Source: Streptomyces humicola
GTDB lineage: Bacteria > Actinomycetota > Actinomycetes > Streptomycetales > Streptomycetaceae
Reading direction: 5' to 3'
Assembly: GCF_024436035.1 (NCBI RefSeq)
Contig: NZ_JANFNG010000002.1
Location: 496,001-560,000, forward strand
Length of the DNA stretch: 64,000 nucleotides
Shown here one piece after another: positions 1 to 64,000 of the stretch (position 1 is the first letter of the stretch; every line of letters starts with the position of its first letter). A model generated the notes under the pieces. That model did not search any database. It was not told the DNA's origin and saw only the letters and a list, made by a program, of their open reading frames with translations. The position numbers were made by a program, and so were the translations under genes.

Positions 1-1331
1 AGCCGCGAGCCGGAGACGTCCCCGGTGCGCACCCACATCGTCAGCCCGCCCCTGGGAACCTCGAACTCCCAGTCCGGCACCCGCCGGCGAAGCGCCGCCA
101 CCAGCGCGTCCCTGTTGGCGCCCGCGAGATCTTGGCGAAGCGCGACGGCCTCGCCCCAGCCCTCACCGCGCATCAGCGACACGATGGCGAGCTGTTCGAC
201 GACTGGGGAGCCGAGGTCGAGGTAGGCGCGTGCGGCGACGAGATTGCGCACCACCTCGGGTGTGGCCCGTACCCAGCCGATCCGCATGCCGGCCCAGAAC
301 GCCTTGCTCGCCGAGCCCACGGTGACCACGGTGCCGCCGCCGCGGTCGAAGGACGCGAGCGGGCGCGGCATCCCGCCCTCGGGATCGACGGCGAGCTCGG
401 CCATCGTCTCGTCGGCGACGAGCACGACGCCCGCGGAGCGCGCGGCTTCGACGAGTCCGCGCCGCAGTTCGTCGCCGGCTAGCGCGCCCGTGGGATTGTG
501 GAAATCCGGGATCACGTAGGCCATGCGCGGGGCGGCGTCGCGGAGCACGCGCCGCCAGGCGGCGAGGTCCCAGCCCGCAAGGCCTTCTTCCATGGGCACC
601 GGGACGAGCCGGGCGCCGCTTTCGCGTAGGAGCTGCAGGACGTTGGCGTAGCTCGGCGCCTCCACGGCGATGCGCTCGCCGCGCCCGGCCACCAGCCGGG
701 AGACCGCTGCCACCGCGCCCAGCGCCCCGGTGGTCACCATGATCTGTTCGGGCATCGTCGGCACGCCGCGTTCGGTGTAGCGGCGGGCGATGGCCTCGCG
801 CAGCGGAGGCAGCCCCGCCGGGAAGTCGCCGTGGGTTGCGGCATAGGCGGGGAGTTCTGCGAGCGCCCCCTCGATGCCGCGGGTCAGCCACGGTTCGGGG
901 GCGGGCAGCGCGGCGATGCCGAGATCGATGACGGAGGTGGCACTCGCCGCGTCGGCGGCCGACGTCCCCGCCGCGCCGGCGGCTGACGTCACTGTCGGTG
1001 GCAGCGGCTCCAGTCCACCGCCGGGTACCGGGTGCCCGTCCGGCATGGACGTCCAACTTCCGGCGCCGCGGCGGGACTTGACGAAACCCTCGGAGCGCAG
1101 GGCCTCGTACGCGGCGGCCACGGTGGTACGGCTGACGCCGAGCGCCACCGCGAGCTCCCGCTCCGCGGGAAGCCGGGCCGCGACGGGCACCCGCCCCTCC
1201 AGCACCAGCAGGCGTACGCCTTCGGCCAGCCCCCGGTACGCGGGGACGCGCCTGCCGTCCGGCCGGGCCGAGTGCGGTGCGAGCAGCCGGGCCAGATGCC
1301 CCGCGCCCACCGCTGCAGTCCACTGCGCCAT
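1..1331 (-). CDS. MocR/GntR-family PLP-dependent regulator (YczR-like), partial
   Basis: This gene runs off the left edge, so the last few dozen C-terminal residues are missing; about 443 codons are visible. The N-terminus (about residues 15-85) is a GntR winged helix with the recognition stretch ELAVALGVSRTTVAAAYEAL. From about residue 120 a fold-type I aminotransferase domain follows, with PDFHNPTG and the PLP-lysine segment GSASKAF near residue 340. This two-domain layout defines MocR regulators, in which the aminotransferase part senses PLP or an amino compound rather than acting as an enzyme. It is divergent from a YczE-type membrane protein, and MocR-YczE pairs (YczR) are a known arrangement, so control of that neighbour and of itself is inferred. 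The ATG at 1331 was chosen because the HTH begins shortly after it. Confidence 0.9.
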   Translation of the reverse strand, partial: MAQWTAAVGAGHLARLLAPHSARPDGRRVPAYRGLAEGVRLLVLEGRVPVAARLPAERELAVALGVSRTTVAAAYEALRSEGFVKSRRGAGSWTSMPDGHPVPGGGLEPLPPTVTSAAGAAGTSAADAASATSVIDLGIAALPAPEPWLTRGIEGALAELPAYAATHGDFPAGLPPLREAIARRYTERGVPTMPEQIMVTTGALGAVAAVSRLVAGRGERIAVEAPSYANVLQLLRESGARLVPVPMEEGLAGWDLAAWRRVLRDAAPRMAYVIPDFHNPTGALAGDELRRGLVEAARSAGVVLVADETMAELAVDPEGGMPRPLASFDRGGGTVVTVGSASKAFWAGMRIGWVRATPEVVRNLVAARAYLDLGSPVVEQLAIVSLMRGEGWGEAVALRQDLAGANRDALVAALRRRVPDWEFEVPRGGLTMWVRTGDVSGSR

Positions 1332-1354
1332 CAGAACAAGTCCACCTTCCCTGG

Positions 1355-1373
1355 ATTGGCCATGTAATTGGCC
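1355..1373. promoter_or_regulatory. Direct-repeat operator candidate between mocR and yczE
   Basis: The seven-base word ATTGGCC occurs at 1355-1361 and again at 1367-1373, 12 bp apart, in the 98-bp gap between the divergent MocR regulator and the YczE-type gene. MocR regulators typically bind short direct repeats in such gaps. Binding here is inferred from position and repeat architecture only. Confidence 0.45.
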
Positions 1374-1429
1374 CTACCCCCGCGCCCAGACTGTCACGCA
1401 ACCAGCCACTTCCGCCAGGGGGTCCCCTC

Positions 1430-2125
1430 GTGCCTGCCGCCGGTTCGTCCGCAGCACTCCCGTCGGCTCGCGTCAGCCGTCGTCTCGTCCACCTCTACTG
1501 CGGGCTCGTGCTCTACGGGTCGAGCCCGGCGCTCCAACTCCGCGCCGGGCTCGGGCTCGATCCATGGGACGTCTTCCACCAGGGCGTGGCACAGCACACG
1601 GGGATCAGCATCGGGGTCGTGTCGATCATGGTTGGCGCTCTGGTGCTGCTGCTGTGGTGGCCGCTGCGGCAGCGCCCCGGACTCGGCACGACCTCCAACG
1701 TCTTCGTGGTGGGTCTGTCCATGGACGCCACGCTGGGGCTGTTGCCCGAGGTGCACCCGCTCGCCGTGCGGATTCCCCTGCTCGCCACCGCGATCGTGCT
1801 GAACGGCGTGGCGACCGGCCTGTACATCTCCGCCCGCTTCGGCCCCGGCCCGCGCGACGGCCTGATGACCGGCCTGCACCGCAGGACCGGCCGCTCGGCG
1901 CGGCTGGTACGTACCGGTATCGAGCTGACCGTGCTCGCCACCGGCTTCCTGCTCGGCGGCCCGGTGGGCATCGGTACCGTGGCATACGCCCTGGCCATCG
2001 GCCCTCTGGCCCAGCTCTTCCTGCGGCTGTTCGCGCTCGCAGAGCGGCGGCCTGCGGTGGTCGCCGCCTGTAGTGGGGGTGCGCCCGCCGGCTCGGCGGC
2101 ACAGCCCGCGATACTCGTCGAGTGA
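1430..2125 (+). CDS. YczE/YyaS/YitT-family membrane protein
   Basis: A 231-residue integral membrane protein with about five hydrophobic segments. It carries the features of the YczE family: GLDPWDVFHQG in the first loop and a later GPGPRDGLMTGL loop. The biochemical function of the family is not established; it is thought to be a small permease and is often controlled by a PLP-dependent MocR regulator, which is exactly the divergent neighbour here. The GTG at 1430 is preferred to upstream in-frame starts because AGGGGG sits just before it and the predicted membrane topology begins soon after. The stop overlaps the start of the next gene (GTGA), so translation is probably coupled to it. Confidence 0.82.
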   Translation: MPAAGSSAALPSARVSRRLVHLYCGLVLYGSSPALQLRAGLGLDPWDVFHQGVAQHTGISIGVVSIMVGALVLLLWWPLRQRPGLGTTSNVFVVGLSMDATLGLLPEVHPLAVRIPLLATAIVLNGVATGLYISARFGPGPRDGLMTGLHRRTGRSARLVRTGIELTVLATGFLLGGPVGIGTVAYALAIGPLAQLFLRLFALAERRPAVVAACSGGAPAGSAAQPAILVE

Positions 2126-2910
2126 TCTCGCCTCGCCACCCCTTCCTCGACCACCCCGGCCCGCTCGCCTTCGCCCATCGCGGCGGGGACGCGGACGGCC
2201 TGGAGAACACCCTCGTCGCCTTCCGGCGGGCCGTCGAGTGCGGCTACCGCTATCTGGAGACCGATGTGCACGCCACATCGGACGGGGTGCTGGTCGCCTT
2301 TCACGACGCCACGCTCGACCGCGTGACCGACACCCGGGGCGCCATCGCCGCGCTGCCGTGGAGCACCGTGCGCAGGGCGCGCGTGGGCGGGCGGGAGCCG
2401 GTGCCGCTCTTCGAGGAGCTGCTCGACGCCTTCCCCGGCGCCCGGATCAACGTGGACGTCAAGGCGGAGGCCGCAATCGAACCGCTGGTGGACGCCGTGC
2501 GCAAGGCCGGCGCATGGGAGCGGGTGTGCGTCGGTTCGTTCTCGCAGCGGCGCGTGGCGCGCACCCGCGCGCTGGCCGGGCCGCGGCTGGCCACGTCGCT
2601 CGGCATGCGGGGCGTCGCAACGCTGCGTCTCCTCGGCTACGGTGGCCGTGCCCTCGGCCGCCTCGGCGGTGGTGAGGCCGTCTGCGTTCAGGTTCCGGAA
2701 CGATTCCGCGGTGTACGGGTGGTCGACCGCACCTTTCTGCGGGCGGCGCACAGCAGGGGCCTGCAGGTGCACGTGTGGACGGTCAACGACCGCGACCGGA
2801 TGTCCGCGCTGCTCGATCTCGGTGTGGATGGCATCATGACCGATCGCATCGAGACACTGCGTGCCGTGCTGGCCGAACGGGGAGAGTGGGCCGGCGGCGC
2901 GAGCCGTTGA
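2122..2910 (+). CDS. Glycerophosphodiester phosphodiesterase
   Basis: A 262-residue GDPD-family protein with a TIM-barrel fold that hydrolyses glycerophosphodiesters to an alcohol and glycerol-3-phosphate. The N-terminal catalytic block reads AHRGGDADGLENTL, containing the family's HR and ExN residues. ETDVHATSDG supplies further metal and acid residues, and HVWTVND and GVDGIMTD are the usual C-terminal barrel motifs. No signal peptide is visible, so a cytoplasmic enzyme of phospholipid turnover is likely. The GTG start overlaps the yczE-like stop by four bases. A same-strand MFS transporter follows after 23 bp, so the three genes probably form one transcript. Confidence 0.92.
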   Translation: MISPRHPFLDHPGPLAFAHRGGDADGLENTLVAFRRAVECGYRYLETDVHATSDGVLVAFHDATLDRVTDTRGAIAALPWSTVRRARVGGREPVPLFEELLDAFPGARINVDVKAEAAIEPLVDAVRKAGAWERVCVGSFSQRRVARTRALAGPRLATSLGMRGVATLRLLGYGGRALGRLGGGEAVCVQVPERFRGVRVVDRTFLRAAHSRGLQVHVWTVNDRDRMSALLDLGVDGIMTDRIETLRAVLAERGEWAGGASR

Positions 2911-2933
2911 CGGGGATCGACGAGGGGACAGCG

Positions 2934-4286
2934 GTGAGCGCGCGCGAGGGAAACGGCACAGCGGGCGGGACGAACGCGCGGCGGCGCGAGCAACGCTCCT
3001 GGTATGTCTACGACTTCGCGACCGCCGTCTTCAACGTCAGCGTGATCACGGTCTTCCTCGGCCCGTACCTGACCGGCATCGCCAAGGCCGCCGCCGACGC
3101 GCACGGCTATGTGCACCCGCTGGGCATCCCGGTGCGCGCCGGGTCCTACTTCGCCTACGCGATCTCCGCCTCGGTGCTGCTGTCGGTGCTGGTGATGCCG
3201 CTGGCCGGCGCGGTCGCCGACCGTACCGGACGCAAGAAGCCCGTGATGGGGCTGTTCGCCTATGTGGGCGCCGCCGCGACGGCGGGACTGTTCTTCCTCA
3301 GCGGCGACCGTTATCTGCTCGGCGGCGCACTGCTGATCATCGCCAATGTCAGCTACGGAGCGTCCTTCGCCGTCTACAACGCGTTCCTGCCGCAGATCGC
3401 CGAGCCGCAGGAGCGGGACACCGTGTCCTCGCACGGGTGGGCCTGCGGGTATGTCGCCGGATCCTCCGTGCTGGTGCTGAATCTCGTGCTGTTCTTGAAC
3501 CACGCGGCGCTCGGCGTCTCGGAGGGCGCAGCCGTGCGCCTCTGTCTGGCGTCGGCCGGGGTGTGGTGGGCGCTGTTCACCCTCGTCCCGCTGCGCGGGC
3601 TGCGGGAGCGCGGCGCACCCGCGGCGGACGGGCCGGCCGCGGTCGGCCAGGGACTGCGGCAACTGGCGGCGACCTTGCGGGATTTGCGCAGCCACCCGCT
3701 GACGCTCTCGTTCCTGCTGGCGTATCTGATCTACAACGACGGGGTGCAGACCGTGATCTCCCAGGCGTCGCTGTACGGCTCGCAACAGCTCGGCCTGGGC
3801 CAGACGACGCTGATCTGCGCGGTGCTGCTGGTCCAGGTGCTCGCGATCGCGGGGGCGCTGCTCCTGGGGCGGCTTGCGCGGCGCTACGGGGCCAAGCGCA
3901 CCGTGCTCGGCTCGCTGGTGGCCTGGACGCTCACGGTCGGCGCCGGCTACTTCCTGCCGGCGCACCGACCGGCGTGGTTCTTCGTGCTGGCGGCGGCGAT
4001 CGGGATGGTGCTGGGAGGCAGCCAGGCGCTGTCGCGGTCGCTGTTCTCGCAGCTGGTCCCGCGGGGGAAGGAGGCGGAGTACTTCTCGGTGTACCAGGTG
4101 AGCGACCGGGGCACGAGCTGGGTAGGCCCCTTGTTGTTCGGGCTGGCATTCCAGCTGACCGGGAGCTACAGGGCCGCGATCGTCTCGCTCGTGGTCTTCT
4201 TCGTGGCCGGTTTCGTACTGCTGGCCAGGGTGCCGGTCGGCCGGGCGGTGGCCGAGGCAGCTGTCCGCGATGCGGAGCTGATTTAG
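2934..4286 (+). CDS. MFS transporter, UMF1/Atg22-like
   Basis: A 450-residue polytopic membrane protein with about twelve predicted membrane segments. The opening RSWYVYDFATAVFNVSVITVF and the loop ADRTGRKKP after the first helices match the UMF1 (vacuole effluxer Atg22-like) branch of the major facilitator superfamily. GMVLGGSQALSRSL in the second half is also typical of that branch. The substrate cannot be told from sequence; members are generally assumed to export amino acids or sugars. The GTG at 2934 is preferred because GAGGGG lies 5-10 bases upstream, although the reading frame is open further back into the GDPD gene. It lies directly downstream of the GDPD gene on the same strand. Confidence 0.85.
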   Translation: MSAREGNGTAGGTNARRREQRSWYVYDFATAVFNVSVITVFLGPYLTGIAKAAADAHGYVHPLGIPVRAGSYFAYAISASVLLSVLVMPLAGAVADRTGRKKPVMGLFAYVGAAATAGLFFLSGDRYLLGGALLIIANVSYGASFAVYNAFLPQIAEPQERDTVSSHGWACGYVAGSSVLVLNLVLFLNHAALGVSEGAAVRLCLASAGVWWALFTLVPLRGLRERGAPAADGPAAVGQGLRQLAATLRDLRSHPLTLSFLLAYLIYNDGVQTVISQASLYGSQQLGLGQTTLICAVLLVQVLAIAGALLLGRLARRYGAKRTVLGSLVAWTLTVGAGYFLPAHRPAWFFVLAAAIGMVLGGSQALSRSLFSQLVPRGKEAEYFSVYQVSDRGTSWVGPLLFGLAFQLTGSYRAAIVSLVVFFVAGFVLLARVPVGRAVAEAAVRDAELI

Positions 4287-4468
4287 GCCTGAAGGCCGTG
4301 GGCGGGTAGTGTACGCGTTTGTCCCCGCGGATGGACCGTTACTGCGCGCCAACGATACGAAAACGACGGGTGATATCTCCTGTCAGATGTGACAAAAAGG
4401 GCGCCGTTGGGTACAACAAGGGGCGGCGACGACGGAGAGACAGGGCTGCGGGCGCATCTCCCGAAACG

Positions 4469-4494
4469 GGAATCTTCACCGCCCACCGGACGTT
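4469..4494 (+). promoter_or_regulatory. SigR-type promoter of rbpA
   Basis: GGAAT at 4469-4473 is separated by exactly 18 bases from GTT at 4492-4494. This is the consensus recognised by the thiol-oxidative-stress sigma factor SigR in Streptomyces, whose known regulon includes rbpA. The promoter would start transcription near 4502, giving a leader of about 55 nt with the ribosome-binding sequence GGGAGG before the rbpA ATG. Confidence 0.85.
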
Positions 4495-4555
4495 GACCGG
4501 ATGACGACGACAGCGACACCTGTCCTGTGGGCGACAAGCCCGGGAGGCACGATTC

Positions 4556-4930
4556 ATGAGTGAGCGAGCTCTCCGCGGCACGCGACTCGGGGCCACCAGC
4601 TACGAGACCGACCGCGGCATCGATCTGGCACCGCGCCAGACGGTGGAGTACGCATGTCAGAACGGACATCAATTCGAGATGCCGTTCTCTATGGAGGCCG
4701 AGATCCCTCCGGAGTGGGAGTGCCGCGCCTGCGGTGCCCAGGCGCTCCTGGTGGACGGAGAGGGCCCCGAGGAGAAGAAGACCAAGCCCGCGCGCACGCA
4801 CTGGGACATGCTCATGGAGCGCCGCACCCGTGAGGAGCTCGAGGAGGTGCTGGCCGAGCGGCTGGCGGTGCTGCGTTCCGGCGGCATGAACATCGCGGTG
4901 CACCCGCGCGACAACCGCAAGAGCGCCTGA
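4556..4930 (+). CDS. rbpA: RNA polymerase-binding protein RbpA
   Basis: A 124-residue actinobacteria-specific transcription factor that binds the principal sigma factor and RNA polymerase and stabilises the open promoter complex. The central domain has the zinc-type residues C..H in YACQNGHQFEMPF and the CRAC pair in EWECRACGAQ. The C-terminal part THWDMLMERRTREELEEVL is the sigma-interaction helix, and the basic stretch before it corresponds to the DNA-contacting linker. Length and motifs match the family along the whole protein. Start is ATG with GGGAGG ten bases upstream. The gene has its own SigR promoter and ends in a strong hairpin terminator, so it is monocistronic. Confidence 0.97.
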   Translation: MSERALRGTRLGATSYETDRGIDLAPRQTVEYACQNGHQFEMPFSMEAEIPPEWECRACGAQALLVDGEGPEEKKTKPARTHWDMLMERRTREELEEVLAERLAVLRSGGMNIAVHPRDNRKSA

Positions 4931-4955
4931 GGCGGAGCAGCGCCCGGAAGAAGTC

Positions 4956-4995
4956 CCGGGCCGCGGCACATGCAGTGTGCCGCGGCCCGGTTTTT
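4956..4995 (+). terminator. Intrinsic terminator after rbpA
   Basis: A perfect 15-bp inverted repeat (4956-4970 with 4976-4990), loop TGCAG, is followed by five T residues at 4991-4995. It lies 25 bases after the rbpA stop and can also block transcription coming from the opposite direction out of fxsA. Confidence 0.9.
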
Positions 4996-5047
4996 GCGTT
5001 CCCTTGCGCGCTACGGTTCTGTGCGCTACGGGTTCAGCGGCGGACGA

Positions 5048-5605
5048 TCATGGCATCAGCCGACTCCGTTGGCGGGCGTCGTCCTCGCCCCGCCCCGCGG
5101 GTTCGTCGTCCCGGATCACCTCGCCCTGCACGACCTTGCCGTCGGGACGGTGGATCCGCACCTGCTGGAACGCGTCACCGAGCGACCCCGGCCGGGGACG
5201 GCGCCGCGCCAGCACCTTCCCCGCCACCCCGGTGAGCAGTCTGCGGGTGGGCGGGAAGAGACACAACAGGCCGGCCGCGTCCGAGACGAACCCGGGCACG
5301 ATGAGCAGCAGCCCGCCGAGCATCCCGAGCCCGGCGCCGGTGGCCCCGCTCCCCCGGCCGCCTTCGCCGCCGGCCTGCACCGAGGCGGTCAGGCTCTGCC
5401 AAGCGCGCAGCCCGGCCCGCTTCACCGCGGCGGCGCCGCACACCGCGCCGGCGAGCAGGAGCAGCAGCACCATCCCGCCGCCGAGCGCTCCGGCGACGAC
5501 GGTGAGCAGCCAGATCTCCAGCACCGCCCACGCGGCCACCACGAGCGGCACGAGGATGCGGGCGCGAGAGCGGCCCGGGTCAGGAGAGGGGGAACCGAAG
5601 GTCAT
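5048..5605 (-). CDS. fxsA: FxsA-family membrane protein
   Basis: A 185-residue small membrane protein. It has two closely spaced hydrophobic segments near the start (ILVPLVVAAWAVLEIWLL and GMVLLLLLAGAVCGAA) and a third in GLLLIVPGFVSDAAGLLCLFP. The LLIVPGFVSDAAGL... PPTRR block is the signature of FxsA (phage T7 exclusion suppressor family). Function in actinobacteria is unknown. It is the last gene of a leftward group lnt-ppm-fxsA, starting only 3 bp before the ppm stop, so co-transcription is likely. Confidence 0.88.
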   Translation of the reverse strand: MTFGSPSPDPGRSRARILVPLVVAAWAVLEIWLLTVVAGALGGGMVLLLLLAGAVCGAAAVKRAGLRAWQSLTASVQAGGEGGRGSGATGAGLGMLGGLLLIVPGFVSDAAGLLCLFPPTRRLLTGVAGKVLARRRPRPGSLGDAFQQVRIHRPDGKVVQGEVIRDDEPAGRGEDDARQRSRLMP

Positions 5606-5608
5606 GCA

Positions 5609-6358
5609 TCAATTGTGCCTGCGCCCGCGAAGTCGGTTGACGCGAGCGCCCACGCCCCAGGTGGTGACCCGCCACAGCGCCTCGACGACGATGTTGCGGC
5701 TCATCTTGGAGTCGCCGCGCTCGCGCTCGACGAAGGTGATCGGCACCTCGACGATGTGGAAGCCCTTCTGGGCGGCCCGCCAGGCCAGGTCGACCTGGAA
5801 GCAGTAGCCGGCCGAGGCGACCTCGTCCATGCCGAGGCCTTCGAGGGTCTCCTTGCGGAAGGCACGGTAGCCGCCGGTGACGTCGCGGATGCCCACGCCG
5901 AGCATGAGCCGCGAGTAGGTGCTGCCGCCGCGCGAGAGGAACTCACGGGACTTCGGCCAGTTGACGACCCGGCCGCCGGGCACCCAGCGCGAGCCGAGCA
6001 CCAGGTCGGCACCCTTCAGCGCGGTGAGCAGCCGCGGCAGCTCCTCCGGCTGGTGGGAGCCGTCGGCGTCCATCTCCACCAGGACGCCGTAGCCGTTGTC
6101 GATGCCCCAGCGGAAGCCCGCAAGATAGGCGGCGCCGAGCCCCTCCTTGCCCTTGCGGTGCAGCACATGGACGTGGTCGTCCTCGGCCGCGAGCTCGTCG
6201 GCGAGCTTGCCGGTGCCGTCCGGGCTGTTGTCATCAGCGATCAGCAGGTGTGCCTCGGGCACGGAGGACCGCACCCTGGCGACGATCGGCTCGATGTTCT
6301 CGGCTTCGTTGTAGGTCGGGATGATGACCAGAACCGAGCCGAGCGGACGCTCGTTCAC
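5609..6358 (-). CDS. ppm1: Polyprenol monophosphomannose synthase (Ppm/DPM1)
   Basis: A 249-residue family 2 glycosyltransferase that moves mannose from GDP-mannose to polyprenyl phosphate, the donor for protein O-mannosylation at the membrane. The order is typical: VIIPTYNEAENI near residue 10, LIADDNSPDGTG, the DXD-type metal site EMDADGSHQP near residue 97, and GGYRAFRK in the second half. There is no C-terminal membrane domain, as in single-domain bacterial Ppm. The GTG start lies two bases after the lnt stop, so the two are translationally coupled. In mycobacteria the corresponding Lnt and Ppm activities are fused in one protein. Confidence 0.93.
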   Translation of the reverse strand: MNERPLGSVLVIIPTYNEAENIEPIVARVRSSVPEAHLLIADDNSPDGTGKLADELAAEDDHVHVLHRKGKEGLGAAYLAGFRWGIDNGYGVLVEMDADGSHQPEELPRLLTALKGADLVLGSRWVPGGRVVNWPKSREFLSRGGSTYSRLMLGVGIRDVTGGYRAFRKETLEGLGMDEVASAGYCFQVDLAWRAAQKGFHIVEVPITFVERERGDSKMSRNIVVEALWRVTTWGVGARVNRLRGRRHN

Positions 6359-6360
6359 TA

Positions 6361-8019
6361 CTACCCCTTATCCTCCGTACGTCCCCGTCGGCCGAGCGCG
6401 ATCGCCGCGGCCCAGGACAGGACGCCCACCATAGCGAGCGCCCATTCCGGGACCGCGCCGAGCCGGTCGGCGACGGTGGTGCCGTCACGCAGCGGAATGC
6501 GTGCGCTGAGCACCTCCCGGGTGAACTCCTTGCTCTGCTGCTTGACCGTGCCGTCCGGCGCCACGACCGCGCTGATCCCGCTGGTCGCCGCCGAGACGAC
6601 GGCCCTGCCGTGCTCCACGGCACGCAGCCGGTACATCGCGAGCTGCTGCTCGGGTTGACCGGTTCGCCCGTACGTGGCGTTGTTGGTCTGCACGACGATC
6701 ATCCGCGCCCCCGCGTTGACCGTGTCGCGCACGATCCCGTCGTAGGCGACCTCGAAGCAGATCACATCGCCGATACGCGCCGGGCCGAGTTGCAGCAGGC
6801 CGTTGTGCTTGCCCGGATAGAAGTCGCGCGGGATCTCATTGAGACGGCTGATGACCTTGGTCAGCTCCTTGCGGAACGGCACGTACTCGCCGAACGGCAC
6901 AGGATGCTGCTTGGTGTACTCGGCGCCGGGGCCGGTCGTCGGCGACCAGACGATGCCCTCGTTCTGCACATGGTCGGCGTCCGGCCCGTCGACGAGCGCG
7001 CCGACGAGGACGGGCACGCCCATTGCCTGCGCCGCCTGGGAGATCGCCTCATAGGCCTGCGGGTAGCTGAACGGGTCGAGGTCGGAGGAGTTCTCCGGCC
7101 ATATGACGACGTCCGGCTTCGGCACGCGGCCGGCCTTCACGTCCCGGGCGAGCTGGACAGTGGCCTGGACGTGGTTGTTCAGGATCTCCATCGGGCGGCC
7201 GAGGAAGTGCATGCCGGGCCTGGCCACATTGCCCTGCACGATGGCGACTTGGACGCTGCCGTCGGCGTTGGTGGCCACCGGCACGGCAGAACCTGCGGCG
7301 ACGGCCGCGGCGGCGAGCACGAGTGATCCGGCGGCGGCTGCCGTCCCCCGGGGGCTCGCTGCACCGCGCAACCGGACGGCGCCGACCATGGCCGCCGCGA
7401 GCAGGCCTGCGGTGAGGGCGACGGCGAACGTGACGAGCGGGGCCCCGCCGAGCGCGGCGAGCGGCGTGAACGGCGAGCCGGTGTTGGCGAACGCCAGCCG
7501 CCCCCACGGGAATCCGCCGAACGGCACACGGTCCCGGGCCAGCTCCTCGGCCACCCACAGGCACGCCCCCCACAGCGGCCATCCGGGCAGCCGGGAGGTG
7601 ACGGCGAGCCCCGCGCCGAGCGGCACGAAGAACGCCGCTTCGATCACGGAGAGGCCGATGACGGCGTCCCAGCCGACGACGTGCAGCCACTGCAGCAGCC
7701 AGATGAAGAAGGGGAGCGCGAAGGCGAAGCCCGTCCACGCCGCCTGGCGGGCGGTGCGGTGCCGGGTGAGCAGGGCGAGCGCTGCCACGGCGACGACGGA
7801 CAGCGGCCACAGGCCGTACGGCGGGAAGGAGGCGGCCAGCGCCAGGCCGCCGGCAGCGGCGAGCATGCTGCGGCGCCAGTCACTGCGGGCGGCCTGCGCG
7901 AGCCGGCGCAGCCGGCCGGGCCTGGGCTCGGGCTCGAGGCAAGGAGCGAGCGCGCCGGAGCCGCCGCCGGGCGTTGCCTCGGTGGCAGTATCGGGTCGCG
8001 GTGGCACGGTCGCGGCCAT
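6361..8019 (-). CDS. lnt: Apolipoprotein N-acyltransferase
   Basis: A 552-residue membrane enzyme that adds the third acyl chain to the N-terminal cysteine of lipoproteins. About six hydrophobic segments fill residues 60-230; a nitrilase-fold domain follows. The catalytic triad of the family is visible: Glu in VIWPENSSD, Lys in YTKQHPVPFGEYVP and Cys in DVICFEVAYD. TNNATYG and RAVEHGRAVV also match. The frame stays open far upstream, but the sequence before residue 1 is not protein-like. The ATG at 8019 follows AAGGGGA almost directly, so an in-frame GTG five codons later is an alternative start. It is coupled to ppm downstream. Confidence 0.9.
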   Translation of the reverse strand: MAATVPPRPDTATEATPGGGSGALAPCLEPEPRPGRLRRLAQAARSDWRRSMLAAAGGLALAASFPPYGLWPLSVVAVAALALLTRHRTARQAAWTGFAFALPFFIWLLQWLHVVGWDAVIGLSVIEAAFFVPLGAGLAVTSRLPGWPLWGACLWVAEELARDRVPFGGFPWGRLAFANTGSPFTPLAALGGAPLVTFAVALTAGLLAAAMVGAVRLRGAASPRGTAAAAGSLVLAAAAVAAGSAVPVATNADGSVQVAIVQGNVARPGMHFLGRPMEILNNHVQATVQLARDVKAGRVPKPDVVIWPENSSDLDPFSYPQAYEAISQAAQAMGVPVLVGALVDGPDADHVQNEGIVWSPTTGPGAEYTKQHPVPFGEYVPFRKELTKVISRLNEIPRDFYPGKHNGLLQLGPARIGDVICFEVAYDGIVRDTVNAGARMIVVQTNNATYGRTGQPEQQLAMYRLRAVEHGRAVVSAATSGISAVVAPDGTVKQQSKEFTREVLSARIPLRDGTTVADRLGAVPEWALAMVGVLSWAAAIALGRRGRTEDKG

Positions 8020-8633
8020 TCCCCTTGCTTGCCTTCTCGCATCGGTTGCGGCGTCGTGGAGTGACCGTACAACGATTTCGAGGCGCGTCCGACCACGGGG
8101 AGCGAGGGAGGGGCCGGGACGGGCAGGCTTTACCCAGGTTTTCCCATGATCGCCTGCGTGGCAGCCCACCGGCCGTCTGCGGATGGGGACCCGGAACGCC
8201 CTTCGGGCCGACCTGGAACCCGCTGGCTGCGAGTCGACCGAGAGCCGTTGTCTACTGGACGTCCGGGGCCCCACCCGGGTCGCACCTGCCGCCCGGGCGG
8301 CACCCTTCCCCCCTCTGGCACTGCCCTCGTGCGGGGCGGGGCCCGTGGCGGGCCGCGCTTCCGAGCCGCTGGCGCTGGACCTGGCTCCCAGTGGTGGCGC
8401 CCCCGTTCGGCGCGTCACCCCATGGCCCAGCGGCGGTCGACGGAATGCGCGGAGGATCCCGGGTCGGACGTATCTGGTGGTGGACCCGGCCGAACCTACT
8501 CGCCTGCGACCGCAGCCTGTCAACAGCCGTCTGACCTGCGGGGATTGCATAAATCAGCAGGTCAGTAAGGCCCCTTGGCCCTGGCTTCGACAGGCCGAGG
8601 GCACATCGTTCGGCGGTACGGCGACTCGTTACG
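8020..8633. other. Intergenic region without a recognisable gene
   Basis: These 614 bases separate the lnt start from the end of the amidohydrolase, both leftward genes. Open frames exist on both strands but none has protein-like composition together with a ribosome-binding site. It must contain the lnt promoter. I see no repeat, hairpin or RNA motif that I would defend. Confidence 0.5.
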
Positions 8634-10280
8634 TCACTCGTTCGGCCGCTCGTAGACGGTGCGCCCGCCGACCACCGTGCGCAGACAGCGCGGCAGTTCG
8701 GTGCCGGGCGTCAGGTCGGGCAGGCCGGGCGTGCCGGAGCGCGGGTCCGTCGACCAGTTGGCGACGCGCTCGTCGGGGATCTGGACGACGAGGTCGCCGC
8801 AGCTGAACAGGGCATAGTCGGCGGGCGCGCCGGGCACCAGGACGCCCGCCTCGTCACGGCGCTCGGCGCGCCGGCCGCCGCGGGTGTGGGCGGTGAACGC
8901 GGCGCGCACGGAGATGCGATGCTCGGGCGTGCGGTGGAAGGCGGCGGCGCGCACCGTGCCCCACGGGTCGAGCGCGGTGACCGGGCTGTCGGAGCCGAGG
9001 GCTAGCGGTACCCCCGCCTTCAGCAGGGCCGCGTACGGGTTGAGGGTGCGGGCGCGTTCCACGCCGAGGCGCTGGGCGTACATCCCGTCGTCACCGCCCC
9101 ACGCCACGTCGAAGGCGGGCTGGACCGAGGCGATGATCCCCAGGTCGGCGAGGGCCGCGATGGTCGCGGGGGTGAGCATCTCGGCGTGCTCGGCGCGGTG
9201 ACGTGCGGCGCGGACCCGGTCGATGCCGAGCCGCTCGGCGGCGGCGCGGACGCCGTTGATCACGGCGGTGATGGCCGCATCGCCGATGGCGTGGAAACCG
9301 GCCTGGAGCCCGGCCTCGGTGCACGCGGCGACATGCTCGGCGATCTGCGCTTCGGTGAGGTAGGAGGTGCCAGTGTGCGGGGCGTCGGCGTACGGCTGGT
9401 GGAGGCAGGCGGTGTGGGAGCCCAGCGAGCCGTCGGCGAACAGGTCACCGGCCGCGCCGACGGCACCCAGGTCGCGGACTCGCTCGATCACCTTGTCCGC
9501 GGCGGAGGTTGCGGCCTCGGCCCAGTAGCCGACGACCCGCGGGCCGGGCTCCTCCCCGGCGAGGCGCAGCAGCCCGGTGAGGTCCTCCTCGCCGCTGATG
9601 TCGGGGCCGGCGCACTCGTGGAGCGATGCGATGCCGAGCGATGCGGCGTGGCGCAGCGTCGCGCGCTGGGCCTCGCGCCGCTGCTCCGGGGTGAGGGCCG
9701 CGTGGGCGGCGCGGCGGGCGGCGTGATGGGCGTCGCGGGTGAGCGGGGCGTCCGGGTGGTAGCCGGGCAGCTCCTCGATGCGGGTCGCGCCGGGTACCAG
9801 GCGGAGCAGGGCGGTGGTGACGACTGCGGAGTGCATGTCCGCGCGCGTGAGGTAGAGCGGGCGCCCGCCGGACGCCGTGTCGAGCTCGGCGCGGGAGGGC
9901 GCACGGCCGCCGGGCCAGCGGGCCGAGTCCCAGCCGTGGCCGAGCAGCACCCGGTGACCGGGGTGGGCGTCGGCGTAGGCGGTGATGCGGGCGAGTGCGT
10001 CGGCGAGGTCGAGGGCGCCGGCGAGGTCGAGGCCGGTGAGCGCGAGCCCGGTGGCGGTGGCGTGCACGTGGGCGTCGGTGAACGCGGGGGTCACCAGCGC
10101 GCCGTGCAGGTCGACGACCTCGTCCACCCCGTCGGCGAAGCCGTCGGCGGCGCCTTCCGAGCCGATCCAGGCGATGGTGGAGCCGTCGACGACCATGGCG
10201 GTGGCGAAGGGGTCGGCGGGGCTGTACACGGTGCCGCCGCGCAGCAGGACGCTGCCGGGGGCACGCTCGTCGTTGGGCAT
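8634..10280 (-). CDS. Amidohydrolase family 3 (YtcJ-like)
   Basis: A 548-residue metal-dependent hydrolase of the amidohydrolase superfamily. After a short beta-strand domain (VLLRGGTVYS) comes the HxH metal motif TDAHVHATATG near residue 68. Further metal-ligand regions follow: FHAIGDAAI, RAEHAEML and the C-terminal ALGSDSPV aspartate. The overall layout is that of YtcJ-like exoenzymes, whose substrates are rarely known. No signal peptide is present. The ATG at 10280 was preferred over upstream in-frame starts because conserved sequence begins directly after it. An Lrp/AsnC regulator lies 58 bp upstream on the same strand and may control it. Confidence 0.88.
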   Translation of the reverse strand: MPNDERAPGSVLLRGGTVYSPADPFATAMVVDGSTIAWIGSEGAADGFADGVDEVVDLHGALVTPAFTDAHVHATATGLALTGLDLAGALDLADALARITAYADAHPGHRVLLGHGWDSARWPGGRAPSRAELDTASGGRPLYLTRADMHSAVVTTALLRLVPGATRIEELPGYHPDAPLTRDAHHAARRAAHAALTPEQRREAQRATLRHAASLGIASLHECAGPDISGEEDLTGLLRLAGEEPGPRVVGYWAEAATSAADKVIERVRDLGAVGAAGDLFADGSLGSHTACLHQPYADAPHTGTSYLTEAQIAEHVAACTEAGLQAGFHAIGDAAITAVINGVRAAAERLGIDRVRAARHRAEHAEMLTPATIAALADLGIIASVQPAFDVAWGGDDGMYAQRLGVERARTLNPYAALLKAGVPLALGSDSPVTALDPWGTVRAAAFHRTPEHRISVRAAFTAHTRGGRRAERRDEAGVLVPGAPADYALFSCGDLVVQIPDERVANWSTDPRSGTPGLPDLTPGTELPRCLRTVVGGRTVYERPNE

Positions 10281-10338
10281 TGCACCAGTCTGGCCTGCGC
10301 GGGCGCCGTTCGTGGCGCCGGGGCCGCGGGAGGAGGTG

Positions 10339-10779
10339 TTACAGGTGGGGCGGCCTGGATTCGTACGGCGTGGAGAGGACAACCGTGGTGCGCGTGGAGA
10401 CGCCGGCGAGGGAGCGGATGCGGGCGAGCAGGTTCTCCAGGGCGCCCGGGGCCGTGACGCGCACCTTGAGGATGTAGTTCTCGTCCCCCGCGACGCTGTG
10501 GCACGCCTCGATCTCGGGGACGTCGGCGAGTCGCTCGGCGATGTCGTCGGGTGCGCTGGGGTCGAACGGCTTGACCGAGATGAACGCGGTGAGTGACAGG
10601 CCCACGGCCTCCGGGTCGACGATCGCCGCGTACCCGCGGATCACGCCGCGCTGTTCGAGGCGCCGTACGCGCTGGTGCACCGCCGATGTCGACAGGCCGG
10701 TGGCCTTGCCCAGGTCGGTGTAGCTCATCCGCCCGTCGGCGACGAGCAGCTCCACGATCTTCCGGTCCAACTCCTCCAC
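10339..10779 (-). CDS. Lrp/AsnC-family transcriptional regulator
   Basis: A 146-residue feast/famine regulator. Residues 1-60 form the winged helix (LDRKIVELLVADGRMSYTDLGKATGLSTSAVHQRVRRLEQRGVI). Residues 65-140 form the RAM ligand-binding domain, with the expected PEIEACHSVAGDENYILKV. Such proteins sense amino acids and oligomerise on DNA. The start is GTG directly before EELDRK. It precedes an amidohydrolase on the same strand, which is a plausible target; other targets cannot be excluded. Confidence 0.93.
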   Translation of the reverse strand: MEELDRKIVELLVADGRMSYTDLGKATGLSTSAVHQRVRRLEQRGVIRGYAAIVDPEAVGLSLTAFISVKPFDPSAPDDIAERLADVPEIEACHSVAGDENYILKVRVTAPGALENLLARIRSLAGVSTRTTVVLSTPYESRPPHL

Positions 10780-11031
10780 GACCGGTCAACCTACTGCCAG
10801 CGGACGGCTGAGGCACAGCGGGCACGGCGCACGGGCCACAACGTGCGCTCGGGCCGCCGAGGTGGCACCCGCCCCCGTGCGCCCCCTCGTGTGATGAATG
10901 CCACACCCTGTGCACCCGCTCGCAGAAGGCCCCGCGATTACCTGTGCGGCGTGACGGGAAATGCTCGCTATGGCCAGAACCTCGATCCTGGCCGTCCCGA
11001 CACAGGGTGCCCGTCAAGGGAGAGAACCAGC

Positions 11032-11547
11032 ATGCGCGCATGCAAGCGGCAGGGCCGCAATGACCGCACGCAGACGGCGTTCGACCAGGACCTCGCTTCC
11101 GGCGACTCGTTCGACGAGGGCGCAGACGAGGGCGCATCGGACGACATGCGGGACGCCGGGGAGGCGTCCGACGACGAGGTCTACGAGATCTTCCGCGTCC
11201 ATTGCCCGGACTGCGCCCGGCCGATAGCGCTCTTCGCCGACGAGGACGTCATCCCCGAGCACGCGCTCTGCCCGACGCCGTGGAACCCGTTCGGGCTCAC
11301 GGTGTGCGCCGGCTCCGGCCGCCCGGCCGCCGAGGCGGCACCGGTCGGCGGCACGGAACTCGCCGACGAGTGGGACATGGGCGTGCTGTTGACCCTCCCG
11401 GAGGGCCTTGACTGGCGTACTCAGCCGTTCTCGCACGCGGGCGGACCGGGCTCGCGCCCGTTGCGGGCCCGGGTGCCGCGTCCCGAGCGCCGGAGCGCCG
11501 GAGGCTCTAGCCCCGGCTCTCCGGCCCCGCGAGGTGGCGGGCGATGA
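11032..11547 (+). CDS. Small acidic protein of unknown function
   Basis: A 171-residue protein that I do not recognise as a named family. It opens basic (MRACKRQGRNDRTQTAF), then has a strongly acidic stretch rich in Asp, Glu and Ser (residues about 18-50). Next comes a cysteine-containing core with CPDC, LCPTPWNP and VCAG that could bind zinc. The C-terminal 40 residues are low-complexity Pro/Arg/Gly. Start is ATG with GGGAGAG eight bases upstream. It diverges from the lrp gene, and its 3' end overlaps the convergent acyl-CoA dehydrogenase by 41 bases, so the exact C-terminus may be shorter in function than in sequence. Confidence 0.6.
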   Translation: MRACKRQGRNDRTQTAFDQDLASGDSFDEGADEGASDDMRDAGEASDDEVYEIFRVHCPDCARPIALFADEDVIPEHALCPTPWNPFGLTVCAGSGRPAAEAAPVGGTELADEWDMGVLLTLPEGLDWRTQPFSHAGGPGSRPLRARVPRPERRSAGGSSPGSPAPRGGGR

Positions 11548-12691
11548 CCATGCGCTGGATCTGGTTGGTGCCTTCGACGATCTGCAGCACCTTCGCCTCG
11601 CGCATGTAGCGCTCGACGGGGAAGTCCGCTGTGTACCCGTAGCCGCCGAGGAGCTGGACCGCGTCGGTGGTCACCTTCATCGCGGCGTCCGTGCAGTACA
11701 GCTTCGCCATCGCGGCCTGCTTGCCGAAGGGACGGCCGGCGTCGCGCTGCCGTGCCGCGGCGAGGTACAGCGCCCGCCCGGCCTCGATCGCAGTGGCCAT
11801 GTCGGCGAGGACGAAGCGCAGCCCCTGGAAGTCCGCGAGCGGGCGGCCGAACTGCTGCCGTGAGGTGGTGAAGGCGATCGCCTCGTCCAAGGCGGCCTGA
11901 GCGACACCGACCGCGCATGCCGCTATGCCCAGGCGCCCGGAGTCGAGGGCGGAGAGCGCCACGGTGAAGCCCTGCCCCTCCTCGCCGATCCGGCGGGAGT
12001 CGGGGACGTGCACGCCGTCGAGGTGCACCTGGGCGGTCGGCGAGCCCTTCAGCCCCATCTTCCGCTCGGGTGCGGCGGCGCTCAGTCCCGGCGCGTCGCC
12101 GGGTACGAGGAACGCGGTGATGCCGCGCGGGCCCTCGGCGCCGGTGCGGGCGAGCACGGTGTAGAAGTCGGCGACGCCCGCGTGGGTGATCCACGCCTTG
12201 GTGCCGTCGAGGCGCCAGCCGTCGCCGTCCCGTATCGCCTTGGTGCGCAGGGACGCGGCGTCGGAGCCGGATCCGGGCTCCGACAGGCAGTACGCGCCGA
12301 GCAGAGTGCCGCCGAGCATCGCCGGGAGGTGTTCGGCGCGCTGCTGCTTGGTGCCGAACTCGGCGAGCGCGTGGCAGGCGAGGGTGTGGACGCTCACGCC
12401 GAGGCCGACGGTGAGCCGGGCCGCCGCGAGCTCCTCCAGGACCTGCAGGTACACCTCGTACGGCTGCTCCCCGCCCCCGTACTCCTGCGGGTAGGGGAGG
12501 CTGAGCAGCCCCGCCGCACCGAGAACGGCGAAGACGTCGCGCGGGAAGCGTCCCGCGTCCTCCTCCTCGGCGGCCCTGGGCCGGATTTCCCGCGCGGCGA
12601 TGTCGCGGGTGAGGCCGAGCAGCTCGCGGGCCTCCTCGGTGGGCAGCTCTCGTTCGACGGACGTACGGTCCTGCGGGCCGTCGTGCAGCAT
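11507..12691 (-). CDS. Acyl-CoA dehydrogenase
   Basis: A 394-residue flavoenzyme that introduces an alpha-beta double bond into acyl-CoA. Domains run in the family order: N-terminal helices with FAVLGAAGLLSLPYPQEYGG, a middle beta domain with YCLSEPGSGSDAASL and KAWITHAGVADFY, and a C-terminal helical domain. The likely catalytic base is the Glu in QIVEGTNQIQRMVIAR; QLLGGYGYTADFPVERYMREAK is the other signature. These features place it with short/medium-chain or branched-chain dehydrogenases; the chain length is not readable. The ATG lies at 12691. It converges on and overlaps the preceding small gene. Confidence 0.93.
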   Translation of the reverse strand: MLHDGPQDRTSVERELPTEEARELLGLTRDIAAREIRPRAAEEEDAGRFPRDVFAVLGAAGLLSLPYPQEYGGGEQPYEVYLQVLEELAAARLTVGLGVSVHTLACHALAEFGTKQQRAEHLPAMLGGTLLGAYCLSEPGSGSDAASLRTKAIRDGDGWRLDGTKAWITHAGVADFYTVLARTGAEGPRGITAFLVPGDAPGLSAAAPERKMGLKGSPTAQVHLDGVHVPDSRRIGEEGQGFTVALSALDSGRLGIAACAVGVAQAALDEAIAFTTSRQQFGRPLADFQGLRFVLADMATAIEAGRALYLAAARQRDAGRPFGKQAAMAKLYCTDAAMKVTTDAVQLLGGYGYTADFPVERYMREAKVLQIVEGTNQIQRMVIARHLAGPESRG

Positions 12692-13041
12692 GGCGGCGCT
12701 CCTCCCTGTCGGGCGGTTCGGCGGCGGTCGCGAGGGGTGGTCGCGCCTTCACCGCATGGTCTCCCCACGGTCGATGATCTCCCGCCGGATCGCGGTACGG
12801 GCTGATCAGCGCCTGTGGCGGTTGGAGTATGCCCGATCGGAGGCGCCACGTCACGGGGATGATCGGGGCCCTGGCCGGAGAGGCTCCCCGTGCGGGAGGC
12901 GCGCAGGTGCGCGCAGGGTGCGCGTAGGACCTGTGGGGCATCCGTGCGGGTGCCCGCGGCCGCCGGAGATGATCTCCGGTGCGGGGGTGCGCCGGGGCAC
13001 TGACGACGCGTCATGTACGAATGTATGACTACGATGCAGGG
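12692..13041. other. Intergenic region with a dyad symmetry
   Basis: This 350-bp region lies upstream of the leftward acyl-CoA dehydrogenase and of two small rightward reading frames. The perfect dyad CCGGAGAT-G-ATCTCCGG lies at 12964-12980 and looks like an operator. A weak promoter pair CTGACG (13001-13006) and TATGAC (13024-13029), 17 bp apart, would serve the rightward frames. No gene is seen. Confidence 0.4.
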
Positions 13042-13164
13042 ATGACACAGACCTCACAGCGAGGCCCGGCGCGGGGTGCCATGCGTCGAACAGGCCGTCC
13101 CCTGCGGGTGATCGCGGCGCAGGAGAGTGACCGGTGGACCATCGCTCCGTTGGGAGGGCTGTGA
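13042..13164 (+). CDS. Possible 40-residue upstream peptide gene
   Basis: A 40-residue frame, basic in its first half and ending DRWTIAPLGGL. AGGG touches the ATG and the -10-like TATGAC or TACGAT lies just upstream, so the message may be nearly leaderless. Its TGA overlaps the GTG of the next small gene (GTGA), a typical translational-coupling junction and the main reason to list it. Codon third positions are only about 72 percent G+C, well below neighbouring genes, which argues against it. No family is recognised. Confidence 0.35.
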   Translation: MTQTSQRGPARGAMRRTGRPLRVIAAQESDRWTIAPLGGL

Positions 13165-13373
13165 CGACGATGACGACGCAATCGGGGCCGTTCACCGAAC
13201 GTGCCGAATCACTTCAACAGCCCTACACCCCGCAGTGGCGGACGCCGCACGACGCGCCGATCTTCGAAGCCCTTGCAGAGCGCTGGGAGCGGTCCGGACG
13301 CAGCGTTCCGGGCGAGGACGACCGGGAGTGGGCCGAGTTGTTGCACCGGTGCCCCTGGCCTGGAGGCTGGTGA
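13161..13373 (+). CDS. Small hypothetical protein, about 70 residues
   Basis: A 70-residue frame with Streptomyces-like codon use. It contains SLQQPYTPQWRTPHDAPIFEALAERWERSGRSVPG and ends in a tryptophan-rich tail (EWAELLHRCPWPGGW). No domain is recognised. Two starts compete. The GTG at 13161 overlaps the stop of the upstream 40-residue frame. The ATG at 13170 has GGGAGGG eleven bases ahead. There is no membrane segment or signal peptide. The upstream frame would be translated in tandem with it. Confidence 0.5.
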   Translation: MTTMTTQSGPFTERAESLQQPYTPQWRTPHDAPIFEALAERWERSGRSVPGEDDREWAELLHRCPWPGGW

Positions 13374-13536
13374 CCCGTCGCAAGCCGGGGGCGCGGGTCG
13401 CGCCGTCCATCTGATCATCTGCGTGACCGCCGACCCGTCTGTGTGATCTCCGTGCGTCGCCCGCGACCGCCGCGGCCGCCCGTCGTTTGCGTCAGCGACA
13501 GCGGGAAGGACCCGCTGACCTGGGAAGGACGACTCC

Positions 13537-14142
13537 GTGCGACGCTTGGCTGCCGTAACGATCACCGCCCTCGCGGCGTCCCTGTCCACCACGACCCAGG
13601 CCGAGGCCGCGGGTCCGCCCGTCGTCCCGGTCAACGGCTCGACCGACTTCTGCCTCACCCCCGATGCGGTCGAGCACATGAGCGACTCCGGGATCACCAT
13701 GCATGCGACGGGAGAGGCGACACTCGAACGTGCGAAGCCGAACTGCGTGAAGTTCCCGGTCACCGTGAGCTCGCTGTCGTTCAACGGCGCAGAGCTCGGC
13801 GGCGGAGTCGTCTTCCAACGAGGCCCCCGCCGAGTGGAGTTCAGCCACCTCTACAACCACTTCGCCGGCCGCTATGTGACCGCCGACGCCTCGGTCAACG
13901 GCGGTCCCACGACGACCATCCCCTTCCTCAGCTACCAGACGGAGCCGCGGGACGTCGCGGACGCCCCGTCGGTCGACTACGGCAGCGGCCTGATGAGGCT
14001 CACGCCGTCCGGGGAGCACGCCTTCACGGAGGCGTTCGGGCAGAGCCCGGTGAACTCGGGCCAGAATCTGTACTCCTCGGCGGGGCGCGTCGATGTGCTG
14101 AGCACAGCGACCGGCGCCATGGGGCAGCTGCTGCCCCATTAG
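13537..14142 (+). CDS. Secreted protein of unknown function
   Basis: A 201-residue protein with a clear signal peptide (RR near the start, then VTITALAASLSTTTQAEAAG, with cleavage likely after AEA). The mature part has two cysteines (DFCLTP and PNCVKF) that could form a disulfide. It alternates hydrophobic and polar residues in a way that suggests an all-beta fold (SLSFNGAELGGGVVF, HLYNHFAGRYVTADASV). I do not recognise the family; a HtaA-like beta domain was considered but key features are not evident. The GTG start has GGGAAGG ten bases upstream. The last codons lie in a hairpin (14119-14139) that may help to end transcription before the convergent GH25 gene. Confidence 0.7.
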   Translation: MRRLAAVTITALAASLSTTTQAEAAGPPVVPVNGSTDFCLTPDAVEHMSDSGITMHATGEATLERAKPNCVKFPVTVSSLSFNGAELGGGVVFQRGPRRVEFSHLYNHFAGRYVTADASVNGGPTTTIPFLSYQTEPRDVADAPSVDYGSGLMRLTPSGEHAFTEAFGQSPVNSGQNLYSSAGRVDVLSTATGAMGQLLPH

Positions 14143-14185
14143 GCCCTGGCTCCGGTCCCTGGCTCCGCCCGGGAGCGCTCCGGCG

Positions 14186-15052
14186 TCAGGCGCCGACCTT
14201 CTGTGCGATGGCCGCAAGCGTCGACTTGATCTCGTCCAGCTCAGCCTTGAGTGCGGCGATCTCCGAACGGGCGTCGAACGCAGCCTTGTTGGTGGCGCTG
14301 GTGTGCTGACCCAAGGTGCGCTCGGCGCCGTCGACGAGGCTCGGGATGCTCGCGGATACGACGGCCTTGTGGATGTCGTTGAGCTGGGCCCACGCGTCCT
14401 CGCCGACGCCGTCGTGCTTGTAGGCCCAGACGTCAAGGGGGGTAGGCAAGTCGTCCTCCGGTGGGGTGGGTTGGAACGACAGCGTCCACGAGCGTAGCGC
14501 CGCCGTACTGGACAGGTGGCAGTAGTCCTTGTCGACCGGGCTGCTCGAATACTGGTGGAACAGCCACGGCGCCTTGATGCCGGGATCGCCAGCGGCACGA
14601 CCCGCGGTCGCGATCCAGAGGAAGTCCTGGTAGTACGAGGAGGTGTCGACGTTGAGCCAGTAGTCGGTGTTGCAGTACAGGCCGACCGGGTTGTGCGGGA
14701 GCTTGGACTTCACATAGCGCAGCCAGCTGTCCTTGTAGGCGCGCTGCTTCGACTTCGGCACGTTCTGGTTGGCCGAGTCGTAGCCCTCCCAGTCGAGTAC
14801 AACGATGTCACCCGGCTTCCAGGCGACCTGGTCGAGGAAGTAATTGGCCTCGGTCTCCACGCCGTTGGCCATGTGCGGATAGTGATAGCCGCCCCAGACC
14901 AGGCCGTTGGCCTTCGCATGGTTGCGCTGCGCCACCCACTCGGGGTTGACGTACGACTCGCCTTCGGTGATCTTCACAAAGGCAAAGGACAGCCCCGCAG
15001 TGTCAGGCGCCGAGCTCTGATAGCTCGACCAGTCCTGGCCCCAGATGCCCAT
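14186..15052 (-). CDS. GH25 (lysozyme/endolysin) family protein
   Basis: A 288-residue glycoside hydrolase family 25 protein, which cleaves the MurNAc-GlcNAc bond of peptidoglycan. Catalytic-region motifs are GQDWSSYQ at the start and VVLDWEGYDSA near residue 90; FVKITEGESYVNP and WIATAGRAAGDPG are further family blocks. The catalytic domain ends near residue 200. The C-terminus is a predicted coiled coil (SEIAALKAELDEIKSTLAAIAQKV). There is no signal peptide or wall-binding repeat, which is the layout of actinophage endolysins and phage-derived chromosomal genes rather than of secreted autolysins. The ATG at 15052 follows a run of six G residues eleven bases upstream. No other phage genes are nearby. 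Confidence 0.85.
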   Translation of the reverse strand: MGIWGQDWSSYQSSAPDTAGLSFAFVKITEGESYVNPEWVAQRNHAKANGLVWGGYHYPHMANGVETEANYFLDQVAWKPGDIVVLDWEGYDSANQNVPKSKQRAYKDSWLRYVKSKLPHNPVGLYCNTDYWLNVDTSSYYQDFLWIATAGRAAGDPGIKAPWLFHQYSSSPVDKDYCHLSSTAALRSWTLSFQPTPPEDDLPTPLDVWAYKHDGVGEDAWAQLNDIHKAVVSASIPSLVDGAERTLGQHTSATNKAAFDARSEIAALKAELDEIKSTLAAIAQKVGA

Positions 15053-15343
15053 CAGGCGATCAACCCCCCTGACGTAGTGCCCGTCGTGCCCGGCATGCCC
15101 GGCCTCGAACGACTCGTCGAAGCAGTATGCACGCCGTCCGTTCCGTTGTGGGGCCGAGCGCCGCACCGGACAAGATTCTTCGCAGACTCCCCCCAATTGC
15201 CCGGCTGAGGCTCCGTCGAAACCGGTATGCCGCCCTGACGACCGGTTTCGGACCGCCGTTCCCCCGCATCGCCTCTTCGGGTGACCGTTTCTGCGCCGGG
15301 TGTCCGCCGGGGCGCACAGTCGTTGAATCCTGCATAAAGAAGC

Positions 15344-15396
15344 GTGCCCGCGCGCCGTTGCCTGTCATGGCACGCCCGTCAGCGGCGCGCGGGCAC
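15344..15396. terminator. Long inverted repeat, possible terminator or structured leader
   Basis: GTGCCCGCGCGCCG at 15344-15357 is perfectly complementary to 15383-15396 with a 25-nt loop. No T tract follows on either strand, so the role may be RNA structure or protein binding instead of termination. A second short hairpin lies ten bases downstream. Confidence 0.4.
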
Positions 15397-15437
15397 ATCC
15401 TCAGCGCGATCGCGCGGCGCGATCGCGTCCGGCACCG

Positions 15438-15668
15438 TCATGGCGATGTTCCCGTCGGCGACTGGAGTTCGTGCAGCGGCTGCGCGGACTTCGGCGGCAT
15501 GGCGCCGACCGCGTCCGGTCGCGTACTGCGCAGGTACCACCGGACGCGGGCGGCAAGGTAGATCGGCACCGTCGTCGCGCGCCGGCTGTCGACTGCCGGC
15601 CACCCGCCGCTGTGGCCGGTGAACTCGTCGGCCTTCCCCAGGCAACCGTGATCGCCGGCGCGCCGACG
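15438..15668 (-). pseudogene. Possible gene remnant or small ORF
   Basis: On the minus strand a 76-codon open frame ends at a TGA at 15438. Its second half reads like real protein (VPIYLAARVRWYLRSTRPDA, then VGAMPPKSAQPLHELQSPTG) and has high-GC third positions. The only reasonable start, GTG at 15569, has no ribosome-binding sequence and would give 43 residues. It may be the 3' end of a decayed gene. No family is recognised. Confidence 0.25.
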
Positions 15669-15906
15669 TCACCGGTTCGGGCGCATCGGGTGTGCACCCG
15701 CGGCGGGGCGGCGGCAGCCGAACTGAGCTGCGCGGATGTGCCGGAAGGCGGGGCCGGCGCGGGGGAGTGCGATTACGGGAGACGGCCGAGGGCCGAGGTG
15801 CGGCAGGTACGGGCCCGCGGTGTGCTCGACGACGCGACTGTTCGCCGACGCACCCGGCCGGACACGGCGCCGGATCCGGTCCGTGCCCGGCCACCAGGAG
15901 ACCGAC

Positions 15907-16311
15907 ATGTTCCGGATAGCGCTCTGCGCGAGAGCCGGAGCCACCGCAGGGCTCTGGCTCCTTTCCCTGGCGTCGCCTGCCGTCGCCCATGCGGACACAG
16001 TGGACGTCGTCGACTGGGACGCCGTGGCGGACTGCGAGTCCTCCGGGCACTGGCACGCCCACACCGGCAACGGTTACCAGGGCGGACTGCAGTTCAAGCG
16101 GTCCACCTGGAAGGAATACGGCGGTAAGGACTATGCCCCGCGCGCGGATCTCGCCACCCGCCGCGAGCAGATCCGCATCGCCAAGCGCGTACTCGCCCAC
16201 CAGGGGCCGTCGGCATGGCCCCACTGCTTCAGCGACGGTCTCCCCGACGATGCCGACGATGCCGACCACTTGGCGGACGCCGCCGACATCGCACACCACG
16301 CCGACGACTAG
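15907..16311 (+). CDS. Resuscitation-promoting factor-like secreted transglycosylase
   Basis: A 134-residue secreted protein. A signal peptide (LCARAGATAGLWLLSLASPAVAHA) is followed by a single Rpf catalytic domain at about residues 35-105. The proposed catalytic Glu lies in DWDAVADCESSGHWH, and NGYQGGLQFKRSTWKEYGG is the other signature; paired cysteines (ADCESS and WPHC) would form the usual disulfide. Rpf proteins cleave peptidoglycan during spore germination and growth resumption. There is no LysM or other wall anchor, so this is a minimal Rpf. Its C-terminus is unusual: about 25 residues made almost only of Asp, His and Ala. ATG has CAGGAG six bases upstream. The gene ends 3 bp from the convergent azlD stop. 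Confidence 0.88.
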   Translation: MFRIALCARAGATAGLWLLSLASPAVAHADTVDVVDWDAVADCESSGHWHAHTGNGYQGGLQFKRSTWKEYGGKDYAPRADLATRREQIRIAKRVLAHQGPSAWPHCFSDGLPDDADDADHLADAADIAHHADD

Positions 16312-16314
16312 CGT

Positions 16315-16623
16315 TCATCGCAGACTCGCGGCTCGGAGCAGCGCCGTGACACCGGCGGCCACGAGCACCACGATCACGAACGGCGCCCGGCGCCAGGCGA
16401 GCACCCCACCGGCCAGCACACCCAGCGGCCTCGCCCAGCCCGCAAAACCATGGGCCCCGGTGAGCGCCGAGGTGGCGGCGAGGGCGACGAGCAGCACGGC
16501 GGCACCCGTGGAGAGCAACTGCTGGATACGTGCGGACAGCTCGACGCGGCCGTGGAGGAGCGGTCCGGTGAGGCGGAACGCATAGGTGCCGAGCGCGAGG
16601 GCCAGCAGCGCTGCGACGGTCAT
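16315..16623 (-). CDS. azlD: Branched-chain amino acid exporter small subunit AzlD
   Basis: A 102-residue protein with three to four hydrophobic segments and the AzlD signature TYAFRLTGPLL near the start. It works with AzlC as a two-component exporter (BrnFE type) for leucine, isoleucine, valine or methionine. Its ATG overlaps the azlC stop (ATGA), so the two subunits are translationally coupled. The stop is three bases from the convergent rpf-like gene. Confidence 0.9.
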   Translation of the reverse strand: MTVAALLALALGTYAFRLTGPLLHGRVELSARIQQLLSTGAAVLLVALAATSALTGAHGFAGWARPLGVLAGGVLAWRRAPFVIVVLVAAGVTALLRAASLR

Positions 16624-17288
16624 GACCGCCTCCCTGTGGCGAGAAGTCCGGTGAGGGCGAGCAGGACGGGCAGCCCGGGAGGCAGGACCGGTGTGGCGGC
16701 GAGGGCGACGGCGGCGCCGGCCAATGCGGCGCGCCGGGTCCCGGCATCCCGCAACGTCGGCACGACCAGGGCGAGGAGCACTGCCGGGTAGGCCGCGTCG
16801 AGGCCGAACGCGCCGGTGTCCCCCAGCGCCTTCCCGGCGAGGGCCCCGGCCGCGACACAGACGTTCCACGTGGCGTACAGGCTCAGCCCGCAGGTCCAGA
16901 AGGCCGCCCTGCGGCGGGCCGGGTCCGGCTGGGCGAGCGCGAAGGCAGCGGTCTCGTCGGTGACCAGGTGGGCGCCGCACAGCCGGGTCAGCGGGCGCTT
17001 GCCCAGTACGTCGGCGACGGCGAGGCTGAACGGCACGGTCCGCGTGTTGAGCAGCAGCGGGGTCGCGACGGCGGCGATGGGACCGCCACCCGCGAGCGCG
17101 ACGCCGACCGCACTGAACTGGGAGGCGCCGGCGAAGACGACGAGGGACATCACCACGGGCAGCCACACCGGCAGCCCGCCGGCGACCGCGAGGGCGCCGA
17201 AGGAGACCCCGACCACCCCGTCGGCGAGACAGACCAGGGCAACATCGCGCAGCAGACGGTGGCCGGCTGTTCGGAAGAGCGAACGCAT
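16620..17288 (-). CDS. azlC: Branched-chain amino acid exporter large subunit AzlC
   Basis: A 222-residue membrane protein of the AzlC/BrnF family with about five hydrophobic segments. The characteristic segments are GVSFGALAV, VMSLVVFAGASQFSAVGVAL, LLLNTRTVPFSLAVA and HLVTDETAAFAL. Together with AzlD it exports branched-chain amino acids. ATG is at 17288; upstream sequence is fairly AT-rich for this window (TGTTTTCTACATT) and probably contains the promoter. The specific substrate is inferred from the family only. No Lrp regulator lies directly beside it, unlike the brnFE locus of corynebacteria. Confidence 0.92.
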   Translation of the reverse strand: MRSLFRTAGHRLLRDVALVCLADGVVGVSFGALAVAGGLPVWLPVVMSLVVFAGASQFSAVGVALAGGGPIAAVATPLLLNTRTVPFSLAVADVLGKRPLTRLCGAHLVTDETAAFALAQPDPARRRAAFWTCGLSLYATWNVCVAAGALAGKALGDTGAFGLDAAYPAVLLALVVPTLRDAGTRRAALAGAAVALAATPVLPPGLPVLLALTGLLATGRRS

Positions 17289-17342
17289 GTTTTCTACATT
17301 GGACGGCGGCCCGCGTGTTCGTCAAGGCGAACAGTCGGCCTC

Positions 17343-18095
17343 TCAGAACGAACAGGCATGGGTGGATGCCCAGGGCTGATCCGTGCCCGTCCCGGCCCAC
17401 CTGAGGAGGCTGCATCCCACCGTTCCGCCACTGCCCGTGCCGCAGAGCAGCACGACGTCACCCTCGCCGAGCAGTCCGCGGCGGCTGACACGGTCCAAGG
17501 CCACCGGCACGTACGCCGCGCCCTCGCCGCCTGCGTCCGCTCCCTCCTGGCCCGCTCCCGCCTCGGCAAGCAGATGCCGCACCGCCCCCGCCGTCACCCC
17601 CGCGCGGCTCAGCACGTCGTTCACCGCGGCGCCGATGCCGCCGCCGGTCAGCAGGCTGGTCGAGATCGTCCCCCGGCCCCGCGGGACAGGGCCGAGCACC
17701 ACCGCTCCCGCACCCGCACCCACGCCGACGACCAGCGCGCATGCTCCCGCAGCCTCTCCTCGCAGCAGGCCCTCGGCCATGGTGAGGGCGCGGACGAAGC
17801 CGCCGTACTCCGCGTCGGCATCGAAGGCGGCGGCACGGTCGGCGCCGGTCAGACGCCGTACGAGTGCCGCGACACCGTGTTGCGGACGCCCGTGGGCGCA
17901 GCCCGCGACCACCACATGGCTCAGTTGCTCCGGGGCCACTCCGGCGGAGTCGAGAGCCCGCCTCGCCGCGGCCGCTGCGAGCCCCTGTGCGGAGCTGCGG
18001 TCCACGCCGCCGCGCTGCCGCGGGATGGCGGCGGGCACGACGCCGGGCAGGCAGGAACCGGTACCGATGATCCCAACGCACTGGAGTCCGTTCAT
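17343..18095 (-). CDS. KAS III-like protein lacking catalytic residues
   Basis: A 250-residue protein with a ketoacyl-ACP synthase III (FabH-like) fold, shorter than the usual 320-340. Recognisable segments are IIGTGSCLPGVVPAA at the start, QGLAAAAARRALDSAGVAPEQLSHVVVAG, AFDADAEYGGFVRAL, the glycine-rich GAGAGAVVLGPV, and the C-terminal GDVVLLCGTGSGGTVGCSLLRW. In active enzymes the third segment carries the nucleophilic Cys (AACSGF); here that place is Glu. The usual HQAN histidine and GNTSAAS asparagine segments are also absent. It therefore cannot work as an ordinary synthase and may be a partner, regulator or decaying gene. ATG with AGGAGGG upstream; codon use is normal. Confidence 0.75.
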   Translation of the reverse strand: MNGLQCVGIIGTGSCLPGVVPAAIPRQRGGVDRSSAQGLAAAAARRALDSAGVAPEQLSHVVVAGCAHGRPQHGVAALVRRLTGADRAAAFDADAEYGGFVRALTMAEGLLRGEAAGACALVVGVGAGAGAVVLGPVPRGRGTISTSLLTGGGIGAAVNDVLSRAGVTAGAVRHLLAEAGAGQEGADAGGEGAAYVPVALDRVSRRGLLGEGDVVLLCGTGSGGTVGCSLLRWAGTGTDQPWASTHACSF

Positions 18096-18147
18096 GATCC
18101 TCGATCCCTCCTCACCAGCTCATCGGGATCATCGTGCCGCCGGGAAG

Positions 18148-18174
18148 CTGAAGCCACGCTGAAGCGACCTGAAG
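18148..18174. promoter_or_regulatory. Triple CTGAAG direct repeat
   Basis: CTGAAG occurs at 18148-18153, 18159-18164 and 18169-18174 (periods 11 and 10 bp), followed by the inverted CTTCAAG at 18180-18186. Direct repeats with helical-turn spacing are the usual binding pattern of OmpR/PhoB-type response regulators. The site lies 53 bp upstream of the KAS III-like gene and about 160 bp upstream of the divergent GH59 gene. Confidence 0.5.
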
Positions 18175-18273
18175 GACGGCTTCAAGAATCTCGTCGGTCC
18201 GGGCGACCTCGTCCCCCGCTATTGACGCCCCGTCACCGCCTGCATACTGTCATTTTCTGGTTGTTTGAGTTTG

Positions 18274-18309
18274 GTAAGCGCGCACGTGCAAACAGTCCAA
18301 AACGCTTAC
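18274..18309 (+). promoter_or_regulatory. Inverted-repeat operator candidate upstream of the GH59 gene
   Basis: GTAAGCG (18274-18280) and CGCTTAC (18303-18309) form an inverted repeat 22 bp apart, 23 bp ahead of the GH59 start codon. The left arm sits in an AT-rich tract with repeated GTTTGA-like words. This local drop in GC and the symmetry suggest a promoter with a carbohydrate-responsive operator. The regulator is not in the window. Confidence 0.4.
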
Positions 18310-18331
18310 GCTCAGGGAAGGTTGGCTCCCG

Positions 18332-20788
18332 ATGCGGGACACCACGCTTCGCAGTAGCAGACCCCCGGCCGCGCTCGCGGCCGTACTCGCGCTCCTCCTG
18401 GGCCTGTTTTGGACCCAGCAGGCCGCCCCCGCCCACGCGGCCCCCGCCACCACCGCGATCACCGTGGACGGCAAGGGCACCGGCCGCACCTTCGACGGGA
18501 TCGGTGCCATCAGCGGCGGCGGGGGCAACTCCCGGCTGCTGATCGACTACCCCGAGCCGGAACGCAGCCAGATCCTGGACTATCTCTTCAAGCCCGGGTA
18601 CGGGGCGTCGCTGCAGATCCTCAAGGTGGAGATCGGCGGCGACACCAACTCCACGGACGGCGCCGAGTCCAGCTACCAGCACGCCAAGGGGACGGTCGAC
18701 TGCAACACCGGCTACGAGTGGTGGCTGATGGGGCAGGCCAAGGCCCGCAACCCGCACATCAAGCTGTACGGGCTCGCCTGGGGCGCACCCGGCTGGGTCT
18801 CCGACGGCACCGGGGACAACTTCTTCACCAGTGACGCCGTCAACTACCTGATGGGCTGGCTCGGTTGCGCCCGCAGCCACGGCCTGACCATCGACTACCT
18901 CGGCGGCTGGAACGAACGCGGCTACAACAAATCCTGGTACGAGAACCTGCACGCCACCCTCGCCGCCGACGGGTACCACCACACCCAGGTGGTCGGCGCC
19001 GACTCCGGCTGGGACGTGGCCACCGCCATGCGCAGCGACCCCGCGTTCGACAACTCCGTCGACATCATCGGCACGCACTACCCGTGCAGCTACATGTCGG
19101 CGATGACGAGTTGCTCCACCACCTCCGACGCACTCGCCACCGGCAAGCAACTGTGGGCGAGCGAGAACGGCTCGGAGGACTACGACACCGGCGGCGCGCC
19201 CATGGCCCGGGCGATCAACCGCGGCTACCTCGACGCGAAGATGTCCGCCTACATCAACTGGCCCCTGATCGCCGCGATCTACCCCAACCTTCCGTACAAC
19301 ACCATGGGCCTGATGACCGCCACCCAGCCCTGGTCCGGCACCTACAGCGTGGGCAAGAGCCTGTGGGCGGCAGCGCAGACGACCCAGTTCACCGACCCCG
19401 GGTGGAGCTACATCGACACGGCGAGCGGTTATCTCGGCGGGGATCGCACCAACGGCAGCTACGTCAGCTATCAGGCGCCGCATTCGACGGCCTGGAGCAC
19501 CGTGCTGGAGACGCTGGACGCCACCGCACCGCAGACCGTCACCTTCAAGGTCACCGGCGGGCTGCCGGGCGGCGCTCTGCACGTCTGGTCCAGCGATTTC
19601 GCATCCAACGACCAGAGCGACTACATGGTGCGGCAGCCCGATCTGACGGCAAGCGGAGGCACGTACTCCCTGACGGTGCAGCCCGGCCGCGTCTACACCG
19701 TGACCACCGTGCGCGGCGGCGGCGCGGGAACCGCGAAGCCACCGGCGCGCGGTGTGCTGAAACTTCCCTACGCCGACAGCTTCGACAGTGTGCCGATCGG
19801 CGGCGAGGCGCCTCTCCTCGCCGACCAGCAGGGCTCGTTCGAGGCAGTGCGCTGCGGCGGCGGCCGGCCCGGCACCTGCATCCAGCAGATGGCACCGTCC
19901 TCACCCGTCACCTGGGACAACACCTCCGATCCGTACGCGACCCTGGGCGATCTGGGGTGGGCCAACTACACGGTTTCCGTCGACACCCGGCTCACCCAGG
20001 ACGGCGCGGTGCAGCTGCTCGGCAGGGTCGGCACCCAGCAGGGCTTCTCTCCCGCCGGCATCGACGCCTACTACCTGACGCTCTCGCACGACGGGTCGTG
20101 GGCGATCCAGCGCAACACCACCTCGCACACCGTCACCACGCTGGCCTCCGGGACGCTCCCCGCGGCGGCGGGAGACGGCTGGCACCGGCTGTCACTCACC
20201 TTCGACTCCACCGCGATCACCGCGTCCGTCGACGGCACGCAGGTGGGCAGCGTCACTGACGGTTCGTACGCCTCCGGACAGGTCGGCATCGGCACCTCGG
20301 GGTATGTGCAGGCGCAGTTCGACAACCTGAGCATCACTCCGGGCCCCGAGCAGAGCTACGCGGGCACGTACAGGCTGGTCAACCGCAACAGCGGCAAGGT
20401 GCTCGACGTGGCGAACCAGCTGGCCGCCGACGGCTCGGCCGTCGACCAGTGGAGCGACAACGGCGGCGCCAACCAGCAGTGGACGGTGCAGCCCACCGGC
20501 GACGGCTACTACCGCCTCGTCGGCGTGCAGAGCGGCAAGGCGCTGGAGGTCCCGCAGGCCGATCCGAACGAGGGCACCCAGCTGGACATCCGCGCCGCCT
20601 CCGCCGGTGACGTCGCGCAGGAGTGGCGGGTCGTGCCGTCCGGGGGCGGCTACGCCACCGTCGAAAACCGCGCCACGGGCATGCTCGCCGACGTCAACGG
20701 CCAGTCCACCGCCGACGGCGCCAAGGTGATCGAATGGCCCGCGAACGGTGGGGCCAACCAGCAGTGGGAGCTGGTGCCCGTGGGCTGA
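18332..20788 (+). CDS. Secreted GH59 galactocerebrosidase-like enzyme with ricin-type lectin domain
   Basis: An 818-residue secreted glycoside hydrolase. A signal peptide (AALAAVLALLLGLFWTQQAAPAHA) precedes a GH59 barrel whose first block (TFDGIGAISGGGGNSRLL, then YPEPERSQILDYLFKP) closely resembles animal galactocerebrosidase. The acid/base Glu is probably in GGWNERGYN and the nucleophile Glu in LWASENGSEDY. After a beta-sandwich and a LamG-like domain (about 490-670), residues 680-818 form a ricin-B/CBM13 trefoil with repeated NQQW motifs. GH59 enzymes remove beta-galactose from galactosides or galactolipids; the true substrate is unknown. GGGAAGG lies about ten bases before the ATG. An upstream inverted repeat suggests sugar control. 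Confidence 0.92.
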   Translation: MRDTTLRSSRPPAALAAVLALLLGLFWTQQAAPAHAAPATTAITVDGKGTGRTFDGIGAISGGGGNSRLLIDYPEPERSQILDYLFKPGYGASLQILKVEIGGDTNSTDGAESSYQHAKGTVDCNTGYEWWLMGQAKARNPHIKLYGLAWGAPGWVSDGTGDNFFTSDAVNYLMGWLGCARSHGLTIDYLGGWNERGYNKSWYENLHATLAADGYHHTQVVGADSGWDVATAMRSDPAFDNSVDIIGTHYPCSYMSAMTSCSTTSDALATGKQLWASENGSEDYDTGGAPMARAINRGYLDAKMSAYINWPLIAAIYPNLPYNTMGLMTATQPWSGTYSVGKSLWAAAQTTQFTDPGWSYIDTASGYLGGDRTNGSYVSYQAPHSTAWSTVLETLDATAPQTVTFKVTGGLPGGALHVWSSDFASNDQSDYMVRQPDLTASGGTYSLTVQPGRVYTVTTVRGGGAGTAKPPARGVLKLPYADSFDSVPIGGEAPLLADQQGSFEAVRCGGGRPGTCIQQMAPSSPVTWDNTSDPYATLGDLGWANYTVSVDTRLTQDGAVQLLGRVGTQQGFSPAGIDAYYLTLSHDGSWAIQRNTTSHTVTTLASGTLPAAAGDGWHRLSLTFDSTAITASVDGTQVGSVTDGSYASGQVGIGTSGYVQAQFDNLSITPGPEQSYAGTYRLVNRNSGKVLDVANQLAADGSAVDQWSDNGGANQQWTVQPTGDGYYRLVGVQSGKALEVPQADPNEGTQLDIRAASAGDVAQEWRVVPSGGGYATVENRATGMLADVNGQSTADGAKVIEWPANGGANQQWELVPVG

Positions 20789-20809
20789 CCGTCAGCGGGT
20801 TCCTGCATC

Positions 20810-20862
20810 GCGCAGTCGTGGGCGGCCCAGAACGCCGATCACCGTCCCGCCCGCGACTGCGC
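20810..20862. terminator. Bidirectional terminator between GH59 and SCO1 genes
   Basis: A 16-bp inverted repeat (20810-20825 with 20847-20862, one G-U pair on the plus strand) lies between two convergent genes. No T tract follows, which is common for actinobacterial terminators. Confidence 0.65.
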
Positions 20863-20900
20863 AGCCTCGCACCCGGCGATCCGCACAGAGCGGGAGCGGA

Positions 20901-21746
20901 TCATGAGCCGGACGGCGGTCCGATCGTGCGCTGCAGCAGCCAGCCGAGCGTCTGCAGCGCGTCCGACACGGTCCAGGAGCCGTCCTGGGGTTGCTGCAGG
21001 TTCCGCAGACCGTCGGAGTCCAGGAATCCCTGCATGGTCGCGGGCAGTCGGGTCCCCGCGGCCACATGAGCAGCGCCGTTGATGACGAACCGCTCGTTGT
21101 CGCGGCTGTCGAGGAAGAAGATCTCGTCCGCGTGGTCGATGTCGTACGTCAGGGGCTGGCCGGTGCGCCAGTTCTTCGCCGGCGGCGAGCCTTCCGGCAC
21201 CTTCTGGTACCAGACACCGAAGTACTTCCAGAGCTTGGCGACGTCGGCCGAAGTGCCGGTCAGCGCCTCCCAGTTGGCCGGGGTCGGTGCGTACTGCCGC
21301 CGGTAGGCCGCGAGCTGCGCGGGGGTGTCACGTTCCGGGTCGACGGTGATCGTCAGGAACTCGACATCGGCTCCCTCATGGGCCTGGTCCACGGCGTGCG
21401 CGGTCTGCACCAGATTCGCCGTGTCGAGCGGACAGGTCTCCTGGCACAGGGTCATCGAATCGGAGATCATCAGCACCTTGCCGCGGAAGGCCGCCAGGTC
21501 GGTCTGCCTGCCGTCCTGGTCGGTCACCGGCAGGTGCGAGATGTCCGCGGGAATCGCTCCGTCGATCTGTGTTCCGACGCTGGACGACGGCGCCGGCACG
21601 CCGCTGCTGCCGGCACCGCCACCGGATCCGCATCCGGCGGTCAGGGCCGCCAGGGCCACGGCGACCGTGGCTACGCCGAGGCGGGACGTCCACCGGGCGG
21701 CCTTCGTTGCTGGTTCCCCGGGGATGCGGGCTCGACGGCTCAACAC
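20901..21746 (-). CDS. SCO1/SenC-family copper chaperone lipoprotein
   Basis: A 281-residue lipoprotein with a thioredoxin-like fold that would deliver copper to the CuA site of cytochrome c oxidase on the outer face of the membrane. Residues 1-40 are a lipoprotein signal with lipobox LTAGC. The copper-binding CxxxC is in SMTLCQETCPLD near residue 103 and the distal histidine in YDIDHADEIFF. The segment FLTITVDPERDTPAQLAAY is typical of the family. The GTG start has GGAG eight bases upstream. It is separated from the upstream C39-like peptidase by 260 bp. No cytochrome oxidase gene lies nearby. Confidence 0.9.
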   Translation of the reverse strand: MLSRRARIPGEPATKAARWTSRLGVATVAVALAALTAGCGSGGGAGSSGVPAPSSSVGTQIDGAIPADISHLPVTDQDGRQTDLAAFRGKVLMISDSMTLCQETCPLDTANLVQTAHAVDQAHEGADVEFLTITVDPERDTPAQLAAYRRQYAPTPANWEALTGTSADVAKLWKYFGVWYQKVPEGSPPAKNWRTGQPLTYDIDHADEIFFLDSRDNERFVINGAAHVAAGTRLPATMQGFLDSDGLRNLQQPQDGSWTVSDALQTLGWLLQRTIGPPSGS

Positions 21747-22006
21747 GATTCATCTCCGCTGCACGGGAATGCGGCCTTCAGGCGCTTTCGGTACCAGGCC
21801 ACGGTAGCCGCGGCGTGAGACCGGATCACCACGGGGGTGCAGGGCGCCGCCCAGCCGGCGGGCCGGTCGGCGGGTTCGGCGCTGCGCGGGTATCGCGCCG
21901 CCCTCGGCGTCGTCTGTCCATATGCCGGTGTCCACGGGGTTCCTCGGTGGCGGGCGTCGGGCGGCTGGCGTCTGGCGGGGTGGTGCCGGTGCAGCAGGCG
22001 GCCCGG

Positions 22007-23425
22007 TCAGCGGATGCCCACCTCGCGCAGGGCGCGCCGCTGCTCCGGGGTGGCGTCGGTGGGCCAGTAGACGTACACCACGCCCCCCGAGCCGCTCGCG
22101 ACCTTGCCCTTGGCGTCGTACCGCTTCGTCCTCAGCCAGATCGTTTCGAACTCGTGTCGCTTGTAAACACGTCGGACCGCCGCATCGTCCCGGCTCGCGG
22201 GGTCGTTGGCGATCACATCGCCGTCCCGGGTGAATCCGATGACGCACATCAGGTGCCCCGCCGTGCCGTAGCCTGCGCCGTCGAGCTCCGAGGCGAGGAA
22301 GGACTGGGACGTTATCACCGGGACGCCGTGCTTGATCAGATGTTCGACGTCGTGGAGCGAGTGCAGGCGGGTGATCACCGACTCCATGCCGTGGTAGGTC
22401 GCGGCGTATGCGGCGTTGAACGGCCAGTTGCCGCACCCCTGGTACTGGTAGTCGTAGGTGAGGCGGGCCGCCTGGTCGACCTGCGGGTCGGCATAGGACG
22501 GATCGACCCAGGCGAGCTGGGCGGGCGTTGGCTTGCGCCCCCAGTACTCGATGACCATCTCGGACGAGGTGGGGCTGCACCAGGCCTCGCCGCCGTTGTC
22601 GTACTCCGGGTACTGGCCCTTGTGGAGCTCCTGCGAGTAACGCGGGACGCCGAGTTCGACGCCCGATGCCTCACCCGGCCGGGACGCGGGGACGGTGAAG
22701 CGGTCGGGGATCGCCGAGGCCATCGCGCCGATCCGCCAGACGACCGGCGTCAGGCGCGTGCCGGGCCTGCGGAACAGGGTCAGCCGAAGCCGGTAGGACC
22801 TAAGGCGCAGTCCGCTCGCGGCGTCGTCGATGGCGAAGGTGTCGGTGGAGATGGCGCTTCGCCCGTCGCCCTGGCCGTCGACCGACGTGCGCCTGATGTC
22901 GCGGTCGCCGTCTCCCGAGGTCCAACGGCCCATGACATACCAGGGGGTCGGTGAACCGTCGTTGTACTCACCGCACAACTCCGCCTGGATCCAGGTGGAT
23001 TCGGGGGTGCAAACGTTCCAGGAGGCGACCAGTTCGGTGGCACCGAAGCTCACGGAGCGGACCGGGGAGGTCCAGGTGGCGTACTCCCAGGTCTCCGTCC
23101 TGCCGGTGTGCGGATCGGTGTACTCGGTGGTGCCGGCGGGCCGGTCGAGAACGATGCCGGGGCGGTCGCCGCGCACCGGGCCGGTGCCGTCGTGGATGCC
23201 CAGGCGCCAGTCGGAGTGCGAGGTCCAGGAGTGGTAGTCCACGGGAGCGGAGTCACGGTCGGTGTCGGTGTCGGTGTCGGTGCCGGTACCTGCGTTGGTG
23301 CCTGCGTCGGCCGCGGTGCCCGCGCGGGGGTCTGCCGATGCCTGCGCGGCATTCACGCCGACGGCGGTGGTCGCGGTGGCGAGCGCGGCGGCCAGAACGG
23401 TGCGGCGCGCGGCGGGTGGTGTCAT
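22007..23425 (-). CDS. Secreted C39-like (papain-fold) peptidase
   Basis: A 472-residue secreted protein. The signal peptide contains a twin arginine (ARRTVLAAALATATTAVGV), suggesting Tat export. A linker with a TD-repeat leads to a beta-rich domain of about 200 residues. A C39-like cysteine peptidase domain follows, with Cys in GGEAWCSPTSSEM, His in GTAGHLMCVIGF and Asp in DVIANDPAS. C39_2 proteins of this type hydrolyse peptides outside the cell; no ABC transporter is attached, so it is not a bacteriocin-processing C39. The ATG at 23425 has GGGGGAA seven bases upstream. The M24 peptidase gene lies 32 bp upstream on the same strand. Confidence 0.85.
   Translation of the reverse strand: MTPPAARRTVLAAALATATTAVGVNAAQASADPRAGTAADAGTNAGTGTDTDTDTDRDSAPVDYHSWTSHSDWRLGIHDGTGPVRGDRPGIVLDRPAGTTEYTDPHTGRTETWEYATWTSPVRSVSFGATELVASWNVCTPESTWIQAELCGEYNDGSPTPWYVMGRWTSGDGDRDIRRTSVDGQGDGRSAISTDTFAIDDAASGLRLRSYRLRLTLFRRPGTRLTPVVWRIGAMASAIPDRFTVPASRPGEASGVELGVPRYSQELHKGQYPEYDNGGEAWCSPTSSEMVIEYWGRKPTPAQLAWVDPSYADPQVDQAARLTYDYQYQGCGNWPFNAAYAATYHGMESVITRLHSLHDVEHLIKHGVPVITSQSFLASELDGAGYGTAGHLMCVIGFTRDGDVIANDPASRDDAAVRRVYKRHEFETIWLRTKRYDAKGKVASGSGGVVYVYWPTDATPEQRRALREVGIR
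23257..23288. repeat. Short tandem repeat inside the C39-like peptidase gene
   Basis: The six-base unit coding Thr-Asp is repeated several times in tandem, giving the protein the linker TDTDTDTDRD right after the signal peptide. Such a tract can vary in copy number by slippage. It is in frame and does not disturb the catalytic domain. Confidence 0.7.
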
Positions 23426-23457
23426 GGCGTTCCCCCTTGCTGTGGTGGACGTGACGG

Positions 23458-24627
23458 TCAGCCGGGCAGGACGACGAGCTCTCGTGCGGTGAGGTTGAGG
23501 CGTTCGCCGCCGTCCTCGGTGCACACGGCAATGTCCTCGATCCGCGCGCCGAAGCGCCCCGGGAGGTAGATGCCCGGCTCGATGGAGAAGGCCATGCCGG
23601 GTTCGAGGCGACGGTCGCTGCCGGCCACGATGTACGGCTCCTCATGCGTCTCCAGGCCGATGCCGTGCCCGGTGCGGTGGATGAAGTGCTCACCGTAGCC
23701 CGCCTCCTCGATGATGCGGCGGCCGACCGCGTCGAGCTCCTGCGAGGCCAGGCCAGGCCGCACCGCCTCGGTCTGGGCCTGCTGCGCCCGCTGCAGCACC
23801 TCGTAGAGCTCGCGGAAGTCGGGGCCGGGTTCGCCGACGGCGTAGGTGCGTGTGGAGTCCGAGCAGTACCCGTCCTCCGTGGTGCCGCCGATGTCCACGA
23901 CAACCGGGTCACCGCTGCGGATCACCCGGTCGCAGACCTCGTGGTGGGGGCTGGCGCCGTTCGGTCCCGAGGCGATGATGACGAAGTCGCATGTGACGTG
24001 GCCGGCTTGGACGATCGCGTCGGCCACGTCGCGGGCGACCTCCCGTTCGGTGCGCCCGGGGCGCAGCCACTCCCCGATCCTGCGGTGGACGCGGTCGATC
24101 GCCGAGGCGGCGCGGCGCAGCGCCTCGATCTCGGCAGCACTCTTGCGCACCCTCAACTCCCTGAGGACGTCACCTGCGAGGGACTGCTCGGCGTGCGGGA
24201 GCGCGGCCTTGAAGGCGAGGAGCTTCTCCGCCCACATGTGGTTGTCCACGGCGACCCGCCGCGCGGCCGGCGGCAGCCGCCCGGCGACGAGCGCGTACGG
24301 GTCGTCGGTCTCCTCCCAGCCGACGATCTCCAGACCGAGCGCGCCTGCCGGGGAGGCCTCGGCGGCGGGCTTCTCCAGGACGGGCACGACGAGCAGCGGA
24401 TCGGCCGCGGCCGGGACCACCAGGCAGGTGAGCCGCTCGAGGGGCAGTGCCTGGTAGCCGGCGAGGTAGCGCAGATCCGCGCCGGGCGAGATGAGGAGGG
24501 CGTCGAGCCCTGCGGCGGCAGCGGCACGGCGGGCCGCTTCGATGCGGTCGGCGGGGTAGAGCGGGTCGGCGGGGCCGGGAGCGGCCGACCCCTGGGAGTC
24601 CTGGGGAGAGACAGCGGTCACAGCCAT
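23458..24627 (-). CDS. M24-family Xaa-Pro aminopeptidase-like protein
   Basis: A 389-residue cytoplasmic metallopeptidase of the creatinase/aminopeptidase P group. The N-terminal half is the creatinase-like domain (RIEAARRAAAAAGLDALLI). The C-terminal pita-bread domain has all five metal ligands: Asp in VVVDIGG, Asp in GYCSDSTRT, His in GHGIGLETHE, Glu in FSIEPGIYL and Glu in ARIEDIAV. It would remove N-terminal residues before proline or cleave dipeptides. ATG at 24627 has no clear ribosome-binding sequence, so a leaderless message is possible. It is divergent from the small P-loop kinase-like gene. Confidence 0.92.
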   Translation of the reverse strand: MAVTAVSPQDSQGSAAPGPADPLYPADRIEAARRAAAAAGLDALLISPGADLRYLAGYQALPLERLTCLVVPAAADPLLVVPVLEKPAAEASPAGALGLEIVGWEETDDPYALVAGRLPPAARRVAVDNHMWAEKLLAFKAALPHAEQSLAGDVLRELRVRKSAAEIEALRRAASAIDRVHRRIGEWLRPGRTEREVARDVADAIVQAGHVTCDFVIIASGPNGASPHHEVCDRVIRSGDPVVVDIGGTTEDGYCSDSTRTYAVGEPGPDFRELYEVLQRAQQAQTEAVRPGLASQELDAVGRRIIEEAGYGEHFIHRTGHGIGLETHEEPYIVAGSDRRLEPGMAFSIEPGIYLPGRFGARIEDIAVCTEDGGERLNLTARELVVLPG

Positions 24628-24692
24628 ACGGTAGACGCCGCGGGGCCGGGGCGGACCCGTCGCGACGCAGGACGCGCCGTACTCTGATCACG

Positions 24693-25334
24693 ATGGACGT
24701 GCACACCTCCCCCGCATCGGATCTGCCGGATCTGCCGGACCTGCCGGATCCGTCTGCGCTGCTGCCGCTCGCCGAGCGGCTGCGGGCGCTGCCTCCGTCG
24801 TGCGGGCAGGTGCGCCTGGTGGCCGTGGACGGGCACGCGGGATCGGGCAAGACCACCTTCGCCCGGCTGCTGGCCCGGGCTCTCGGTGGCGCGCCCGTGG
24901 TGCACCTGGACGATCTCGCCACGCACGACGGCCTGTTCGCCTGGACCGCGGCCCTGCACGAACAGGTGCTCGAACCTCTGGAGCACGGCGAGGCGGGCCG
25001 GTACGCGGTCTACGACTGGACGGCGCGTCGGTTCGGGGCCGAGCCGCGCGAGGTGCCGTGCGCGCCGGTCGTCGTCGTGGAGGGGGTGGGCGCCGGCCGC
25101 CGCGCCGTCCGTCCTCGCCTGGCGGGGCTGCTGTGGATGGAGTTGGGGCGCGGGGCTGCCTGGGCGCGAGGGCTGCGACGGGACGGTCCGCAGCAGCAAG
25201 GTTTCTGGCAGGGGTGGATGCGCGCGGAGGAGGAGCACTTCGCGGCGGATCCTTCGCGGCCGTACGCCGACCTGCTGGTGCGGCAGGGGCGCGTCGGATA
25301 CGAGGTGCTTCCGGGGCCTGCGGTCCGGACCTGA
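24693..25334 (+). CDS. P-loop kinase-like protein (uridine kinase family)
   Basis: A 213-residue ATP-binding protein. The Walker A motif VDGHAGSGKTTFARLLA is near residue 45, followed by VVHLDDLATHDG, which resembles the substrate-binding DD/D segment of uridine and related kinases. VVVVEGVGAGRRAVRP is the family's third strand. The substrate is not clear; proteins of this type are annotated as uridine kinase-like in actinomycetes without biochemical proof. The N-terminus has short repeats of LPDLPD. The ATG has a TACTCT -10-like hexamer ending eight bases upstream and no ribosome-binding site, consistent with a leaderless transcript. Confidence 0.8.
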   Translation: MDVHTSPASDLPDLPDLPDPSALLPLAERLRALPPSCGQVRLVAVDGHAGSGKTTFARLLARALGGAPVVHLDDLATHDGLFAWTAALHEQVLEPLEHGEAGRYAVYDWTARRFGAEPREVPCAPVVVVEGVGAGRRAVRPRLAGLLWMELGRGAAWARGLRRDGPQQQGFWQGWMRAEEEHFAADPSRPYADLLVRQGRVGYEVLPGPAVRT

Positions 25335-25453
25335 ACCGGCCGCGGCTTCACCGAGCGTGAGGATCCGCCGCCGGCGCTGTGACAATCGCTCCGGCCTCTC
25401 GCCGTTCTCCCGTTGTGACTTTCCACAACTGCAATTCAGTGCGCGAACCCGGC

Positions 25454-25483
25454 TTGACCTGGCGGCCGTGCAGGACTTACGTT
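25454..25483 (+). promoter_or_regulatory. SigA-type promoter for the candidate small RNA
   Basis: TTGACC (25454-25459) and TACGTT (25478-25483) are separated by 18 bp, a good match to the principal-sigma consensus. A GTTGTG-N6-CACAAC dyad lies 24 bp upstream of the -35 and could bind an activator or repressor. Transcription would begin near 25490. Confidence 0.6.
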
Positions 25484-25489
25484 CTCAAT

Positions 25490-25562
25490 ACGCGGTCGGA
25501 ACGGACCGCCCGAAGACACGAAGCCCCCGGTTGTTCCCCCGTGACCGGGGGCTTCGTCCTCT
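25490..25562 (+). ncRNA. Candidate small RNA of about 70 nt
   Basis: Directly downstream of the predicted promoter there is a 6-bp hairpin (GCGGTC 25492-25497 with GACCGC 25504-25509). Next comes a perfect 14-bp hairpin (25518-25531 with 25544-25557) whose loop contains five consecutive C residues. The second hairpin would end the transcript, although no T tract follows. No open frame with a ribosome-binding site lies inside. The promoter-hairpin-terminator arrangement in a gene-free gap suggests a small RNA. The C-rich loop recalls actinobacterial 6C RNAs, but only one such loop is present, so it is not assigned to that family. Confidence 0.5.
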
Positions 25563-25851
25563 CCATGGTGAGCGTAATGCCTGTTTCGCGGCAATCACCC
25601 TCACCCTCCGTCACCATCGCCCCTTGGCCTGTCGACTGCGGCCGATTCGGCCCCGGTTCAACCATCGCCCGGTGCGTCACCCTCTCCCCCTCGCAACACC
25701 GCAGGTACGATGCGATGAAGGGTACCGGCCCGGGGACGGGCGCGGTGCGCGACGGGTCAACTTCCCTCCGGTGCACGGTACTTCCGTGAGCATTCGAGGT
25801 ACTCCGGATCGGAAGACGGCGGCGGGCCAGGGGCACGGTTGTGGGGGACTG

Positions 25852-27747
25852 ATGGACTTCGGGACTGAGCGCTCGGGCGCCCCGGCCGATCTGGCGTGGC
25901 TGCGCGCAGTCGACGCCTACACGGTCGGCGCCTATGCGCAGGCCGAGGAGGAGTTCCGCGCGGCCGTGCGCCTCGATCCCGGGATGGCCGACGCCTGGCT
26001 CGGGCTGCACGCCCTGCGCGCCGAGACCTCGACCGCGCTGCTGCAGATGTACCGCAACCGCGACCGCTTCGGTGAGCAGCGCCGCGCCTTCCACCGGTCG
26101 CTCAACTCCTGGTACTGGCTGGGCTGGTGGGTGCAGCCCGTACTGGAGACCGGCCGCGACCTGCTACTCGCGCACGCCTCGCACTGGCTCGACGGACGGC
26201 ACGTCGCCGACCTGGACCGGGCGCTCGCGGAGTGCTCGCCCATCGACACCGATCCGCAGGTCCGTTTTCTCCACGCCTGCCGGGCGTATCTGGTCAAGGA
26301 CTGGGAGCAGTTGGTGCGGCACACCGAGCCCCTGCTCGACGACCCCGTTCTCGGCATAGAGGCCGGCCTCTTCGGCGGCATGGCACGCGTGCGTCTGGAG
26401 ATGTGCGGACAGGCCGAGCCGCTGCTCGCCGCCGCCCTGATGCGCTGCCGCAGCGAGCAGCCGCAGCGCAAGGAGCTGCGGTACTGGCTCGCCCGCTCCT
26501 ACGAGGGCACGGGACGCTCGGCAGCCGCGCTCCCCCTGTACCGGGCCGTGCACAGGGTCGACCCGGCGTTCATGGACACCTCGGCCCGTCTTGCCGCGAT
26601 CACCGAGGCCGAGGACGGGCTCGACGAGACACCCGACCTCGCCTCGGTGTCGCTCGCGGGCCTCGGCCAGTCGGCACCCGACGGACTGCCGGAGGGTGAG
26701 CCCGCACCCCCGGGGGACCAGGCCGGAGGGCGCATAGCAGGCGAGGCCCAGCCGGCGCCGGCGCCCGAGGCCGCGCCGGTCGACGAGGACGCGGTGCGCG
26801 AACGAGTACGGCTGCCCGTGACGTCCGCCCCGCCGCAGCTGCCGCTGGGCACCCCCGACCCCGTACTGCTCACCAAGGCGCTCGCCGAGCTGGAGCGCAT
26901 GGTCGGCCTGGAGCCGGTGAAGCGGCAGGTCAAGGCGCTGTCCGCGCAGCTGAGGATGGCCAGGCTGCGGGCCGGCCAGGGGTTGCCCGTCCAGCCGCCG
27001 AAACGGCACTTCGTCTTCTCGGGGCCGTCCGGCACCGGCAAGACGACGGTGGCACGGATACTGGGCCGGGTCTTCTACGCGCTCGGGCTGCTCGGCGGCG
27101 ACCACCTGATCGAGGCGGGACGCGCCGATCTGGTGGGCGAGTTCCTCGGCCAGACCGCAGTGAAGGCCAACGAGCTGATCGACTCGGCGCTCGGCGGGGT
27201 ACTCTTCGTCGACGAGGCGTACAGCCTGTCCAACTCCGGCTACAGCAAGGGCGACGCGTACGGGGACGAGGCTCTGCAGGTGCTGCTCAAGCGCGCCGAG
27301 GACAACCGCGACCGCCTCGTGGTCATTCTCGCGGGCTATCCCGAGGGCATGGACCGGCTGCTCGCCGCCAACCCCGGTCTCAGCTCCCGTTTCACCACGC
27401 GGGTCGACTTCCCCAGCTACCGGCCGCTCGAACTCACCCGTATCGGTGAGGTGTTGGCCGCCGAGGGCGGCGACCACTGGGACGAGGAGGCTCTCGACGA
27501 GCTGCGCAGCATCAGCGGCCATGTCGTCGCGCAGAACTGGATCGACGAGCTGGGCAACGGCCGCTTCCTTCGCACCCTGTACGAGAAGAGCTGCGCCTAC
27601 CGGGACCTGCGGCTCTCCGGCTTCCCCGGCACCCCGACCCGCGACGACCTGTCGACGCTGCGCCTGCCGGATCTGATGCAGGCCTACGGGGAGGTGCTCT
27701 CCGGGCGGGGCGCGGACGGCCCCGGCCCGGATCGCACTCCCGACTGA
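25852..27747 (+). CDS. EccA/CbxX-like AAA ATPase with TPR-type N-terminus
   Basis: A 631-residue protein. The first 290 residues are alpha-helical repeats of TPR type (AVDAYTVGAYAQAEEEFRAAVRLDPGMADAWLGL), followed by an Ala/Pro-rich linker. From about residue 345 comes a CbxX/CfxQ AAA+ domain: LERMVGLEPVKRQVKAL, Walker A FSGPSGTGKTTVA, Walker B GVLFVDEAYSL and the sensor region VVILAGYPEGMDRLL. This architecture is that of EccA, the cytosolic ATPase linked to type VII secretion. No other esx gene is nearby, so this copy is an orphan and its substrate is unknown. The ATG at 25852 has GGGGGA four bases upstream. Confidence 0.87.
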   Translation: MDFGTERSGAPADLAWLRAVDAYTVGAYAQAEEEFRAAVRLDPGMADAWLGLHALRAETSTALLQMYRNRDRFGEQRRAFHRSLNSWYWLGWWVQPVLETGRDLLLAHASHWLDGRHVADLDRALAECSPIDTDPQVRFLHACRAYLVKDWEQLVRHTEPLLDDPVLGIEAGLFGGMARVRLEMCGQAEPLLAAALMRCRSEQPQRKELRYWLARSYEGTGRSAAALPLYRAVHRVDPAFMDTSARLAAITEAEDGLDETPDLASVSLAGLGQSAPDGLPEGEPAPPGDQAGGRIAGEAQPAPAPEAAPVDEDAVRERVRLPVTSAPPQLPLGTPDPVLLTKALAELERMVGLEPVKRQVKALSAQLRMARLRAGQGLPVQPPKRHFVFSGPSGTGKTTVARILGRVFYALGLLGGDHLIEAGRADLVGEFLGQTAVKANELIDSALGGVLFVDEAYSLSNSGYSKGDAYGDEALQVLLKRAEDNRDRLVVILAGYPEGMDRLLAANPGLSSRFTTRVDFPSYRPLELTRIGEVLAAEGGDHWDEEALDELRSISGHVVAQNWIDELGNGRFLRTLYEKSCAYRDLRLSGFPGTPTRDDLSTLRLPDLMQAYGEVLSGRGADGPGPDRTPD

Positions 27748-27750
27748 CGC

Positions 27751-28848
27751 TCAGCCCGCCAGGGCCGGGGGGTGCGCCCCGGAGCGCGGCGGGTGGACAC
27801 GGTGCCTGCCGGCGTCCCGGTGTGCGGGGTCCCGTACCTCGCCGACGAGCAGCTCCAGCACGTCTTCGAGCGCCACCAGGCCCAGCACCCGCCCGCCCTG
27901 ATCGATGACGGCCGCGAGATGGGCGGCGGCCCGGCGCATCGCGGTGAGCGCGTCGTCCAGCGGGAGGTCGGCGCGGAGCGTGGTCATCGGACGCCACATC
28001 CGCGACGGCACGGGAAGATCGCCCTGGCCCTGCTCCTGCAGGCCCAGCATGTCCTTGACGTGGACGTAGCCGGGGAAGGCGCCGTCAGGGCCGACGACCG
28101 GGAAGCGCGAGTAGCCGGTGCGCACGGTCAGCTCCTCGACCTGTGCTGGGGTCACCGACGGGTCCACGGTCACCAGGCCGGACGGTTCGAGCAGCACCTC
28201 GGTGACCGGCCGGGTACCGAGCTCCAGAGCGTCCGCGAGCCGCTCCTGCTCACCGGGGTCGAGCAACCCGGCCTGCCGCGAGTCCTCGACGAGGTGGGTG
28301 AGCTGCTCGCTGGTGAAAACCGCCTCGACCTCGTCCTTGGGCTCGACCCGGAACAGCCGCAGCACCAGGCGGGCGCAGGCGCCGAGCACCGCGATGACCG
28401 GACGGAATATCCGGGCAAAGGCGACGAGTCCGGGGCTGAGCCACAGCACCGTGCGCTCCGGGGAGGCCATGGCCAGGTTCTTCGGCACCAGTTCGCCGAC
28501 GACGAGATGCAGGAAGACCACGAGCACCAGCGCGATGACATAGCCGATCGGGTGGACGAGCTGACCGGGGACGCGCACCGCCGCGAAGAGCGGTTCGAGC
28601 AACCGGGTGACCGTCGGCTCGGCGACCGCACCGAGGGTCAGCGAGCACACGGTGATGCCGAACTGCGCGGCGGCCATCATCTGCGGCAGGTTCTCCAGGC
28701 CGTGCAGGACGGTACGGGCGCGCCGCTGGGTGGCCGCAAGCGGCTCGATCTGGCTGCGCCGCACCGAGACCAGGGCGAACTCGGCGCCGACGAAGAACCC
28801 GTTGGCGAGCACGAGCACGACGGCGAAGAGCAACTGCAGGAAGGTCAT
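27751..28848 (-). CDS. CNNM/CBS-domain membrane protein (short form)
   Basis: A 365-residue member of the CNNM (DUF21) plus CBS group, often annotated as hemolysin-like and related to CorC/MpfA magnesium-efflux proteins. The N-terminal membrane domain has the motif LANGFFVGAEFALVSVRRSQ, three to four membrane segments and VVGELVPKNLAMASPE. A CBS pair occupies about residues 195-340 (RFPVVGPDGAFPGYVHVKD and VLGLVALEDVLELLVGEV). The usual C-terminal CorC_HlyC domain is missing and replaced by a short His/Pro-rich tail. Its start overlaps the stop of a longer paralogue by four bases, so both are probably made together. Confidence 0.88.
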   Translation of the reverse strand: MTFLQLLFAVVLVLANGFFVGAEFALVSVRRSQIEPLAATQRRARTVLHGLENLPQMMAAAQFGITVCSLTLGAVAEPTVTRLLEPLFAAVRVPGQLVHPIGYVIALVLVVFLHLVVGELVPKNLAMASPERTVLWLSPGLVAFARIFRPVIAVLGACARLVLRLFRVEPKDEVEAVFTSEQLTHLVEDSRQAGLLDPGEQERLADALELGTRPVTEVLLEPSGLVTVDPSVTPAQVEELTVRTGYSRFPVVGPDGAFPGYVHVKDMLGLQEQGQGDLPVPSRMWRPMTTLRADLPLDDALTAMRRAAAHLAAVIDQGGRVLGLVALEDVLELLVGEVRDPAHRDAGRHRVHPPRSGAHPPALAG

Positions 28849-30182
28849 CGCGCGCCGCCCTCCTCGCCCGTGCCGGTGGTCACGCGCACCAGACGCACGC
28901 GTTCGGCCCGGTGATGCCCGACCTCGAGGACCCTCAGCTGCCAGCCGGGCAGCACGGCGACGTCCCCTTCCGCCGGGATCCGGCCGAGCAGATCGGCGAC
29001 GAGACCGGCCACCGTCTCGTACGGTCCCGGCGGCACGCGCAGCCCGATGCGCGCGAGCACGTCGTCACGGCAGCTGCCGTCCGCGTCCCACGCCGCCATC
29101 CCGTCCTGGGGCGGGACCTGGGTGAGCTCGGGCAGGTCGGCCGTTGCGTCGTCGTGCTCGTCGCGGACCTCGCCGACCAGCTCCTCGACGATGTCCTCCA
29201 GCGTCACCACGCCCGCGGTGCCGCCGTACTCGTCGACGACGACGGCGATCGGCTGCTCGCTGCGCAGCCGCTCCAGCAGCGGCTGGACGGGCAGGGTTCC
29301 GGGGACGAGGAGCGGCGGCACGGCGATCTGCCCGGCGGGGGTCCGGTCGCGCACCTGAGCGGGCACGGCGAGCGCGTCCTTCAGATGCACCATGCCGACC
29401 ACCTCGTCGAGGCGCTCCCGGTAGACAGGGAAGCGCGACAGGCCGGTGGCACGGCTGAGGTTGAGGACGTCGGCCGCTGTGGCGGTGTCGTCGAGGGCGC
29501 TGACCTTCACGCGTGCGGTCATCACGGACTGTGCGGTGAGCTCGCCGAGGTTGAGGGAGCGCACGAACAGGTCGGCGGTGTCCTCCTCGATGGCCCCGGC
29601 GCGGGCCGAGTGCCGGGCGAGCGAGACGAGTTCGGTGGGGGTACGGGCGGAGGCCAGCTCGTCGGCGGGCTCCACGCCGAGCGACCGCACCAGCCGGTTG
29701 GCAGCCCCGTTGAGCACCGCGATCACGGGCCGCAGGAGCCGGGAGAAGAGTTGCTGCGGACCGGCCACCAGCCGGGCGACCTGCAGCGGCCGGGAGACCG
29801 CCCAGTTCTTGGGCACCAGCTCGCCGATGACCATCTGCACCGCCGAAGCCACGATCATGCCGGTCACGACCGCGGTGCCGGGTGCGATGCCCCCCGGGAG
29901 CCCCACCTCGGTGAGCGGGCCCGTCAGCAGGGAGGCGAGTGCGGGTTCGGCGAGCATACCGACGACCAGCGAGGTGATCGTGATGCCCAATTGAGTGCCG
30001 GAGAGCTGGAAGGAGAGCTTCTGCAGGGCGGTAACCACCCTGCGTGATCTGCGGTCACCCCGTGCGGCGGCGCGTTCGGCCTCCGCCCGCTCCACGGTGA
30101 CCAGGCCGAATTCTGCGGCGACGAAGAAGCCGTTCGCCAGGATGAGAAGGAACGCCGCACCGAGCAGCAGGAGGGAGATCAT
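28845..30182 (-). CDS. CNNM/CBS/CorC-domain membrane protein (full form)
   Basis: A 445-residue paralogue of the downstream gene with the full layout. The CNNM membrane domain has LANGFFVAAEFGLVTVERAEAE and QMVIGELVPKNWAVSRP. A CBS pair follows (ARVKVSALDDTATAADVL to VTLEDIVEELVGEVRDEHD). A CorC_HlyC domain comes at the C-terminus (SCRDDVLARIGLRVPPGPYETVAGL). The family is implicated in magnesium or cobalt export. The ATG at 30182 was preferred because it immediately precedes the first membrane segment; the open frame continues upstream but is not protein-like. ATGA overlap with the next gene indicates a two-gene operon and possibly a heteromeric complex. Confidence 0.9.
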   Translation of the reverse strand: MISLLLLGAAFLLILANGFFVAAEFGLVTVERAEAERAAARGDRRSRRVVTALQKLSFQLSGTQLGITITSLVVGMLAEPALASLLTGPLTEVGLPGGIAPGTAVVTGMIVASAVQMVIGELVPKNWAVSRPLQVARLVAGPQQLFSRLLRPVIAVLNGAANRLVRSLGVEPADELASARTPTELVSLARHSARAGAIEEDTADLFVRSLNLGELTAQSVMTARVKVSALDDTATAADVLNLSRATGLSRFPVYRERLDEVVGMVHLKDALAVPAQVRDRTPAGQIAVPPLLVPGTLPVQPLLERLRSEQPIAVVVDEYGGTAGVVTLEDIVEELVGEVRDEHDDATADLPELTQVPPQDGMAAWDADGSCRDDVLARIGLRVPPGPYETVAGLVADLLGRIPAEGDVAVLPGWQLRVLEVGHHRAERVRLVRVTTGTGEEGGAR

Positions 30183-30399
30183 GCCGCCACCGCCGCGCTC
30201 AAGGCGTTCCGGGCAGGGGCGGCGCTGGTACTGCAGGACGATTCGTCCATCGCCGGGAAGTGTCACTCCTCGGGTTGCTTTGGTCCCCGCGGAGCCGGTG
30301 CCGGAAGACGGTCGCGCGGACGCGGGGCGGCGGCATCGTAAGCCGCCTACACCCAGGGTAGTCAAGGGCCTGGCCCAAGAGGGGCACCGGAGGGAGCGT

Positions 30400-30855
30400 T
30401 CAGGCCGCCGAGGAGCTGGTGCCGTACGCCTCCGCGAGCGCCCTCAGCCGACGCGCTTCCTGCACCGCGCGCTGCTTGCCGTTGCCGGGCTGGATGCCCA
30501 TCGCGGCGAGCGACGTGCCGTCGGCGAGGTCGAGATACACCCACGGGTCACCGGGCCGCAGGTTGACGCGGAGCACCTCGGCCCACTCCAGCCGGCGCTT
30601 GGTGGTCAGGTTGACCACGGTGAGGCCGCCGGGCGCGGCGACGATCTTCGGGCGGCTCAGCAGCGAGAGCAGCCCGAAGATCACCGCACCGGTGGCGATG
30701 AAGACTCCGCGGTCCGGCGCCGACCAGCCGGGCATGGCGAAGGCGACGGTGACGAAGGTCACGAGCAGGATCGTGCCAACGGTCATCAGCACGGTGCGGG
30801 TGCGCACCGGCCGGAAGGTCACCGGCAATGCGAGTGGCTCTTCGGCGGCGGACAT
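30400..30855 (-). CDS. PH-domain membrane protein
   Basis: A 151-residue protein with two closely spaced membrane segments (TVLMTVGTILLVTFVTVAFAM and GVFIATGAVIFGLLSLL). A C-terminal bacterial PH-like domain follows, in which GGLTVVNLTTKRRLEWAEVLRVNL and DPWVYLDLADG are recognisable. This is a common short actinobacterial architecture with no proven function. It lies upstream of the CNNM pair and downstream of hisG on the same strand, with gaps of over 80 bp on both sides. Confidence 0.85.
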   Translation of the reverse strand: MSAAEEPLALPVTFRPVRTRTVLMTVGTILLVTFVTVAFAMPGWSAPDRGVFIATGAVIFGLLSLLSRPKIVAAPGGLTVVNLTTKRRLEWAEVLRVNLRPGDPWVYLDLADGTSLAAMGIQPGNGKQRAVQEARRLRALAEAYGTSSSAA

Positions 30856-30942
30856 GGCGGCCTTCCCCGGACAGGACCGGCAGGTATCACAGCGGCGCGC
30901 AGCGCCTCGGTTGAGGGTGGTGGTGGGCGACGGGCGGGCGGG

Positions 30943-31791
30943 TCACAAACGGCAGGCGTGGATGCCGGTGGTGAGAATCGCCCGGGCGCCCAGATCGTAG
31001 AGGTCGTCCATGATCCGCTGGGCCTCCTTGGCCGGGACCATCGACCGGACCGCGACCCACCCCTCGTGGTGCAGCGGGGAGATGGTGGGCGACTCCAGGC
31101 CCGGGGTGAGGGCGACGGCCTCTTCCAGGAATTCCGCCCGGATGTCGTAGTCCATCATCACGTAGCGGCGGGCGACCAGGACGCCCTGCATCCGGCGGAG
31201 GAACTGCTGGACCTTCGGGTCGTCCTCCGGGGCGCCGGTCCGCCGGATCACCACTGCCTCGGACTCCAGGATCGGCTCGCCGATGATCTCGAGACCGGCG
31301 TTGCGCAAGGTGGTGCCGGTCTCCACGACATCGGCGATGACCTCGGCGACGCCCAGCTGGATCGCGGTCTCGACCGCGCCGTCGAGGTGCACCACGGAGG
31401 CCTCCACGCCGTTGTCGGCGAGGTGCTGGCTGACCAGGCCCGCGAAGGAGGTGGCGATCGTCATGCCGCCGAACTCCTTGACCCCGGTCGCGGTTCCGGG
31501 CCGGGTCGCGTACCGGAACGTCGAGGCCGCGAAGCCGAGCTGCAGGATCTCCTCGGCGTCAGCCCCCGAGTCGAGGAGCAGATCGCGGCCGGTGATGCCG
31601 ATGTCGAGACGGCCGGAGCCGACGTAGACGGCGATGTCGCGGGGGCGGAGGAAGAAGAACTCGACCTGGTTGTCGGAGTCGACGAGCACGAGTTCGCGGC
31701 GGTCCTTGCGCTGCCGGTAACCCGCCTCATGGAGCATCTCCGCCGCAGGCTCGGAGAGTGAACCCTTGTTGGGGACGGCGATGCGCAGCAT
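30943..31791 (-). CDS. hisG: ATP phosphoribosyltransferase, long form
   Basis: A 282-residue enzyme that catalyses the first and feedback-regulated step of histidine synthesis, joining ATP and PRPP. It is the long HisG type: two catalytic domains (RIAVPNKGSLSEPA, SGRLDIGITGRDLL, VETGTTLRNAGLEIIG) and a C-terminal regulatory ACT-like domain after about residue 210 (VMMDYDIRAEFLEEAVALTPGLESPTISPL) where histidine binds. The ATG at 31791 is chosen because GAAGGA lies ten bases upstream; a GTG at 31809 is an alternative start. hisE is the preceding gene on the same strand, 114 bp away, as is usual in actinobacteria. The other his genes are not in this window. Confidence 0.95.
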   Translation of the reverse strand: MLRIAVPNKGSLSEPAAEMLHEAGYRQRKDRRELVLVDSDNQVEFFFLRPRDIAVYVGSGRLDIGITGRDLLLDSGADAEEILQLGFAASTFRYATRPGTATGVKEFGGMTIATSFAGLVSQHLADNGVEASVVHLDGAVETAIQLGVAEVIADVVETGTTLRNAGLEIIGEPILESEAVVIRRTGAPEDDPKVQQFLRRMQGVLVARRYVMMDYDIRAEFLEEAVALTPGLESPTISPLHHEGWVAVRSMVPAKEAQRIMDDLYDLGARAILTTGIHACRL

Positions 31792-31836
31792 GGGAACGGA
31801 TTCCTTCACGGCTCGAGGTGGTGTCGTACGCGGAAC

Positions 31837-31863
31837 AGCGGACTAAGCGGACTAAGCGGACCA
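31837..31863. repeat. Three tandem 9-bp repeats between hisE and hisG
   Basis: The unit AGCGGACTA occurs twice in tandem (31837-31854) and a third time as AGCGGACCA (31855-31863), with a further AGCGGACCA at 31870-31878. The array sits in the 114-bp gap upstream of hisG. It may be a slippage product or a binding site. Confidence 0.6.
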
Positions 31864-31905
31864 GGGGGCCAGCGGACCAGCAGAATGCCGGGGATGCCAG
31901 GGGCG

Positions 31906-32178
31906 TCAGAGGTGAGCGTATACGTCGTCGAGGGAGATTCCCCGCGCAACCATCATCACCTGAAGGTGGTAGAGCAGCTGCGAGATCTCCTCGGCGGTGC
32001 GGTCGGCGCCCTCGTACTCGGCGGCCATCCACACCTCGGCGGCTTCCTCGACGACCTTCTTGCCGATCGTGTGCACGCCCTTGCCGACCAGTTCGGCGGT
32101 ACGGGAGGTGCTGGGGTCGCCGACGGCGGCCTTGTGCTGGAGCTCGGCGAAGAGCTCCTCGAATGTCTTGTTGGCCAT
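31906..32178 (-). CDS. hisE: Phosphoribosyl-ATP pyrophosphatase
   Basis: A 90-residue all-alpha NTP pyrophosphohydrolase that converts phosphoribosyl-ATP to phosphoribosyl-AMP, the second step of histidine synthesis. The family motif [18 protein letters not shown] contains the acidic magnesium-binding residues, and [14 protein letters not shown] completes it. Length is typical of a stand-alone HisE. It precedes hisG and follows ribH, all on the minus strand. Only 34 bp separate it from the ribH stop, so the his genes may be read through from the rib operon. Confidence 0.94.
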
Positions 32179-32212
32179 GGTGCTCCCTACCCTACGTGGT
32201 TCCCCCGCTGCG

Positions 32213-32698
32213 TCAGCGCCAGGGCTCGGAGACCGAGCGCAGCGTGGCGGCGGTGGCGACCGCGGCGGTGACCGCCTCGTGGCCCTTGTTCTCGCTCGAT
32301 CCGGGCAGGCCCGCCCGGTCCAGCGCCTGCGCCTCCGTGTCGCAGGTGAGCACGCCGAAGCCGACGGGCACGCCGGTCTCCACGGAGACCTGGGTGAGCC
32401 CTGCGGTCACCCCCTGGCAGACGTAGTCGAAGTGCGGGGTGCCACCACGGATGACGACGCCGAGAGCGACGATCGCGTCGTAGCCGCGGCCGGCCAGGAC
32501 CTTGGCGACGACGGGGAGTTCGAAGCTGCCGGGCACCCGCAGCAGGGTGGGTTCGTCGATCCCGAGCTCGTGCAGGGCGCGCAGCGCGCCCTCGACCAGG
32601 CCGTCCATCACCTGCTGGTGCCACTGGGCGGCGATCACCGCCACACGCAGGTCGCTGCAGCTCTTCACGGTCAGCTCGGGGGCGCCCTTACCGCTCAC
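32213..32698 (-). CDS. ribH: 6,7-dimethyl-8-ribityllumazine synthase
   Basis: A 161-residue lumazine synthase that condenses the RibBA product 3,4-dihydroxy-2-butanone-4-phosphate with 5-amino-6-ribitylaminouracil. The substrate-binding segments are visible: [45 protein letters not shown] and [16 protein letters not shown]. The GTG start at 32698 has AAGGAGAG five bases upstream. It is the last gene of the riboflavin operon. The frame continues upstream into ribBA sequence but this is not meaningful. Confidence 0.95.
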
Positions 32699-32751
32699 GT
32701 CTCTCCTTGGTCCTGTGCTGGTTCTCGTCGTGCTTGGTGTGTCGTACGGGG

Positions 32752-34086
32752 TCAGCGGCTGCCGCAGGCCGTCGCCGGGGCCGGCTCCTGGTCCAGCCAC
32801 GGCAGGTCGTGACCCATCCGGTCCCGCTTGGTGCGCAGGTACCGCAGATTGTGCTCGCCCGCCTGGACGGGCACCGCTTCCCGTGCGGTCACCTTGAGCC
32901 CGTGCCGGATCAGGGCGGCGCTCTTGTCGGGGTTGTTGGTCATCAGCCGGACCGAGCGCACGCCCAGGTCGGCGAGGATCTGGGCGCCTGCACCGTAGTC
33001 GCGGGAGTCGGCGGGCAGGCCGAGCTCCAGGTTGGCGTCGAGCGTGTCGCGGCCGCGCTCCTGGAGTTCGTACGCGCGCAGCTTGTGCAGCAGGCCGATG
33101 CCGCGGCCCTCGTGCCCGCGCAGGTAGACCACCACACCGCGACCCTGCTCGGCCACGCGTTCGAGCGAGGCTCGCAGCTGGGGTCCGCAGTCGCACCGCA
33201 GCGAGTGGAAGACGTCACCGGTCAGGCACTCGGAGTGCAGCCGCACCAGGACGTCCTCGCCGTCGGTGAGCCGTCCCTCGTCATCGAGGTCGCCTGCGAC
33301 GAGGGCGATGTGCTCGACGCCGTCGACGGTGCTGCGGTATCCGAAGGCCTGGAAGTCGCCGTAGGCGGTGGGCAGCCGGGTGGTGGCCTCACGCCGCACG
33401 GTCGGCTCGCTGCCGCGGCGGTAGGCGATCAGATCTTCGATGGAAATGATCGAAAGACCGTGCTTACGGGCGAACGGCACCAGGTCGGGCAGCCGGGCCA
33501 TCGACCCGTCCTCGTTGGCGACCTCGCAGATCACGGCGGCCGGCCGCAGCCCCGCCAGGCGCGCGAGGTCCACCCCCGCCTCGGTGTGTCCGTTGCGGGT
33601 GAGCACGCCGCCCGGGCGGGCGCGCAGCGGGAAGATGTGGCCGGGCCGGACGAAGTCGCCGGGTCGGCTTTCCGGCTCCGCGAGCAGGCGCAGCGTGGCG
33701 GCGCGGTCGGCCGCCGAGATGCCGGTGGTGGTGCCGTGGTCGCGCGAGGCGTCGACGGAGACGGTGAACGCGGTGCTCATCGACTCGGTGTTCTGCTCGA
33801 CCATCTGCGGCAGTTCGAGGCGTTCGAGGTCGGGAGCCTCCATCGGCGCGCAGATCAGGCCGCGGCACTCGGTCATCATGAACGCGACGAGCTCCGGCGT
33901 GGCGAGCTCGGCGGCGAAGACCACGTCGCCTTCGTTCTCGCGGTTCTCGTCGTCGACGACCACGACGGGCCGTCCAACCGCTATGTCCGCGATCGCCCGC
34001 TCGACGGGGTCGAGCGCGAGCGACTCGCCGCCGGTGCCGTACCCGTACCGGCTCCGCGATGTGAGAGGTGTCAGCGATGCGGTCAT
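32752..34086 (-). CDS. ribBA: Bifunctional DHBP synthase / GTP cyclohydrolase II
   Basis: A 444-residue fusion that makes both precursors of riboflavin. The N-terminal RibB domain (to about residue 215) has the acidic loop [16 protein letters not shown] and [14 protein letters not shown]. The C-terminal RibA domain has the zinc site [21 protein letters not shown] and [21 protein letters not shown]. Both domains look intact. The ATG at 34086 has GAAGGAG seven bases upstream. A 121-bp spacer with a hairpin separates it from pnuX, the largest gap in the operon. Confidence 0.96.
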
Positions 34087-34207
34087 GCCGTGTCTCCTTC
34101 GTTCTCCCCCAGAGCTCTCGCCTGGGCGGGACCCCCTCCTCCGCTCGCGCGGCGCAGCGGTGCGGGCATCGTGGTCGTCTGCGGCCAGGTGGCCGCGCAA
34201 GCGTCGC

Positions 34208-34864
34208 TCAAAGGAGCGCTCCTTCCAGTGCGCCAGGTTCGCCGTCGCGCGCGATACGCGTCCGGAGCCACCAGGCACGCAAGCCGGCGATCACCAGGAC
34301 GAAATAGATGACGTAGACCAGGGCGGAGAAGGCCAGCCCGCTGGTGAAGGCGAGCGGGACGCCCACCAGGTCCACCGCGAGCCATGCGAACCAGAACTCC
34401 ACCCAGCCGCGCGCCTGGGCGACCATCGCGGCGAGTGTGCCGACGAAGATGTAGGCGTCCGGCCAGGGGTTCCACGACAGCACCGGGAACGCCGTGAACA
34501 GGCCGCCGACGGCGAGCGTTCCCGCTGCCGTGGCGGCCGCCAGCCAGCAGCGCTCGCGCCGGCTCGCGAACCGGACGGCGACCTCGCCCGTGTCGTGGCG
34601 GCCGCGCCGCCAGCGGTCCCAGCCCCAGACGGCGACGGCGATGACGACGAGCTGCTTGCCGACCCCGCCGCCGAGGTGGGCCGTGGCGTAGGCGACGACC
34701 AGCACCAGGCCGGAGAGCAGCTGGGCGGGCCAGGTCAGCATCGAGCGGCGCCAGCCGAGGGCGAGCGCGGCGAGACCGAGCACGTTGCCGATCACGTCGG
34801 ACCGGATGACGTGCTGGCCGAGGACGGTGAAGGCCTGGCCGGACAGCCAGCCGAACGCGTTCAT
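34208..34864 (-). CDS. pnuX: PnuC-family transporter, probably riboflavin importer PnuX
   Basis: A 218-residue membrane protein of the PnuC family with seven or so predicted segments. [32 protein letters not shown] and [18 protein letters not shown] correspond to conserved PnuC helices. PnuC proteins carry nicotinamide riboside. The branch that lies inside FMN-switch riboflavin operons of actinobacteria (PnuX) transports riboflavin, and this position is the reason for the call. ATG overlaps the ribE stop by four bases (ATGA), so it is coupled to riboflavin synthase. Confidence 0.85.
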
Positions 34865-35466
34865 GAGGCCGTCTCCGCCCGGTCGCCGAGGAGCCGCTCG
34901 ACGTACTTGGCGAGGACGTCGACTTCGAGGTTGACCGGGTCGCCGGGCTGCTTGATGCCCAGCGTGGTCAGGGCGAGGGTGGTCGGGATCAGGCTGACGG
35001 TGAAGAAGTCGTGGGCCGCGTCGACGACGGTGAGGCTGATGCCGTCGACGGTGATGGATCCCTTCTCGACGACGTAGCGGGCCAGCGCCGCGGGGAGCGA
35101 GATCTTGACGACCTCCCAGTGTTCACCGGGGGTGCGCTCGACAATCGTGCCTGTGCCGTCGACGTGGCCCTGGACCAGGTGGCCGCCGAGGCGTGCGCCG
35201 AGCGCCATGGGGCGCTCCAGGTTGACCCGGGAGCCGGGGCGGAGCACGCCGAGGCTGCTGCGGTTCAGCGTCTCGGCCATCACGTCGGCGGTGAAGGTGC
35301 CGTCCGCGGTGTCGACGACGGTGAGGCACACACCGTTGACGGCGATCGAGTCGCCGTGCTTGGCGTCCTCGGTGACGAACGGGCCGCGCAGGGTGAAGCG
35401 GCAGGAGTCACCGAGTTCCTCGACGGCGACGACCTCACCGAGCTCTTCGACGATTCCGGTGAACAC
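34861..35466 (-). CDS. ribE: Riboflavin synthase alpha chain
   Basis: A 201-residue enzyme that dismutates two lumazine molecules to riboflavin. It consists of two similar lumazine-binding barrels, seen as MFTGIVEELGEV with GDSIAVNGVCLTV in the first, and GHLVQGHVDGTGTIV with KGSITVDGISLTVV in the second. The GTG start is directly next to the ribD stop (TGA-GTG), so translation is coupled. The gene is often named ribC or ribE depending on the species; the function is not in doubt. Confidence 0.96.
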   Translation of the reverse strand: MFTGIVEELGEVVAVEELGDSCRFTLRGPFVTEDAKHGDSIAVNGVCLTVVDTADGTFTADVMAETLNRSSLGVLRPGSRVNLERPMALGARLGGHLVQGHVDGTGTIVERTPGEHWEVVKISLPAALARYVVEKGSITVDGISLTVVDAAHDFFTVSLIPTTLALTTLGIKQPGDPVNLEVDVLAKYVERLLGDRAETAS

Positions 35467-36609
35467 TCAGCTCTCCTCGGTGGCGGGGACGGACGGGACG
35501 TGGTGCGGCGGGTAGGCGGTGACGCGCAGGTCGGGGCCGAGGCGCGATGTCTCGGCGATGGTGAGCCGCAGCGCCTGGCCGATGGTGGTGACGCCGCAGT
35601 CGCCGAGAACGGCGGGGCCGGCGCCGAGCAGGACGGGGGCGATGTAGCCGACGGCCTTGTCGATGGCGCCCGCGGCGGCGAACGCTCCGGCGAGGGTGGG
35701 GCCGCCTTCGAGCAGGACCGAGCGCACACCGCGCTCGTCCAGCGCGGCGAGCAGTGCGGCAATGTCCAGGCCCCGTCCGCCCGCGGCGCGCGGCAGGCGC
35801 GCCACCTGCGCGTGGCCCTCGAGGTGGCCGGTCCCGGCGTCCTCGGCGACGGCCACCAGGGTGGGGGCGGCGGAGTCGAGGACGCGCGCGCCGGGCTTCA
35901 CCGTGGCCTCGGTGTCGACGACGACGCGCAGCGGCTGGCTGACGTCGCTGTGCGCACCGCGCACGGCGAGGTGCGGGTCGTCGGCGTGCAGGGTGCCGGA
36001 GCCGACGACGATCGCATCGGCCTGGGCCCGCAGCCGATGCACGTCTGCGCGGGCTTCGGCCGAGGTGATCCAGCGGCTGGTGCCGTCGGCGGCGGCGGTG
36101 CGCCCGTCGAGCGTGGCTGCGTACTTCCACAGCACGAAGGGACGGCCGAGCCGCATCGAGGTGAGCCATGCCTCGTTGCCGCGCGCGGCCTCGTCCTCCA
36201 GCAGCCCGGCCTGGACGTCGATCCCGGCGGCGCGCAGCGTCTGCGCCCCGCCGGTTGCGGTGGGGTTCGGGTCGCCGACGGCATAGACGACGCGGGCGAT
36301 CCCGGCATCGACGAGCGCACGTGCGCAGGGGCCGGTGCGGCCGGTGTGGTTGCAGGGCTCGAGGGTGACGACGGCGGTGCCGCCCCGGGCGCGTTCCCCG
36401 GCGGCGCGCAGCGCGTGGACCTCGGCGTGCGGGCCGCCCGCACGCTGGTGCCACCCCTCCCCCGCCACGCGGCCGTCGGCGTCGAGCACGACGCACCCGA
36501 CGACCGGGTTCGGGCTGGTGAAGCCGAGGCCGCGGGCGGCGAGGCGGATCGCGCGTCGCATCGCGTGGCGCTCCCGCTCGGGAGCTGCGGCTGCGGCTGG
36601 GGTGGCCAC
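35467..36609 (-). CDS. ribD: Bifunctional riboflavin deaminase-reductase
   Basis: A 380-residue protein performing the deamination and side-chain reduction steps of riboflavin synthesis. The N-terminal deaminase (to about residue 155) has the zinc motif PHAEVHAL and TLEPCNHTGRTGPCARAL. The C-terminal reductase has KYAATLDGRTAAADGTSRWI and VLLEGGPTLAGAF. The GTG at 36609 is preferred because AGGAGG lies five bases upstream. It is the first gene of the rib operon, 160 bp downstream of the FMN riboswitch. Confidence 0.95.
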   Translation of the reverse strand: MATPAAAAAPERERHAMRRAIRLAARGLGFTSPNPVVGCVVLDADGRVAGEGWHQRAGGPHAEVHALRAAGERARGGTAVVTLEPCNHTGRTGPCARALVDAGIARVVYAVGDPNPTATGGAQTLRAAGIDVQAGLLEDEAARGNEAWLTSMRLGRPFVLWKYAATLDGRTAAADGTSRWITSAEARADVHRLRAQADAIVVGSGTLHADDPHLAVRGAHSDVSQPLRVVVDTEATVKPGARVLDSAAPTLVAVAEDAGTGHLEGHAQVARLPRAAGGRGLDIAALLAALDERGVRSVLLEGGPTLAGAFAAAGAIDKAVGYIAPVLLGAGPAVLGDCGVTTIGQALRLTIAETSRLGPDLRVTAYPPHHVPSVPATEES

Positions 36610-36770
36610 CGGGTCCTCCTGCCTCTTCGGGCACGGACTCCGGGGCGATGTGGGACCTAGCGGATGATCGCATCGGGTGACGCCGGGGGCCGGCGAAATG
36701 GCCTCCGCACGCGGTTGATCTTCTCCGCGCACGCCAGCCGCCGACGGCGGCGTACCGATGACGAACCGCC

Positions 36771-36899
36771 GCGCACTGCCTCCCATCCGGACTTTAACCG
36801 TCGGTCCAGGAATTTCACCTGATCAACCGGCCGCTGGCTGCGGACGGGTCGCGGACTTTAACCGCCGGTTCGGAGTTTCACCGACCCCGGAGTGCGCTT
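36771..36899 (-). ncRNA. FMN riboswitch (RFN element)
   Basis: Read on the minus strand, the element has the highly conserved FMN-aptamer blocks: CTCCGGGGTCGGTGAAA at the 5' side, two copies of CGGTTAAAGTCCG-type sequence, the CAGGTGAAATTCCTG-type loop and the closing GGATGGGAGGCAGTGCGC. Spacing and order match RFN elements. It controls ribD-ribE-pnuX-ribBA-ribH downstream, lowering expression when FMN is abundant. Whether it acts on transcription or translation is not evident from the sequence. Confidence 0.97.
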
Positions 36900-37003
36900 A
36901 CGTCACTGGTACAGACCCAGTCTGCCACGCCCGGTAGGAGCCTTGCGGGCCGGATCCTGTGGTGTGACTCACAACTGTTCTCGACAACTTCGCCATATAA
37001 GGA

Positions 37004-37894
37004 TCAATGGGGCGGCTGCGCGGTCTCCGGCGCGGGCGGACGGTCGCCGGGCGAGGCGGACGAGAAGTCCTGCAGCCCGATCACGCGCAGCAGTTGGAGC
37101 CTGGTCTGCGACTCGCTGCGGGGCCGTGCGGTGTAGACGATCAGGCGCTGGTCGTGCTCGCCGCTGAGCAGCACTTCGCAGTCGAGTTCGAGCAGCCCGA
37201 CGACGGGGTGGACGAAGCGCTTGGTATCGCGCCGTCGCACGGCCGCCTCATGTGCCTCCCACAGCTGGGCGAACTCCGGGCTCTCCGCCCTGAGCCCGGA
37301 CACGAGCCGGGCCGCGTGCGCGTCATCCGGCCGGGCGGCGAGCACCGCCCGCAGATTGGCGACGTGCGCCCGTGCCAGCTCGGCCCGGTCCTCGGGAGGG
37401 ACGATCTCCCGCGCCCGAGGGTCGGTGAAGTACCTGAGAACGACGTTGCGTTGGTCCGCATGACGTGCGGAGGCGTCCCCGACCAGGGCCGCCGCCATGG
37501 GATTCTGCGCCAGCACGTCCCCGACGTCGCTGACCACCTGCGCGGGCGTGTCGTCGAGCCGGTCCAGGATCAGCAGCAGCCCCGGCCGTACGTGCCCGCT
37601 CGCCCTGCGGTCCCGGGGCGGTTCCTCGCCCGCGAGGAGGAAGAGGTGATCGCGCTCGTCGTCGCTCAGCCGCAGGGCACGTGCGACGGCGGCGAGGATC
37701 TGCCGAGAGGGCCGCGGCCCCCGCGCCTGCTCCAGCCGCGTGTAGTAGTCCGTCGACATCCCGGCGAGGTGCGCCACCTCCTCCCGGCGCAGTCCCGGGG
37801 TGCGGCGGCGTGCGCCGAGCGGCAGCCCCACGTCGGCCGGCGCGAGGCGCTCGCGGCTGCGGCGCAGGAAATCGGCGAGTTGCGTGCGGTCCAC
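37004..37894 (-). CDS. XRE-family regulator with MmyB-like ligand domain
   Basis: A 296-residue transcriptional regulator. Residues 1-75 contain an XRE helix-turn-helix (LRREEVAHLAGMSTDYYTRLEQARGPRPS). The rest is the MmyB-like domain common in actinomycetes (GDVLAQNPMAAALVGD, RNVVLRYFTDPRAREI, HPVVGLLELDCEVLLSGEHDQRLIVYTA), thought to bind a small hydrophobic ligand. The GTG start lies directly before DRTQLADFLRRSRERL. Regulators of this type are frequently divergent from a short-chain NAD(P)-binding oxidoreductase. The divergent neighbour here is such a gene, but broken. Confidence 0.92.
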   Translation of the reverse strand: MDRTQLADFLRRSRERLAPADVGLPLGARRRTPGLRREEVAHLAGMSTDYYTRLEQARGPRPSRQILAAVARALRLSDDERDHLFLLAGEEPPRDRRASGHVRPGLLLILDRLDDTPAQVVSDVGDVLAQNPMAAALVGDASARHADQRNVVLRYFTDPRAREIVPPEDRAELARAHVANLRAVLAARPDDAHAARLVSGLRAESPEFAQLWEAHEAAVRRRDTKRFVHPVVGLLELDCEVLLSGEHDQRLIVYTARPRSESQTRLQLLRVIGLQDFSSASPGDRPPAPETAQPPH

Positions 37895-38026
37895 ACGGTC
37901 AGCATGCGGGGCGGCCGCGGGCGTATCCAGGGTCTGCCGGTCCCCGGATCAGCAGGTCTGTCCCGCTCCCGTCCGCGCTGCCGCAGTGTTCTCGCAGATC
38001 GGCGGACGGAACGGAAGGAGCAGACC

Positions 38027-38350
38027 GTGCTGACGTTGGTGACGGGTGTGACGGGACAGGTGGGCGCCGGTTCGTGCGACTGTGCACCAGGCCGATGTGG
38101 CGCAGGGTCTGCTGCGGCTGCTGCTCGCACCGGGCGTCGCCGGGCGCAAGTACAACATCGCCGAGACGCACCGGTCACCGCGGTGGAGCTGCACCAGGTC
38201 AACGGTGTCCCCGTGCCACAGGGCATGGGCGAGCGGCACGACACGGACCCGTGGTCCGGCATCGTCTCCACCGCGCGGATCCGGCGTGAACTGGGCCTCA
38301 GGCCGCTGTACCCGTCGGTGTGGACGGCGCGGGACGCGGGCGTGATCTGA
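38027..38350 (+). pseudogene. Remnant of an NAD(P)-binding SDR/NmrA-type oxidoreductase
   Basis: Three collinear fragments of one protein lie in shifted frames. From the GTG at 38027 (GGAAGGAG upstream) the Rossmann start VLTLVTGVTGQVG is readable. Then, in another frame, comes HQADVAQGLLRLLLAPGVAGRKYNIAE. After a further shift near 38166, back in the first frame, VTAVELHQVNGVPVP runs to ARDAGVI and stop. An intact relative would be about 300 residues, so roughly 200 central codons are missing between the first two pieces, and one or two bases are lost between the second and third. The divergent XRE regulator is probably its former controller. Confidence 0.85.
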
Positions 38351-38463
38351 CGTCGACGACGTGACGTTGGCGACGACGTGACGTTGACGTCCGGATCGGC
38401 CGCCCGGGGGATCCGGCGCCGTGGCGGACGGGCGGGGGCGCCCCCGGCTGGGACGCTGGGCGG

Positions 38464-39219
38464 GTGACCACCGATGCCCCGGCCCCCCGCGCACCGCTGT
38501 GCCTCGGCGCCGTGGTGGCGCGGATGCAGGCGATCGGGGAATCGCTGCCCGCGGGCGACGGGGTCGCGGTCTTCAACGGGGTCTATCTGTCGGTCACCGA
38601 GGAGCTGGAGCGCAGACTTGGCGACGGGTTCTTCCGGGACCCCGGCGCCACGGCCCGGTTGGCGGTGGTCTTCGCCCAGCGTTACCTCGCCGCCGTCGAG
38701 CCGGATGCTCCGGGCCGCCGGCCACCCGCGTGCTGGCGGCCGTTGCTGCAGCTGCGCCATCACGGTGGGATTCATCCGGTCCAGTTCGCGCTCGCCGGGA
38801 TCAACGCCCACGTCGGCCACGACCTGCCGCTCGCCGTGGTGGACACCTGCCGCTCCCTCGGCTGCGGCCCGCACCGCATCGAGCGGGACTTCGAACGGGT
38901 GGGCCGCATGCTGGAGGCGATCGAGGAGCGGGTCCGCGAGGAGCTGATGCCCGGCCCCGATCTGCTGGACGTGGCCGACCCGCTCACCCACCTGATCGCC
39001 TCGTGGGAGCTGGAGCAGGCGAGGCAGGGGGCCTGGTCCGCCGCTCGCGTCCTGTGGGACGTGCGCGAACTCCCCATGCTCTACGAGGAGTTCGCGCACA
39101 GCCTCGACACGGGCGCCGGGCTCGTCAGCCGCTGTCTGCTGACTCCCCTTGGCCGCCGTCACCGAGCGGCGCTGCCGCCTCAGTCCTCGGGCAGCTCGAC
39201 GGGGGCGATCTCCTCGTAG
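38464..39219 (+). CDS. DUF5995 family protein
   Basis: A 251-residue soluble protein of the DUF5995 family, largely alpha-helical. Typical segments are VVARMQAIGESLPAGDGVAVFNGVYLSVTEEL near the start, HPVQFALAGINAHVGHDLPLAVVDTC in the middle and HRIERDFERVGRMLEAIE. Conserved Asn and His residues in these blocks hint at a ligand or metal site, but the function is unknown. The GTG start is at 38464. Its last 40 bases overlap the convergent davB-like gene, so the C-terminal 13 residues are probably not conserved. Confidence 0.8.
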   Translation: MTTDAPAPRAPLCLGAVVARMQAIGESLPAGDGVAVFNGVYLSVTEELERRLGDGFFRDPGATARLAVVFAQRYLAAVEPDAPGRRPPACWRPLLQLRHHGGIHPVQFALAGINAHVGHDLPLAVVDTCRSLGCGPHRIERDFERVGRMLEAIEERVREELMPGPDLLDVADPLTHLIASWELEQARQGAWSAARVLWDVRELPMLYEEFAHSLDTGAGLVSRCLLTPLGRRHRAALPPQSSGSSTGAISS

Positions 39220-40892
39220 CGGTCGCCGGGGCCGGGGTTGGACGGGTCGGTTGCTCCGCCGAGGTGGTGCACCACGCCCCACACCGCGTTCAGCGCGGTC
39301 TGCACCGCGCCCTCGGCCCACCCCGCCGTCCACGAGATGTCGTCGCCCGCCAGGAAGAGGCCGCGCTTGTCCTGCGGCAGCCGGTCCTGCATGAAGTGGG
39401 TGAACAGGCGCCGCTGGTAGCGGTAGTGGCCGGGCAGGTTGGCCTTGAACGCGCCCATGAAGTACGGCTCGTTCTCCCAGGAGACGGTCACCGGGTTGCC
39501 GATGATGTGTCCGCGGATGTCGACGCCCGGGTAGATCTCGCCGAGCGACTTGAGCATGACCTCCATCCGCTCGTTGGCGGAGAGCGGCAGCCATTTGAGG
39601 CTGTCGTCGCACCACGTGTACGACAGGCACATCACCGCGGGCTTGTCCGGCCCGTCGTCGAGCAGGTAGGTGCCGCGCGTCATCCGGTCGGTGAGCGTCA
39701 TGCTCATCACGTCGCGCCCGGTCGCGGGGTCCTTGTCCAGCCAGAACGGCCGGTCGACGGGGACGAAGAGCTTGGAGGACTCCATGTAGTGGGTGCGCTC
39801 GATCGCCGTCCAGTGGTCGATCGGGAAGAGCGCGTCGTCACAGGAGATCTTCGACAGCAGCATCCAGCTCTGGGCCGTGAAGACTACTGCCTTGTAAGAG
39901 CGGATGTCGCCGGTGGCGTCGGTGACGGTGATCCGGTTGCCCGCGGTGCGGTGCAGCCGGGTGACGGCCGGGCGCGGTTCGCCGCCGTGCAGGGACTTCA
40001 GCGAGGTGCCCGGCGCCCAGTGCACCAGCTTGGCGGGCCCGTCGGCCCACAGCCGCAGCGGGAGCTGCTGGCTGCCGCCGACGATGCCGCGGTGGTCGTC
40101 GTCGGCACCGGTGTAGACGACGCGCAGGATCTCCAGGATCGAGTTGGGGAAGTCGGTGTCCCAGCCGCCGGTTCCGAAGCCGACCTGGCCGAAGATCTCA
40201 CGGTGCCGGAAGCCGGAGAACGCCGGGGAGTCGCACAGGAACCCGTAGAAAGTCTGGTTGTCGAGCTTCTCGACGAGCTCCGCCCAGATGCGGCGGATCG
40301 TTTCCACGTCCCGGTCGCGGATGGCGCGCTGCATGTCGCTGAAGCGCGCGCCGTCCTCGAGGCAGGCGTTCCAGGCGTCCATCACCTGGTGGTAGACCTC
40401 GGGCAGCTCGTCGAGGGTGCGGGCGTAGTGCGACTCACCCTTGAGGTCGACGACGGTCGACGGGGTCACCGGCGCGAGCGGATTGGGGAACGGCTTGGTG
40501 TCCAGGCCCATCCGGTCGACATAGTGCTGGAAGGCGGTCGAGCTCGGCGGGAAGCGCATGGCGCCCATCTCCGCCGTCAACTCCTCGTCGCAGCCGTCGA
40601 ATCCGACCGTGCGCAGCCGCCCGCCGATCCGGTCGGCCTCGTAGACGACCGGCTTGAGGCCGAGCTTCATCAGTTCGTACGCGGCGACGATGCCGGAGAG
40701 CCCGCCGCCGACGACGGCGACCTCGGTGCCGTGCTCGGTCGCGGGTATCGACCCGAGGCCGGCGGGGTGTGCGAGGTAGTCGTCGTAGGGGAAGGGGAAG
40801 TCGGGGCCGAACATGGTGATCGGCGCGTCGGTTGCGCCGTGCTGCTCGTCCTGGACGGCGTCGTGGACGGCGGTGGGCACCGTGGACGTCAT
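39180..40892 (-). CDS. davB: L-lysine 2-monooxygenase-like flavoprotein (DavB family)
   Basis: A 570-residue flavin amine oxidase-family enzyme. PITMFGPDFPFPYDDYLAHP, HPAGLGSIPA, the FAD-binding VAVVGGGLSGIVAAYELMKLG, the RIGGRLR arginine motif, REIFGQVGFGTGGWDTDFPN and the C-terminal FLAGDDISWTAGWAEGAVQTALN track Pseudomonas lysine 2-monooxygenase along its whole length. That enzyme oxidatively decarboxylates lysine to 5-aminovaleramide. Tryptophan 2-monooxygenase is the nearest alternative. The next gene upstream is a davA-like amidase 44 bp away on the same strand, which supports lysine. The 3' end overlaps the convergent DUF5995 gene. Confidence 0.85.
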   Translation of the reverse strand: MTSTVPTAVHDAVQDEQHGATDAPITMFGPDFPFPYDDYLAHPAGLGSIPATEHGTEVAVVGGGLSGIVAAYELMKLGLKPVVYEADRIGGRLRTVGFDGCDEELTAEMGAMRFPPSSTAFQHYVDRMGLDTKPFPNPLAPVTPSTVVDLKGESHYARTLDELPEVYHQVMDAWNACLEDGARFSDMQRAIRDRDVETIRRIWAELVEKLDNQTFYGFLCDSPAFSGFRHREIFGQVGFGTGGWDTDFPNSILEILRVVYTGADDDHRGIVGGSQQLPLRLWADGPAKLVHWAPGTSLKSLHGGEPRPAVTRLHRTAGNRITVTDATGDIRSYKAVVFTAQSWMLLSKISCDDALFPIDHWTAIERTHYMESSKLFVPVDRPFWLDKDPATGRDVMSMTLTDRMTRGTYLLDDGPDKPAVMCLSYTWCDDSLKWLPLSANERMEVMLKSLGEIYPGVDIRGHIIGNPVTVSWENEPYFMGAFKANLPGHYRYQRRLFTHFMQDRLPQDKRGLFLAGDDISWTAGWAEGAVQTALNAVWGVVHHLGGATDPSNPGPGDRYEEIAPVELPED

Positions 40893-40936
40893 CGGCGTAC
40901 TGCTCCTCGGGCGAAGGGGTGGTTCCGTAACGGAGG

Positions 40937-41740
40937 TCAGGTGAGGGGGGTGTACAGCTCGGGGCGCCGGTCGCGCAGGTACGGGAGCTGTTCGCGGGAG
41001 GCGGCGAGCAGCGCGGGGTCGACGTCGGCGAGGACGAACTCGTCCGCGCCGGATCCCGCGCGGGCGCGGACCAGGCCGTCGGGCCCGGCCAGGCAGCTCA
41101 GTCCGGTGAAGTGGAACTCGCCCTCGGCGCCGGTGCGGTTGGAGTAGGCCACGTAGAGCTGGCTCTCGTACGCGCGGGCCGGGACGAGGGTCTGGGCGAC
41201 GAACTCGTACGGGCTCATCAAAGCGGTGGGGACGACGAGCAGATCGGTGCCGGCGAGCGCATGCGCCCGCACGTTCTCGGGGAACTCGACGTCGTAGCAG
41301 ATCAGCAGGCCGACGGTGAGGCCACCGAGTTCTGCCTGGACGACGGTGGTCTCACCTGGGGTGAAGTGGCCGGTCTCGAAGTCGCCGAACAGGTGCGTCT
41401 TGCGGTAGTTGGCGAGCCGGTGGCCGTCGGGGCCGATCAGCTGGGCCGAGTTGAAGACCCCGCATCCGTCGCGCTCCGGATATCCGTAGACGACGGCGAG
41501 ACCGTGCTCGGCGGCGATCTCCGCGACCCGGTGGGCGGCGGGCCCGTCGGCGGGCTCGGCGAGCGCGGCGACGGCGTCGCCGATCGCATAGCCGGTCAGG
41601 TACATCTCGGAGACGGCGAGCAGCCCGGCTCCCGCGGCCGCGGCGCGGCGGGCCGCCGCATCGAGCGCGTCCAGGCTCTCGGCGGGCGAGCCCGGGACGC
41701 CGCAGAGGCCTTGGTAGAGCGCGATACGAAGCGGCGTCAT
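40937..41740 (-). CDS. davA: 5-aminovaleramidase-like carbon-nitrogen hydrolase (DavA family)
   Basis: A 267-residue nitrilase-superfamily amidase. The catalytic triad is visible: Glu in VSEMYLTGYAIG, Lys in NYRKTHLFGDFE and Cys in LLICYDVEFPENVR. VVYGYPERDGCGVFNSAQLI and PYLRDRRPELY also match DavA, which hydrolyses 5-aminovaleramide to 5-aminovalerate. It would use the product of the following davB gene, so the two form a catabolic operon. The ATG at 41740 is chosen because MTPLRIALYQG is the conserved beginning; the ribosome-binding site is weak. Two direct repeats upstream may be an operator for the adjacent Lrp regulator. Confidence 0.85.
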   Translation of the reverse strand: MTPLRIALYQGLCGVPGSPAESLDALDAAARRAAAAGAGLLAVSEMYLTGYAIGDAVAALAEPADGPAAHRVAEIAAEHGLAVVYGYPERDGCGVFNSAQLIGPDGHRLANYRKTHLFGDFETGHFTPGETTVVQAELGGLTVGLLICYDVEFPENVRAHALAGTDLLVVPTALMSPYEFVAQTLVPARAYESQLYVAYSNRTGAEGEFHFTGLSCLAGPDGLVRARAGSGADEFVLADVDPALLAASREQLPYLRDRRPELYTPLT

Positions 41741-41837
41741 GGTTGCTCGTGACCGTTTCTCGTCGGGGGCGGGAGGACCTCTTGACGGTACGGGCCGCGT
41801 CAAAGCTGCGACAAGACGCGGATATTGCGGGATGACA

Positions 41838-41883
41838 GCCGATTCGTTGCGTCTTTTGCTCGCAGGACGCCGATTCGTTGCGT
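41838..41883. promoter_or_regulatory. Paired 15-bp direct repeats upstream of davA
   Basis: GCCGATTCGTTGCGT occurs at 41838-41852 and again, identical, at 41869-41883. The 31-bp period is close to three helical turns, so both copies face the same side of the DNA. They occupy the 147-bp gap between the lrp stop and the davA start, where a Lrp-type regulator would be expected to bind. Confidence 0.6.
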
Positions 41884-41887
41884 GCAG

Positions 41888-42343
41888 TCAGTTGGGCGAG
41901 CCGGAGGTGTAGCGGCGCAGCAGTGGTGAGAGCACCAGCACGGACTTGGTGCGGTCGACGAACGGCTCCCCCACGATCCGCTCCAGCACCGCTTCGAAGT
42001 GGCGCACGTCGGAGGCGAAGACGTGGACGATGGCGTCGGCTTCCCCCGTCACCGTGGAGGCCGAGACCACCTCCGGGTAGCGCTCCAGGCCGCGGCGGAT
42101 CGCGTCGGCGGAGGTGCTGCCGTGGCAGTACAGCTCGATATAGGCCTCGGTGGACCAGCCGAGCGCCGCGGGATCGACCCGGACGGTGAACCCGGTGATC
42201 GCACCGACCGCCAGCAGCCGGTCGACGCGGCGTTTGACGGCAGGGGCGGACAGGCCGACCTCGGCTCCGATATCGGCGTAGGAGCGGCGGGCGTCCTCGG
42301 CGAGGGCGTGCACGATGCGTTCGTCGAGGTCATTGAGGCGCAT
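41888..42343 (-). CDS. Lrp/AsnC-family regulator, probable controller of davAB
   Basis: A 151-residue feast/famine regulator. The winged helix is in residues 1-60 (LDERIVHALAEDARRSYADIGAEVGLSAPAVKRRVDRL). The RAM domain follows, with TVTGEADAIVHVFASDVRHFEAVLERIV. The C-terminal tail VLVLSPLLRRY is typical. The ATG at 42343 was chosen because MRLNDLDER is the usual opening; no ribosome-binding sequence is evident. It lies upstream of davA-davB on the same strand, making a lysine-responsive local regulator likely. Confidence 0.92.
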   Translation of the reverse strand: MRLNDLDERIVHALAEDARRSYADIGAEVGLSAPAVKRRVDRLLAVGAITGFTVRVDPAALGWSTEAYIELYCHGSTSADAIRRGLERYPEVVSASTVTGEADAIVHVFASDVRHFEAVLERIVGEPFVDRTKSVLVLSPLLRRYTSGSPN

Positions 42344-42455
42344 GGAGCCGATCGTCGCACGAAGCGGCAGCGCGCGGGGTCCGAAGGGTGATCCCCTGGA
42401 CCCCGCGAGCGCCACAGCCGCTTCGGCCGTTTCGGAGGCTTCGGCCGGTCCGGCG

Positions 42456-44000
<1,545 letters not shown>

Positions 44001-44057
44001 TCACATCGGAGGCGTCCCCGGCCATCCCGGCCGGGACCTCGCACCCCGGGAGGGGAC

Positions 44058-44957
44058 ATGAACCGAACGCGCTTCGCCCCGGACCGGGGATTGTCGAGCC
44101 GCATGGTGATCACCATGTTTCTCATCGGCTTGCTGTACGTGGTGTTCGTCGGCGCGCTGCTGGTGCTGCTGCGCGGGGCCTGGCCGATGGTCCTGATCCT
44201 CGCGGGCGGGCTGTTCGTCGCCCAGTTCTGGTTCAGTGACAAGATCGCTGCGTTCAGCATGGGGGCCGTCGAGGTCACACCCGAGCAATATCCGCAGCTG
44301 CACGGCACGATCGACCGGCTGTGCGCGCTGGCAGACATGCCCAAGCCGAGGGTCGCGGTCGCCCAGTCCGACGTCCCCAACGCCTTCGCGACGGGGCGGA
44401 ACGCCGACAACGCCGTGGTGTGTGCGACGACGGGCCTGCTGCGCAGGCTGGAGCCGGAGGAGCTGGAGGGCGTGCTCGCGCACGAGCTCTCGCACGTCGC
44501 CCACAAGGACGTCGCGGTGATGACGATCGCGTCGTTCCTCGGTGTCCTGGCCGGTGTGATCACCCGGATCGGGTTGTGGGGCGGCTTCCGCCAGCGCGGC
44601 AACAACCAGAACGCGGCGATCGTCGCACTGCTGATCCCGCTGGTGAGCGCCGTGGTGTACGCGATCAGCTTCCTGCTCACCCGGATGCTGTCGCGCTACC
44701 GCGAGCTGTCGGCGGACCGTACCGGCGCGCAGCTGACCGGGCGGCCGTCCGCGCTCGCCTCTGCGCTGACGAAGGTGAGCGGCGCGATGGCGCGGATCCC
44801 CACCGAGGACCTGCGCAAGGCGCAGCCGTTCAACGCGTTCTTCTTCGCCCCCGCGATCGTCAACCGGGAGACGGTGTCCAACCTGTTCTCCACCCACCCG
44901 ACGCTGGAGCAGCGGCTCGAACAGCTCGGGCGGATCTCCGCCGAGCTCAACCGCTGA
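44058..44957 (+). CDS. htpX: Membrane-bound zinc metalloprotease HtpX
   Basis: A 299-residue M48B-family membrane protease for quality control of membrane proteins. Two N-terminal membrane segments (MFLIGLLYVVFVGALLVLL and WPMVLILAGGLFVAQFWF) precede the zinc motif LAHELSHVAHKD near residue 147, and RYRELSADRTGA provides the third ligand Glu. Two further membrane segments lie between. NLFSTHPTLEQRLEQL is the conserved C-terminus. The ATG has GGGAGGGG directly upstream. The next gene, pspAB, follows after 59 bp; in actinobacteria htpX and pspAB form a stress-response pair. Confidence 0.95.
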   Translation: MNRTRFAPDRGLSSRMVITMFLIGLLYVVFVGALLVLLRGAWPMVLILAGGLFVAQFWFSDKIAAFSMGAVEVTPEQYPQLHGTIDRLCALADMPKPRVAVAQSDVPNAFATGRNADNAVVCATTGLLRRLEPEELEGVLAHELSHVAHKDVAVMTIASFLGVLAGVITRIGLWGGFRQRGNNQNAAIVALLIPLVSAVVYAISFLLTRMLSRYRELSADRTGAQLTGRPSALASALTKVSGAMARIPTEDLRKAQPFNAFFFAPAIVNRETVSNLFSTHPTLEQRLEQLGRISAELNR

Positions 44958-45016
44958 GCCGCCCCCGTCCCCTGCTCTCCCCTCCCGCTTCCCGCCCTCC
45001 TCAGGAGCTGACCGCC

Positions 45017-45601
45017 GTGGGATTCCTCGACACCCTTCTCGGCCGCACCAAGCCGGTCAAGCCCGACCTCGACCAGCTGTTCGGCCTTCCGGCGGCGGCT
45101 GTCACACTGACGGCGGCCGCCGGGTTCAAGCCCACCGGGGAGGGTTCGGTCTGCTTCGCCGCCGTGGAGGGCGGCGCCTTCGCCCAGTTGCAGGAGGAGG
45201 TCCAGGGGCTGCTCGACGCCGATGTGACCGGCTCCGGCGAGGGGGTGCCGGTGGAGTTCAGCCAGGACTCCTACGGCTACACCTGGCTGCTCTCGCGGCA
45301 CACCTCCGACGACGTGGCCGGCCTGGTCAACGACCTGCACGCCGTCAACACAGTGCTGCAGGACGGGGGGTTCGGGCCGCAGTTGCTCTGCTCGCTGGTG
45401 AGCTTCCGTGACGCGCGCGGCCGTTCGCTGGCGCTGGTGTATCTCTACAAGCGCGGCACGTTCTACCCGTTCGCCCCGCTGACCGGGGAGAAGCGCGACA
45501 ATGCGCTCGAACTCCAGGTGAAGGCGATGGTCGAGGACGACCTGCGGGTGGAGAAGGACCTCAGCCGCTGGTTCCCGGTGTGGGGTGCGCCGGGCCTGTG
45601 A
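45017..45601 (+). CDS. pspAB: PspA-associated protein PspAB
   Basis: A 194-residue soluble protein of the PspAB family. It opens GFLDTLLGRTKPVKPDLDQLFGLPAAAVTL and contains SQDSYGYTWLLSRHTSDDVAGLVNDLHAVNTVLQ and KRGTFYPFAPLTGEKRDNALELQ. Its role is not defined biochemically; it is found next to htpX and elsewhere with pspA-type envelope-stress genes. The GTG start has CAGGAG nine bases upstream. It follows htpX and converges on the barstar gene, overlapping it by 41 bases at the 3' ends. Confidence 0.88.
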   Translation: MGFLDTLLGRTKPVKPDLDQLFGLPAAAVTLTAAAGFKPTGEGSVCFAAVEGGAFAQLQEEVQGLLDADVTGSGEGVPVEFSQDSYGYTWLLSRHTSDDVAGLVNDLHAVNTVLQDGGFGPQLLCSLVSFRDARGRSLALVYLYKRGTFYPFAPLTGEKRDNALELQVKAMVEDDLRVEKDLSRWFPVWGAPGL

Positions 45602-45890
45602 GCTCGACCCGCAGCGGCGTGGGGGTCTGGCTCCATCGCCCGGCCGCGTCGCGGAAGACGGCGAGCGCGGTCCGCCACTGCTCCGGTGCGGCGGCCGCGT
45701 AGTCCTGCCAGCCGGAGATGCGCAGAATCCGGCCGCCACGGCCCTGCATCCAGTCGGGGTCGGTGAGGCAGTCGAGCAGCGCGTCCCAGTTGCGGCCGAA
45801 CCACTCGGGGAAGCGCAGCGACCGGGCGCAGCGGTCCATGAAGGCGGCCTTGTCCGTGACACCGTCGAGATCGAGTACGACGACCGTCAT
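45561..45890 (-). CDS. Barstar-family ribonuclease inhibitor
   Basis: A 109-residue protein of the barstar family. VVVLDLDGVTDKAAFMDRCARSLRFPEWFGRNWDALLDCLTD is the classic barstar block, including the FGRNWDAL segment and acidic residues that plug the RNase active site. Its start overlaps the stop of a secreted barnase/RNase Sa-type gene by four bases. It therefore almost certainly protects the cell from that enzyme before export, as in Streptomyces aureofaciens Sa/Sai. The last 41 bases overlap the convergent pspAB gene. Confidence 0.92.
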   Translation of the reverse strand: MTVVVLDLDGVTDKAAFMDRCARSLRFPEWFGRNWDALLDCLTDPDWMQGRGGRILRISGWQDYAAAAPEQWRTALAVFRDAAGRWSQTPTPLRVELTGPAHPTPGTSG

Positions 45891-46276
45891 CCTCCCGTCA
45901 CCGCCTTGAAGCTCCGGTAGTGGTCGTCGGTGTAATACGTCTCGTGGTGCTCGCCGGTGACGATTCTTCGGGCGCCGCGGTCCCGTGAGCCCGGTGTGGG
46001 GACGGTGTACTCGTGGTAGTAGCCGCGGGGTTCACGCGGCAGCGCCCCTTCGTAGTCGGCGAAGACGGCGCCGTCCTGGGGGTAGGGGTAGGGGCCGCCG
46101 GCGTCGATGAGGTGCAGCGTCCGCCGCGCCTGGGGCGGCAGCCGGTCGGCCGCGATCACCGGCAGCCCGTGGGCCCATGACGGCGAGCCGGTCACTGTGC
46201 CGACCCGGGCGGGGGCGGAGCACCCGGCGGAGGCGCTGGCGAGGCAGGCGAGCAGGACGCACAGCGTACGGCGCAT
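45887..46276 (-). CDS. Secreted guanyl-specific ribonuclease, RNase Sa type
   Basis: A 129-residue extracellular ribonuclease. An N-terminal export signal (TLCVLLACLASASAGCSAP) may be a lipoprotein signal, though the lipobox is weak. The catalytic core matches RNase Sa: LPPQARRTLHLIDAGGPYPYPQDG, the catalytic Glu in YYHEYTVPTPG, Arg in GARRIVTGEHHETYYT and the catalytic His in TDDHYRSFKAV. It cleaves single-stranded RNA after guanosine. It is coupled to the barstar gene downstream (ATGA overlap), so toxin and inhibitor are made together. One cysteine of the usual mature-enzyme disulfide is not seen. Confidence 0.92.
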   Translation of the reverse strand: MRRTLCVLLACLASASAGCSAPARVGTVTGSPSWAHGLPVIAADRLPPQARRTLHLIDAGGPYPYPQDGAVFADYEGALPREPRGYYHEYTVPTPGSRDRGARRIVTGEHHETYYTDDHYRSFKAVTGG

Positions 46277-46285
46277 GGAGCGCGC

Positions 46286-47302
46286 CTACGCCGTTCCGGG
46301 GTCGGCGCGGTCGAGCGCGGGGCGGATACCGGGCTGCTGGTGCCCCAGCAGGTGGTCGGCGGCTGCGGTGTCGGTGACGAGGCTGGTGACCAGGCCCGAG
46401 CGGAGCACCGCGCCGACCGCCTCGGCCTTGCGGATGCCGCCGGCGATCGCGACGACCTCCGGGACGCGCCGCAGCCGGTCGGCGTCGACGGTGATGCAGC
46501 GGTCGCGCAGATCGCGTCCCACGCTGCGCCCTTCCGCGTCGAACAGGTGCGAGGACATCTCGGCGGCGACGCCCAGCTCGGCGTAGTGCTTGCGCTCGGC
46601 CTCGCTCAGCGCGTCGTAGACGGTGGAGACACCGGGTGCCCAGGAGCCGATGCCGACCACGGCGACGGTGACCTTGTCGAAATAGCCCATCGCCGCCGCG
46701 ATGCCGCTCTGGGCGCGGAGCGCCGCGGCAGTGGCGGGGTCGGGCAGCACCATGGGTGCGTACAGCGGGTGGGCCTCTCCCCCGCAGACCGCGGCCGTGC
46801 GCCGCACCGCCTCGACCGAGCCGCCGTCGGCGGTGCCCGCGTCATAGACGCCGGTGAGCTGGACGACGGTGCACGGCGGCAGATGGTCGAGGGCGTTGGC
46901 CATGGTGATGATGGAGCGGCCCCAGGCGAGCCCGAGCACATCGCCCTCGGTGACGAGCTCGCCGAGCAGTCCCGCCGCTACCGCCCCGAGGTTCTCCGGG
47001 TCGGGCGCGTCGCTCTCCTGGTCCGCCGGTGACTCCACGACAACGGCGTGGCGCAGCCCGTAGCGGGCACGCAGCGCGTCAGAGCGTTCCGCGTCCAGCT
47101 CGGCGGGGACCCTGATCTCGATGCGTACCAGGTCGCGCTCGAGCGCGGACTCGAGAACCCGGGCCACTTTGAAGCGGCTGACGCCGAACTCCTCGGCGAT
47201 CTGGATCTTGGATTTGCCTTCGAGGTAGAAGCGGCGGGCCATCGCCGCCGCCTGCACCATCTCGGCGGGACCCATGCGGACTGTTGAGCGCCCAGTGGTC
47301 AC
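46286..47302 (-). CDS. SorC-family sugar-binding transcriptional regulator
   Basis: A 338-residue regulator. The N-terminal HTH (RRFYLEGKSKIQIAEEFGVSRFKVARVLESAL) is followed by a SorC-type sugar-phosphate-binding domain from about residue 85. That domain has LAWGRSIITMANAL, VVQLTGVYD, VAVVGIGSWAPGVSTVY and VVAIAGGIRKAEAVGAVLRSGLVTSLVTD. Such regulators respond to phosphorylated sugars or AI-2. The GTG start has AGGGGAGGG upstream. No sugar operon is adjacent, so it may act on itself or on distant genes. Likely operator repeats lie just upstream. Confidence 0.92.
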   Translation of the reverse strand: MTTGRSTVRMGPAEMVQAAAMARRFYLEGKSKIQIAEEFGVSRFKVARVLESALERDLVRIEIRVPAELDAERSDALRARYGLRHAVVVESPADQESDAPDPENLGAVAAGLLGELVTEGDVLGLAWGRSIITMANALDHLPPCTVVQLTGVYDAGTADGGSVEAVRRTAAVCGGEAHPLYAPMVLPDPATAAALRAQSGIAAAMGYFDKVTVAVVGIGSWAPGVSTVYDALSEAERKHYAELGVAAEMSSHLFDAEGRSVGRDLRDRCITVDADRLRRVPEVVAIAGGIRKAEAVGAVLRSGLVTSLVTDTAAADHLLGHQQPGIRPALDRADPGTA

Positions 47303-47343
47303 GTCACCCTCCCCTGGGGGTCCCCCCGCGCGACACAGGAGGA

Positions 47344-47380
47344 GCTCATCTGATGGACGACATGCTCATCTTTGCAGATG
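47344..47380 (-). promoter_or_regulatory. Operator candidate upstream of the SorC regulator
   Basis: GCTCATCT occurs at 47344-47351 and 47364-47371, 20 bp apart. The second copy is the left half of the inverted repeat CATCT-N4-AGATG (47367-47380). The cluster lies 42-78 bp upstream of the SorC start codon and suggests autoregulation. Farther upstream GGACGGCCAA is repeated at 47425 and 47457. Confidence 0.4.
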
Positions 47381-47553
47381 CCGCAGCCCATCGCGTGTTC
47401 CGGCCGACCCGTTCTCAACCTATGGGACGGCCAACCGATGAGACAGCCGCCCTGTAGGACGGCCAATCTATGGGATGACGGGCATCGGCGGGGTTTCCGC
47501 GGGGCGGCCGCAAGGCCGCCGCCATGTGAAGTCCGCAGATGCCCGCGATGCCG

Positions 47554-48240
47554 TCAGTGACCGCATGCCCAGGCAGCGGCCGCGGCAGCCGTCTCGGCCT
47601 GCTCGCGCAGCCGCCGCACCGCCTCGGCCGGGTCCTGCGCGCCGTACACGGCCGAGCCCGCGACGAAGACGTCCGCGCCGGCCTCGGCGCACCGCTCGAT
47701 CGTCGACGCCGACACACCACCGTCCACCTGCAGCCACATCTCCAGGCCGTGCTTGGCTATCAGCTCCCGCGTGCGGCGGATCTTCGGCAGCATGATGTCC
47801 AGGAACGCCTGCCCTCCGAAGCCCGGCTCGACGGTCATGACCAGCAGCATGTCGAGCTCGGGGAGCAGGTCCTCGTAGGGCTCGACGGGCGTCGCCGGCT
47901 TGAGCGCCATCGAGGCGCGCGCCCCCTTCGCGCGGATCTCGCGGGCCAGCCGTACGGGTGCGGCCGCCGCCTCCACGTGGAAGGTGACCGACCCGGCGCC
48001 CGCGTCCACGTACTGCGGAGCCCAGCGGTCCGGGTCCTCGATCATCAGGTGACAGTCGAGCGGGGTACCGGTCGCCTTGCCCAGCGCCTCCACGACCGGC
48101 AGGCCGAGCGTGAGGTTGGGGACGAAGTGGTTGTCCATCACGTCGACGTGGAGCCAGTCGGCGCCGGCCACGGCCTCGGCCTCGTCGGCGAGCCTGGCGA
48201 AATCGGCGGAGAGGATGCTGGGGTTGATCTGCGGACGCAT
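47554..48240 (-). CDS. rpe: Ribulose-phosphate 3-epimerase
   Basis: A 228-residue TIM-barrel enzyme of the pentose phosphate pathway that interconverts ribulose-5-phosphate and xylulose-5-phosphate. [17 protein letters not shown] at the start, [18 protein letters not shown] with metal-binding His and Asp, [23 protein letters not shown] and [10 protein letters not shown] are the family blocks. The ATG at 48240 is chosen because this opening is invariant. It follows rsmB on the same strand after 49 bp and belongs to the def-fmt-rsmB-rpe group. Confidence 0.96.
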
Positions 48241-48289
48241 GCGCCCAGTATGGCGCGATGCGTGGGCCGGAACGTACCCGGGGCATCGG

Positions 48290-49756
48290 TCACGCGGTGC
48301 GGCGCAGCAGCGCCACGTACATCGCGTCGGTGCCGTGCAGGTGCGGCCAGAGCTGCACGTCGGGGCCGTCACCGAGGTCGGGCACGCCCGGCATCAGCGG
48401 CCGCGCATCGATCCATTCGGCGGCGAACGGCGTCCCGGCGACGTGCCCCTGCAGGACGTCGTCCACGACGGCCCGGGTCTCGGCGAGGTGAGGGGAGCAT
48501 GTCGCATAGCCGACGACGCCGCCGACGCGGGCGGAGCGCAGGGCGGAGCGCAGGAGTTCGCGCTGGAGCGGGCCGAACCCTGCGACGTCCTCCGGGCGCC
48601 GTCGCCATCGGGCCTCCGGGCGGCGGCGCAGTGCGCCGAGGCCGGTGCACGGCACGTCGACCAGTACCCGGTCGAAGACTCCGTCCCGCCACGCCGGGCG
48701 CGTCCCGTCGGCGGCGATGACCTGGTACGGGCTTGGGTTTCCGGACAGGGCGCGGGCGACGAGGCGGGCCCGGTGCGGCTGCTTCTCCGAGGCGAGCAGG
48801 ACGGCTCCGCGCTGCGCGGCGAGCGCGCCGAGCAGGGCGGCCTTGCCGCCGGGGCCCGCGCAGCCGTCGAGCCAGCGCTCGTCCGGGCCGGCGAGCGGCG
48901 CTCCGGCGAGCGCGAGGGCGACGAGCTGACTGCCCTCGTCCTGGACGCCGGCACCACCCTCGCGCACCGCGTCGATCGCCGCCGGGTCCCCGCCGTCGGC
49001 GAGCCGTACGGCGTACGGGGACCAGCGGCCCGGTGCGGCGTCGTCGCCCAGCGCTTCCGCGAGTTCCTGCGGGGTGACACGGCCCGGGCGGGCGGCCAGG
49101 GTTACCTCCGGGCGTTCGTTGTCGGCCTCGAGCAGCGCCTCGATCCCGTCGCGGCCGCCGCCGAGCGCGTCCCACAGGGCCGAGACCACCCAGCGCGGGT
49201 GGGAGTGGACGACGGCGAGGTGGTCCTCGGGCTCCTCGTCGTAGGGCGGCGCGACGCGCCGCAGCCAGCCGTCGAGGTCGTCGGCGGCGACCTTGCGCAG
49301 CACGGCGTTGACGAAGCGGGAGCGTCCGTCGCCGAGGACGCAGCGCGCCAGCTCGACGGTGGCGGAGACGGCGGCGTGTGTGGGGATGCGGGTGGAGAGC
49401 AGCTGATGGGCGCCGAGGCTGAGCACGTCGAGGACCGGCGGGTCGACCTCGCGCAGCGGACGGTCCACGCATGCCGCGATGACGGCGTCGTAGGTGCCCT
49501 GGTGGCGCAGCGTTCCGTAGACGAGTTCGGTGGCGAGGGCGGCGTCGCGCCGGTCGAAGCCGCCGCCTGCCTCCGCGTCGCGCAGCAGTGCGGGCAGCAC
49601 GAGGTTGGCGTAGGCGTCGCGCTCGTCTACCGCCCTCAGCGCGTCGAAGGCAATTTTTCGCACGGGGTCGAGCTTGGGCCGCCGATAGGGGGCCTTGCCC
49701 TGTGTCCTGCCCTGCGGGCGGCGGGCGGTGCGGCCGTGACGGGGATGGTCGTTCAC
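48290..49756 (-). CDS. rsmB: 16S rRNA (cytosine-967-C5)-methyltransferase
   Basis: A 488-residue rRNA methyltransferase. The N-terminal third is a NusB-like RNA-binding domain ([22 protein letters not shown]). The C-terminal SAM-dependent domain has [15 protein letters not shown], the nucleophilic Cys in [21 protein letters not shown] and the second Cys in [11 protein letters not shown]. The GTG at 49756 (VNDHPRHG) has CCGGAG upstream. An in-frame ATG at 49777 lacks a ribosome-binding site but is also possible. It lies between fmt and rpe on the same strand. Confidence 0.93.
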
Positions 49757-49847
49757 GAGAAAAGGTGCTCCGGACATCAGTGGGTGGCGCCAGGGGCGCG
49801 CGAACGGTCGCGCGGTCTCCAGCGTACGGCCGCGCACCTGCCGCGTA

Positions 49848-50786
49848 TCACCCCAGGTGTTCGCCGGAGGCGACGCGCACACCGCGGGCCCAGTCGGCGG
49901 CCGCCATGCGCTTCTTGCCCTGGGGCTGGACGTCGGTCAGCTCGACGGGGTGTGATCCGGTGCCGACGAAGACCGAGTGTTTGGTCACGGCCATCTCTCC
50001 GGGGGCGAGGTGCAGGTCGCGCCGGTCGGCGAGGAGCCGGACCGGGGCTGCGATCTTCAGTCGCTCGCCGTGGAAGATCGTCCACGCGCCGGGGGCCGGT
50101 GTGCAGCCGCGGATGACGCGGTCGACGCGGAGCGCGGGGGTGCTCCAGTCGACCTGCGCGTCCTCCACGGTGATCTTCGGTGCGAGCGAAACGCCGTCCG
50201 CGGGCTGCGGCTGTGCCACCAGCGTGTGGTCCTCGATGCCGTCCATGGTGGCGACGAGCAGCTCGGCCCCCGAGTGGGCGAGCCGGTTGAGCAGCGCTCC
50301 GCTGGTGTCGTCCGGGCGGACGGTCTCCGTGGTCATCCCGTACACCGGGCCGGAGTCAAGGCCCTCCTCGATGAGGAAGGTCGACGCACCGGTCACCTCG
50401 TCACCGGCGAGCACCGCGTGCTGGACGGGGGCGGCGCCGCGCCACGCAGGCAGGAGGGAGAAGTGCAGGTTGACCCAGCCGTGCGGCGGGATCTCCAGCG
50501 CCGCCTTGGGCAGGAGCGCGCCGTAGGCGACGACGGGGCAGCAGTCGGGCGCGATCTCGCGCAGCCGGAGGAGGAACTCCTCGTCGCGGGGCCGCTGCGG
50601 CTTGAGCACCTCGATGCCGGCTTCCTGCGCGCGTTCGGCGACCGGGCTCGCCACCAGCTTGCGGCCCCGTCCGGCGGGCGCGTCGGGGCGGGTCACGACG
50701 GCGGCCACCTCGTGCCGGCCGGAGACCAGCAGGGCTTCGAGGGAGGGGACGGCGACCTCGGGGGTGCCGGCGAAGACGAGCCTCAT
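49848..50786 (-). CDS. fmt: Methionyl-tRNA formyltransferase
   Basis: A 312-residue enzyme that formylates initiator methionyl-tRNA with 10-formyl-THF. The N-terminal catalytic domain has [46 protein letters not shown] (with the NxH and SLLP residues) and EGLDSGPVY. The C-terminal beta-barrel for tRNA binding begins around residue 210 ([17 protein letters not shown]). It follows def on the same strand, the standard fmt-def association: formyl is added by Fmt and removed after translation by Def. Confidence 0.96.
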
Positions 50787-50862
50787 CGTGGGTGGGGTAC
50801 CTCTCCGGGCGGAACGGGCGTAACGGATGAAGTGATGCTGAACGGCGGGGGCGTTGCCCCGG

Positions 50863-51408
50863 CTACAGGGCTCGGCCGAAGGTGCTGTGCGGCGAGATCT
50901 TCACCTGCGGCACGGGCTCGCCCGCCCAGGCCGCCTCGCGGATCGCCTTCATCGCCTCCTTGCGCTGCTCGGCGTCGAGCCGGTCGATGAAGATGATGCC
51001 GTCGAGGTGATCGGTCTCGTGCTGTATGCAGCGGGCGAGCAGCTCGGTGCCCTCGACGGTGACTGGGTCGCCGTACATGGTGAACCCCTTGGCGACGACT
51101 CCGTATGCACGCTTGCAGTCGTACCTGAGGCCGGGGAGCGACAGGCAGCCCTCGGGGCCGTCCTGCTCGTCCTCGGTGAGGGTGAGGTCGGGGTTGACCA
51201 GGTGTCCCAGCTCGCCGTCGACCTGCCAGGTGAACACCCGCAGCGACACGCCGAGTTGCGGCGCGGCGAGCCCGGCGCCGGGAGCGGCCGTCATGGTATC
51301 GGTCAAGTCCTTGACGAGGGTGCGCAGTTCTTTGTCGAAGTCGGTGACCGGTTGTGCCTTCATACGCAGCACGGGGTCACCGAAGAGTCGGATGGGCTTG
51401 ACGGACAC
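50863..51408 (-). CDS. def: Peptide deformylase
   Basis: A 181-residue metalloenzyme that removes the formyl group from nascent proteins. All three signature motifs are present: [10 protein letters not shown] (motif 1), EGCLSLPG with the metal-binding Cys (motif 2) and [11 protein letters not shown] with the HExxH histidines and Glu (motif 3). The GTG at 51408 has GGGAG eight bases upstream; longer open sequence ahead of it is not protein-like. It heads the def-fmt-rsmB-rpe group. Confidence 0.96.
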
Positions 51409-51669
51409 GCGGCGGGCTCCCGTCGGCGGGGCGGAGATGGTCGGAGGTGGTGGTCGGTATGTGGCGCGACCACCCAGTCTATGCGTCGCGGCGCCCGTGG
51501 GGCCGGGGGCGTGCACGGGCGGTGCGCGCCCCTCCGGGCGGGCGTCACGCCCCACAGTGCGTGACCGGATGGACGGCTGACGCGTTGGTCAAGCAGAGAT
51601 TGACCGACAACGGGCCGGCAAGCGGCCCGTTCCCTGACCCTACGCATCGCCGGTTCGAGAGGCTTGTTC

Positions 51670-52167
51670 ATGGCCGACCACGCAACGCACGACGCCCAGG
51701 CACGGGCCAGCCTGCACCTCCTGGTGCGGGACATCGAGCGGGTCCGCCGACAGGTGGACGCGCTGCGCACGCTCACCGCCCAGCTCGGCAACGTCTACCG
51801 CCCGCGCAGGACCGGGCCCGCCGCCGGATTCGTCGTCTACGGCCGCGCTCCCGCCCCCACCGTCAGGCTCGCCCAGGAGCTACGGGACAGTGTCGAGACC
51901 CTGGTCACGGCCGCCGTCGAGTTCGACAGGTCGCTCGGATTCTCCTGGGACGCGGTGGGCTCCGCGCTGGGGGTGACCAAACAGGCGGTACACCGCCGGT
52001 ACGGCTCGCGCCGTGCGACCGCTCCTCCCGACGCCCGGCAGGATCCGCACGGCCCTGCCCCGGCGCGCACCGGGACCGTTCCCGCCGCCCGCTCCATGCC
52101 GGCTGCCGCTCCGCCCGGACGGGACGAGGCGTTCCCCGGCGCCCTGCCCGGCCCCCGCAACGGCTGA
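51670..52167 (+). CDS. Small HTH-like protein of unknown function
   Basis: A 165-residue protein between def and priA, on the opposite strand to both. The N-terminal half is helical and rich in charged residues ([31 protein letters not shown]). The middle has a likely helix-turn-helix ([28 protein letters not shown]). The C-terminal 50 residues are Pro/Ala-rich and probably disordered. The HTH suggests DNA binding. I do not recognise a named family. The ATG at 51670 has GAGAGG eight bases upstream and is preferred to a TTG two codons earlier. Confidence 0.7.
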
Positions 52168-52286
52168 CCCCGCCCCCGTACGTTCCGCTGCACGTTCCGC
52201 GCGTTCCGCCCCGCCGACCGACACGCCGACAGTCGGGCGCCGGGGCGGCGGCGCGTCCAGGCACTACCGCGTCATCCCCCGTTCCG

Positions 52287-54461
52287 TCATCCGATGTCCG
52301 GCGGGTCGACGCGCACCCGCACCGGATCGCTCTGCCTGCGGGCGATCCGGGCCACCTGAGCCGTCTTCAAGGCTGCGGCGAGTGCCCCTCCACTGCCCGG
52401 CCGCACCCGGAGCAGCACCCGCTCCCACTCCTCACCCGGTGGCGGATCACCGCTGCGCCGCGGCCGGCCGGGAGGCACCGCCAAAAGCGGCACCGGCCCC
52501 AGGACGTCCGTGCCGTCCGGGAGTTCGGCCGCCTCCAGCAGGTCGGCGACGGCCGCCGGGCGGCCGCTGACCGCAGCCATCCGGGACACCGGCGGGAAGC
52601 CGAGCTCCGCCCGCTCCGCCAGCTCGCGCACCGCGAACCCGGCCGGATCCCAGCGCACCAGCGCCTGCACGGGCCGCTGCGTCGGCTCGGCGAGCACGAC
52701 CACCCTTCCGCCCTCGGCCGCCGGACGCACCAGCGCCGATGCGGCAAGCCACCGCCGCAGCGCCTCCTCTCCCGCCCGGAGGTCGGGACGGCCCAGCAGT
52801 GCCCAGCCGTCGAGCAGCAAAGCCGCCGCATAGCCGGGCCCCTCGGCCACCGGCTCGGCGCCCGGTGTGGAGATCACCAGGGCCGGCCGGTCGGGTACGG
52901 AGGCGAGCACCGCGTCCCGGCCCGAGGTGCGCACCGGCACCGTGGGGAAGGCCCGCCCCAGCTCGTCCGCGGTGCGGCGGGCACCGACGACGTTGGCGCG
53001 CAACCGGGATCCGCCGCACTCCCGGCAGTGCCACTCCACTTCGGGCCGCCCGCACCAGCCGCAGTGCAGCACTCCCCCGGCCGCCGGGGACTCGCCGAGC
53101 TCCAGCGGCCCGGCGCACCGCGCGCAGCGGGCCGACTCGCGGCAGCGCTCGCATGCGAGGCGCGGCACATAGCCACGCCGTGGCACCTGGACCAGCACCG
53201 GCCCGCGCGCGAGCGCGTCACGCGCGACCTGCCAGGCGAGCGTGGGCAGCCGTGCGGCCCGGGCGGCCTCGTCGCGTGCCTGGTCGGCGTCGCTCACGGT
53301 GCGGATCAGTGGAGCCTCGGTGCGGATCCGGTCGCGGGTTGCAGTGAGCGGCAACGCCCAGCGCGTGTCGACGAGTTGCGCCCCTTCGACGGTGACGGCG
53401 AGCCCGCCGAGCAGGAAGGCGCAGTGCTCCTCCGCGGCGCGCAGCAGCAGCACCTCTCGTGCGTGCGGCTGCGGTGCGTGCGGTTCGGCGTGGCTGGAGT
53501 CGCCGTCGTCCCACAACGCGACGAGCCCGAGACCGTGGACGGGCGCGAACATCGCCGCACGGGTGCCGACGACACCTCGTACCGCGCCCCGGCTGACGGC
53601 GAGCCAGTTGCGGTAGCGCTCCTCGGGACCGCTGTCGGCGGTGAGGACGACGTGGTGCCCCTCGCCGAGCAGCGCGGTGAGCGCTCCGTCCACCCGCGCC
53701 ACCGCCCGGCCGTCGGGCAGTACGGCGAGCGCGCCGCGCCCGGAGGCGAGGGCGGCCGCCAGCGCCCGGGCGAGTTCGTCCGGCCACTGGGGTCCGGGTA
53801 GTGCCGTCCACACGGCGCGCGGGCTGCCGCCGGCTGCCAGAACCTGCAGATAGCCGGGTCCCGTGGCGTAACGCTCCCAGCTGCCGGGGTGCGGCGGCCC
53901 GGGCGGCGGCAAGGGCGCGGGGGACGGCTCCGCCTCGGCCCGGGCCCGGCGCGGCGGCACGGCGAGCTGGACGACGTCGGCGAGCGCACCTGCGTACCGG
54001 TCGGCGACCGCACGGCACAGGCGCAGCAACGCGGGACTCAACACCGGCTCGGGCGAGAGCACTTGGGCGAGCGCGGCCAGCGGCCCGTGGAAATCGCTGG
54101 ACGGCAGGCGCTCGATGATGAATCCGTCGTGCAACTCGCCGCCTTCACGGCGCCCCTTGACGACCCGGGCGCCGAACCGCACCCGCACCCGCACCCCGGG
54201 CTGCGCGTCGGCGTCCATCGCCTCGGGCACCGCGTAGTCGAAGAACTGGTCGAGGTGGATGAGCCCCTTGTCGACGAGGACGCGGGCGACGGGAAGCTCC
54301 GGGGCGAGTGCGGCACCCCGCCATGTGCGCGGCTTGGCTCTCGGCTCCTTGGCCTTGCGTACCGTCTCCCGGATGAGCGCGAGCTGCTCCCCCGCCGCGG
54401 ACTCGGCCGGACCGGCCTCCCGCGCCGGCTCCGCCTCCGGCTGCTCGTCGCCCCTGCTCAC
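52287..54461 (-). CDS. priA: Primosomal protein N' (PriA), actinobacterial type without Walker A
   Basis: A 724-residue PriA homologue for replication restart. The N-terminal DNA-binding domain begins PVARVLVDKGLIHLDQFFDYAVPE. Two paired-cysteine zinc modules are intact (LACERCRESARCARCAGPLE, then LHCGWCGRPEVEWHCRECGGSRLR). The helicase core is degenerate: the Walker A place reads WTALPGPQWPDELARAL without GKT, and the DEAH box place reads LWDDGDSSHAEPH. Actinobacterial PriA proteins share this loss and are thought to act without ATP-driven unwinding. ATG at 54461. It lies downstream of metK on the same strand with a gap of 111 bp. Confidence 0.93.
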   Translation of the reverse strand: MSRGDEQPEAEPAREAGPAESAAGEQLALIRETVRKAKEPRAKPRTWRGAALAPELPVARVLVDKGLIHLDQFFDYAVPEAMDADAQPGVRVRVRFGARVVKGRREGGELHDGFIIERLPSSDFHGPLAALAQVLSPEPVLSPALLRLCRAVADRYAGALADVVQLAVPPRRARAEAEPSPAPLPPPGPPHPGSWERYATGPGYLQVLAAGGSPRAVWTALPGPQWPDELARALAAALASGRGALAVLPDGRAVARVDGALTALLGEGHHVVLTADSGPEERYRNWLAVSRGAVRGVVGTRAAMFAPVHGLGLVALWDDGDSSHAEPHAPQPHAREVLLLRAAEEHCAFLLGGLAVTVEGAQLVDTRWALPLTATRDRIRTEAPLIRTVSDADQARDEAARAARLPTLAWQVARDALARGPVLVQVPRRGYVPRLACERCRESARCARCAGPLELGESPAAGGVLHCGWCGRPEVEWHCRECGGSRLRANVVGARRTADELGRAFPTVPVRTSGRDAVLASVPDRPALVISTPGAEPVAEGPGYAAALLLDGWALLGRPDLRAGEEALRRWLAASALVRPAAEGGRVVVLAEPTQRPVQALVRWDPAGFAVRELAERAELGFPPVSRMAAVSGRPAAVADLLEAAELPDGTDVLGPVPLLAVPPGRPRRSGDPPPGEEWERVLLRVRPGSGGALAAALKTAQVARIARRQSDPVRVRVDPPDIG

Positions 54462-54572
54462 AGCCCCATTCCTACCAGAGCCGACTGACAGCGGGACGGA
54501 CAGCGCGACGGCCCCGGACCAGGCGGCCAGGCGGTCCGGGGCCGGATGTGACGAGCGCGGCCTGCAGAGCGG

Positions 54573-55796
54573 CTACAGCCCGGCGGCGGCGCGCAGGGCA
54601 TCGACGCGGTCGGTGCGCTCCCAGGTGAAGTCGGGCAGCTCGCGGCCGAAGTGACCGTAGGCGGCGGTCTGGGCGTAGATCGGGCGCAGCAGGTCCAGGT
54701 CGCGGATGATCGCGGCCGGGCGCAGGTCGAAGACCTGGGCGACGGCCTGCTCGATCTTCTCCGTTTCCACCTTGGCGGTGCCGAAGGTCTCCACGAACAG
54801 ACCCACCGGCTCGGCCTTGCCGATCGCGTAGGCGACCTGCACCTCGCAGCGCGAGGCCAGGCCCGCGGCCACCACGTTCTTGGCCACCCAGCGCATCGCG
54901 TACGCCGCCGAGCGGTCCACCTTGGACGGGTCCTTGCCGGAGAAGGCGCCACCTCCGTGGCGGGCCATGCCGCCGTAGGTGTCGATGATGATCTTCCGGC
55001 CGGTGAGCCCCGCATCCCCCATCGGACCGCCGATCTCGAACCGCCCGGTCGGGTTGACCAGCAGCCGGTATCCGTCGGTGTCCAGCTTGATCCCCGAGTC
55101 CAGCAGCGCCTTCAGCTCCGGCTCGACCACGAACTCGCGGATGTCCGGCGCCAGCAGCGACTCCAGGTCGATGTCGGAGGCGTGCTGCGAGGAGACGACC
55201 ACGGTGTCCAGACGCACCGCCTTGTCACCGTCGTACTCGATCGTGACCTGCGTCTTGCCGTCCGGCCGCAGATACGGGATCGTCCCGTTCTTGCGCACCT
55301 CGGTCAGCCGCTTGGACAGCCGGTGCGCCAGCGTGATCGGCAGGGGCATCAGCTCGGGCGTCTCGTCGCACGCGTAGCCGAACATCAGGCCCTGGTCACC
55401 CGCGCCCTGCTTGTCCAGCTCGTCGGCGTCGTCCCTCCGGGCGGCGCCCTCCACGCGGGTCTCGTACGCGCTGTCGACACCCTGCGCGATGTCCGGCGAC
55501 TGCGCACCGATCGACACCGACACACCGCAGGAAGCGCCGTCGAAGCCCTTCTTCGAGGAGTCGTACCCGATGCCGAGAACGGTGTTGCGGACCAGGGTCG
55601 CGACGTCCGCGTATCCCTTGGTGGTGACCTCTCCGGCCACGTGCACCAGACCGGTCGTGATCAACGTCTCGACCGCCACGCGCGAGGAGGGGTCCTCCTT
55701 CAGCAGGGCGTCGAGAATGGTGTCGCTGATCTGGTCAGCGATCTTGTCGGGATGACCCTCGGTCACGGACTCCGAGGTGAACAGGCGGCGGGACAC
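54573..55796 (-). CDS. metK: S-adenosylmethionine synthetase
   Basis: A 407-residue enzyme that makes SAM from methionine and ATP. The family signatures are [20 protein letters not shown] at the N-terminus, the hexapeptide in [13 protein letters not shown] near residue 135, and the P-loop-like [19 protein letters not shown] near residue 285. [30 protein letters not shown] is also typical. The GTG start has CAGGGAG five bases upstream. No SAM riboswitch was recognised in the 185-bp gap to coaBC, but a -10-like TAAACT lies there (55875-55880, minus strand). Confidence 0.97.
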
Positions 55797-55981
55797 ATCG
55801 CTCCCTGGGGTTGCAGCGGCTGCTGACTCATACAGGTCGGCCCGATGCGGGGCTGCGCCCGTCGGACCACGACCAGTTTATCGGTCGAAGCCGCCGGAAG
55901 GGCACATTGTCTCGCACCTTGGATCCAGTGTGACCTGGGACACCGCCCGAAAGGGACACAAAGCCGTGGCCGGCGAACTCG

Positions 55982-57166
55982 TCAGAGCCTTCGTGCCACG
56001 CGATCCCACACCACGTCGGCGAGGGCCTCCTTGGGGCCGTACGGGACGGGAGTCTCCTCGCCGTCGGCGCCGAGGATCACGGCTTCGTTCTCCTCGGAGC
56101 CGAAAGCCTTGCGCTCCCCCACCTCGTTGACCACCAGCAGGTCGCACTCCTTGCGGGCGAGCTTGGCGCGTCCGTTGGCGAGGACGTCGTCGGTCTCCGC
56201 GGCGAAGCCGGCCACCACCTGGCCAGGGTGCGGGCGGTCGGCGGACAGCTCGGCGAGGATGTCGGGGTTGCGGACGAGTTCGAGGGGTGCGGGCTCCTCG
56301 CCGTCCTTCTTCTTGATCTTGCCCTCGGCGTAGTGGGCGGGCCTGAAGTCGGCGACCGCCGCCGCCATCACCACGGCGTCGGCGTCGGCTGCCGCCTTCA
56401 GCACGGCCTCGCGCATCTGATGCGCGGTCGTGACGCGGACGACGTCGGCGCCGGCCGGGTCGGGCAGTTCGGTGTTCGCGGCCACCAGAGTGACGCGTGC
56501 GCCGCGTGCGACCGCGGTACGGGCGAGGGCATAGCCCTGCTTGCCGGAGGAGCGGTTCCCCAGGAAGCGGACCGGGTCCAGCGGCTCCCGGGTGCCTCCG
56601 GCGCTGACCACGACGTGGCGTCCGGCGAGATCGGCCGCCACCCGCTCCGCCCCACGGGCCAGCACGCGCCGGCAGGTCTCGTAGATCTCGGCGGGCTCCG
56701 GAAGCCGCCCCTTGCCGGTGTCGACGCCGGTGAGGCGTCCCACGGCGGGCTCGATGACGACCGCGCCGCGGCGGCGCAGGGTCGCGACGTTCTCCTGGGT
56801 CGCCGGGTGCTCCCACATCTCGGTGTGCATGGCGGGCGCGAAGACCACCGGGCACCGTGCGGTGAGCAGGGTGTTGGTCAGCAGGTCGTCGGCGAGGCCG
56901 TGGGCCGCCTTGGCGAGGACGTCCGCGGTGGCGGGTGCGACGACGACGAGATCGGCGGCCTGGCCGATGCGAACGTGCGGGACCTCGTGCACGTCGTCCC
57001 ACACGGCGGTGGACACGGGGTTCCCGGACAGCGCCGACCATGTGGCCTCGCCGACGAAATGCAGCGCGGACGCGGTCGGGACCACCCGCACCTCGTGCCC
57101 CGACTCGGTGAGCCGGCGCAGCAGCTCGCACGCCTTGTAGGCAGCGATGCCGCCGCTGACGCCCAG
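55982..57166 (-). CDS. coaBC: Phosphopantothenoylcysteine decarboxylase/synthetase; unusual start
   Basis: A bifunctional CoA-synthesis protein of about 394 residues. The N-terminal flavoprotein CoaC has GVSGGIAAYKACELLRRL, ADLVVVAPATADVLAKAAHGLADDLL, and the segments FAPAMHTEMWEHP and VGRLTGVDTGKGRL. The C-terminal CoaB has VSAGGTREPLDPVRFLGNRSSGKQG and MAAAVADFRP. The essential GVSGGIAAYK lies before the first ATG, GTG or TTG in frame (GTG at 57091). The frame back to the rpoZ stop contains only one near-cognate start, CTG at 57166, used here provisionally. Either a rare start is used or the sequence carries an error or mutation. It lies just after rpoZ. Confidence 0.85.
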   Translation of the reverse strand: MGVSGGIAAYKACELLRRLTESGHEVRVVPTASALHFVGEATWSALSGNPVSTAVWDDVHEVPHVRIGQAADLVVVAPATADVLAKAAHGLADDLLTNTLLTARCPVVFAPAMHTEMWEHPATQENVATLRRRGAVVIEPAVGRLTGVDTGKGRLPEPAEIYETCRRVLARGAERVAADLAGRHVVVSAGGTREPLDPVRFLGNRSSGKQGYALARTAVARGARVTLVAANTELPDPAGADVVRVTTAHQMREAVLKAAADADAVVMAAAVADFRPAHYAEGKIKKKDGEEPAPLELVRNPDILAELSADRPHPGQVVAGFAAETDDVLANGRAKLARKECDLLVVNEVGERKAFGSEENEAVILGADGEETPVPYGPKEALADVVWDRVARRL

Positions 57167-57219
57167 GACGACCCGTGATGAAGATGAAGCCCTGCCTGGC
57201 TGTCGGCCGACTGCCGGCC

Positions 57220-57489
57220 TTACTGGGCCGTCTCGACGGCCTCGGAGGTCAGCAGGCCGGCGTTGATCTCGCGCAGCGCGATCGACAGCGGCTTCTCGTG
57301 GACGTGCGTGTCCACGAGCGGACCCACGTACTCCAGCAGGCCCTCGCCGAGCTGCGAGTAGTAGGCGTTGATCTGGCGCGCCCGCTTGGCCGCGTAGATC
57401 ACGAGGCTGTACTTCGAGTCAGTGGCCTCGAGCAGCTCGTCGATCGGCGGGTTGATGATGCCCTCGGGCGTGGTGATGGAGGAGGACAC
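57220..57489 (-). CDS. rpoZ: RNA polymerase omega subunit
   Basis: An 89-residue omega subunit, which helps to assemble and stabilise the beta-prime subunit. [31 protein letters not shown] is the conserved core that clamps beta-prime, with [25 protein letters not shown] at the C-terminal side as in other actinobacteria. The GTG start has GGAAGG six bases upstream. It lies 13 bp after gmk and 53 bp before the provisional coaBC start, forming the widespread gmk-rpoZ-coaBC cluster. Confidence 0.97.
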
Positions 57490-57502
57490 GCTCTGCCTTC
57501 CG

Positions 57503-58102
57503 TTACGCAGATGGATGCAGCATCAAGGCTAGCAGCTCACGGGCCACGTCCTCGACGGAGGTATTGACCAGGGTGACGTCGAACTCGGACTCCGCCGCGA
57601 GCTCCACCCGGGCCGCTTCGAGCCGCCGTTCGATCACCTCGGGTGATTCCGTGCCACGGCCGGTGAGCCTGCGGACCAGTTCGTCCCAGCTGGGCGGGGC
57701 GAGAAAGACCAGCTGGGCATCGGGCATGGACTGGCGGACCTGCCGAGCGCCCTGCAGATCGATCTCCAACAGGACCGGCTCGCCGGCGTCCAGGTGCTCG
57801 AGTACGGGCCGGCGCGGGGTGCCGTAACGGTGCCCCGCGAACTCGGCCCACTCCAGCAGCTCGCCGTTGGCGATGAGCTTGTCGAACTCGTCGTCGTCGA
57901 CGAAGTGGTACTGCACCCCGGCCCGCTCGCCCGGCCTGGGCTTGCGAGTGGTGACCGACACCGAGACCCAGACCTCGGGGTGGACCGTGCGCATATGAGC
58001 GACGACCGTGCTCTTGCCGACCCCTGAGGGGCCGGAGAGCACGGTCAGCCGCGGACGTTTGTGCGGTGGTACGGGGATAGCGCCCCGGGAAGGTGCTGCC
58101 AT
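57503..58102 (-). CDS. gmk: Guanylate kinase
   Basis: A 199-residue kinase converting GMP to GDP. The P-loop is [19 protein letters not shown] near residue 25. The GMP-binding segment [37 protein letters not shown], and the Walker B-like [15 protein letters not shown] follow. Length and order are normal. It is 39 bp downstream of sihF on the same strand, an arrangement known in actinobacteria. Confidence 0.97.
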
Positions 58103-58141
58103 GGAGCGATTATCCCGGTTCCCCCGCCGATTCGGAAAACG

Positions 58142-58465
58142 TCAGGCCGCGCCGCCACCGAACTCGCGTTCGAGAGACGCGATCTGGTTGGAGCCGAGAC
58201 CACGCACCCGGCGGCTCTCGGAGATGCCGAGACGCTCCATGATCTGCTTGGCGCGGACCTTGCCCACGCCCGGGAGGGACTCGAGCAGTGCGGAGACCTT
58301 CATCTTGCCGATGACGTCGTTCTCCTGGCCCTGCTTGATGACCTCGTGCAGAGAGGCCCCGGAGTGCTTGAGACGATTCTTGACCTCGGCGCGCTCCCGG
58401 CGAGCCGCGGCGGCCTTCTCGAGCGCGGCAGCGCGCTGTTCAGGGGTAAGGGGCGGAAGAGCCAC
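58142..58465 (-). CDS. sihF: Integration host factor-like nucleoid protein sIHF
   Basis: A 107-residue actinobacteria-specific DNA-binding protein (sIHF in Streptomyces, mIHF in mycobacteria). The long N-terminal helix LTPEQRAAALEKAAAARRERAEVKNRL is followed by a helix-two-turn-helix with the nucleic-acid-contacting loop ESLPGVGKVRAKQIMERLGI and the SRRVRGLGSNQIASLEREF end. It bends DNA and affects chromosome compaction, sporulation and antibiotic production. The GTG start lies at 58465. A perfect palindrome lies in its leader. Confidence 0.96.
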   Translation of the reverse strand: MALPPLTPEQRAAALEKAAAARRERAEVKNRLKHSGASLHEVIKQGQENDVIGKMKVSALLESLPGVGKVRAKQIMERLGISESRRVRGLGSNQIASLEREFGGGAA

Positions 58466-58518
58466 GCCTACGTCACCTCGGATGTAGAACTGTCGGATAC
58501 GGACCGGTGTGGAACCTA

Positions 58519-58542
58519 GTTGCTCTGCACCTGCAGAGCAAC
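58519..58542 (-). promoter_or_regulatory. Perfect palindrome in the sihF leader
   Basis: The 11-bp half-site GTTGCTCTGCA (58519-58529) is mirrored exactly at 58532-58542, with two bases between. It ends 54 bp upstream of the sihF start codon. The tight symmetry with almost no loop favours a protein-binding site over an RNA hairpin. Repression or autoregulation is plausible but unproven. Confidence 0.55.
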
Positions 58543-58593
58543 GAGCAACGCGCTTCCTGCGTTCTCTCGTCGGAGACTAGCGGTCGAACCGCC

Positions 58594-58651
58594 TCCCGTC
58601 AGCGATAACAGGAGAAAAGTCCTGGTCAGACTCGATCCGACGGGATTTTTT
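58594..58651 (+). terminator. Terminator-like structure on the plus strand upstream of sihF
   Basis: A 7-bp outer stem (58594-58600 with 58639-58645) encloses a second small stem CAGGA/TCCTG and is followed by six T residues (58646-58651) on the plus strand. No rightward gene precedes it, so it may end an antisense transcript or be a chance feature of the AT-rich sihF promoter region. Confidence 0.35.
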
Positions 58652-58699
58652 GGACAAAACAACCAGAGTTTGCCGCTTTCGAGGCCCTTCAGAGCGGTC

Positions 58700-59557
58700 T
58701 CAGGAGCCGACGACAGCGCCGATCTCGCCCGCCAGGCGCCCCGCCGCAGCGCGCAGTGCGGCCGCATTCGGGCCATGACGCAGCACACCGCGGCTCACGC
58801 TCGGTACGACGTTGGCGACGCTGGGTCCGAACACCTTGGGCAGGTCCGCCGGAGTGGCGCCCTGCGCTCCCACGCCGGGGGCGAGCAGCGGCCCGCCGGT
58901 CTCCAGATCGATGCCCGCCTCGGCGATCGTCCCGCCCAGCGTGGCGCCGACCACTGCGCCGAACGATCCGAGCGGCTCCTCACCGGCATTCTCGGCCTTC
59001 AGGTGGGCGAGGACGGTCTCGGCCACGGTCCTGCCGTCCGCGCCCACCGCCCGCTGGACCTCTGCCCCCTCGGGGTTGGAGGTCAGGGCGAGGGCGAAGA
59101 TCCCGCTGCCGCTCGCGCGGGCCGCCTCGACGGCCGGGCGCAGCGATCCGTACCCCAGGTACGGGCTGACCGTGACCGCGTCGCTGAACAGCGGGCTCGA
59201 CGGGTCGAGGTAGGCGGCGGCGTATGCGGCCATGGTGGAGCCGATGTCGCCGCGTTTGGCGTCCATCAGGACCAGCGCTCCGGCGGCCCGGGCATCGGCG
59301 ACCGCCCGCTCCAGCACGGCGATGCCGCGCGAGCCGAAGCGCTCGAAGAAGGCCGACTGGGGCTTGAGCACCGCCACGCGGTCGGCGAGCGCGTCGACCA
59401 CCGTACGGGCGAAGCGCTCCAGGCCCGCCGGGTCGTCGTCCAGGCCCCAGGCCTGCAGCAGGGAGGCGTGCGGGTCGATGCCGACGCAGAGCGGGCCGCG
59501 GGTGTCCATGGCGCGGCGCAGCCGGGCGCCGAAGGGCTCGGGGTGCTCGGGGCTCAC
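58700..59557 (-). CDS. pyrF: Orotidine 5'-phosphate decarboxylase, type 2
   Basis: A 285-residue enzyme for the last step of UMP synthesis. The type 2 signature with catalytic Asp and Lys is [16 protein letters not shown] near residue 95. [31 protein letters not shown] and [14 protein letters not shown] are further family segments. The GTG at 59557 overlaps the pyrD stop (GTGA), so the two are coupled. The frame is open far upstream through pyrD and carB, but this is antisense noise of high GC. Confidence 0.95.
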
Positions 59558-60672
59558 GAGGTGCTCTCCTGTCTGACGGCGGCGCCGACGGCGTCGGCGA
59601 GGGTGGCGTACGGGCTTTCCTTCAGGCGGGCGGCGAGGCCGCGGTGCACGGCCCGGCACCAGAAGGGGCCCTGGTAGATGAAGGCGCTGTACCCCTGGAC
59701 GAGGGATGCGCCGGCCAGGATGCGCTCCCAGGCGTCGTCCGCGGACTCGATGCCGCCGACGCCGATGAGAGTGATCCGGCCGCCGACGCGTGCGTACAGG
59801 CGGCGCAGCACCTCGAGCGAGCGCGCTTTGAGCGGGGCGCCGGACAGGCCGCCGGCGCCGATGGCCTCGACGGCGGCCCGGGCGGTGCGCAGCCCCAACT
59901 CCTCGCGGGCGACGGTGGTGTTGGTGGCGATGATGCCGTCGAGGCCCAGTTCGAGGGCGAGGTCGGCGACGGCGTCGACGTCCTCGTCGGCGAGGTCGGG
60001 TGCGATCTTCACCAGCAGCGGGACGCGGCGGGCGCCGACGGTGCGGTCGGCGGCCTCGCGGACGGCGGTGAGCAGCGGGCGCAGCTGGTCGACCGCCTGG
60101 AGGTTGCGCAGGCCGGGCGTGTTGGGCGAGGAGACGTTGACGACGAGGTAGTCGGCGTGTGCGGCGAGCCGCTCGGTGGAGGTCACGTAGTCGGCGACGG
60201 CTTCCGCCTCGGGGACGACCTTGGTCTTGCCGATGTTGACGCCGACGACAGGGGTGAAGACGGGGGTGCGCGCCGCGAGCCGGGCGGCGACGTCGGCCGA
60301 GCCGTCGTTGTTGAAGCCCATCCGGTTGATCAGGGCACGGTCCTCCACCAGCCGGAAGAGGCGCTTCTTGGGGTTGCCGGGCTGCGGCTGGGCGGTGACG
60401 GTGCCGATCTCGACGTGGTCGAAGCCGAGCATCGCCATCCCGTCGATCCCGACCGCGTTCTTGTCGAATCCGGCCGCGAGCCCGAACGGTCCCGCGTGTT
60501 CGAGGCCGAGTGCGTTCACCCGCAGCTCGGGCCGGCGGGGCGCGAGCAGCGCGCGGACGACGGCGCGCAGGCCGGGTACGCGCGCGACGCGGCGGATCCA
60601 GCCGAACGCCAGGTGGTGCGCCTGCTCGGGGTCCATCCGCTGGAAGACCAGCCGGAAGAAGAGGTGGTACAT
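59554..60672 (-). CDS. pyrD: Dihydroorotate dehydrogenase (quinone), class 2
   Basis: A 372-residue membrane-associated flavoprotein oxidising dihydroorotate to orotate with quinone. The N-terminal helices for membrane contact ([25 protein letters not shown]) mark class 2. [67 protein letters not shown] with the catalytic Ser region, and [25 protein letters not shown] follow in order. It lies 78 bp after carB and is coupled to pyrF, giving the operon carB-pyrD-pyrF. Confidence 0.96.
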
Positions 60673-60750
60673 CGAGATGCTTTCTGATGAGGAGGACGGA
60701 CCGCATGCCGCAAGAGGAGGGGGACACCGTTCGGTGTCCCCCTCCGGCCG

Positions 60751-64000
<3,250 letters not shown>

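Follow-up and report, generated by a model that had tools for sequence, protein, structure and literature searches.

The 64-kb window, that is, the whole stretch of DNA that was analysed, carries what its sequence indicates is a gene for a short RNA, with its own sigma-70-type (HrdB-like) promoter and two hairpins. Judged by gene order and the published description, not by its letters, this RNA is very probably the orthologue of scr1434/sar6912/svr1031. In essence, the RNA is already described as scr1434, and the new elements are a structure backed by covariation, a near-invariant loop, a family-wide distribution and BldD-type boxes. The whole reading, in which we infer identity, BldD binding, antisense action and targets alike, is that an scr1434 orthologue acts through an antisense C-rich loop and that its gene is held down by BldD. 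We regard this reading as reasonably probable.

To our knowledge, few Streptomyces small RNAs have a known regulator or target. The scr1434-type RNA is near-universal in its family and absent from Rfam, and it now has a consensus structure, a loop seed and a candidate regulator. If BldD controls this small RNA, c-di-GMP signalling would extend to post-transcriptional control of development.

Structure and conservation of the small RNA gene

The following elements were located in and around the gene.

25335-25851: intergenic gap of 517 bp between the kinase-type gene (+) and the EccA-like gene (+)
25412-25429, no strand assigned: reported dyad GTTGTG-N6-CACAAC, present, not considered functional
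25454-25483, + strand: promoter TTGACC-N18-TACGTT, from sequence (TTGACC 25454-25459, TACGTT 25478-25483)
25490-25562, + strand: predicted small RNA, scr1434 orthologue, 73 nt, both ends predicted
25492-25509, + strand: hairpin 1, 6 pairs, from folding and covariation
25518-25557, + strand: hairpin 2, 16 pairs, terminator-like, without a U tract
25533-25543, + strand: loop motif GTTCCCCCGTG, near-invariant, probable pairing seed

The promoter named in the original prediction was present, and it is one of only two TTGAC-N16-19-TANNNT sites on both strands of the 64-kb window. It was kept family-wide, including much of the spacer. The spacer at 25460-25477 is itself conserved (GGGGGCCGTACAGGACT in many species). 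Plain sigma-70-type promoters do not usually show this, and the spacer may conceal the site of another regulator. In S. coelicolor, HrdB ChIP-seq covers 75 of 105 small RNAs (PMC6344877), which is consistent with this promoter type for an scr1434-like gene.

The start near 25490 was placed from the position of the -10 box, and the 3' end was set where conservation stops after hairpin 2. The predicted RNA had a minimum free energy of -42.5 kcal/mol compared to -28.1 ± 3.4 in shuffles (z -4.2), in agreement with the two hairpins claimed earlier. In the window sequence, loop 1 is GGAACG with no C run, and loop 2 has five C. A scan for a canonical intrinsic terminator (a G+C-rich hairpin plus a U run) found none, and the tail past hairpin 2 is CCTCT. 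The gene is single-copy within its genome. Among species, RNA length ranged from 71 to 75 nt, and the length differences were not multiples of three, which argues that the gap at 25335-25851 holds no conserved ORF, as the claim of a gene-free context had it. A small ORF inside the RNA was considered and rejected; the ATG near the start in many species is ATA here.

The dyad had been proposed as an upstream regulatory element. It exists, and its role as an operator was rejected: perfect dyads with 6-bp arms and a 6-bp spacer occur 39 times in the 64-kb window, a chance-level count, and the dyad is not conserved. No other part of the gap is as poorly conserved as its region, with 0.05 bits per column for 25400-25419 and 0.34 for 25420-25439. 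Two BldD-type boxes further out are better candidates for regulatory elements.

A BLAST search with 25395-25570 gave matches in 224 of 298 Streptomycetaceae genomes and in 16 of 17 genera, and the carriers included strains of S. griseus, S. olivochromogenes and S. canus. Conservation climbs near 25440, spans the promoter and the RNA, and stops at the end of hairpin 2. A covariance model made from 42 sequences was searched in an order-level sample of 198 genomes and matched 180 of them, nearly all Streptomycetaceae; the window copy scored 97.8 bits. No match to the small RNA was obtained in three small Streptomyces genomes and several genomes of other genera. Candidate homologues beyond Streptomycetaceae were rejected as weak matches of at most 48 bits, and the four inspected were without the C-rich loop and resembled ordinary GC-rich terminators. 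The order of kinase gene, small RNA and EccA-like AAA+ gene was kept in 96-97 of 98 loci. All eight distant-genus loci had the AAA+ gene downstream, and in five of them the kinase gene was detected on the upstream side.

Both hairpins were retained in the 42 near homologues, with five compensated pairs; three of the six pairs of hairpin 1 changed on both sides in this set. In distant genera, the stems of hairpin 2 were very different, for example ACGAGCTGCCGGCC/GGCCGGCAGCTCGT and ACGGCGTCTCCGG/CCGGAGACGCCGT. Nevertheless, 97.7% of hairpin 2 cells paired across genera, and 12 of 18 pairs showed changes on both sides, compared to 3.8 ± 1.4 in shuffles and 0-3 in slid controls. This compensation in distant genera is the strongest structural evidence from the sequence comparisons. 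The loop GUUCCCCCGUG was invariant in the 42 nearer sequences, and only one of 14 sequences across genera carried a single substitution. Since the stems vary yet stay paired while the loop is nearly fixed, the loop would be the working part and the stem its scaffold.

The conservation and the compensatory changes of the RNA are far beyond chance. The small RNA first predicted, about 70 nt long and transcribed from a promoter of its own, is supported by conservation and by compensatory changes in the stems (among the 42 near sequences and across genera), which the original prediction had itself named as a check. It is further supported by the Northern signal for the probable orthologue scr1434 (PMC3765725).

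Neighbouring genes and relation to scr1434 and 6C RNA

The two neighbours of the small RNA gene were as follows.

24693-25334, + strand: upstream neighbour, kinase-like P-loop protein, marginal Pfam PRK match, present ahead of the small RNA gene in 96 of 98 loci
25852-27747, + strand: downstream neighbour, TPR-AAA+ ATPase of EccA-like type, taken from gene order as the SCO1434 orthologue

The EccA-like protein scored above the cut-off for Pfam T7SS_EccA1_N and reached 305 bits for NCBIfam EccA, less than the cut-off of 467. The immediate neighbours of its gene are the kinase, small RNA and CNNM/CBS genes, and recognisable secretion genes are absent there.

Exactly eight genes separate the AAA+ gene from the riboflavin synthase gene, including those for two CNNM/CBS proteins, a small membrane protein and ribBA. 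The eight presumably also include hisG, hisE, ribH and a gene for a PnuC-like protein, as named from their sequences. Because SCO1443 is the riboflavin synthase gene that has an FMN riboswitch (PMC4681348), the eight genes match SCO1435-SCO1442, with the SCO numbers obtained by counting. This makes SCO1434 the most likely identity of the AAA+ gene, and the RNA would be the counterpart of scr1434.

The RNA gene sits at 8.246 Mb on one chromosome of 9,025,608 bp. This length is that of the S. avermitilis chromosome, where 8.246 Mb is about the expected place of gene 6912 of roughly 7580.

Moody et al. 2013 described scr1434/sar6912/svr1031 and named scr1434 after its right-flanking gene (PMC3765725). 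According to that paper, scr1434 is discrete, highly expressed and Northern-positive in three species, its maxima fall at aerial hyphae formation and sporulation, and it has a very stable stem-loop with a C-rich loop (PMC3765725). The present gap is right-flanked by the SCO1434 orthologue, as judged by gene counting and synteny, and the present RNA has a very stable stem-loop with a C-rich loop. The two RNAs also have in common Streptomyces conservation and independent transcription, which for the present RNA is predicted from its promoter. The present copy differs in being placed in a different genus of Streptomycetaceae. Furthermore, the BldD-type boxes and the cross-genus covariation found here are undescribed in the accessible text of PMC3765725. 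The same paper lists scr5583/sar2652/svr5279, which is likewise a conserved Streptomyces small RNA with a C-rich terminal loop (67%). However, scr5583 lies at a different locus and follows a different time course in S. venezuelae, whereas a late peak of scr1434 is common to all three species (PMC3765725). Full-text literature searches found no later functional work on scr1434.

The comparison with Rfam and 6C RNA suggested in the original prediction gave no 6C membership. Nothing at the locus reached an Rfam gathering score, and 6C (RF01066) matched below threshold, at 24.9 bits compared to the gathering cut-off of 47. Like the present RNA, 6C RNA is short and actinobacterial, with two hairpins and a C-rich loop, and these features together with the sub-threshold match are what speaks for a divergent 6C RNA. 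However, both loops of 6C are C-rich, each of its two stem-loops having about six cytosines, whereas the present RNA has one C-rich loop of two, and a C run in loop 1 was rare among the 42 sequences. In addition, 6C occupies a different locus: a separate 6C gene with 47.6 bits, above the cut-off, is located elsewhere in the same genome (C66:225797-225872). A divergent 6C RNA is thus very improbable.

An FMN riboswitch (36769-36899, - strand) and a Streptomyces-metK RNA (55801-55915, - strand) of the window both scored above their Rfam gathering scores. A BldD-like 13-mer was located at 55753, beside the metK RNA.

BldD-type boxes flanking the gene

The BldD consensus is nTnACnC(A/T)GnGTnAn, as quoted in PMC7374567 and PMC4151990. 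One box on each side of the small RNA gene resembled it.

25347-25361, no strand assigned: upstream BldD-type box TTCACCGAGCGTGAG, one mismatch to nTnACnCWGnGTnAn
25600-25614, no strand assigned: downstream BldD-type box CTCACCCTCCGTCAC, one mismatch to the BldD consensus

With one mismatch each, the window boxes are insignificant when taken alone. Across 81 loci, a 15-bp box with at most one mismatch was present upstream in 54 (0.4% of shuffles) and downstream in 71 (0.3% of shuffles), and almost none occurred at other offsets. The centre of the upstream box lay at -114 from the predicted start in 28 loci and at -104 to -102 in 16, or about one turn in or out. The centre of the downstream box lay at +117 to +121 in 53 loci and at +128 to +131 in 12. 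From locus to locus, the distances change by roughly one helical turn at a time, which is no independent test since the loci are related.

Together, the two flanking boxes suggest BldD control of the small RNA gene. BldD represses sporulation genes during vegetative growth (PMC4151990); such repression fits the late timing of scr1434 and would explain its developmental expression. In the proposed mechanism, BldD-(c-di-GMP) bound at the two boxes would hold the gene down in vegetative hyphae of Streptomyces and close genera. The two sites, roughly 114 (or 104) bp before the start and 118 bp after it, could possibly be joined by a DNA loop, and the gene would be released during aerial growth and sporulation. 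The boxes are near the promoter, as expected for the BldD regulon, and in the window each is separated from the start by over 100 bp. This distance is long for simple steric repression and counts against BldD control. The downstream box may instead serve the EccA-like gene. Most of the more distant genera lacked the boxes; therefore, the control, if real, would be restricted to Streptomyces and its nearest relatives. No earlier description of BldD-type boxes flanking this small RNA was found in the literature consulted.

The flanking boxes could also be sites for MtrA (or GlnR), given that GTNAC half sites are common to these regulators and that development is also under MtrA (PMC13189361). 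However, MtrA of Streptomyces recognises direct repeats, GtnAcC-n5-GTnAcn, whose period is 11 (PMC13189361), whereas the present boxes are TNAC-N5-GTNA palindromes with a central C(A/T) and period 10. We consider MtrA or GlnR unlikely, and BldD is kept as the candidate regulator.

Candidate action of the C-rich loop

Transcription from the sigma-70-type (HrdB-like) promoter would yield an RNA about 73 nt long, in which hairpin 1 would protect or space the 5' end and hairpin 2 would end the RNA and display the near-invariant loop. The most likely mechanism, a candidate derived from the analysis, is antisense pairing of the loop as a seed with G-rich ribosome-binding sites of the core CACGGGGG/GGGGGA. 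Pairing would change, and probably lower, translation of the target mRNA, in the way that 6C RNA uses its C-rich loops. A precedent for antisense action by C-rich loops is 6C of M. tuberculosis (Mai et al. 2019, as cited in PMC8628891). The direction of regulation is uncertain because 6C in mycobacteria is reported to have a positive effect on panD and dnaB (PMC8628891).

That the loop pairs with G-rich ribosome-binding sites had been suggested from the start; the idea fits the near-invariant loop, and no recurring target was found. Among 14-nt near matches in trans, no orthologous leader recurred, and the one shared near match was not at a recognisable start codon. Exact 11-nt complements of the loop in ten genomes were scattered sites, a few of them just before start codons, with no recurrence in orthologues.

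Such a loop, conserved across genera with no conserved mRNA complement found, would also fit an RNA that works via a protein, with GUUCCCCCGUG being recognised by an RNA-binding protein or an RNase. No such protein is known to us. Furthermore, the C-rich loops of actinobacterial 6C act on mRNAs (PMC8628891). Recognition by a protein is a doubtful alternative, and antisense pairing remains the preferred action.

The adjacent EccA-like mRNA was examined as a target.

25843-25848, + strand: GGGGGA before the EccA-like start codon, candidate pairing site for the loop

A G run of at least five (5-6) before the start codon was present in 78 of 79 loci and is complementary to the C run of the loop, with 8-9 nt matches in some species. 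In this genome, the predicted duplex of loop and EccA-like leader ranked about tenth of 28 local leaders, whose starts were guessed by a crude rule. The leader is G-rich and conserved, but its pairing here was not stronger than that of several other leaders. On sequence grounds, it is a weak target candidate.

The small RNA lies on the same strand as the EccA-like gene and always upstream of it, and the G-rich leader is complementary to the loop. These points would fit a promoter and attenuator or terminator in a long EccA-like leader, acting in cis, in place of an independent small RNA. However, Moody et al. list a discrete, highly expressed small RNA (PMC3765725), conservation drops sharply past hairpin 2 and the BldD-type box, and the EccA-like gene could have its own promoter in a separate, conserved TACGAT-like element (25706-25711). 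A cis-acting leader is quite unlikely compared to the independent small RNA.

A more specific proposal places scr1434 directly within the BldD/c-di-GMP developmental switch, as its RNA arm. BldD would bridge the phased boxes during vegetative growth. Once the gene is released, the loop would change translation of a set of mRNAs with G-rich ribosome-binding sites, that of the EccA-like ATPase first. This proposal is speculative, and we consider it improbable in this full form.

Two further conserved stretches were observed upstream of the EccA-like gene. The block CGCAGGTACGATGC at 25700-25714 may be the gene's own extended -10 promoter. The leader at 25817-25854 reads (A)CGGGGGCACGGTTTGTGGGGGA-ATG in many species, with two G runs, and is conserved beyond the need of a ribosome-binding site.
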